Shown here: piece after piece, positions 1 through 35,628 of the stretch | Layout: each line of letters begins with the position of its first letter | Numbering within the stretch: position 1 is the stretch's first letter | Origin: Terriglobia bacterium | GTDB lineage: Bacteria; Acidobacteriota; Terriglobia; JAIQFV01 | Length of the DNA stretch: 35,628 nucleotides | NCBI GenBank assembly: GCA_028716525.1 | Contig: JAQUPQ010000041.1 | Coordinates: 1 to 35,628 of the forward strand | Direction of reading: 5' to 3' | The notes under the pieces: generated by a model | The model's database searches: none | The model's input: the letters and a program-made list of their open reading frames with translations, nothing else | Told to the model about the DNA's origin: nothing | Translations under genes and position numbers: made by a program

Positions 1-1400
1 GTTCATGTCTGGTGGGAACCTTGTACATTCTTGATGAGCCTTCCATCGGATTGCACCCACGCGATTCGCAGAAACTGATTACTCTGCTGAAAGACCTCCG
101 CAACCTCGGCAATACCGTTGTCGTTGTGGAACACGATGCCGAAATGATGAAGGCGGCCGATTATGTCATCGATCTGGGTCCCGGCGCCGGAGAACTGGGG
201 GGTCATGTTGTTTATTCCGGGCCTTTCGGAAACCTGCTGCAGACCTCACAGTCCTTGACCGGTCGATACCTGAACGGTGATATGCGCATCAACATTCCGC
301 ATCAGCGCACCAAGATCAACGGAAAATTTCTCAAGATTTTCGGCGCGCGGATGCACAACCTCAAAAACATCGATCTCTCCATTCCCCTCGGCATGATGGT
401 CACCATTACCGGCGTCTCAGGATCCGGCAAGTCCACCCTGGTTCACGACATCATCTACGAATCGTACCGGGAATACCGCGGGGAGAAAATCAGCCGACGG
501 GCCTTTACGCGTGTCGAGGGATGGCCGTCCATCAAGGAAGTGGTCATGGTGGACCAGTCTCCCATCGGACGGACCCCGCGTTCTAATCCCATCACTTACC
601 TGAAGGCTTTCGACGCCATTCGAGAAGTCTTTGCCGCCACGCCCGAAGCCCGCAAACACGCCCTTCACGCCGGCCATTTTTCATTCAACATTCCCGGCGG
701 ACGCTGCGAAACCTGCCAGGGAGACGGTCGCGTAACCGTCGAGATGCAATTTCTCGCCGATGTGGAATTGGTGTGCGAAGAATGCAAGGGGCGCCGGTTT
801 AAACCTGACGTCCTGGAAGTACGATACAAAGGCAAGAATATTTATGAAGTGCTTCAAATGACCGTCCGCGAAGCACTGATTTTTTTCTCGGGCTCCCCCA
901 AAGTGGTCAAAAAGTTGAAGGTGCTCGATGACGTGGGCCTGGGATACATTCGCCTGGGCCAGTCCGCAACCACTTTGTCGGGCGGCGAAGCCCAGCGCGT
1001 GAAATTGGCAGCCCACCTGGCTCAAACCACGTGCCAGCAAGTGCTCTACATCTTCGACGAACCCACCACCGGTCTGCATTTTGACGATATCAATAAACTC
1101 CTGCGCGCCTTTCAGAAATTGATCGAAGCCAAAGCTTCGCTGCTGATCATCGAGCATAACCTCGACGTCATCAAATTCTCGGATTGGGTGATTGATTTAG
1201 GCCCGGAAGGCGGAGACGCGGGAGGATATCTGGTGGCCGCCGGAACACCGGAACAGGTTGCCAGGAACGACAAGTCGTACACCGGAAAATTCCTCAAGCC
1301 GGTGCTTTCTCACAACCATGCGCACAATTCCAATCATGGGAACGGAAACTCGGGATCCAAAACTAAAACCGGCGCGTCCGGACCCGCGCGAGCCTGCTAG
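1..1400 (+). CDS. uvrA: UvrA excinuclease subunit, 3' part (5' end outside window)
   Basis: This is the damage-recognition ATPase of nucleotide excision repair, which works with UvrB. The frame is open from the left edge (Ser-Cys-Leu-Val-Gly-Thr-Leu-Tyr), so the GTG at 12 is an internal Val and not a start. The fragment begins in the first ATPase half at the Walker B DEPSIGLH. The second Walker A, GVSGSGKS, lies near 411-434. The C-terminal zinc module has CETC near 704 and CEEC near 774. The second ABC signature LSGGEAQR lies near 976, followed by Walker B FDEPTTGLH near 1051. The C-terminus ends in a low-complexity His/Asn/Gly/Lys tail. It converges on the TPR gene with only 8 bases between stops. 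uvrB lies 22 kb away on the other strand. Confidence 0.97.
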   Translation, partial: SCLVGTLYILDEPSIGLHPRDSQKLITLLKDLRNLGNTVVVVEHDAEMMKAADYVIDLGPGAGELGGHVVYSGPFGNLLQTSQSLTGRYLNGDMRINIPHQRTKINGKFLKIFGARMHNLKNIDLSIPLGMMVTITGVSGSGKSTLVHDIIYESYREYRGEKISRRAFTRVEGWPSIKEVVMVDQSPIGRTPRSNPITYLKAFDAIREVFAATPEARKHALHAGHFSFNIPGGRCETCQGDGRVTVEMQFLADVELVCEECKGRRFKPDVLEVRYKGKNIYEVLQMTVREALIFFSGSPKVVKKLKVLDDVGLGYIRLGQSATTLSGGEAQRVKLAAHLAQTTCQQVLYIFDEPTTGLHFDDINKLLRAFQKLIEAKASLLIIEHNLDVIKFSDWVIDLGPEGGDAGGYLVAAGTPEQVARNDKSYTGKFLKPVLSHNHAHNSNHGNGNSGSKTKTGASGPARAC

Positions 1401-1408
1401 AACTCACT

Positions 1409-1771
1409 TCAGTCAATCTTTTTCATCTCATCGTCAGTTTTCGTTTGCTTCATCATGTCGCGAAACCCCAGCACTTTGGCCACGGCCCCTTCATCTTCGG
1501 CTTCTTTCTTCATGCCTTTCTTCATGTAGAGCATGGACAAGCTGGAATGAGCCAGAATGTCGTCCGGCGCGATCGCAATCAATTGCTTGGCCGCTTCAAT
1601 GCCCTGGTCCAACTCGTTCATGGCGCTGTAGGCATTAATGACCGCATGCCACACATCGGCATACTTCGGATCAATCTCCAGGGCCTTTCGATATCGTTCG
1701 ACCGCTTCGGCGTATTTATCCTCGAGCGCCAGTGAGACGCCCTGCTCGTATAGATCTTCTTTGGATTCCAT
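1409..1771 (-). CDS. Small tetratricopeptide repeat (TPR) protein
   Basis: The protein is about 120 residues and is nearly all TPR helices. Segments such as KYAEAVERYRKALEIDPKYA and ELDQGIEAAKQLIAIAPDD have the alternating Ala/Tyr/Pro pattern of the repeat. It has no signal peptide and no catalytic motif, so it probably serves as a cytosolic protein-binding scaffold; the partner is unknown. I chose ATG at 1771 because GAGGAG lies about 13 bases upstream. A TTG at 1792 would place that ribosome-binding site inside the gene. It sits alone between uvrA and the toxin-antitoxin cluster. Confidence 0.8.
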   Translation of the reverse strand: MESKEDLYEQGVSLALEDKYAEAVERYRKALEIDPKYADVWHAVINAYSAMNELDQGIEAAKQLIAIAPDDILAHSSLSMLYMKKGMKKEAEDEGAVAKVLGFRDMMKQTKTDDEMKKID

Positions 1772-1864
1772 GGGAACTTGAGTTCTCCTCAAACAACATC
1801 TTACACCATTACCGTGGCCCCAGCACGACCCGCGCCCTTCATGAAGCTATGAGTGTGAGTCCAT

Positions 1865-1878
1865 AGCCGCTGGCGGCT
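1865..1878. repeat. Short palindrome with ATAG foot
   Basis: The stem AGCCGC / GCGGCT has a 2-base loop. If read as ATAG (1863-1866) followed by CCGC-TG-GCGG, it matches the layout of the other TAG-CC-footed hairpins in this window (22954, 33581 on the minus strand, 33747). It lies in the 135-base gap between the TPR gene and the relE-like gene. It has no T-run, so it does not look like an intrinsic terminator. Confidence 0.45.
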
Positions 1879-1906
1879 CAGGCGAACGCTCAGTCCCGGG
1901 TGCAAC

Positions 1907-2170
1907 TCAGTCCCTCCAGCCGTAGATTTCTCGGCGATGACCCACGGTGAGGATCAAAATAACCGCTTCCGCCTTTCTGACCTTGTAAAGAATTCTCCAA
2001 TCGCCGACTCGATACGACCATCTATCGCTGAGCAACCCGGTCAATCGCTTCCCGAGCTCAGGATGCTCGGAGATTCTGATTATTGCCTTGCGAACTCGTT
2101 CCTTGACTGTCCCATCCAATTTTCTGATGCGGCGAGCTGCCTCCTGGGTATACAGGATCCTGTAACTCAT
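1907..2170 (-). CDS. RelE/ParE-family toxin
   Basis: An 87-residue protein with the RelE/ParE layout. It opens with YRILYTQEAARRIRKLD, has an Arg-rich helix (VKERVRKAI), and ends in the core strand pattern SYRVGDWRILYKV followed by VGHRREIYG. RelE members cleave mRNA on the ribosome and ParE members poison gyrase; the sequence alone does not say which activity this one has. It overlaps the upstream antitoxin by 4 bases (ATGA), the usual translational coupling of a type II toxin-antitoxin pair. The length is normal for the family and the protein appears intact. Confidence 0.88.
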   Translation of the reverse strand: MSYRILYTQEAARRIRKLDGTVKERVRKAIIRISEHPELGKRLTGLLSDRWSYRVGDWRILYKVRKAEAVILILTVGHRREIYGWRD

Positions 2171-2415
2171 TTAAAGATGCCTTCGTGCTCGACAAGGCGG
2201 TTCGCCCGCTCGTCTTCCTCTGCTTTTAGGAGCGATAACATAAGCCTCTTGTCCGCAAGAATCTCCAAGGTCTCCAACTCTTCAGGCGAAACAAGGACGG
2301 CAGAAGGTGCGCCGTTCTTTGTAATCACCACGCGATCGCGCTTGTTCTTGCCGAGGCTAGCGACCATCTCGGGTAGATGTGCCCTCACAAACGATACGGG
2401 AGCGATCTTCGTCAT
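2167..2415 (-). CDS. Phd/YefM-family antitoxin
   Basis: An 82-residue antitoxin with a Phd/YefM N-terminal DNA-binding domain: it opens with an ARAHLPEMV-like segment and carries RVVITKNGAPSAVLVSPEELETLE, the family hallmark. The charged C-terminal tail (KAEEDERANRLVEHEGIFK) would wrap the toxin. The start ATG at 2415 has GGAGG at 2425-2429 on the minus strand, spacing 9. It is followed directly by the RelE-like toxin. It probably represses its own promoter through the perfect palindrome at 2438-2455. Confidence 0.88.
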   Translation of the reverse strand: MTKIAPVSFVRAHLPEMVASLGKNKRDRVVITKNGAPSAVLVSPEELETLEILADKRLMLSLLKAEEDERANRLVEHEGIFK

Positions 2416-2435
2416 TAGTTTGGTCCTCCGAATTC

Positions 2436-2464
2436 ATTGTACAGAATTCTGTACATATTTTCCA
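2436..2464 (-). promoter_or_regulatory. Antitoxin promoter with overlapping 18-bp operator palindrome
   Basis: On the minus strand a -35-like TGGAAA (2459-2464) and a -10-like TACAAT (2436-2441) are 17 bases apart. A perfect palindrome, TGTACAGAATTCTGTACA (2438-2455), fills the spacer and runs into the -10. Type II antitoxins of the Phd family typically bind such palindromes to autorepress. The palindrome and hexamers are seen; the binding is inferred. Confidence 0.7.
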
Positions 2465-2533
2465 GGGGGCACCATCTCGGGCCACGGCTGGCCATCAGTG
2501 GCGCCGACCGCGGCATACGATTGTTAGCGGGCA

Positions 2534-2881
2534 TTATTCTTGCGGGTCAACCAATGATAAGATTCGGGCGGTCACTTCTTGCATAATGGACGCAGGAACT
2601 GATCCTGTGCGCTTGGCGTTTCTAACCCGCCAATCAAGGCTTTTGATTTGATCGCAGAGGATCGCGCCCTCTATTTCCATCCCTTGAGGAAGCTCCACCT
2701 CAAACGGATAGCCCTTGATCCGCGATGTGATCGGGCAGACAAGTGCTAACCCAACTCGCTGATTGTAGACCCGAGGTGAAATCACCAGCGCCGGACGATG
2801 GCCAGCTTGTTCACTCCCGGCTTGGGGATTGAAATGAAGCCACACCACATCGCCCCGCTCAGGAGCTCTGGCCGCATCCAT
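2534..2881 (-). CDS. mazF: MazF/PemK/ChpB-family endoribonuclease toxin
   Basis: About 115 residues with the full MazF fold signature: RGDVVWLHFNPQAGSEQAGHRP near the N-terminus, then RPALVISPRVYN, CPITSRIKGYPFEVELP and ILCDQIKSLDWR. These proteins cleave mRNA at short specific sequences when the antitoxin is lost. ATG at 2881 is preferred: GGGAGG lies 7 bases upstream, and the start overlaps the mazE stop as TGATG. A TTG at 2887 would also be in frame. No truncation is visible. Confidence 0.92.
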   Translation of the reverse strand: MDAARAPERGDVVWLHFNPQAGSEQAGHRPALVISPRVYNQRVGLALVCPITSRIKGYPFEVELPQGMEIEGAILCDQIKSLDWRVRNAKRTGSVPASIMQEVTARILSLVDPQE

Positions 2882-3123
2882 CACCAAACCTCCCGACCGC
2901 GAGGTCCGCCCGTATTCACTTCACCATGCAGGTTCTTGTTCGTAACCTTTTGAAGAAGTTCGCTCAGCCGGTACGTTCGCCGCCGTGCAGCCCTAACAAC
3001 CAAATCACCGTCCCGCATGGATAAATCAACTTGCGAGCCGGCTTCAACTCCTGCTTCTTCGGCAAAAGACCGCGGAATCCGCAATCCCAGGCTGTTGCCC
3101 CATCGCTGGATTTTCGTCTGCAT
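2881..3123 (-). CDS. mazE: MazE/AbrB-family antitoxin
   Basis: An 80-residue protein with the AbrB/MazE swapped-hairpin domain: MQTKIQRWGNSLGLRIPRSFAE followed by GSQVDLSMRDGDLVV. The C-terminal tail would bind MazF. ATG at 3123 is preferred over longer in-frame starts because GGAGGTGG lies just upstream and the domain begins right there. Its stop overlaps the mazF start by one base. It is likely autoregulated through the inverted repeat that covers its -10 box. Confidence 0.9.
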   Translation of the reverse strand: MQTKIQRWGNSLGLRIPRSFAEEAGVEAGSQVDLSMRDGDLVVRAARRRTYRLSELLQKVTNKNLHGEVNTGGPRGREVW

Positions 3124-3137
3124 CCACCACCTCCGGA

Positions 3138-3175
3138 TATACATTGAGTATACACACCACCGGTCCGACGGTCTA
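3138..3175 (-). promoter_or_regulatory. mazE promoter with inverted repeat
   Basis: On the minus strand TAGACC (3170-3175) and TATACT (3147-3152) are separated by 17 bases, a plausible sigma-70 pair. An inverted repeat, TATAC-N5-GTATA (3138-3152), covers the -10. That is the expected position for a MazE/MazEF operator. The promoter call is inferred from spacing and match only. Confidence 0.55.
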
Positions 3176-3302
3176 TCCTTTTTGTTCGCATCCGTAAAGC
3201 AGTAGGCCAATCCTTGGTAGGGCTCGGGGATTAAACAGGATCATCTACAAACAGGGGCAGAAGGTCAAGTGCGAGTGAATTCAAACAACCCGCATACTGA
3301 GA

Positions 3303-3815
3303 TTAAAACGCGGTTTCGGACCAGGCAAATGAAGCCAACCGCCAATCGGCGTTCTGACGCACAAAAATCCAAACGCCGTGGCCTTTGTAACTCTGAATGT
3401 TTTTCTGAGTGTAGGCGTTCGAGGTCTTCATGAAATCCGCATCTGCAATCAGGGCATTGGGAGCTGTTCTTACTTGAATGTTTGAAAACTCCAGTTTCAC
3501 GGCCTGCCCATCCCGGAAATAATCGTGGTAATAAATCCGGGCGCGCGCCAAGTCCATCGACTCTCCGGAATTGCCGTTCACTTCGGTGTAATCCGAGGCG
3601 CAGTTGTTCAACAGTTGGTCGGCATCATGACTTTGAAACGCTTCCTTCTCACGATCCAACAAACCGCGGGCGGTTTGGGTCAGATCTTCCTGCTTTACGA
3701 CCTCCACGCGGGCGGCCTCTCTCTTGGCGCGCCACTCGTCGACCTTCTGACTCAACAGATAACCGCCCGCCGCTCCCACGCCCAGAATGAGCAACACGTA
3801 GATCATGCCTTTCAC
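3303..3815 (-). CDS. Membrane-anchored SnoaL/DUF4440-like protein
   Basis: A 170-residue protein with one N-terminal membrane segment (MIYVLLILGVGAAGGYLLS) and a charged linker. It then has an NTF2/SnoaL-like domain: a helix with FQSHDADQLLNNCASDYTEVNG, a central strand set, and WIFVRQNADWRLASFAWSE at the end. That order is typical of DUF4440 proteins, which are mostly of unknown function. The domain should lie outside the cytoplasm. GTG at 3815 is preferred because AGAGG sits about 6 bases upstream; ATG at 3806 is the alternative. A second DUF4440-type gene lies at 15998. Confidence 0.75.
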   Translation of the reverse strand: MKGMIYVLLILGVGAAGGYLLSQKVDEWRAKREAARVEVVKQEDLTQTARGLLDREKEAFQSHDADQLLNNCASDYTEVNGNSGESMDLARARIYYHDYFRDGQAVKLEFSNIQVRTAPNALIADADFMKTSNAYTQKNIQSYKGHGVWIFVRQNADWRLASFAWSETAF

Positions 3816-4035
3816 GATTCACCTCTGAATAAACCTAACCTGGATGGGCTAGCCCTAAAAAGGACTATTCTATAAGGAATCCAGGAAGCGATGAAGTTTG
3901 CAAACGGTCCAACACACACCCGGGGACCTTTCTGTTGCTTCTCTGGGGGTTTCAGTCTCATGGTTTCCTGGTTTCCTTATGAATATTTTTCCGCATTTTC
4001 TGGTCGGTTTCGTCACAAACTCCATTGACAAGCAA

Positions 4036-4641
4036 TTAAACGGGGACGCCAAGTTTCATGGCAATGTAATCGACCACCTCGCGCAGCGTGTACAGAAATC
4101 GCTCGGTGGCGGAGTTTTCAATAGGACTATCCGGAACGGGGGAGGCGTAAACCCGGTCTCCAAGCCGCCCAAAAATAAGCTTGCATCGAAACAGATGGAA
4201 TCCATCGCTAACGAGAATGGCGGACTGAAGCCCCTCGCGTTTCATCCGCAACGACACCGATTCGGCGCTTTGGCTGGTGGTTTCTCCATGAGCGTCCGCC
4301 TCCACCGCTTCTGCGGGAATTCCTTTGTGGATCAAATATTCGCGTCCGGCTCCGGCTTCGCTGAATCTCCGATCCCGGCCATAACCCCCCGTCGCGATGA
4401 TACGCGAAGCGAATCCGCGCTTATACAACTCCAGAGCGTGGTCCAGGCGTGCCCGTAAAACCGGCGAGGGGCGGCCATTATATTGGGCCGCACCCAGAAC
4501 AATGATGCAATCAGCCTTCTGAGCCTCGTCGACCCCCGCCTGCTTTCGGATCAGGGAATACAGGGAGGCACAGTAAGCCAACGCTCCCAGAATTACAACG
4601 GCGACGACGGCCGCAAATCCGCGATGCGCTCGGTTTGCCAT
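4036..4641 (-). CDS. YdcF/SanA-like DUF218 membrane protein
   Basis: A 201-residue protein. One N-terminal membrane helix (residues ~8-28) is followed by a DUF218 domain: ADCIIVLGAAQYNGRPSPVLRARLDHALELY, RIIATGGYG, ETTSQSAES and AILVSDGFHLFR. DUF218 proteins include SanA and ElyC, which are linked to envelope integrity; their reaction is not settled. The length is normal. It lies 10 bases downstream of tsaC on the same strand and is probably co-transcribed with it. The link with t6A synthesis is positional only. Confidence 0.85.
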   Translation of the reverse strand: MANRAHRGFAAVVAVVILGALAYCASLYSLIRKQAGVDEAQKADCIIVLGAAQYNGRPSPVLRARLDHALELYKRGFASRIIATGGYGRDRRFSEAGAGREYLIHKGIPAEAVEADAHGETTSQSAESVSLRMKREGLQSAILVSDGFHLFRCKLIFGRLGDRVYASPVPDSPIENSATERFLYTLREVVDYIAMKLGVPV

Positions 4642-4651
4642 GGACCGGATC

Positions 4652-5290
4652 TCACAACCAACGTTTCAATTTTTCCTTCCCGATGGCTCCCTCTCGAATA
4701 ATTGAAGGTTGGGAGGAGGTCAAATCCAAAACGGTTGAAGGTTTTTTAGCCGAAACGGCTCCCCCATCGATCAGGATATCCACGCGTCCTCCCAGCTGAT
4801 CCAGAACCTGGCTGGCCGTGGTGCAAGACGGCAGGGTGGAGAGATTGGCGCTGGTGGCGGTCAATGGAACGCCTGCGGATTGAACCAAAGCCCTCGCCAA
4901 CTCCGAATCGGGCAACCGGACGCCAATGTTTCCCGTGCCGCCCGTGACTTTGAGCGGAAGGCGATGGGATGCCTTTAAAACCAAGGTCAACGGTCCGGGC
5001 CAGAATTTTTCCGCTATTTGACTGAAGATTTCCGGAATTTCCGCCGCCACCATCTTGACATGAGCCATTTCACCGATCAGAAGGAGCAAGGGATTGGTTC
5101 GCGGTCGGCCCTTGATTTGATAAACACGCTCCACGGCTGACAAATTGAAGGGATCGGCCGCCAAACCGTAAAACGTATCTGTGGGAAAGGCCACAACGCG
5201 TCCCCGTTGAATGGCGCGTCCTGCCGGCGCGAGCTCAACCGCTTTAAATCGTCTTCGATCCAGGGTGATAATTTCCGTGGAAACATGCAT
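4652..5290 (-). CDS. tsaC: TsaC/YwlC/YrdC threonylcarbamoyl-AMP synthase
   Basis: It makes L-threonylcarbamoyl-AMP from Thr, bicarbonate and ATP, the first step of tRNA t6A37 formation. The 212 residues form a YrdC domain: GRVVAFPTDTFYGLAADPFN, then KGRPRTNPL (the Lys/Arg substrate loop), FWPGPLTLVL, NIGVRLPDSELA and PLTATSANLS. There is no Sua5 C-terminal domain, so it is the short TsaC type. Its partner tsaE is at 9772. It is divergent from the large exported protein gene and is followed by the DUF218 gene. Confidence 0.95.
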   Translation of the reverse strand: MHVSTEIITLDRRRFKAVELAPAGRAIQRGRVVAFPTDTFYGLAADPFNLSAVERVYQIKGRPRTNPLLLLIGEMAHVKMVAAEIPEIFSQIAEKFWPGPLTLVLKASHRLPLKVTGGTGNIGVRLPDSELARALVQSAGVPLTATSANLSTLPSCTTASQVLDQLGGRVDILIDGGAVSAKKPSTVLDLTSSQPSIIREGAIGKEKLKRWL

Positions 5291-5404
5291 AGTGGAACTC
5301 AGAATCTCGGCGAGAACTCAAGCGAGTGTTTTAGATGCTTAAAATCAACGCATTATCGCATATCCCGGCGACTTTTCAAGTCAACCGGCCCGAAGACTTC
5401 TCAA

Positions 5405-5433
5405 TTGCTTTTTTGGGCCGCTAACTTTATTAT
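5405..5433 (+). promoter_or_regulatory. Candidate sigma-70 promoter for exported repeat protein
   Basis: TTGCTT (5405-5410), a 17-base spacer and TATTAT (5428-5433) lie about 95 bases before the preferred start at 5527. The region between tsaC (-) and this gene (+) is the divergent promoter zone. The call rests on hexamer match and spacing. Confidence 0.5.
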
Positions 5434-5450
5434 AGGCAGTTGATTCAACC

Positions 5451-5470
5451 TTCTGGAATCTTCTGGAATC
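5451..5470 (+). repeat. Tandem 10-bp duplication in leader
   Basis: TTCTGGAATC occurs twice in direct succession (5451-5460 and 5461-5470), between the candidate promoter and the start codon at 5527. It may be a replication-slip duplication or a paired binding site; nothing else marks it. Confidence 0.6.
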
Positions 5471-5526
5471 TAAGAAGATGTTTGCGGTCGGCACATCGAA
5501 ATCATCAAATCTATTGGCAGGAGCAG

Positions 5527-8088
5527 ATGATCCAAAAAAAGGCGGCGATTTCTTGGTTTTTTGTAATTATTTTCGCGGTTTTCTCCACCCCTGAACTCAT
5601 CTCCTGGGCCCAGTTAAACCCGCTCGCGCTTCCCAAAGCTACTTTGACGGCAGCCGTGGGAACCGCCGATACAACACTGACTGTTAATTCCACCACGGGA
5701 TTTCCCGCTTCGGGTTTCGTCGCCCTCGATACGGAAGTGATGAGCTACACCAATGTCACTTCTACAACCATCGTACTGGGCGCCCGGGGACAGCTTTCCA
5801 CTACGGCTGCGGCTCACTCCAGCGGCGCGGTAGCAACTTATTTTCCTGTTCATGCCGGATTGTTGACGAGTTCAATTGATGCTGCGGCAACGACCCTCAA
5901 CCTCAATTCCACAGCGACATTTCCATCAGGCGGCGGCTCCGTCCTGATCGACCAGGAGATCCTGGGCTATTCCGGAACCACTGGCACGGCTTTGACATCG
6001 GTAACGAGGGGCACAAACAGCACTGCGGCTGCGGCTCATAACGCCGGGGCCGTTGTCATCGGACGACCCAATCCTCCGTTCCGGCAAACTTACATCGCTC
6101 CACGTTTGCTTTCAGCGAGCGACAACTTCTCCGGGTTTGCTTTGGTCAATCTGTCGGATGGACCTGCCAACGTAACTTTGACACCAACCAACTCGGATGG
6201 ATCGGGCGTGACCGTGACCGATTCCAACGGAAATTCCACAACCGTCTCAAAAAGCTTTGTAATTCCCGCACATCAGCAATTCGTGGCGGATGTTCCGACG
6301 GCGCTCGGAGACTTGGGTGGAGATCGAGATTTTTATGCCGAGATCAGCACGGGTAACCCCGATGCATTGGGTGTCGTTCCCATCGGGACTTTGGTGCCCG
6401 GCTTTGGCCTGACCAGTCTCGATATTGCGCCTGTCTCAACGGCTGAACCCACCGATGTGATCTTGCCGGTGGCATTTCAAAATACCGCACAACTTGGACC
6501 CGGTGTGGCTTTGGAAATCGGGATCGTCGAATCCGTCATCCCTTCCGCCATTACCGCCAATTTTGTCGATGCCAATGGAAACGTGGTTCAGTCGACGACT
6601 TTGACGCCCTCGGCCAGCAGCCGGACCATTCGGGGCCTGTCCGACCTGTTTTCTAATCTCGCGAATCAAGAAGTCACCAGCGGGTACATCCATCTCACAT
6701 CGTTGACCCCGTTCCTGGCGTACGAGCTTCTCCATGTAGGCAAGGAGAATGCGTATTTTGAAGGCAAAGAGAGCAGCGATGCTTCGCCCACAGTGCGTTT
6801 GCCTCTGGCTATTTCCGGCGGCGCTTACTCGACCCGGCTGCTCCTGGTGGATGGAACTCCCGCCGTTTCAGGGCAGACGCCCGTCGGTGTCGTCAATGCC
6901 GTGGTGACGGCCTACACTCCCGACGGATCCCTTTTGTCCGGACCTGGAATCACAAACCCCGCGACCGTCACTTTTCCTGTCTCGGGGCAATTCTCCGGAT
7001 TCATCGGCTCGCTCCTGGGTCTGAGGAGCAACCAGTTCTTCTTGGGAAATTTAAAGATCTCTTTGGGTGGCGGTTCCAGTACATCAGGGATTCTGGCATC
7101 GGCATTGCTTCTCAACAATCCGCAAAATGAGTTGACCTCGATCATCGGACAGATCAACCCAAAACCCGAATTGACCCTGACACCGGCGCTCATTGACGCT
7201 CTGATAACAACCGGACTGACGGTCGTCAATCCGAACGATACGACGGCAACTGCCGTGGTGAATTTCATTCGCGGCAATGGGCAGATCGCGGAAACCAAGC
7301 AGATGATCGTTCCGCCCAACGGTCAGGCGGTCACAACCTTGGCGAGTTTCTTCCCCAACGAAGGACCGAGCTCCGACGGGTATATTCAAATTAACAGTAC
7401 GCTGCCCGTTTTTGGCGCCATGGTATTTGAAGACGGCGTATTCCTGGCATCGACATTTCCCGTGGGTTTGCGGGATGCCCTCGCGCTTTCCCCGAATCCC
7501 ATGGGCTTGGCCACGCCCAACAGTCCGAGCGTACCCTTGAGTGCTTCCTCATATCCTTTGACCGTGCAGATTCCCACTCCCGCTCCGACGGGCGGCTTGA
7601 CAGTCAACCTGAGCATTTCGGCTCCGGTCATCGCCTCTTTGGGTTCAAACACCGTGACCATCCCTGCCGGCCAGACCAATGCTTCGGTTACTGTTTTTGG
7701 AAACATCAGCGGGTCGACCCTCGTGGAAGCGACTGCACCGGGCTTCACCCCCGCCGCTGCGGTGGTAGCTGTCCAGAACGCCACAGATCTAACCGTGTCG
7801 CGGAATGTCATCCTTTCCCCTCAACATCCCACGGTGTTCAGCGGGGGACAAATTCAATTTTCGCTGACATTCGACACCACCAATCCACCTCCCGTCGAAT
7901 GGCTTGTTTCCGGCGTTCAGAATGGATTGAACTCCGTCGGCACCATAACTCAATCGGGATTTTTTACGGCTCCTTTGTTGTTGCCGACTGATCAACCCTT
8001 GTTGGTGCAGATCGGTGTCATCAATATCAATACGACATTCATTGGGGCAGCAACGATTGTCACGGTCCTTCCTCCACCTGCCCCTTGA
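5527..8088 (+). CDS. Large exported repeat-rich beta-sandwich protein
   Basis: I do not recognise a named family. From ATG 5527 (AGGAG 3 bases upstream) it is 853 residues with a signal peptide (KKAAISWFFVIIFAVFSTPELISWAQ). An upstream in-frame ATG at 5440 would bury the signal. Two ~66-residue tandem units (nt 5641-5838 and 5860-6060) share a TTL-N-ST-FP core, an E-V/I-L-Y strand, RG, and TAAAH-GAV. The middle holds about four diverged copies of a module with a V-N-type strand, a D-G turn, a polar strand and a closing GYI-S-P-A strand (around 6100-6390, 6460-6740, 6820-7120, 7195-7440). The C-terminus has two Ig-like segments, the last resembling a BIG domain (LSPQHPTVFSGGQIQFSL). It is rich in Thr, Ser, Ala and Val with few Cys, as expected for a secreted or surface protein. 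Confidence 0.8.
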   Translation: MIQKKAAISWFFVIIFAVFSTPELISWAQLNPLALPKATLTAAVGTADTTLTVNSTTGFPASGFVALDTEVMSYTNVTSTTIVLGARGQLSTTAAAHSSGAVATYFPVHAGLLTSSIDAAATTLNLNSTATFPSGGGSVLIDQEILGYSGTTGTALTSVTRGTNSTAAAAHNAGAVVIGRPNPPFRQTYIAPRLLSASDNFSGFALVNLSDGPANVTLTPTNSDGSGVTVTDSNGNSTTVSKSFVIPAHQQFVADVPTALGDLGGDRDFYAEISTGNPDALGVVPIGTLVPGFGLTSLDIAPVSTAEPTDVILPVAFQNTAQLGPGVALEIGIVESVIPSAITANFVDANGNVVQSTTLTPSASSRTIRGLSDLFSNLANQEVTSGYIHLTSLTPFLAYELLHVGKENAYFEGKESSDASPTVRLPLAISGGAYSTRLLLVDGTPAVSGQTPVGVVNAVVTAYTPDGSLLSGPGITNPATVTFPVSGQFSGFIGSLLGLRSNQFFLGNLKISLGGGSSTSGILASALLLNNPQNELTSIIGQINPKPELTLTPALIDALITTGLTVVNPNDTTATAVVNFIRGNGQIAETKQMIVPPNGQAVTTLASFFPNEGPSSDGYIQINSTLPVFGAMVFEDGVFLASTFPVGLRDALALSPNPMGLATPNSPSVPLSASSYPLTVQIPTPAPTGGLTVNLSISAPVIASLGSNTVTIPAGQTNASVTVFGNISGSTLVEATAPGFTPAAAVVAVQNATDLTVSRNVILSPQHPTVFSGGQIQFSLTFDTTNPPPVEWLVSGVQNGLNSVGTITQSGFFTAPLLLPTDQPLLVQIGVININTTFIGAATIVTVLPPPAP

Positions 8089-8165
8089 GGACCGCGCTGG
8101 TCACAGCCCGAGCACCCCATTCCTCTCCGCGATGAGGATTACCGGTTCCAGCTTGTGGAGTGGCG

Positions 8166-9761
8166 ATGCGAATCCTAACTGCCGCTGAAATACGCACGGT
8201 CGACCGCCTGACCACAGAAAAGTTCGAAATCCCCAGCCTTGATCTCATGGAAAATGCCGGCGCAGCCGTGGCGCGCTGCTGCTTGGACTACTTGGAAGCT
8301 CCTACCTCAGGACGAATTCTCATCTTGTGTGGCCGCGGAAACAACGGCGGAGATGGGCTGGTCGCAGCCCGGCATCTAATCGATCGAGGTGTCACCCCCC
8401 ATATTGCTCTCTTCAGTAATTATGAAAGAGTGGAAGGTGACGCCAAAGTCCAGCTGGACGCCCTGATTGAGCGAACCGTACGCCCTCATTTTCTGATCAC
8501 CTCTGAAGAGTGGCGGGAATACCGATCGGCCCTTCCAACGCCCGATGTCATCATCGATGCCCTGCTTGGAACCGGGCTGTCGCAACCCGCGCATGGTCTT
8601 ATCGCTGAAGTCATTGCTGATATCCCCTTGCACTTCCCTGCATGCTTGGTCATTTCCGTGGACCTTCCCTCGGGACTCAACGCCGACTCTCAGGAGATTT
8701 TGCAGCCCTCCATTCGCGCCGATGTTACCGTGACCATGACAGCGCCGAAAATCTGCCTGGCGTTTCCTCCTGCGGCGGAGCTGGCGGGGCAAGTCAAAGT
8801 AGCGCCGATTGGCAGCCCGGAAGAATTGATTCAGGAAGTATCCAAGCAGGACTTGGATTGGTTGACCCGGGAAGATTTTAAGTTTGTCGTTCACCCACGG
8901 CCCCCCGATTCGCACAAAGGAAAGTTCGGCCACGTTTTGGTGGTGGGCGGTTCCATAGGAAAGACCGGGGCGGCTGCCTTGGCGGCCTGGGCAGCATTGC
9001 GCAGTGGCGCCGGACTTGTGACCGTGGGAACCTCACTGAGCGCCCAGCCGATTGTGGCTCAATCATTCCCCGAGATCATGACTCTCCCCTGGCTGGAGAC
9101 GCCGGAGGGGAGTATCGATATGACGGCCTTCCAGTACGGCGCCGTCGATCATGCCGTCGAGGGCAAGTCAGTCCTGGCTGTCGGCCCCGGCATCTCCTCT
9201 CAGCCCGGCACCCAAGAATTTGTCCGTGAGTTTGTAAATCGTTATCGTCTGCCCTTGGTCTTGGACGCCGAGGGCTTAAATGCATTTGTGGACCACCTCG
9301 ACCTTCTGGATGGACACGACCGCCTGTTGGTGCTGACGCCTCATCCCGGCGAGCTGTCCCGGCTCGTGAATACCACGCCCGCTGTCATCCAATCGGACCG
9401 CAAAGATTTTGCCCGCGAATTTGCCAGGCGCCATCACGTTTACCTGGTCTTGAAAGGATTTCGAACCCTGGTGGCCTCGCCCGATGGACATCTTGATGTA
9501 TGCCCGACAGGAAATCCCGGCATGGCCAAGGGCGGATCCGGCGACGTCCTGACCGGCATGATCGCTGCTTTACTTGCCCAGTTCCCTCAACATCCCCCGC
9601 GTGAAGTCATTTCAGCCGCCGTGTACCTTCACGGGCTCGCGGGTGATTTGGCGCGCCTGAAGCAGGGTGAAATCTCGATGGTGGCCCGCGACTTGGTGGA
9701 TTGTTTGCCCGAGGCGTTCCATCAACTCCGGACTGCTTCCTCACCTCTTCGACCGCTCTAA
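8166..9761 (+). CDS. nnrDE: Bifunctional NAD(P)H-hydrate epimerase / dehydratase
   Basis: It repairs hydrated NAD(P)H: the N-terminal YjeF_N half epimerises the hydrate and the C-terminal ribokinase-like half dehydrates it with ADP or ATP. The N-half has GRGNNGGDG (~residues 56-64) and DALLGTGLSQPAHG. The C-half has HKGKFGHVLVVGGS, VLTPHPGELSRL and GSGDVLTG (457-464). At 531 residues it is a normal fused length. ATG 8166 is chosen because GGAG sits 5 bases upstream; a GTG at 8160 is also in frame. tsaE follows after 10 bases, the same pairing seen as yjeF-yjeE in E. coli. Confidence 0.96.
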   Translation: MRILTAAEIRTVDRLTTEKFEIPSLDLMENAGAAVARCCLDYLEAPTSGRILILCGRGNNGGDGLVAARHLIDRGVTPHIALFSNYERVEGDAKVQLDALIERTVRPHFLITSEEWREYRSALPTPDVIIDALLGTGLSQPAHGLIAEVIADIPLHFPACLVISVDLPSGLNADSQEILQPSIRADVTVTMTAPKICLAFPPAAELAGQVKVAPIGSPEELIQEVSKQDLDWLTREDFKFVVHPRPPDSHKGKFGHVLVVGGSIGKTGAAALAAWAALRSGAGLVTVGTSLSAQPIVAQSFPEIMTLPWLETPEGSIDMTAFQYGAVDHAVEGKSVLAVGPGISSQPGTQEFVREFVNRYRLPLVLDAEGLNAFVDHLDLLDGHDRLLVLTPHPGELSRLVNTTPAVIQSDRKDFAREFARRHHVYLVLKGFRTLVASPDGHLDVCPTGNPGMAKGGSGDVLTGMIAALLAQFPQHPPREVISAAVYLHGLAGDLARLKQGEISMVARDLVDCLPEAFHQLRTASSPLRPL

Positions 9762-9771
9762 CTCCTGTGAT

Positions 9772-10236
9772 ATGATTTCGCGCGTGAGAAGCGAAGGGCA
9801 CAAGACTCGGCAGCCGCTCGTGACCCGTTCTCCCGAGGAATCATTCCAGATGGGAGTTCAGCTCGGTCGCGAAATGCAAACACCCCGCAATGTTCTTTTG
9901 TACGGCGATCTCGGAATGGGAAAAACTATTCTGGCCAAAGGAATCATCTGCGGGTTGGGAGTAAAGGACCCGGACGATGTCGTCAGCCCCACTTTCACTC
10001 TCATTCAGGAATACCGTGTAGGGGAACGTGTCATTGAACACATCGATTTGTACCGTGTGGATCGACCTGCCGACATTGAGGCCTTGGGCATCGAGGAGAT
10101 GATGAACGACGGCGGGATGTACGTCATCGTGGAATGGGCCGAAAAGCTGCCCGATCAGAATGTGCCGCGCTCCTTGTCCATACACATCGAAGACTTGGGC
10201 GACAACCAGCGCGCTCTTCAAGTGGAAACTTCATGA
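9772..10236 (+). CDS. tsaE: TsaE/YjeE, t6A tRNA-modification ATPase
   Basis: A P-loop ATPase that resets the TsaB-TsaD complex during threonylcarbamoyladenosine formation on tRNA. It is 154 residues, the normal length. Walker A is YGDLGMGKTILAKGI, followed by the family motifs SPTFTLIQEY, HIDLYR and VIVEWAEK. ATG 9772 lies 10 bases after nnrDE; longer in-frame starts would overlap nnrDE heavily. Its stop overlaps the next start (ATGA at 10233). tsaC lies 4.5 kb upstream on the other strand. Confidence 0.95.
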   Translation: MISRVRSEGHKTRQPLVTRSPEESFQMGVQLGREMQTPRNVLLYGDLGMGKTILAKGIICGLGVKDPDDVVSPTFTLIQEYRVGERVIEHIDLYRVDRPADIEALGIEEMMNDGGMYVIVEWAEKLPDQNVPRSLSIHIEDLGDNQRALQVETS

Positions 10237-10922
10237 GTCTGACGCTCGAAATTGTATCGCTCGAAAACGACCACAAGCGCACAGTGAGATTCGATCCCGT
10301 GTTTCTATTGTGCGCCGAGTTTTCCGGTCGTAAGGAACAATTGGCGGAAGAACAGCGTGCGTCCACTCAGGGGCCTGATCCGGCGCGCGGACACAAGACT
10401 CCGCAGTTCTTTCCTATCTCACCGCAGCTGCTGACGAATGCCGATAAGATTATCGTGAACGGTAAACGCACCTCCGGCGAGGTGGAATATGTGGCCTTGA
10501 AATTCGAGGGCGAGATCTACATCACGGTGGGGAGCGACCATTCCGACCGTTCCCTGGAATCCTCGGCCTTTTCCAAATCGAAGCAAGTCTGCCCCAAGGT
10601 GGTGGCGCATCAAATGATCCTGCATCGCGAACTGCGGCCTTATCCCGACGAACTTCGATTGTCATCCCACGTCCAATCCATGGACCGAAAAGTGCTCTAC
10701 CAGTCCGCTTCCGTCGCCGACCTCATGCGCCTGGGATCCTTGCTTCGGAGTTGTCCCCTGAATCTCGATTTTGAAGGCGCGGTTCTCTTTTCCGGAACGA
10801 TTCCGACCATCGCCGACATTCCCGTTTTTAGTCCGCACTTTTATTTTCAACTGGAATTTCCCCGATACCAATTCACCATTGCGCATGATTACGCCGTCGA
10901 GACGCTTCCGGAGGTGGTCTGA
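10233..10922 (+). CDS. DUF2848 family protein (FAH-fold-like), function unknown
   Basis: A 229-residue protein that I match to DUF2848 by its central GEIYITVGSDHSDRSLE, the following SKSKQVCPK, then KVLYQSASVADLM, GAVLFSGTIPTI and the C-terminal HDYAVETLP. The family is thought to resemble the fumarylacetoacetate hydrolase fold (recalled, not checked), and no reaction is assigned. No signal peptide is seen. The start ATG overlaps the tsaE stop by 4 bases, so the two are translationally coupled. The M16-like gene follows after 31 bases. Membership is from memory of the motif; the function stays open. Confidence 0.75.
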   Translation: MSLTLEIVSLENDHKRTVRFDPVFLLCAEFSGRKEQLAEEQRASTQGPDPARGHKTPQFFPISPQLLTNADKIIVNGKRTSGEVEYVALKFEGEIYITVGSDHSDRSLESSAFSKSKQVCPKVVAHQMILHRELRPYPDELRLSSHVQSMDRKVLYQSASVADLMRLGSLLRSCPLNLDFEGAVLFSGTIPTIADIPVFSPHFYFQLEFPRYQFTIAHDYAVETLPEVV

Positions 10923-10953
10923 CGCACAATCGGAAGGCTTGAAAGGCGACAAC

Positions 10954-13698
10954 ATGTCACGATCGCATCTATTGGGTAGTCCTCTCCGGATCGGGGGCCA
11001 GGTGTGGTTACTGGTGGGGGCAATCTGCGCCGGCTTCTTTTTTTCCTCAGGCTCTGGCGCGCAAACCACACGCCGCAAGCCGGCACAAAGCCGTGCAAGT
11101 TCGACGCCAGCGCCTCAGTGGGTCGGCAATTATAAATCCCGCCTGGATGATGGACCCTTTTCGCATGTGATTCTGGCCAACGACCTGGATCTCGTCATCA
11201 AAGAACACCATGCCACCACGCTGGCAGCGCTGACGGTTCTGGTAAAAGCCCCTCCGATCGAAGATCCCTTGACACACAAATTGTTTCTTCGCCTTGCTGC
11301 TGAACTCCTGTTCCCGTCCGGTCGAATCAAACCGGGAGACGACACCGGGCTAAAAGTTGCCGCTCTGGGCGGAATCGTTTCGAAAAAGGTCCATCCGAAT
11401 TATGTTGAGTGGACCGTGACCCTTCCGGCGGCCAATCTGTCCAAGATCTATCCGCTGCTTCGCCAGTCATTAACGGCCAGTGATCCGTCGACCGAAAGAA
11501 TCGCTCAAGCCCTCCAGGATTTGAGTCGAAATAAAGCACTGTCTTCGGATTTCTCCCGCCAAGAGATTATGTTTGCCCTGGCGGGATATTCCACCTCGCC
11601 CGGAATCCCAGGCGAGGTGACCCCCGAATTTCGCGATAGCTTATCCCGGTTTTTTAAGCAGCTGACTCAAGCTTCACACCTGATCTTTGCGGTCGTGGGC
11701 GATATCGATCGCGAAACCATTTTGCGGCAAATTCGCGAGAACTTTCTGACACTTCCTGCCGGCTCGCCCGTCAAAGAAACGCCGTCTGCTCCCGCGGCAT
11801 CTGCGAGTGCTTTGCAATATGCTGTAGTTCCCTCGAACGACGGGCTGGCCCATCTCTATGTTTCTTTCCCAACAGAAAAACTTCCGGACGCCACAGTGGA
11901 TGTTTTAGGTTCGGCTCTGAGCGCGGGCGAGATGTCGATCTTGCGTCAATCACTAGTCGATCAACGAACGCTGGCCACGGCTGTCTCGTTTCAGCGCAGC
12001 GACGTCAATCATCGCCGCTACATTACGATTGCATTGACAACTCGAATGGACCAGTTGGACGAAGCGGAGGTCTATTTGTTTGCCTTGCTTCACCAATTTT
12101 CCGGCGCGACTCCATCTGCCGATGAATTGGTTCGGGCGAAGCGACAGTTGGCGTTGAAAGGGCACGAAGCGGATCAATCTGCCTCGGCAATCAGCTTGGC
12201 GCTGGCCGAATCGGAGAACCAGGTTTCATTTCAAGAGTATGTGCACGCCTTTGAAAACGCCAATAAGGTGACCGCTGCTGAACTTCTAAAAGCCGCCGTT
12301 ACGATCTTCAAGCTCGATACCGCCTTTGTGGTGGAGGCCTGGCCGGATAAAGCTCCCGCGCGTACGTTCACAGCAACCACCTATCAGGATTTTCTGGGCC
12401 TCACGCTTTCGCGCGCCGTCCAGAAGTTGGCCAAGCGAACCGAACAGGCGTCTGCGAATTTGGGGCCCCACGACACACTGTCCACGCCCTATAGCGGAAA
12501 CTTCGACCGCTCCCAACTCAAACCGCAGCCGTGGAACCGTTACTCCATTCTGCGTGGACCTTCTGTTTCCGTCAGTGAATCTCATGTCACCCCACTCATC
12601 GTTATCGTAGCCTTGTATGCAGGCGGCCCCCTGATCGAGCCGGAGAATTCAAAGGGATTGACCGCCCTCATGGTCAACACCGCCATTCAATCGCTCCAAA
12701 GCAAAACTCACGAAGAGCTGTGGTTTCAAATCGAATCACTGGGGGCCACCATCCAGCCGCTCATCCGCGATGATCTGTTCGGATACGTCCTGATCACACC
12801 GCGCCAATTTGCGCCGGTCACCGTTGAGACGTTTCTCGATATCCTCATGACACCGCAGCTGAACGACGAAAACGTGGCCGTCGCAAAGAAAACCCTAATG
12901 GAACAATGGCAGGCTGATGCAGCTAGGCCGGGCAACAATGCCGTGGATAAACTGGAATCGACTTTTCTCGGCCTGACGGAAATGCATCGACCCCTGGCCG
13001 TGCTCATTCGCAATCTTCAAAAGATGCGAACCGCTGACGTGCAAGACTGGTGGAATCAAGTTCAAAAAGAAACGCCGCCCGCCCTCCTTATCGTTGGTGA
13101 TACGGAGGGAACAGAGCTGGTCGGTCCTTTCGCGAAGAGAATGAGCAGCTCCAGGCTGCAACCCTATCTTCCGCCTCCCATGAGCTCCTTCAAAACACCC
13201 AAGAGACCGGCGCTTTTTGAAGATCGTCAGCCGAATTCTTCCTCCCCATTGCTCGCGATCGGATTTGGGGGGCCAAGCCTCGCCTCGGCCAACTCGGACG
13301 CCACCCAAATTTCACGGTGGCTTTTCAAAGATGTATTCGATGAAATCCGCGTCGACGAGTTCTATTATCTTCGCTACTTTGCGGGATTAAGAAATGTTCA
13401 ACAGGGCACGGGGAATAGCGCTTTGAATCAGACCCTGCAACAGATGGACTCGCTTAGTTCGAATGATACTTGCATCGAAGCGGCTCGAAAGCAGTGGCAA
13501 ACCCAGCGCTCCGAGGAAGAACTGAATTCCAAGGCTCGAGCACTGAGCTTCTTTCAACGATCTCTTTTCTCCCCGGATGCCGAGGCTGTGTCCAAGAGCG
13601 TTGAGACTCTGGATTCCATGCCTGTCGCATCCCTTCGCGATGCCATCCGGTCGGTCTTCAGTCTGCAAAACGCCCTCGCTTGTTTTATTACTCCTTAG
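10954..13698 (+). CDS. Exported M16-like (insulinase-fold) protein, catalytic motif lost
   Basis: A 914-residue protein with a signal peptide (GGQVWLLVGAICAGFFFSSGSGAQ). It has two M16-type halves, seen as the alpha/beta pattern KVAALGGIVSKKVHPNYVEWTVTLPAANL and, in the second half, QIESLGATIQPLIRDDLFGYVLITPRQFAPVTVETFLDIL. M16 proteases need HxxEH. Where that should fall in half one the sequence reads RLAAELLF (residues 113-120). In half two the matching stretch is GLTALMVNTAI. Neither half can bind zinc in the usual way, so it is probably a non-proteolytic periplasmic partner or scaffold. ATG 10954 is preferred (AAAGG 7 bases upstream); a longer in-frame start would overlap DUF2848 and hide the signal peptide. 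Confidence 0.82.
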   Translation: MSRSHLLGSPLRIGGQVWLLVGAICAGFFFSSGSGAQTTRRKPAQSRASSTPAPQWVGNYKSRLDDGPFSHVILANDLDLVIKEHHATTLAALTVLVKAPPIEDPLTHKLFLRLAAELLFPSGRIKPGDDTGLKVAALGGIVSKKVHPNYVEWTVTLPAANLSKIYPLLRQSLTASDPSTERIAQALQDLSRNKALSSDFSRQEIMFALAGYSTSPGIPGEVTPEFRDSLSRFFKQLTQASHLIFAVVGDIDRETILRQIRENFLTLPAGSPVKETPSAPAASASALQYAVVPSNDGLAHLYVSFPTEKLPDATVDVLGSALSAGEMSILRQSLVDQRTLATAVSFQRSDVNHRRYITIALTTRMDQLDEAEVYLFALLHQFSGATPSADELVRAKRQLALKGHEADQSASAISLALAESENQVSFQEYVHAFENANKVTAAELLKAAVTIFKLDTAFVVEAWPDKAPARTFTATTYQDFLGLTLSRAVQKLAKRTEQASANLGPHDTLSTPYSGNFDRSQLKPQPWNRYSILRGPSVSVSESHVTPLIVIVALYAGGPLIEPENSKGLTALMVNTAIQSLQSKTHEELWFQIESLGATIQPLIRDDLFGYVLITPRQFAPVTVETFLDILMTPQLNDENVAVAKKTLMEQWQADAARPGNNAVDKLESTFLGLTEMHRPLAVLIRNLQKMRTADVQDWWNQVQKETPPALLIVGDTEGTELVGPFAKRMSSSRLQPYLPPPMSSFKTPKRPALFEDRQPNSSSPLLAIGFGGPSLASANSDATQISRWLFKDVFDEIRVDEFYYLRYFAGLRNVQQGTGNSALNQTLQQMDSLSSNDTCIEAARKQWQTQRSEEELNSKARALSFFQRSLFSPDAEAVSKSVETLDSMPVASLRDAIRSVFSLQNALACFITP

Positions 13699-13847
13699 CC
13701 GCATACCCGGAAAGCAAGGGCTGATACCTTCGGTTAAGCCATTGACCGAGCTGCAGAAATGCGGGCCTCTTTCTTATCCCTTTTACGACGAATCCCGCTT
13801 TGTCGCATCTCCAAAAGCAGGTAGAATTCAAGTCCAGGTAAGAAACC

Positions 13848-14528
13848 ATGATTCCTTTTCGCGACAATATCCCTTCGCGCACTTTTCCATTCATCACGGT
13901 CTCATTGATCATCATCAACAGCATTGTCTTTTTGCATGAACTGACTTTGGGAAGGCAACTCAACGCCTTTCTGTTCAACTATGCGCTCATCCCTGCGCGC
14001 TTAGCGGATTCGTTCGGTCAAATGGATGTCCTGGGACTTCTTCCCCTCATGACCTCGATGTTTCTGCATGCCGGATGGCTGCACCTGATCGGGAACATGT
14101 GGTTTCTCTGGATTTTTGGCGACAACGTGGAAGACTACCTGGGGCATTTTACTTATTTGCTCTTTTACATCTTCTGCGGCCTGGCTGGGAATCTCTCTCA
14201 AGTGGCCCTCAACTGGTCCTCCGGGATTCCGTGTCTGGGCGCCAGCGGCGCCATTGCCGGTGTGCTTGGAGCTTATCTGCTTCTTTATCCCGGAGCGCGA
14301 GTACTCACGCTGATTCCCCTCTTCATCTTCTGGCCCATCGTGGAAATTCCGGCTTTTATTCTGTTGGGTTTCTGGTTTGTCGAGCAGTTTTTTTACGGCG
14401 TGGCCACGTCAGCTGCTGCATCAGGTGGCGGCATTGCGTGGATGGTGCATGTTGCCGGCTTTATTTCAGGCATGATTCTCATTTCGTTGGTGAAGCAATC
14501 TCATCGTCGCCATTCCATGACGTGGTAG
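13848..14528 (+). CDS. Rhomboid-family intramembrane serine protease
   Basis: A 226-residue polytopic membrane protein of the six-helix rhomboid core. Visible motifs in order are the L1/TM2 stretch HAGWLHLIGNMWFLWIFGDNVED, the catalytic serine in GASGAIAG (Ser133), and the catalytic histidine in WMVHVAGFISG (His201). It would cleave membrane helices near the lipid surface; the substrate is unknown. The start ATG gives a short cytoplasmic stretch before TM1. The bicupin gene follows after 63 bases. Confidence 0.95.
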   Translation: MIPFRDNIPSRTFPFITVSLIIINSIVFLHELTLGRQLNAFLFNYALIPARLADSFGQMDVLGLLPLMTSMFLHAGWLHLIGNMWFLWIFGDNVEDYLGHFTYLLFYIFCGLAGNLSQVALNWSSGIPCLGASGAIAGVLGAYLLLYPGARVLTLIPLFIFWPIVEIPAFILLGFWFVEQFFYGVATSAAASGGGIAWMVHVAGFISGMILISLVKQSHRRHSMTW

Positions 14529-14591
14529 CAGAACAACGCCACATCAGAATCGACAATGCCGGAATTTTCAATTTCACTCCGGGGGAGAGCT

Positions 14592-15266
14592 ATGAAGCGA
14601 GTCGTTATCCTGTGGATTTCGGTGGTCTTTGGAACGATTGTTCTGTTGGCCCAGGCGCCTGTTCCGGTAAGCCAGGAACCATCGCACCATTTGAAATTCG
14701 AGAATCAACAAATCAAAGTTTACGATGTGGTTGTCGCGCCGACCCATTCCACGCTGTTTCACATCCATGCCAATGATTATGCCTTTGTTGTTTTTGGAGA
14801 CGCTCAACTGATGGCGCAGAAATTCGGCGGCCAGGAACAACCCATGAATGTCCGGGATGGGGATGTCAACTACACCCCCGCCACCCTGATTCATCGGATA
14901 CGAAACACGGGGACTACGACATTCCATAACCTGACCATTGAGTTTCTCGGAACGACCCCCACCCCGAAGTCGCTCCCGCCCTTGACCTCGGGGCAATTCT
15001 CAAAAGTAGCGCTCGAAAATAATCGTATTCGCATCGTGCGGCTGAATTTGAAACCTGGGCAATCGACCGGCATGCATACACACAGCTCTACGGCCCTCGC
15101 GATCGCGGTTTCGGAAGGTGATCTTCGGGTCGAATATCCGAATAAATCTCCCGAAACTGTTCATACGACGCCGGGATTTTTCGTGTGGCGCGATCAGGCC
15201 GTCACACACTCCCTTACCAACATCGGCAAAACCGATTTTCAGTCCGTCGACATCGAGGTTAAATGA
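14592..15266 (+). CDS. Exported bicupin protein
   Basis: A 224-residue protein with a signal peptide (KRVVILWISVVFGTIVLLAQA) and two cupin barrels. Cupin 1 has FHIHANDYAFVVFGDAQL and later GDVNYTPATLIHRIRNTG. Cupin 2 has PGQSTGMHTHSSTALAIAVSEGDL and later DQAVTHSLTNIG. Each keeps an HxH pair and a late His, but the usual Glu ligand is not at its expected place, so metal binding may be altered. ATG 14592 is chosen: GGGGGAG lies just upstream, and the longer frame would hide the signal peptide. The substrate is unknown. Confidence 0.83.
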   Translation: MKRVVILWISVVFGTIVLLAQAPVPVSQEPSHHLKFENQQIKVYDVVVAPTHSTLFHIHANDYAFVVFGDAQLMAQKFGGQEQPMNVRDGDVNYTPATLIHRIRNTGTTTFHNLTIEFLGTTPTPKSLPPLTSGQFSKVALENNRIRIVRLNLKPGQSTGMHTHSSTALAIAVSEGDLRVEYPNKSPETVHTTPGFFVWRDQAVTHSLTNIGKTDFQSVDIEVK

Positions 15267-15401
15267 AGGAACCTTATTCCCCGGGAATGGAACCCGGCAG
15301 GCGTGGACGGTTGCATTGCCGTCGTGGCTTCGATAGAATCGCACCTCCGATAGATGGAATGACGAACTTGGCGTTCATTCGAATAGGAGAAATGGAATTT
15401 C

Positions 15402-15998
15402 ATGGCTTGGATCAAAACCATTACGCCTGAAGAAGCTCAAGGCGATCTAAAAAAAGAATATGATACCGCGATGGACTTTTGGGGATATGTCCCCCATCTA
15501 TGGTCCGTGCAAGGCCTGAACCCCGAGGTGATGCATGCCACCATGAATCTTCACAAGGCCATCATGCTCGGTCCATCCTCGCTCTCTCGGCAAGAGCGGG
15601 AGATGATCGCGGTGGTGGTGGCTCGGACCCTGGGTTCCAAGTACTGTACCGACGTGCATGGCGAGAATTTGCGCGCACTCAGCCACGATGACCGCTTTGT
15701 GCGTTTGATCAAGATTGATTACCGCATGTTGCTGCTCGAAGACCGCGCTCGCGCCATGCTCGACTTCGCCGCCCGTTTGACTAAAGATCCCCATTCCGCA
15801 GATCCGGAAGCAATTCAGGAATTGCATGATAAAGGTTTGACCGACGAGGACATCTTGAACCTCGTTCAAGTGACCGGATTCCAAAATTACATGGTTCGCC
15901 TGGCGAATTCTTTGGGGGTCGAACCGGATAACCATGAACCTGCTCCTATGGTTTCAAAATCCTCCGCCAAGGCGATGGAATCTCTGAGAAAATCCTGA
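15402..15998 (+). CDS. CMD/AhpD-like peroxidase-related protein
   Basis: A 198-residue carboxymuconolactone decarboxylase-fold protein. The core helix EREMIAVVVARTLGSKYCTDVHGENL matches the peroxidase-related group. Members reduce peroxides through a CxxC pair next to a His. Here the first position is Ser79 and only Cys82 and His86 remain (SKYCTDVH), so a CxxC disulfide cannot form. The enzyme may act with one Cys or have another role. It is well separated from the bicupin gene (135 bases) and overlaps the next gene by one base (TGATG). Confidence 0.87.
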   Translation: MAWIKTITPEEAQGDLKKEYDTAMDFWGYVPHLWSVQGLNPEVMHATMNLHKAIMLGPSSLSRQEREMIAVVVARTLGSKYCTDVHGENLRALSHDDRFVRLIKIDYRMLLLEDRARAMLDFAARLTKDPHSADPEAIQELHDKGLTDEDILNLVQVTGFQNYMVRLANSLGVEPDNHEPAPMVSKSSAKAMESLRKS

Positions 15999-16561
15999 TG
16001 ACTCCCCAACCTCCGCAGATTCTTTTTCGTAATAAGAAGAAGATGGCTCCTTCCACCCTGCATCGACGGTGGATGGGCACAACCCTGGGGCTGCTACTGA
16101 TTCTCATTGCCCGAAGCCCGGTGGTCGGGGCCGAGGCCCCGACTAAGGCGGAGGATGAAATTCGCACCGTCCTTCAGAGGCAGGTTGAAGCCTGGAACCG
16201 CGGCGACCTTGAAGGCTTCATGCAGGGTTACTGGGATTCCCCGGATTTGATATTCACCAGCGGCGGAAATGTCCGACGCGGTTGGCAAACCACCCTGGAC
16301 CGTTATAAGCAAACCTATCCCGACAAATCACAAATGGGCACTCTCTCCTTCGACAATCTCGAAATCCACCTGCTGGGGACAAGCGGGCGAACGAACCTCG
16401 CGGCCTCTTCTACCGTTGTGTTTGGCAAATGGAAGTTGACGCGCGCCAACGACACTCCCCACGGAGTCTTCACTTTGGTCCTGGAGCGATTTCCGTCAAC
16501 ACCAGGGAAGAAGGATGGCGGTTGGAAGATCGTTCACGATCACACCTCCTCGTCTCCGTAA
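15998..16561 (+). CDS. Secreted DUF4440/SnoaL-like protein
   Basis: A 187-residue protein with a signal peptide or membrane anchor (MGTTLGLLLILIARSPVVGAEA) and a DUF4440 domain: EIRTVLQRQVEAWNRGDLEGFMQGYWDSPDLIFTSGG, RGWQTTLDRYKQTYP, then GVFTLVLERF and GGWKIVHDHTSS. The final His-containing strand is typical of the family. ATG 15998 overlaps the CMD stop; ATG 16043 is an alternative that still keeps the signal. The function is not known. The overlap with the CMD gene suggests the two products are made together. Confidence 0.82.
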   Translation: MTPQPPQILFRNKKKMAPSTLHRRWMGTTLGLLLILIARSPVVGAEAPTKAEDEIRTVLQRQVEAWNRGDLEGFMQGYWDSPDLIFTSGGNVRRGWQTTLDRYKQTYPDKSQMGTLSFDNLEIHLLGTSGRTNLAASSTVVFGKWKLTRANDTPHGVFTLVLERFPSTPGKKDGGWKIVHDHTSSSP

Positions 16562-16575
16562 ACGCAGCCTCGGTG

Positions 16576-16597
16576 CCAGCCCGATAAATCGGGCTGG
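16576..16597. repeat. Perfect 10-bp-stem palindrome
   Basis: CCAGCCCGAT-AA-ATCGGGCTGG lies 15 bases after the DUF4440 stop. It has no T-run on either side, so a Rho-independent terminator is not supported. Its core CCCGATRAATCGGG recurs at 33598-33613 (there with GA as the loop), which suggests a dispersed palindromic repeat. The rest of the gap to lutA (16598-16770) shows nothing firm. Confidence 0.65.
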
Positions 16598-16770
16598 ATG
16601 CGGACTCTGGTTCCTCCCGAGCGACGCATACAATTCCCGGAAGTGCTCAATTTTTACGCCTACTAAACCCCCAATCCTCGCTTTACATCAAACAGCTCAT
16701 TCTCTCTCTACTAGGCATGTGCTAAGATTCCTCCCGGGACTGCCTACACCGCGTTCGAGTCTCGCCACAC

Positions 16771-17490
16771 ATGAAAGTTCACTTATTCATTCCCTGCCTG
16801 GTCGATCAGTTTTATCCGAATGTCGCTGTTTCGATGTGCCGAATCCTGCGAAAACTCGGTGTGGAATACGTCTATCCCTCGGAGCAGACATGTTGCGGAC
16901 AGCCCGCATTCAACACCGGATATCATGCCGAAGCCAGCCAACTGGCCGAGCGGTTTCTCAAGATCTTTGAATCTGCAGAAACTGTCGTTGCGCCGTCCGG
17001 ATCCTGTATTAGCATGACCCGCATCTTCTATCCGCAACTGGAACTCTCGCAATCTGCCCGAAATATCAGTGATCGACTGGCGCCTCGTCTTTTTGAATTT
17101 TCAGAATTTCTGGTGCGTGAATTGGAAGTGGATGAGGTGGGCGCTCAATTCTCCGGCAAGGTGACCTACCACGATTCCTGTCATTCACTCCGGGAGTTGA
17201 ACGTGGTTGATGCGCCTCGACGTTTGATTCGAAACGTGCGGGGCGTTGAACTCACTGAGTTAAATGACATGCAGACCTGTTGCGGGTTCGGCGGTACGTT
17301 TGCTGTGAAATTCCCTGCCGTTTCGGCATCCATGGGCGAAGACAAGGTAACCGCCATTGAACGCACCGGCGCCCATCTCGTGGTGTCAAATGATTCCAGC
17401 TGCTTGATGCAAATTTCCGGAATTCTCATGCGGCGCGGCAGCCGAATTCTAACCATGCATTTGGCCGAGTTGCTCGCTCAAGGAATTTGA
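16771..17490 (+). CDS. lutA: LutA/YkgE Fe-S protein of lactate oxidation
   Basis: A subunit of the LutABC complex that oxidises L-lactate to pyruvate. The 239-residue protein has two CCG domains: the first with CLVDQFYP near Cys9 and TCCGQPAFNTG at Cys41-Cys42, the second with YHDSCHSLRE and TCCGFGGTFAVK at Cys170-Cys171. These Cys sets bind the cysteine-rich-domain Fe-S cluster. The length is normal. It is followed by lutB after 6 bases. No LutR-type regulator or lactate permease is next to it. Confidence 0.95.
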   Translation: MKVHLFIPCLVDQFYPNVAVSMCRILRKLGVEYVYPSEQTCCGQPAFNTGYHAEASQLAERFLKIFESAETVVAPSGSCISMTRIFYPQLELSQSARNISDRLAPRLFEFSEFLVRELEVDEVGAQFSGKVTYHDSCHSLRELNVVDAPRRLIRNVRGVELTELNDMQTCCGFGGTFAVKFPAVSASMGEDKVTAIERTGAHLVVSNDSSCLMQISGILMRRGSRILTMHLAELLAQGI

Positions 17491-17496
17491 ATTCAC

Positions 17497-18894
17497 ATGT
17501 CCTCTGGAACCATCCCTTTTAAGAACCTGGCGCGCAAGAATCTTGCGGATGTGCAGCTCCGTGGAAATCTGCTTCGGGCCACTCAGCACTCGCTGGCGGC
17601 ACGGGCCTCGGCTGTTTCCGAAGTCCCTGAATGGGAGCTATTGCGCACCGCTGCCCATGCGATTAAGAAAGAAGCGGTTGACCATCTCGCGACCTATTTG
17701 GAACAATTTGAAGCACAAGTACAGGCCTCCGGCGGCCATGTATTCTGGGCACAAACAGGTCGACAGGCGGCGGAACATGTTGTCGCTATCTGCGGACACC
17801 ATCAGGCCACTCTCGCCATCAAAGCCAAGTCGATGACCAGCGAAGAGATCGGATTGAATCAGGCCCTCCTGGAAGCCGGCATCGAACCCGTGGAGACCGA
17901 TCTGGGTGAATACATCATCCAATTGGCCGGCGAAACACCTTCGCACATCACGGCTCCGGCGCTACACAAATCTCGCGCTCAAATCGGGAAGCTCTTCCAG
18001 GAAAAGCTGGGCTGTTCTTATACCGACGACCCCCAGAAGCTGACTCAAATCGCCCGATCCAGGTTGCGGGAGAAATTTCTTCAAGCCTCAGTGGGGATCA
18101 GCGGCGTGAATTTTGCGGTGGCCGAAACCGGTTCTATTGTGTTGATCACGAATGAGGGGAACGGCCGCATGTGCACCACCCTGCCGCGCGTTCATATCGC
18201 CCTCATGGGAATTGAAAAAATCATTCCCACCTTTGATGATCTTCAAATCTTTCTTCGCTTGTTGGCACGCAGCAGCACCGGTCAACGGCTTACGAGTTAT
18301 GTCTCCATCATCTCCGGCCCGAGGAAGACCGCAGATTTCGACGGGCCTGAGGAACTTCACGTCATTATTCTCGACAATGAGCGCACCTCCATCCTGGCCC
18401 ACCCGCACATGCGCGAATCTCTGTTTTGCATTCGATGCGGAGCCTGTTTGAACACCTGTCCTGTCTACCAGCGCGTGGGCGGACACGCCTATGGATGGGT
18501 TTACCCCGGACCTATCGGTGCCGTCCTGACTCCCGAGATGCAAGGGCTGACTCGCGGCCGGGAGTTGCCTTATGCATCCTCCCTTTGCGGAAGCTGCTCC
18601 GCTGTGTGTCCTGTGAAGATCAACATTCACCATATGCTTTTGTGGCTCAGGAAATCCGTAGTCGACTCCCGAAGGAGCCCCTGGACGGAACGATTGATCA
18701 TACGGATCTTTGCCGCTGTCATGAAACGACCCCGCCTTTATCGAAGCAGCGCCCGCCTGGCCCGACTTCTCGAAAAGCTGTTTGCCAAACGAGGAAAAGG
18801 GCTGCCGGTACCCGGCTGGAGCCTTCATCGGGATTTCCCTCCGCTGGCCAAACAATCGTTCCACGATCTTTGGAAGCAGGGAGGCCTGTCATGA
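17497..18894 (+). CDS. lutB: LutB/YkgF Fe-S protein of lactate oxidation
   Basis: A 465-residue subunit of the LutABC lactate-oxidising complex. The N-terminal LUD domain includes NFAVAETGSIVLITNEGNGRMCTTLPR. It is followed by two [4Fe-4S] ferredoxin-like motifs, CIRCGACLNTCP (Cys311, 314, 317, 321) and CGSCSAVCP (Cys364, 367, 371). The C-terminal part is basic and helical. The length matches the family. The stop overlaps the lutC start (ATGA at 18891), so the three genes form a coupled operon. Confidence 0.96.
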   Translation: MSSGTIPFKNLARKNLADVQLRGNLLRATQHSLAARASAVSEVPEWELLRTAAHAIKKEAVDHLATYLEQFEAQVQASGGHVFWAQTGRQAAEHVVAICGHHQATLAIKAKSMTSEEIGLNQALLEAGIEPVETDLGEYIIQLAGETPSHITAPALHKSRAQIGKLFQEKLGCSYTDDPQKLTQIARSRLREKFLQASVGISGVNFAVAETGSIVLITNEGNGRMCTTLPRVHIALMGIEKIIPTFDDLQIFLRLLARSSTGQRLTSYVSIISGPRKTADFDGPEELHVIILDNERTSILAHPHMRESLFCIRCGACLNTCPVYQRVGGHAYGWVYPGPIGAVLTPEMQGLTRGRELPYASSLCGSCSAVCPVKINIHHMLLWLRKSVVDSRRSPWTERLIIRIFAAVMKRPRLYRSSARLARLLEKLFAKRGKGLPVPGWSLHRDFPPLAKQSFHDLWKQGGLS

Positions 18895-19604
18895 CGACAG
18901 ATCCCGCACTGACCCGACAGGTTCTCCTGGCCCGCTTGAGAACCCTGGAATTGAGCGCTTCACAAGACAGCGCCCGATCACGCCAGTGGGAGGAGATACG
19001 CTCGAGCGCCACCGAAGATCTTTCAGGTCCAACCTCACTAGACCAATGGGTGAATCAACTTCGATCCGAACTCCAGCGACTGGGAGGAGAGCTGCGAACC
19101 GCAGCGTCACTAAACGATATTCCTTCCGCCGTTGTCGATCTGGCACGGGAATCGCGTTACAAACGCATTGCTTTGGGCGACGATCGTTTACTTGAAGAAA
19201 TTCGCCTGGCTGATCAGCTTAACAATTTTGTCGAGTTTCGGTTGCTCGACAAGAGATCGGCATCCAACCCGAAAGATCACGCGGGTCCTGCACTAGCTCA
19301 ATGTCAACTGGGAATCACCGGCTGCCAGGCCATCATCGCCGAAACCGCAACCATTGTCCTGGATCATCAAGGATTCGGTGGAAGAAGCCTTTCGCTTTTA
19401 CCCGAGTGCCACCTCGTCCTCGCTCAACGATCCCAGGTTTTTGGCAGGTTGCGCGATTGGTGGAACGCAACTCAGCCGGGTCGCGACAATCTTCCGACCT
19501 GTCGAACGTTTATTACCGGTCCCAGCCGCACCGCCGACATCGAAAAAGTTCTCGTTACAGGTGTTCACGGGCCGCTAAGACTGGTCGTCATTCTGGCCGG
19601 CTGA
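18891..19604 (+). CDS. lutC: LutC/YkgG lactate utilisation protein
   Basis: A 237-residue LUD-domain protein, the third part of LutABC. The C-terminal domain carries CQAIIAETATIVLDHQG, SLLPECHLVLAQ, TFITGPSRTADIEKVLVTGVHGP and VVILAG, the LutC signature. ATG 18891 overlaps the lutB stop by 4 bases; longer in-frame starts would lie deep inside lutB. Between lutC and cysK (19605-19828) I see no firm terminator or riboswitch. Confidence 0.93.
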   Translation: MTTDPALTRQVLLARLRTLELSASQDSARSRQWEEIRSSATEDLSGPTSLDQWVNQLRSELQRLGGELRTAASLNDIPSAVVDLARESRYKRIALGDDRLLEEIRLADQLNNFVEFRLLDKRSASNPKDHAGPALAQCQLGITGCQAIIAETATIVLDHQGFGGRSLSLLPECHLVLAQRSQVFGRLRDWWNATQPGRDNLPTCRTFITGPSRTADIEKVLVTGVHGPLRLVVILAG

Positions 19605-19828
19605 CCCTGCAATCATCCGCACCTCACTTCTCCCACTGAATTTGCGTATTGTAAATCTTTGCAAAACACAGCTGAACGATGCGGATTTGGATGGAAATAT
19701 TCTGCCAATTCAATAGAATCTGCTCGCGGATTACCCCATCGACAAGCTGAGTACTCGGGTAGACCCTGCAAAGTAGCGCCTGATTTGTATCCCGACAAAG
19801 GCGGAATCGAGCAACACAGAGGAGCAGC

Positions 19829-20764
19829 ATGGGAAACATTAGAAACTCCATTACGGAAACCATTGGAAACACACCGCTGGTGCGTCTCCACAAATTGAAT
19901 CAAGGTCTCCAGTCCGACATCGTGCTCAAGCTGGAATCGATGAATCCCATGGGAAGCGTCAAGGATCGCATCGGACTGGCCATCATTGAAGATGGCGAAC
20001 GCCGTGGGATGATCAACAAAGACACGATGATCGTTGAAGCCACCAGCGGAAACACCGGCATTGCGCTGGCCTTTGTGTGTTCCGCCAAGGGATACCGTTG
20101 CTTGTTAACCATGCCCGAAACCATGTCGCTGGAGCGGCGCAAAGTATTGCGCGCCCTGGGAGCCGAGCTGGTGCTGACGCCTGGAACAGGCGGGATGAAG
20201 GGTGCCATTGCTAAAGCCGTCGAAATCGCCAGGCATATTCCCAACTCTTTTCTGGCGCGGCAATTCGAAAATCCCGCCAATCCGGAAGTGCACTACCGCA
20301 CCACCGGAAAAGAAATCTGGGACGACACGGACGGCCAAGTGGATGTTCTGATCGCGGGGATTGGAACCGGCGGCACCATCACCGGCGCAGGACAATACCT
20401 CCGAGAACGGAAGAGCAGTCTTAAAATTGTGGCGGTCGAGCCCGACGCCTCTCCCGTCCTTTCCGGCGGTGCCCCGGGACCCCATAAAATACAAGGACTC
20501 GGCGCTGGATTCATTCCCCAAATTCTCGACACCTCCATCTACGACGAAGTGTATCGCGCCACATTGGATGAGTCTTTGGAGGTTTCAAGGCGATTGGTTC
20601 GTGAGGAAGGAATCTTTGTGGGCATCTCGGCCGGCGCCGTTGCCAGCTGTGCATTGAAAGTCGGCGCCCGCCCCGAGAATCAGGGAAAGATGCTCGTGGC
20701 CATCATACCGAGTTTTGGCGAACGATACTTGTCGACGATATTGTTTCAGGATTTAGAAGGTTAG
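19829..20764 (+). CDS. cysK: Cysteine synthase A (O-acetylserine sulfhydrylase)
   Basis: A PLP enzyme that forms Cys from O-acetylserine and sulfide in the cytoplasm. The 311 residues include the PLP lysine in NPMGSVKDR (Lys45), the substrate loop [11 protein letters not shown] (70-80), the PLP-phosphate loop [12 protein letters not shown], and the C-terminal CysK-type [15 protein letters not shown] lies just before ATG 19829. The length is normal and nothing is missing. It stands alone, converging on bcp. Confidence 0.96.
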
Positions 20765-20805
20765 CAGATCGAGATCCTACAACGTCTCGAAGAGAGTTTG
20801 TTCTG

Positions 20806-20827
20806 GTAGGCCCGGCGGGTCAACCCG
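20806..20827. repeat. Weak hairpin after GTAG in convergent gap
   Basis: In the 71-base gap between cysK (+) and the bcp-like gene (-) a short stem CGGGT-CA-ACCCG (20816-20827) follows GTAG (20806-20809), but 6 bases separate the two. It has no T-run. It may be a decayed member of the GTAG-footed repeat family or may be chance. Confidence 0.3.
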
Positions 20828-20835
20828 TTTGCAAC

Positions 20836-21402
20836 TTACGAACCTTTCTCCTCGAGACCGCGAATGGCGGCAAGCACTTCCGCGTCGTGACCACTAACCC
20901 TGACGCCGGGAAATATCTTTCGAATGATCCCGCCTTTGTCGATGAGAAAGGTGGTTCGTTTGGCAAATTTGAAGCCCAGCCAACCTCCCATCACGCCATA
21001 GGTGTCGGTCACCTCCCGGTCGCGGTCGCTGAGCAGGGTGAAATTCAAATCGTATTTCCGGGCAAACCTTTGGTGTGATTCCACACTATCCAACGATACG
21101 CCCAGGACCTCGGTCTCCTTGGACGCAAACTGCGATATGTCGTCCCTGAAATTGCAGGCCTCCTTGGTGCAGCCCGGGGTGTTGTCTTTCGGATAGAAAT
21201 ACAGCACCACGTTCTTTTTATTACGAAAGTCCGAGAGGCGCACGGTGGCCCCCGTTTGTGAAGGTAACTGGAAATCAGGAGCGGGATCCCCTTCCTTCAG
21301 TCGCATAGTCGACTCCTCCGAATGCGAGCACGCGTCATAATAAAACATCACGGTCGCGGTCAACCCCACCAGGGCGACCAGCATGTAAACCGTTTTGGTC
21401 AT
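20836..21402 (-). CDS. bcp: Membrane-anchored Bcp/PrxQ-type peroxiredoxin
   Basis: A thiol peroxidase that reduces H2O2 and organic peroxides. The AhpC/TSA fold has DPAPDFQLPSQTG, VVLYFYPKDNTPGCTKEAC (peroxidatic Cys and, 5 residues on, the resolving Cys typical of Bcp), GVSLDSVESHQRFARKY and TTFLIDKGGIIRKIF. Unusually it has an N-terminal membrane helix (TVYMLVALVGLTATVMFYY), so the domain is probably held at the membrane, perhaps facing the periplasm. The start is uncertain: ATG 21402 (GGAA 9 bases upstream) is preferred; 21429 and 21441 are also in frame. Confidence 0.92.
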   Translation of the reverse strand: MTKTVYMLVALVGLTATVMFYYDACSHSEESTMRLKEGDPAPDFQLPSQTGATVRLSDFRNKKNVVLYFYPKDNTPGCTKEACNFRDDISQFASKETEVLGVSLDSVESHQRFARKYDLNFTLLSDRDREVTDTYGVMGGWLGFKFAKRTTFLIDKGGIIRKIFPGVRVSGHDAEVLAAIRGLEEKGS

Positions 21403-21615
21403 CACCGATTGTTCCGAAACAGGTCCCATAGGAGAGTTCATTCTAGCATGGTCTTACGTACGATCCTCCACATGGCTTTGAGAAATAATATTCACAAATC
21501 CCAAACCGGGTTGCATAGAGATCCGTATTCGACGCATGGCCAACGGGAGATTGCTTTGATATCATGTGACGGCCTTGCTCCACCTTGGCAGAATGAGAAG
21601 CTCATCAGCCATTAA

Positions 21616-22941
<1,326 letters not shown>

Positions 22942-22949
22942 GATATAGC

Positions 22950-23054
22950 TTTGGTAGCCACGATCCGCCGGCTTTTTGGCGGATCGTGGCCTCTTTCGCG
23001 GCTCATCACACAAACCCATGATCAATCAAAAAACGATTGATCATGGCTACCAAA
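22950..23054. repeat. REPIN-like inverted pair of GTAG-footed hairpins
   Basis: Two hairpins face each other. Copy 1 has the foot TTTGGTAG (22950-22957), then a 12-bp perfect stem (22958-22969 / 22978-22989) with a T-rich 8-base loop. Copy 2, on the other strand, has its stem at 23016-23027 / 23035-23046 with a T-rich 7-base loop and ends in CTACCAAA (23047-23054), the inverted foot. The two stems differ at four positions and all four are compensated in the partner arm. GTAG beside a hairpin, in inverted pairs of ~100 bp, is the layout of REP/BIME/REPIN elements moved by RAYT transposases. No RAYT gene is in the window. Confidence 0.7.
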
Positions 23055-23180
23055 CCAATTTTATGTCCGCGCCCATTGGGCTCAAAAAGACTGCCGAAAC
23101 GGGGCGGCAGAACACAAATCATAAGATTCAATCACCAGCTTGTCCGGGTTCATCTCCAGGATCGGAGGGCATCCACAGCC

Positions 23181-25172
23181 TTAAGTTACGGCCGACACGG
23201 CCTTGGATTTCAGTTCTTTGATCTTGTCGCGCAGTGATGCCGCCTTCTCAAACTCAAATCTCTTGGCGGCGTCTTTCATCTGTTTTTCCAGTTTCTCAAT
23301 GACTTCTCCCAGCTTGTCAGGATCGGCGATCCACGGCTCATCAAACAGATCCGTCTCCACCTCCACATAATCCGCCTTCGCAATCGCAACCAGCGTCATG
23401 TCAATGGGCTTGACGATGGATTCGGGCGTGATGTGATTCTCCTCGTTATAGCGCATTTGCAGTGCCCGCCGCCGATTGGTTTCGCCAATGGCTCTTTCCA
23501 TGGACACCGTCATCACATCGCCGTACAAAATGGTTTTTCCGTGAAGATGACGGGCCGCGCGTCCAATGGTTTGAATGAGCGAGCCCGCCGACCGCAAGAA
23601 TCCCTCCTTATCCGCATCCAAAATCGCCACCAGTGACACTTCCGGTAAATCCAATCCTTCCCGAAGCAGATTGATGCCGATCAAGGCATCAAATTCGCCC
23701 TTACGTAAATCACGCAGGATCTTTATTCGGTCGAGCGTCTCAATATCGGAATGCAAATAGCGGCATCGGACGCCCGTTTCAGTAAGATACTCTGTCAAGT
23801 CCTCGGCCATGCGCTTCGTTAAAGTGGTGACCAGGACGCGCTCCTTCTTTTCAGCGCGCAGTTTAATCTCGTGCATCAGGTCATCGATCTGGCCTTTCAC
23901 CGGCCGCACTTCCACCTCGGGATCGATCAACCCGGTAGGCCGAATCACCTGCTCAATGAACGCTCCGCCGGTCTTTGTCAACTCATAGGGACCGGGTGTG
24001 GCCGAAACGTAGATCACCTGATTGACCCGCGTTTCAAATTCCTCGAAGGTCAACGGTCTGTTATCGAGCGCCGAGGGAAGCCGGAAGCCATATTCAACAA
24101 GCGTGGTCTTCCGGGACCGATCCCCGTGATACATCCCGCGAAGCTGCGGCACGGTTTGGTGGCTTTCATCGATGAACATGAGGGAGTCCCGAGGAAGGTA
24201 ATCCAGCAAGGTGGGCGGAGGCTCCCCCGGCTTGCGACTTGTAAAATGGCGGGAGTAATTTTCGATGCCGTGACAGTATCCAATCTGCTTCATCATCTCG
24301 ACATCAAACAACGTCCGTTGGCGCAGTCGTTGAGCCTCGATGGACTTCCCTTGGTCTTCCAGCTTGGGAATCCAATCTTCCATTTCACCCAGAATTCTCT
24401 CGATGGCGATTTCCAAGGTGGGTCGCGGCATGACGAAATGGGTTCGGGGATAAATGGGCATGCGCTCAAACGTTTCTTTGAACGTCCCCGTCATCGTATC
24501 AACGCGCGTCAACTGTTCAATTTCATCCCCCCAAAGCTCAATGCGCAGCGCATCATCCGAGTAAGTCGTAAAAATCTCAATCACATCACCGCGGACTCGG
24601 AAGCTTCCACGCTTGAAGTCGTTGTCATTGCGCTCGTAGAGGATTTCAACCAGACGATGGATGATGTCGTTTCGAGGAATGCGCTGGCCTTTTTCAAGAA
24701 AGAACATCATGCCGTAATAGGCTTCGGGAGACCCCAAGCCGTAAATGCACGAAACGGATGCCACAATGATGCAGTCCCGCCGTTCAAACAACGATTTCGT
24801 GGCCGCCAGACGCAGCTTGTCGATTTCGTCGTTGATGGTGGCTTCTTTTTCAATGTAAGTATCGCTGGCAGCGATGTAGGCTTCCGGCTGGTAATAATCG
24901 TAATAAGAGACAAAATACTCCACGGCATTATCGGGAAAGAAGGTACGGAATTCGTGGAAGAGCTGGGCGGCCAGCGTTTTGTTGTGAGCCAGCACCAAGG
25001 TCGGGCGATTGACGGTCTCAATTACTTTGGCCATGGTGAAGGTCTTGCCCGATCCGGTGACCCCCAGCAGCACCTGATGTTTTTCTACGTCTTTTAATCC
25101 GCCAACGAGTTGTTCGATGGCGCGAGCCTGATCCCCGCGCGGTTGATAAGGAGTGACAAGTCGAAAATTCAT
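23181..25172 (-). CDS. uvrB: UvrB, excinuclease ABC subunit B
   Basis: The helicase-like damage-verifying subunit of nucleotide excision repair, loaded by UvrA and cut-complexed with UvrC. The 663 residues include Walker A GVTGSGKT (37-44), [14 protein letters not shown] (beta-hairpin region), FIDESHQT (motif II), [22 protein letters not shown] (motif VI), and the C-terminal UVR helix pair [23 protein letters not shown] 25172 is chosen because it lies 4 bases after the menG stop; an earlier in-frame start would overlap menG. It is the last gene of aroB-menG-uvrB. Confidence 0.97.
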
Positions 25173-25176
25173 GGAC

Positions 25177-25902
25177 TTATTTTGTGCCCAGATGCAGGGC
25201 GGCAATGCCGCCGTTCAAGTTGTAGTATTGGACATCTCTAAATCCGACAGCTTCCATCTGCCGCTTCAATTCCTCCTGCGATGGAAAGGCCCCCACCGAA
25301 TCAGGAAGGTAAGCATAGGGCCCCGGGACTCCGCTCAATCGATCACCGATGCGCGGAAGGATTCGCGTGAAATAAAAATGATAGAGCTGGCGGAACACCG
25401 GAGCCTGCGGCCTTGAGAACTCCAGAATGGCCGCGACCCCATCCTTTCGAAGAATTCGAAGCATTTCGCGAAGGCCGGCGTCGTAATCTTCAAAATTTCT
25501 AAAGCCGAATGCGATCGAGACGGCCTCAAACGAACCATCCCGCAGCGGCAATCGTAAGGCATCCGCCTCCGACAACAAACACGTGGGTAGTTGCTTATGA
25601 GCCAACTTCTGTTTCCCCACCACGAGCATGGGATGGCAAAAATCCATGCCGACCACCCGGCCCGCGGTAGCAGCTCGCAACGCCAGCGTCAAGTCTCCGG
25701 TTCCGCACGCCAGATCCACAACCGAGAAATCCCTCCGCCCCAATCGCTCCACGATCTTCTTGACCGTAAAACGCCGCCAGCGTTTGTCGATGTTGAATGA
25801 AAGCAGGTGATTCAGAAAGTCATAGCGCCGCGCGATGGCGCCGAACATGGCGCGCACTTGAGATGCGTTTCGGGCCGAATTTGCACGGGAAGAAATTGGC
25901 AT
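25177..25902 (-). CDS. menG: Demethylmenaquinone methyltransferase (MenG/UbiE)
   Basis: A SAM-dependent methyltransferase that makes the last step to menaquinone (UbiE homologues also act on ubiquinone). Visible features: [28 protein letters not shown] near the N-terminus, the SAM loop [37 protein letters not shown], and [11 protein letters not shown]. About 241 residues, normal length. The start is uncertain: ATG 25902 is preferred; GTG 25920 and ATG 25911 are alternatives, and none has a strong ribosome-binding site. It lies between aroB and uvrB on one transcript. Confidence 0.94.
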
Positions 25903-25930
25903 AACCACCATCGTCCGCACGGGTCAAAGT

Positions 25931-27049
25931 TTACTTGATGTTCCAAAAAGTCTTTGATCGATTCGCCTCGGCCTGAATTTCATGGTAGGAGATTTTCACC
26001 AGCCTGAGATCAACGTCCTTAAAAACCCGCCCCTGGCCCACCGCCGTCGGCAGGACAAAAGCAATGTTTCCCGCCTCGGCTTTCTTGTCGTGCTGCATGT
26101 GTGTCCGGACCTTTTCAAACGGCACATCGGAAATTATCGGCAGACGCCCGAGGCTCGCGAAGGCCCGCGCCATTCGTTCAGCATCTCCCGTATTAATCAC
26201 GCCCATCCTTTGGGCGACTCGAACCGCAATCAGGCTTCCCCACCCCACGGCCTCACCGTGCTTGAATCGGGTGTACCGTGTGGCCGCTTCCAAGCCATGA
26301 CCCATCGTGTGCCCGAAGTTCAAGAGCTTCCGCACGCCGTGTTCAAATTCATCCTCGGCCACGATACGAGCCTTGATGGAAACGCATCGCTGCACCACTT
26401 CTTGAAGAGAGTTCACTCGACACGCCTGGAGCGCCTCACTGTGGGCTTCAATAAAATCAAACAAAGGACGATCCAAAATGGCGCCGTACTTGACGGCTTC
26501 ATACAGCCCGGCCCGCAGTTCGCGCGGCGGAAGCGTTTTCAACAAATTCGGATCAATGACGACCAGACGGGGCTGATGAAACGCTCCAATCAAATTCTTT
26601 CCTGCGCCCAGATTGATCCCGGTTTTTCCGCCGATGGAACTGTCAATTTGCGACAGCAAGCTGGTCGGTATGTGCACCAGCGCGAGCCCTCGCAGGACGG
26701 TGGCCGCCACGAATCCGGCCAGGTCTCCGACCACACCTCCGCCCAAAGCCACCACCACGGAACGTCGGTCGGCGCCGGCCCGGACCACTTGTTCACACAG
26801 CCGTTCATACCATCTGATATTTTTGAAGCGCTCACCGTCGGGAACGATCAATGGAATCGCACCCGCCAGAGGGCCCTTCCGGTCCGCCATCGAGTGGCCG
26901 TAGAGCTTCCAAATCCTGGGATTGCTGATCAGAAACACCTTGCACTTGCCGTCCAGAATCGCCTCAAGCAGTTTTCCGCGGCGCGACACACCGCGACCGA
27001 CTACGGCCACGTAACTACGCTCCTTCAATCGCACTCGAATCATGTCCAT
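25931..27049 (-). CDS. aroB: 3-dehydroquinate synthase
   Basis: The second step of the shikimate pathway: DAHP to 3-dehydroquinate, using NAD and Zn or Co. The 372-residue sequence has PDGERFKN, ALGGGVVGDLAGFVAATVLRG (NAD loop), HIPTSLLSQIDSSIGGKTGIN, LYEAVKYG, NFGHTMGHGLE and FKHGEAVGWG, which include the metal ligands. It is the first gene of aroB-menG-uvrB (-). The 172-base gap to nadB (27050-27221) is the divergent promoter region; I could not pick out a clear hexamer pair. Confidence 0.96.
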   Translation of the reverse strand: MDMIRVRLKERSYVAVVGRGVSRRGKLLEAILDGKCKVFLISNPRIWKLYGHSMADRKGPLAGAIPLIVPDGERFKNIRWYERLCEQVVRAGADRRSVVVALGGGVVGDLAGFVAATVLRGLALVHIPTSLLSQIDSSIGGKTGINLGAGKNLIGAFHQPRLVVIDPNLLKTLPPRELRAGLYEAVKYGAILDRPLFDFIEAHSEALQACRVNSLQEVVQRCVSIKARIVAEDEFEHGVRKLLNFGHTMGHGLEAATRYTRFKHGEAVGWGSLIAVRVAQRMGVINTGDAERMARAFASLGRLPIISDVPFEKVRTHMQHDKKAEAGNIAFVLPTAVGQGRVFKDVDLRLVKISYHEIQAEANRSKTFWNIK

Positions 27050-27221
27050 GGTATCGGCGGTGCGCGCAGTGTTCTCCGCCCGCAGGATACAGCGAGCACT
27101 TTCTGCGCAAGCTCAGGCATTTCAGCGCGCTCAAGCAAACTCGATACGCTATCACACCGCTTTGCGGGCAGGCAAATCAATTTCCGAACGTCAACAGAAA
27201 CTTTTCACATGAGAAAAATTA

Positions 27222-28850
27222 ATGCCCAAAAAAAATTCCGAGGAGTATCATTTATCACATATGAAATCCTGTGACGCGGAGAAAGTGGATTTCTTGATTG
27301 TGGGGAGCGGGGTTGCTGCCATGCGGTGCGCGCTGGCGCTTGGCAACGCCGGGAATGTGCTCATGATCACGAAGCAGTCCGCGCCGGCCCAGCCCTCCAA
27401 ATATGCCAATGGAGTTCTAGCGGCCATTTCGAGCGACGAAGAAGAAATACGATTGCATTACGACGACACATTGTGTGCCGGCGAAGGTTTATGCAATCCT
27501 GAAGCTGTGAAGGTATTGTTACAGGAAGGACCCGGCCATATTGAGGAACTTTCCGCTTGGGGCGCCCAGTTCGAGCGCGACACTTTGAAGACCCTGGCGC
27601 CCAAAGAAGGCGCCAAGCCGCGATCATGCACCTATCGCGCCAAGGGACAATCCACCATCTTGGAGTTGCTTTCGGTTCTGAACCGCAAGATTGCTTCCAT
27701 GCCCAATGTAAAAGTTCGAACGGATATGATGGCGGAAGACCTGATATTGAAGGGCGGTGCGGTGGCCGGCTTGCACTGCATTGACATGAAGACCGGCCAA
27801 ACACATTCGTTTTGCGCCAAGGCGGTTTTCATTGGGACAGGGGGCATGGGTCAGCTCTATCCGGAGACTACCAACTCCCCACAATGCACCGGCGATGGAT
27901 TAGCCGTGGCCTTCCGGGCGGGGGCAGAGCTGAGTGACATGGAGTTCATCCAATTTCATCCCACGGTACTGTGCCTCAAGAATGCGCCCCGTATTCTGTT
28001 GCCCGAATCACTGCGGGCGGAAGGGGCCTATCTCAGAAATGTCGATCTGCAGCGATTCATGCACCGCTATCACGACCAGGAAGAGCTGGCGCCGCGGGAG
28101 GTGCTCAGCCGGGCGATCATGACCGAGATGGCCAAAACCCAGAGCAATTACGTGTATCTGGATTGCACCCATCTGGACGCCGAAAAACTGCAACATCGCT
28201 TCCCCGGACTCTTTCAAACCTTTGCCGATTTCAACTTCGACATTTCTGAGAACATGATTCCCATCCACCCGGCGGCACACTATTGCATCGGAGGAATCAA
28301 GATCGATACTTCGGGGAGGGCTTCGCTCGGCGGGTTATTTGCCGCGGGTGAGGTAGCCTGCTCCGGACTGCACGGATCCAATCGCCTGCCCAGCAACTCC
28401 CTTCTGGAAAGTCTGGTGTTCGGGGCGCGCGCGGGCCAGGCGATGAAAGAAATGATGGTGGGGACCAGCGCACCCGTGCCGGTTCGACCAAATGGGCATC
28501 CCGAAAAGTGTTCGCTTCCCGCCAAGGCCAAAATGCAGGTGGAAGAAAAACTGGCCAAACTGAAGCGTCTAATGTGGGATCATGTGGGCATCATTCGCTC
28601 CGGCCAGCAACTCCGGCAGACGCTGCAATCTCTTCGCGATCTTTCCCAGCACATCCGTGGCCTTGAAGTATTCAAGCATGAACCGCAGTTGCGCAATCTG
28701 ATTTCCGTGGCCGACATCGTGACGCAATCGGCCCTGGCTCGCGAAGAAAGCCGCGGCGCGCACTACCGCGAAGATTTTCCCTTGCGCAAAGATCCTCATT
28801 TTTTGAAGCACTCCGTCATCTCCAAGGATTCGGAAGTCGCTTTCTCCTGA
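27222..28850 (+). CDS. nadB: L-aspartate oxidase
   Basis: A flavoprotein that oxidises L-Asp to iminoaspartate for quinolinate and NAD synthesis. The 542 residues include the FAD dinucleotide fold VDFLIVGSGVAAMRCALALG, FIQFHPTVLC, ESLRAEGAYLRN, and the NadB hallmark GLHGSNRLPSNSLLESLVFG. The related SdhA/FrdA proteins differ at that hallmark. ATG 27222 is used; ATG 27261 also keeps the fold. nadA and nadC are not in the window. The antiporter gene follows after 19 bases. Confidence 0.94.
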   Translation: MPKKNSEEYHLSHMKSCDAEKVDFLIVGSGVAAMRCALALGNAGNVLMITKQSAPAQPSKYANGVLAAISSDEEEIRLHYDDTLCAGEGLCNPEAVKVLLQEGPGHIEELSAWGAQFERDTLKTLAPKEGAKPRSCTYRAKGQSTILELLSVLNRKIASMPNVKVRTDMMAEDLILKGGAVAGLHCIDMKTGQTHSFCAKAVFIGTGGMGQLYPETTNSPQCTGDGLAVAFRAGAELSDMEFIQFHPTVLCLKNAPRILLPESLRAEGAYLRNVDLQRFMHRYHDQEELAPREVLSRAIMTEMAKTQSNYVYLDCTHLDAEKLQHRFPGLFQTFADFNFDISENMIPIHPAAHYCIGGIKIDTSGRASLGGLFAAGEVACSGLHGSNRLPSNSLLESLVFGARAGQAMKEMMVGTSAPVPVRPNGHPEKCSLPAKAKMQVEEKLAKLKRLMWDHVGIIRSGQQLRQTLQSLRDLSQHIRGLEVFKHEPQLRNLISVADIVTQSALAREESRGAHYREDFPLRKDPHFLKHSVISKDSEVAFS

Positions 28851-28869
28851 CGAGGCTCACCCAAGCCGA

Positions 28870-30096
28870 ATGCTCTCCCGAATGAAGCTGCTCTCATCCA
28901 AGCTGGAACGGTGGAGTCCTCTCGCCGCTCCCGCCACCAACCCCGCAGGCTCCTCCGCCCTCTGGACGTTCCCCAGCGTCCTGCTGGCTTCCATGATGAT
29001 TGCCTGGGCTGCCGAAGCCGCCCAGTTTCTTATGTCACAGGGCCTGGCACTGGCCATTTTGGCATGGCTCCAAACCCTGCCGGAATTTGCCGTGGAATTT
29101 GTCATCGCCTGGGAGCGCAAGGTGGATTTGATGACGGCCAATCTGACCGGCTCCTTGCGCCTGCTGGTGGGTCTGGGTTGGCCTCTCATTTATGCCACGG
29201 CAGCGTTCTTTCACCGCCGCAAGACACGACAACCCTTGCGCGAGATCGTCCTCGAAGACGAACACGCCGTGGAAGTGGTCGGTCTGGCCACCCCCATCGT
29301 TTATTTCTTTATCATCGCCATCAAAAGATCCCTGACAGTTTTCGATAGCGTCGTCCTGATGGTCATTTATTTCGCCTACCTCTTCGTTCTGCAACGGATC
29401 CCCCCACAAGCCGAAGAGAAGATTGAAGAATTGGAATTGATACCGCGCACCATCATGACGTCGAGGCGATGGATCCGAAACAGCTCCATCATCGGATTGT
29501 TCCTTGGGGGCGGAGCCATTCTCTATTTTGTGGCGGCTCCCTTCTTCCACAGCATGTTGGCCTTGGCCACCGCCATCGGCGTTTCCCAGTTTGTGTTTAT
29601 TCAATGGGTGTCCCCATTTCTCTCGGAATTTCCCGAAAAGGTCTCGGCCCTCTACTGGGCCAAGAGCGTGAAAAACGCCCCCTTGGCCTTGATGAACATG
29701 GTCTCCTCGAACATCAATCAATGGACCATGCTGGCCGCCATGCTGCCGGTGGTTTACTCCATCCGCATGGGGGCGATTACCGCCATCCCTTTCGACAAAC
29801 ATCAGGAGCTGGAAATTGTCCTCACCATTGCGCAGTCGCTTCTGGGTTTAATTCTTCTAATCAACATGCGTTTCAGTTGCTTTGAAGCGGTGCTGCTCTT
29901 TGCGCTGTGGCTGATCCAATTTGTTTTTTCTACCGTCACCCCCAGCGAGTCCTATCTCTCAATTCATCTCATCGTCGCGGTTCTTTACTTTGTTTGGTCC
30001 GGAGTAGAAATAGGCCGCATGCTGTTCGGGAACCGGGATTTTGTAGCGTTCAAAACTTTTGCCCGGCTTTGCCGGCAGCAAATCTTCCCCAAATAA
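28870..30096 (+). CDS. Divergent CaCA-family (Na+/Ca2+ exchanger-like) membrane protein
   Basis: A 408-residue polytopic membrane protein with about ten hydrophobic segments and a charged central loop (AEEKIEELELIPR). Two related motifs in inverted halves resemble CaCA alpha-repeats: LQTLPEFAVEFVIAW (Glu72, Glu76) followed by NLTGSLRLLVGLGWP, and SPFLSEFPEKVSALYWA (Glu253, Glu256) followed by MVSSNINQWTMLAAMLP. CaCA proteins exchange Ca2+ or other cations for Na+ or H+. The canonical GTS-L-PE and GSN motifs are altered, so the ion is unclear. It lies 19 bases after nadB and is likely co-transcribed. Confidence 0.72.
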   Translation: MLSRMKLLSSKLERWSPLAAPATNPAGSSALWTFPSVLLASMMIAWAAEAAQFLMSQGLALAILAWLQTLPEFAVEFVIAWERKVDLMTANLTGSLRLLVGLGWPLIYATAAFFHRRKTRQPLREIVLEDEHAVEVVGLATPIVYFFIIAIKRSLTVFDSVVLMVIYFAYLFVLQRIPPQAEEKIEELELIPRTIMTSRRWIRNSSIIGLFLGGGAILYFVAAPFFHSMLALATAIGVSQFVFIQWVSPFLSEFPEKVSALYWAKSVKNAPLALMNMVSSNINQWTMLAAMLPVVYSIRMGAITAIPFDKHQELEIVLTIAQSLLGLILLINMRFSCFEAVLLFALWLIQFVFSTVTPSESYLSIHLIVAVLYFVWSGVEIGRMLFGNRDFVAFKTFARLCRQQIFPK

Positions 30097-30108
30097 TCCT
30101 TCACAGAC

Positions 30109-30146
30109 AAAAAAAAGAGCCGGCCACGTGTTCACGTTACCGGCTC
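30109..30146 (-). terminator. Rho-independent terminator of the glycine-zipper gene
   Basis: On the minus strand the arms GAGCCGG (30140-30146 as CCGGCTC on +) and CCGGCTC (30117-30123) form a stem with an inner ACGTG/CACGT pairing, followed by eight T residues (30109-30116). It sits 27 bases past the stop at 30173. The plus-strand side lacks a T-run, so it is not clearly bidirectional. Confidence 0.85.
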
Positions 30147-30172
30147 CAAAATCGGGTGTGACAAAGAACTCC

Positions 30173-31054
30173 TTAATAAGGATACGGCGCTATCGGGTGT
30201 CCCAGGGGATCCCGGTAATCTCGATTGGGACGATTCCTCTTTCGCTCACCGGAAGAGGTCGGTTGATTGTAGCGATCTGTAATCGAGGGTCTTCCGGCAT
30301 CCGACGTCAATTCGCTTTCGTCGAAGATCAAATCGCGATCCAGCATCATATCGACTTCCGTGCCGCGATAAAGTTCCACTTCGTTCCCGCGAGTGGCCAG
30401 AATACCGATCAGTCCCGCCAAAGCTCCCGCGCCGGCGCCAATCGCCGTGCCCATTCCCGAATGGCCGCTCGAAATTCCCGCCAGTCCGCCTATACCCGCT
30501 CCCGCAGCACCGGTAGTCGCCACGGTGGCGGCGTCCCGGCCTTTGGATCCATTCGCTTCAATCTGCCCCTCTTTGGCGCTATCGGTGACCCGGGGATCGG
30601 CCTGCGACACCGTGGCGTTGAAATCGCGTGTCGCACCGTTCGGCAACGTCAAACTGTCGAACCGCACATACATCTTGGCCCTACCTTTGACGCGCCCCGA
30701 CCTCTCCACTTCGGTGATCGTGCCGCGAACATAACTCCCGATCGGTATCACGACGCGATTGGCCACGGTGATGGGAAACATAGTTTGAAGATAGATGGGA
30801 TCGTTCACCTTGGCGGTCTTCGTGCTCACGTAATTCATCATCTGCATAGGTACATGTGTGCCGCGAGGAACGATAACTTCATGGCGTTCTACCGGCGGCA
30901 GATCGGATTTAGCAGGCGGCTGAGACGCCGCCGGCGGCGGTACCTGGGGATTGGCGCCGGGAGGCTCGACAGGAGGATTTTGCGCCAGACAAACCGCTCC
31001 AGGCACGAGCAATAGACCCACTGCAAGCCACATAGCCCATTTCATAGGTCGCAT
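30173..31054 (-). CDS. Exported glycine-zipper protein, unknown function
   Basis: A 293-residue protein with a signal peptide (MKWAMWLAVGLLLVPGAVCLAQ) and a Pro/Ala-rich linker (to ~residue 50). A beta-rich domain follows (VPRGTHVPMQMMNYVSTKTAKVNDPIYLQT, VIPIGSYVRGTITEVERSGRVKGRAKMYVRFDSLTLPNG) whose strand pattern recalls VirB10/TrbI-like barrels. Next come a Gly/Ala zipper (AGAGIGGLAGISSGHSGMGTAIGAGAGALAGLIG) and a charged tail rich in Arg, Pro and Tyr. Gly zippers often pack in membranes. AAAGGAGGAG lies 8 bases before ATG 31054. It has its own terminator. The function is not recognised; no conjugation genes are near. Confidence 0.8.
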   Translation of the reverse strand: MRPMKWAMWLAVGLLLVPGAVCLAQNPPVEPPGANPQVPPPAASQPPAKSDLPPVERHEVIVPRGTHVPMQMMNYVSTKTAKVNDPIYLQTMFPITVANRVVIPIGSYVRGTITEVERSGRVKGRAKMYVRFDSLTLPNGATRDFNATVSQADPRVTDSAKEGQIEANGSKGRDAATVATTGAAGAGIGGLAGISSGHSGMGTAIGAGAGALAGLIGILATRGNEVELYRGTEVDMMLDRDLIFDESELTSDAGRPSITDRYNQPTSSGERKRNRPNRDYRDPLGHPIAPYPY

Positions 31055-31448
31055 AGGAATATCTCCTCCTTTTGTTTCGGCGGGGAAAACGAGCCGGACG
31101 ACCGGTTACTACTACGACACAGCTCTGCTTGCAGGCGCGTCCTCAAGCCCTTCTAAGTCGTCTCTACCCGACCTTCACAGGCGCCCCAACTATTGCGCGT
31201 AGTGTACTCCCCTGCCAACGTGCTGGCAACATAGATTCGGGCCCTTCGAAATTGGTTGTTCAAGTGCAATTCAAAAGAGATGTTTTATGAAAAACAGTGA
31301 TGGAGGAGTGTGCTCATCACACGGGCCAGTTGAAGTTTCCCCTCCGGAAACACGTCAAAGCTAGAACCGGGTCACGTGGCTTCATCGGAAGGGGGGGTGC
31401 GGTTCACGAAAGGCATTGAGCTTCCCGCTACGTAATTCATTTTCAAAA
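31055..31448. other. Long divergent intergenic region (no gene seen)
   Basis: This is the 5' flank of both the glycine-zipper gene (-) and the mltD-like gene (+). It holds a strong ribosome-binding site for the former (just upstream of 31054). A 25-codon frame at 31287-31364 (start MKNSDGGV) has a weak upstream AAGAGA and no recognisable product; I do not call it a gene. I see no tRNA, riboswitch or strong hairpin. A small RNA cannot be excluded. Confidence 0.4.
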
Positions 31449-31477
31449 TTGACTGAAGATGTGGGGTTCTGTACAAT
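31449..31477 (+). promoter_or_regulatory. Strong sigma-70-like promoter of mltD-like gene
   Basis: TTGACT (31449-31454), a 17-base spacer, then TACAAT (31472-31477). It lies about 60 bases before the TTG start at 31537. This is the best promoter match in the window. Confidence 0.72.
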
Positions 31478-31536
31478 CACATCGCCGTTTGGGACCAATT
31501 GCTGATCGATCATTTTGCGGGGTTTGAGACGATCCA

Positions 31537-33459
31537 TTGAAACACCTGCGTCCTCCTAAGAATTTATTCAGGCTACAGGGTGCTGTTGCCCTGCTTGTGG
31601 CCGCCTTGTTGATCGCTGCCTGCCAGGAAGGCGCCGCCAGGAAGAAGGCTGCCGCCCCGCCTGTTGCTGCAGTTCCCGCACCCGCGTTGCACACCCTTCC
31701 TGCGCCCTCTGAGTATCCTGCTGCCAGCAAGGCCGAAATCCCACAATTCGATCCCGTCAAAGAAACTATCGGTCATGCTGAAGATCTTTATCGACTGGGT
31801 GAGGACGATTTCCACCAGGGCCATCTGGACCGCGCCAAGAGATCTTTTGACCGCTCTGTGGAAGCCCTTTTGCATTCCCCGGTTCCCATTGAATCCGATG
31901 AGCGTCTCCAAAAGGAATTCGAGAGCCTGGTGGATCGCATCCATCAGTATGAACTGCTGGCTCTGAAACAGGGAGATGGATTCACCGACCAAAAATATAC
32001 GGCTGCCCCTCTGGACGAAATTCTCTCGGTGGAGACGTTTCCTCCCAAGATTGATGAAAAACTCAGGGCGGCCGCCGAAAAAGAAGTGACGGAGGTGTCT
32101 CACGACCTCCCCATCGTGGTCAACGCCCAAGTCTTGAACTATCTGGATTACTTTACCCACGGCCGGGGCCGCGCCACCATGGAAAGCGGTCTGCGAAGAA
32201 TCGGTATGTACCGCCCCATGATCGAACGCATTCTCAAACAAACCGGTGTCCCCGCGGATTTGATTTATCTGGCGCAGATTGAAAGCGGATACCAGCCCCT
32301 GGCCCTCTCCAATAAGAAGTGTCGTGGTCTGTGGCAATTTGCGGCTTGGCGTGGCGCCGAGTATGGATTGACGCAAAACTGGTGGGTGGACGAACGGCAG
32401 GATCCGGAAAAATCCACGCGCGCCGCGGCCCGCCATCTGAAAGATCTCCACGACCAGTTTCAAGACTGGTTGCTGGCCATGGCTGCTTATGATACCGGTC
32501 CCGGAAACATCCAACGCGCCATCGAGCGCACGGGCTATGCCGATTATTGGAAAATGCGGGAACGACATGTGCTCATCCAGGAAACTGAAAATTACATCCC
32601 CGCCATTCTCGCGACCATGATCATCGGCAAGAACCCCAAGCAATACGGATTTGATGTCGATCCCCTGCCCCCGATCGAGACGGAGCGCGTCACCATTTCC
32701 ACACCGACCGATCTCCGCCTCATTGCGGAAACCATCGATGTTCCACTGGAGACCCTGGAATCGCTCAATCCGCAATTGCTGCGCATGACGACTCCGCCCA
32801 ATCAGCCGGATTTTCAGATCAATCTTCCCAAGGGAACAAAAGAGAAGTTCCTGACGGAAATAGCCGCGATTCCCGAAGACAAACGCGTTCTGTGGCGCCA
32901 GCATAAGATCACGGAAGGAGAATCGCTCTCCACCATCGCTCGAAATTACCACACCACGGTGGCTGCCATTGAGCAAGTCAACAACCTGGAACGCGTATCG
33001 GTTTTGGAGGAAGGAACAAAAATTATAATCCCATCCACACCCTCGGCCAAGAAGACCCTGGTCAAACACCGCGTGGAGCGAGGCGAGACACTGGCTTCCA
33101 TCGCCAACAAGTACGACGTGACGCCGACTGAAATTCGAAAGTGGAACCATCTCGGGGTGAAATCGGCAGCCCGTCGCGGCCAACGTCTGACAATTTACGT
33201 GGCCAGCACCCGGGCCGTCGGCGCTATCGCAGAACGGAACCCTCGATCCCTCCCACCGGCTCGTGCCCTGGTTGCAAGGAAATTGCGAAAGGGTCAAGCT
33301 CCCTCCTCGGTCGTTCACAATGTGAAGCGCGGTGAAACATTGGCCTCCATCGCCACGAGTTACAAGACCACGGTCAATTCCCTGATGCATCTCAACGGCA
33401 TCTCCGACGCTCGCCAACTGCGCGCCGGAGAAAAGATTAGAATCCACGCAGAGCAGTGA
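31537..33459 (+). CDS. mltD: MltD-like membrane-bound lytic transglycosylase with three LysM domains
   Basis: A 640-residue lipoprotein that cleaves peptidoglycan glycan strands with formation of 1,6-anhydro ends. The lipobox LLIAAC (Cys29) follows a short signal. The SLT domain has YLAQIESGYQPLALSNKKCRGLWQF (catalytic Glu249) and AMAAYDTGPGNIQRAI. Three LysM units start near residues 456 (HKITEGESL), 511 (HRVERGETL) and 594 (HNVKRGETL). The start is TTG at 31537: a stop lies 12 bases upstream in frame and no ATG precedes the signal. No clear ribosome-binding site is seen, so initiation may be weak. Confidence 0.93.
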   Translation: MKHLRPPKNLFRLQGAVALLVAALLIAACQEGAARKKAAAPPVAAVPAPALHTLPAPSEYPAASKAEIPQFDPVKETIGHAEDLYRLGEDDFHQGHLDRAKRSFDRSVEALLHSPVPIESDERLQKEFESLVDRIHQYELLALKQGDGFTDQKYTAAPLDEILSVETFPPKIDEKLRAAAEKEVTEVSHDLPIVVNAQVLNYLDYFTHGRGRATMESGLRRIGMYRPMIERILKQTGVPADLIYLAQIESGYQPLALSNKKCRGLWQFAAWRGAEYGLTQNWWVDERQDPEKSTRAAARHLKDLHDQFQDWLLAMAAYDTGPGNIQRAIERTGYADYWKMRERHVLIQETENYIPAILATMIIGKNPKQYGFDVDPLPPIETERVTISTPTDLRLIAETIDVPLETLESLNPQLLRMTTPPNQPDFQINLPKGTKEKFLTEIAAIPEDKRVLWRQHKITEGESLSTIARNYHTTVAAIEQVNNLERVSVLEEGTKIIIPSTPSAKKTLVKHRVERGETLASIANKYDVTPTEIRKWNHLGVKSAARRGQRLTIYVASTRAVGAIAERNPRSLPPARALVARKLRKGQAPSSVVHNVKRGETLASIATSYKTTVNSLMHLNGISDARQLRAGEKIRIHAEQ

Positions 33460-33520
33460 AGCTGTCCTCAAGATTGCCTTTTCGCTTCCTCAATCAAACA
33501 CAAAATAAGGTAGTTCTGTC

Positions 33521-33536
33521 GCCCGCCAAGGCGGGC
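33521..33536. repeat. GCCCGCC-AA-GGCGGGC palindrome
   Basis: A 7-bp perfect stem with a 2-base loop, 61 bases after the mltD stop. A GTAG occurs 7 bases before the stem (33510-33513). There is no T-run, so a terminator is not favoured. It is the first of the palindrome cluster. Confidence 0.55.
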
Positions 33537-33560
33537 TGTATCGTTCACGGGCTATCCCAA

Positions 33561-33584
33561 CCCCACGCTCACGCGTGGGGCTAT
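33561..33584 (-). repeat. CCCCACGC-TCAC-GCGTGGGG hairpin with ATAG foot on minus strand
   Basis: An 8-bp perfect stem with a 4-base loop (33561-33580). Read on the minus strand, ATAG (33581-33584) abuts the stem, the same layout as the GTAG-footed copies after eno. It is flanked by the direct repeat GGGCTATCC. Confidence 0.6.
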
Positions 33585-33597
33585 CCGCCTCGGCGAA

Positions 33598-33613
33598 CCC
33601 CGATGAATCGGGG
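33598..33613. repeat. CCCCGAT-GA-ATCGGGG palindrome
   Basis: A 7-bp perfect stem with a 2-base loop. It shares the core CCCGATRAATCGGG with the palindrome at 16576-16597, which points to one dispersed repeat family. Confidence 0.6.
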
Positions 33614-33746
33614 CTGCCCCTCTCCAGAGTGCTACTATCCAACTCGATCGCCGAGTTCCGTCCTCCACTCATTAATGAGAGATCCTCATACGTGGTACAT
33701 TCAGAAAAACCTTCACAACTAAATCTCCGCAGGGGATGAAAGAATC

Positions 33747-33770
33747 GTAGCCTGAGGAGTAAGCCTCAGG
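33747..33770 (+). repeat. GTAG-footed hairpin
   Basis: GTAG (33747-33750) is directly followed by the stem CCTGAGG (33751-33757) / CCTCAGG (33764-33770) with a 6-base loop. This is the same GTAG-CC-stem architecture as the post-eno REPIN-like pair, here as a single copy. Confidence 0.6.
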
Positions 33771-33899
33771 TCTCTCAACCCCCGAGACCCAGTAGCTCCC
33801 GCAGGCAGAGGCATTGACCGACACGAATTTCCTTTGCCTCTCCGCCCTTTTTGTTCATAATGACGCTGCATTTCAACCTACCCCCACTAAACTCCAACC

Positions 33900-34955
33900 A
33901 TGCTTTTCAAATCTCTGACTGCCGCTGTTTATGGTATCGACGCTCATCTGGTAGAAGTGGAAGTGGACATTTACGCCGGCAAAGGCGATTACATCACCGT
34001 GGGATTGCCCGACCTCGCCGTCAAGGAAAGCCGCGAACGGATTCGGTCGGCCATCAAAAACTGTGGACTGGATTTTCCATTTCAAAACATCACGGTAAAT
34101 CTGGCGCCCGCTGACGTTCGCAAGGAAGGCTCGGCTTTTGATCTGCCCATTGCCATTGGAATTCTCGGAACGAATGGCATCTTGCAGCAGAAGAAAATCA
34201 ATGAGTATCTCTTTCTGGGAGAACTGTCGCTCGACGGTGGTTTGCGCCCCATCAAAGGCGCTCTCTCCATCGCCGTGAAAGCGCGTGAATCCAAGATCAA
34301 ATACTTGATCTTACCTCAGGAGAACGCCAAAGAAGCTGCTGTGGTGGAAGGAATTGATGTTTACGCCTTGAGGAACTTGCCGCAGGTACTCGACCTGGTG
34401 AACGCCACTTCAGAGTTCTCACCAACCCGCGTCGACAAGAACGCTTTGCTCACCGAGGCAGCGCAGTACCACGTCGATTTTCGAGATGTGAAAGGACAAT
34501 TCTATGCCAAGCGCGCGCTCGAGGTCGCCACGGCCGGTGGGCACAACATCCTCATGATTGGTCCGCCGGGTTCCGGCAAAACCATGTTGGCCAAGCGCCT
34601 TCCCACCATTCTGCCGCCCATGAGTTTTGAAGAAGCCATCGAGACGACCAAGATTCACAGTGTCAGCGGGCTGCTGGCGCCATCGCACGGATTAGTGGGA
34701 TCGCGGCCTTTTCGTTCTCCGCACCACACAATTTCGGACGCCGGGCTGATCGGCGGCGGGATCATCCCACGCCCAGGAGAGGTCTCGCTGGCGCACAACG
34801 GAGTTCTATTCTTGGATGAACTGCCGGAATTTCAAAGAAATGTGTTGGAGGTGATGCGCCAACCTCTGGAAGACGGACAAGTGACGATTTCTCGCGCCTC
34901 CATGTCCCTTACTTTCCCCGCCCGATTCATGTTGGCCGCCGCCATGAATCCCTGA
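33900..34955 (+). pseudogene. comM: comM/yifB (Mg-chelatase-like AAA+ protein), 5' fragment cut by insertion
   Basis: ComM/YifB is a AAA+ branch-migration helicase that helps integrate DNA in natural transformation. Full proteins have about 500 residues; this frame stops at 351. The N-terminal ChlI domain ([43 protein letters not shown] region) and ATPase core are intact: Walker A GPPGSGKT (221-228), Walker B LFLDE (303-307) and [17 protein letters not shown]. The family continues after AAMNP with CPCG. Here TG of the expected Cys codon is followed by A, making TGA at 34953-34955, and homology ends. The sensor and C-terminal domains are missing. The adjacent serine recombinase explains the break. 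Confidence 0.9.
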
Positions 34956-35628
34956 GGTTGCGTGACCCTGATGCCATGATTTCAGAAGAAAAGGGAATAT
35001 AGGCGAGCTCGATGGTAACGTCATCTTTCCCGATAACGACCTTTTCCGTAATGTTTTCAATGACTTTCCGCTTCTCTTCCTGTTGAAGCTCCGGCCAGCG
35101 GGAATAAAGGTCTTTTGCCTCGGCGAGATTCTGGTCGCTTGAAAGATGGCGGATCTTCAGGAAGTCGATTTCTCCCTGCAGGCGGGGAATTTCATCTTCC
35201 AATTGCTTCAGGCGGGCCTCCATGGGCTTGTGTTGCTTCCCGAAGCCTTCCATGGAGAGTTGGTCGTTCATGTATAGGTGGAAGACCCTGTCCATATCGG
35301 CGGTAAGGTGCTGCTGCTCCTTTTCGAGCGTGTCGAGGAGCTCCTGCTTTTCCTTGATGGTCTTGTCTGCCTGTTCGAGGTACTTCAGAATCTCGGTGGG
35401 CGAAAAGAAGAAGCTTTTCAGTTGCTCATGAAAGATGCCTTCGAGATCAGCCACCGGAATCTTATTGCGGCAGCGATCACAAACGTACTTGGGATTGTTT
35501 GAGGGCACACGCATTTTCGCTCCGCATACGCAAAACGCCAGGCCCGCAAAAAGGCGCACCCCTTTTCTCATGGGTTTCTTGCCGTTTTTGGTCTCCATCA
35601 ATATCCGATTGCACTCGGCCCACACTTC
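34927..35628 (-). CDS. Large serine recombinase, C-terminal part (5' end outside window)
   Basis: Site-specific integrase or recombinase of the large serine type. The frame is open to the right edge (35625 is a GTG read as Val), so the catalytic N-terminal resolvase domain lies outside. Visible are the zinc ribbon [25 protein letters not shown] and a long coiled coil (about nt 35130-35420, rich in Glu, Lys, Gln and Leu), then a C-terminal strand segment ([16 protein letters not shown]). Its stop (34927-34929) lies inside DNA that codes for ComM on the other strand, so about its last seven codons come from host sequence. It is probably the integrase of the element inserted in comM. Confidence 0.88.
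34940..34965. mobile_element. Element-host junction (att-like site) in comM
   Basis: comM homology is intact through ATGAATCCCTG (34944-34954) and ends there. The recombinase gene begins to diverge from the comM complement at the same point. The crossover must lie at or just before 34954. The other end of the element and the comM 3' half should lie to the right of the window. The exact core dinucleotide cannot be fixed from one junction. Confidence 0.7.

Follow-up and report, generated by a model that had tools for sequence, protein, structure and literature searches.

GTAG-tagged REPs are a well-described kind of element (PMC3733652). Compensatory changes were called common in REPINs by Bertels and Rainey (PMC3116915), and for the Escherichia coli transposase TnpA_REP the GTAG motif and the lower stem matter, while swapping the upper stem or the loop leaves activity (PMC8266576). 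Here we describe a pair of GTAG-footed hairpins between eno and uvrB in a Terriglobia genome. The window, the whole stretch of 35,628 nucleotides that was analysed, corresponds to contig 41 in a draft genome of 4.2 Mb (104 contigs, 96% complete). We consider it very probable that the pair is one REPIN of ~109 bp, made of two inverted GTAG-footed units, that was inserted between the two genes after the split from the sister genus and was moved by a Y1 HUH transposase.

A first-pass annotation had reported two GTAG-footed hairpins in inverted order within 105 bp (22950-23054) that carry four compensated stem changes, and both the layout and the changes proved real. On the + strand, unit 1 starts with the foot TTTGGTAG (22950-22957, GTAG at 22954-22957), which is common to a genome-wide family, followed by a hairpin (22958-22989) with the 12-bp stem CCACGATCCGCC and the loop GGCTTTTT. 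The stem is 13 bp if the last foot base is counted as paired, and its 13-nt arms (22957-22969 and 22978-22990) are 100% complementary. A spacer of 26 bases (22990-23015), of the same length in the pairs on contigs C58, C67, C83 and C91, separates the two units. Unit 2 lies on the - strand, with a hairpin at 23016-23046 (12-bp stem CCATGATCAATC, loop GTTTTTT, 12-nt arms 23016-23027 and 23035-23046, 100% complementary) and the foot TTTGGTAG at 23047-23054. TTTGGTAGCC is identical in both feet (22950-22959 on the + strand, 23045-23054 on the - strand). Read from the feet, the two stems differ at positions 4, 9, 10 and 11; all four differences are matched in the partner arm and pairing is perfect in both. 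The limits of the whole REPIN (22948-23056) lie about where homology with other full copies starts and stops, in an all-against-all comparison and in alignment A1, and the paired feet close both hairpins.

When the 109 bases are folded as DNA, either strand forms two hairpins, closed where the feet pair (z = -7.6 for the + strand and -8.4 for the - strand), and none of 200 shuffles is as stable. Together with genome-wide copy counts whose controls are near zero, this rejects chance inverted repeats, a reading for which we found no point in favour and to which we assign next to no probability. A known RNA was likewise rejected, the sole match in an Rfam search being a sub-threshold miRNA (E 0.53).

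The hairpins begin 8 bases past the stop codon of eno (enolase, 21655-22941, + strand, 79% identity with genomes of the same bacterial family) and face the convergent uvrB (23181-25205, - strand, named from reading its protein sequence). This position, and the listing of the - strand hairpin (23046-23016) as terminator-like, would suit hairpins whose main function is to terminate transcription or to stabilise mRNA 3' ends for both genes, whatever their origin. A canonical intrinsic terminator, that is, a GC-rich hairpin followed immediately by a T-run, is not supported at this locus: the T-runs sit in the loops, the + strand hairpin is not called a terminator, and in the - strand hairpin the stem is rich in AT (GC in 5 of 13 pairs) and the tail, GTTTGTGTGA, is broken. 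The same pair also occurs at many unrelated sites and is missing after eno in both relatives compared below. We therefore regard a mainly terminating or stabilising function as improbable; termination may be a secondary effect, which would leave the family unexplained. Matches to the enolase are spread over many phyla, and an enolase tree of 18 rows gave it no place within a named group. Elsewhere in the window, two adjacent small gene pairs (1907-2415 and 2534-3210, - strand) resemble, from a reading of the sequence alone, toxin-antitoxin modules of the RelE/antitoxin and MazF/AbrB types.

The genome search for further copies proposed in the first-pass annotation was productive. In the 4.2 Mb of the genome, GGTAGCCACGATC is present in 25 exact copies, and allowing one mismatch raises the count to 42 sites, where the reversed control gives 0-1; a covariance model (R1) finds 51 matches, so a short (20-40 bp) palindrome is present in many dispersed copies. 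The two window units match this model with 65.3 bits (unit 1) and 63.4 bits (unit 2). Across the whole draft, TTTGGTAGCCNNGATC with up to two mismatches is found at 107 sites, a count that takes in sister families such as TCTGGTAGCCGGGATG, versus 11 for the reversed pattern. BLAST with a 141-base query recovered full-length relatives on contigs C57, C67, C83 and C91; their identity is only ~72-76%, and the copies are thus old. Homology between the window and the full copies stops cleanly at the feet, which is how a mobile unit of ~109 bp should behave. The units are mainly extragenic, 33 of 37 being clear of ORFs of at least 150 aa and four overlapping one (ORFs called mechanically and uncurated), and GTAG stands directly 5' of the hairpin in both window units and in the family. 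The window pair is thus one member of a dispersed, mostly intergenic, GTAG-tagged REP/REPIN family of roughly 40 units.

Two further observations concern the surroundings of these repeats. CCGCCGGCTTTTTGGCGGA, the 19-base tip of unit 1 (22965-22983), has six further exact sites outside this REP family in the same genome (three in contig C34, at 15706-38158, and one each at C19:54446, C23:19586 and C83:7359), and further near-copies lie in C34. Some copies (L003, L004, L053, L083 and L065) are embedded in longer mosaics that include other palindromes (ATAAGATCGCC..GGCGACAGA and CCGGCATAAAGAACTGCCGG).

In two other genomes of the bacterial family (G001 and G002), eno at 79% identity is followed by ~250-300 bases in which no GTAG hairpins were seen. 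By eye, a uvrB-like tail lies beyond this gap in both, while a script search recognised the uvrB tail only in the window's copy. The junction being empty in both relatives, the pair looks inserted, presumably after this lineage separated from the sister genus. Matches to model R1, which was built from 13 units, were counted at E <= 0.001, with hairpins also counted when read antisense: 51 (this genome), 63 and 36 in three genomes of this bacterial family, and 127, 17 and 94 in three from a second family within the class. Fourteen other genomes of the class gave no match at this threshold, and in an exact-motif scan of 299 class genomes more than two copies were found only in G000 (this genome), G052, G076 and G081. 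Tandem arrays of GTAG-footed units, with ~140-bp and 49-bp periods, occur in G001 (C55:2007-2828) and G052 (L195, C15:1437-1596).

The covariance model delimits seven pairs, all convergent with feet outward, in which the stems are 26 bases apart in five cases and 25 and 21 bases apart in the others. At five loci (on contigs C7, C13, C18, C49 and C58) a unit of the window's family is paired with another unit type, CCACCCCGATG, so that units are combined as mosaics, comparable to the E. coli y-z BIMEs (PMC8266576). The REPIN/BIME identity given to the window pair in the first-pass annotation is thus supported by its many copies, fixed-spacing inverted pairs and GTAG feet, by an insertion that the relatives lack and by the presence of Y1 genes.

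The same annotation had taken the four stem differences as sequence drift under a fold kept by selection, and had called this unusual within one pair. In our reading of the full-pair alignment, the units appear to fall into two types with distinct roles: type A, with the upper stem AACC and a T-rich loop, to which window unit 2 belongs, and its partner type B, usually CCCC- or CCGC-tipped and CGCC-tipped in the window. The differences at stem positions 9 and 10 are explained by the A/B difference (A:T versus C:G and G:C, transversions), and the unit 1 tip, CGCC-GGCTTTTT-GGCG, is found again with little change in units of G002 (L248); about half of the compensation would thus be inherited unlikeness and not drift within the pair. 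Compared with other A units, positions 4 and 11 show transitions from C:G to T:A, that at position 11 being also present in the C57 copy (AATT/GATT). The claim of drift therefore divides: positions 9 and 10 are best read as inherited unit-type differences, and positions 4 and 11 look like later compensated transitions, one of them common to another copy. The claim of unusualness did not survive, since unlike upper stems within a pair are the rule across the family and compensatory changes had already been called common in REPINs.

Covariation across aligned copies, another check suggested at first pass, gave a clear signal. Among 13 intact units, 15 cells changed on both sides compared with 3.7 +/- 1.4 in shuffles, and the signal was mostly lost on sliding partners. 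A larger set of 72 distinct units from six genomes gave 157 two-sided cells against 43.5 +/- 6.7 in shuffles, again lost when partners were slid, and a covariation score of 0.497 against 0.165 when shuffled; copies are related, and these cells are not independent events. In the same set 98.3% of cells are paired versus 79.3% when shuffled, figures inflated by units selected partly for intact stems and by an alignment (A3) fitted to structure. Stem pairs 1, 2 and 5 (C:G, C:G and G:C) are invariant. In the lower stem of 31 units of this genome there are three two-sided and eight one-sided changes, so one-sided decay also occurs; under independence 0.06 two-sided paired changes would be expected, a rough value because the 5' arm had served in part to find the units. 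The stem covariation is strong but not unusual for the family, in which asymmetric pairs are the rule.

The compensated changes could have arisen by templated correction or copying between arms (quasi-palindrome correction, or gene conversion between hairpins), with no selection on the fold. The upper stem and loop do vary as blocks, the unit 1 tip occurs at sites outside the family, and the G002 units bear nearly the same tip. Stepwise change, on the other hand, predicts G-T wobble intermediates, which exist as seven T-G cells at pair 4, and every double change seen in the lower stem in this genome is a transition. Templated correction is on balance possible but doubtful, and we prefer a fold kept through compensated change, acting on units that were partly unlike from the start.

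The search for a Y1/RAYT gene was successful in part. Ten Y1_Tnp genes in the genome exceed the Pfam cut-off, yet none of the seven proteins tested passes the RAYT cut-off of 80 bits: six score best on the IS200 model (five pass its cut-off), and one, encoded on contig C6, scores best on the RAYT model with 65.8 bits. Only one Y1 gene, a tnpA at C83:7541-7966, lies close to a REPIN of the window's family, with 155 bp between the REPIN and the Y1 domain; the tnpA reaches 119 bits on the IS200 model and 20.9 bits on the RAYT model (cut-off 80). A REPtron would be a true RAYT with the same REP on either side; in this draft, 96% complete, the C83 gene is the only one adjacent to the family, and its better fit is to the IS200 model. 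Hairpins of the form CCACGGGC...GCCCGTGG stand directly on both sides of it and look like the gene's own ends, and the closest homologue found in other repeat-rich genomes has 30% identity. We did not accept it as the cognate gene, given its own flanking hairpins and its poor conservation elsewhere. None of the Y1 genes of G052 that were checked is flanked by units of the window's family.

These results bear on the idea that a lone IS200-type TnpA, for example the C83 gene, and not a RAYT, moves the pair in trans as a miniature element. The adjacency at C83, the model scores (five of seven proteins pass the IS200 cut-off and none that for RAYT) and several other Y1 genes flanked by GTAG-footed hairpins of other families speak for it; the C83 gene, however, comes with its own hairpins, a single adjacency can be chance where there are 10 genes and about 25 sites, and other repeat-rich genomes have no close homologue. 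We rate it as unlikely. More speculative, and less likely still, is a class-wide superfamily of asymmetric REPINs whose signal is the foot and lower stem only (GGTAGCC..GATC), with lone IS200-type TnpA proteins in place of RAYTs moving them in trans and with tips exchanged as blocks between families.

Several lone IS200-type Y1 genes in this genome (L041, L042, L043, L044, L045 and L048, on C37, C1, C19, C5 and C64) are each flanked by their own hairpin family, some with GTAGCC feet, a REPtron-like landscape in one genome. A RAYT-like gene (L049, C6:54445-54780) is flanked by GGGGACAGACACC repeats and resembles TIR-flanked transposases with GGGGWSAS motifs (PMC3733652).

The first-pass annotation had named as a contrary outcome a genome with no other copies and no RAYT, and hairpins with only a terminator-like role; what we found is other copies and Y1 genes, none of them proven to be the cognate RAYT. 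Our favoured explanation remains a REPIN mobilised by a Y1 transposase. A candidate Y1 HUH enzyme (TnpA_REP or IS200-like) would read each unit as a single-stranded hairpin, with the foot GGTAGCC and the lower stem CC..GATC as the predicted recognition signal, and would cut and move the pair. In the upper stem and loop pairing may suffice, so that these parts would be free to differ between units and copies. The constant and free positions of the window's family fit the swap results for E. coli TnpA_REP (PMC8266576).

Compared with described systems, the window pair resembles the REPINs of Pseudomonas fluorescens SBW25 (Bertels and Rainey 2011, PMC3116915) in being an inverted, extragenic REP doublet with conserved ends, a fixed distance and a fold kept with compensatory changes. 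It differs in that either unit by itself forms a strong 12-bp hairpin, there are fewer copies and the cognate RAYT is only putative. With the GTAG-tagged REP families of Di Nocera et al. 2013 (PMC3733652) it shares GTAG at one end, a stem of 6-13 bp, several families per genome, inverted pairs and a frequent position downstream of genes; the lower stem here is CC(A/G)NGATC, and the likeness to the 24 families of that study is one of general features. Like the E. coli y-z BIMEs (PMC8266576), it combines two dissimilar REP units that have the GTAG foot in common and a variable upper stem and loop, but it has no conserved bulge, its stems being perfect as in group 3 REPs. Hairpin elements derived from IS200/IS605 depend, as is proposed here, on recognition of single-stranded hairpins by Y1 transposases, although the window element has no internal transposase gene and has a GTAG foot. 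The general principle was already known from Pseudomonas and E. coli; what is added is a well-defined GTAG-tagged REPIN family, common to two bacterial families of one class and with unusually clear covariation, whose alignment tells positions that stay constant, in the foot and in parts of the lower stem, from those that vary freely in the upper stem and loop, and so yields a testable prediction of the transposase signal.
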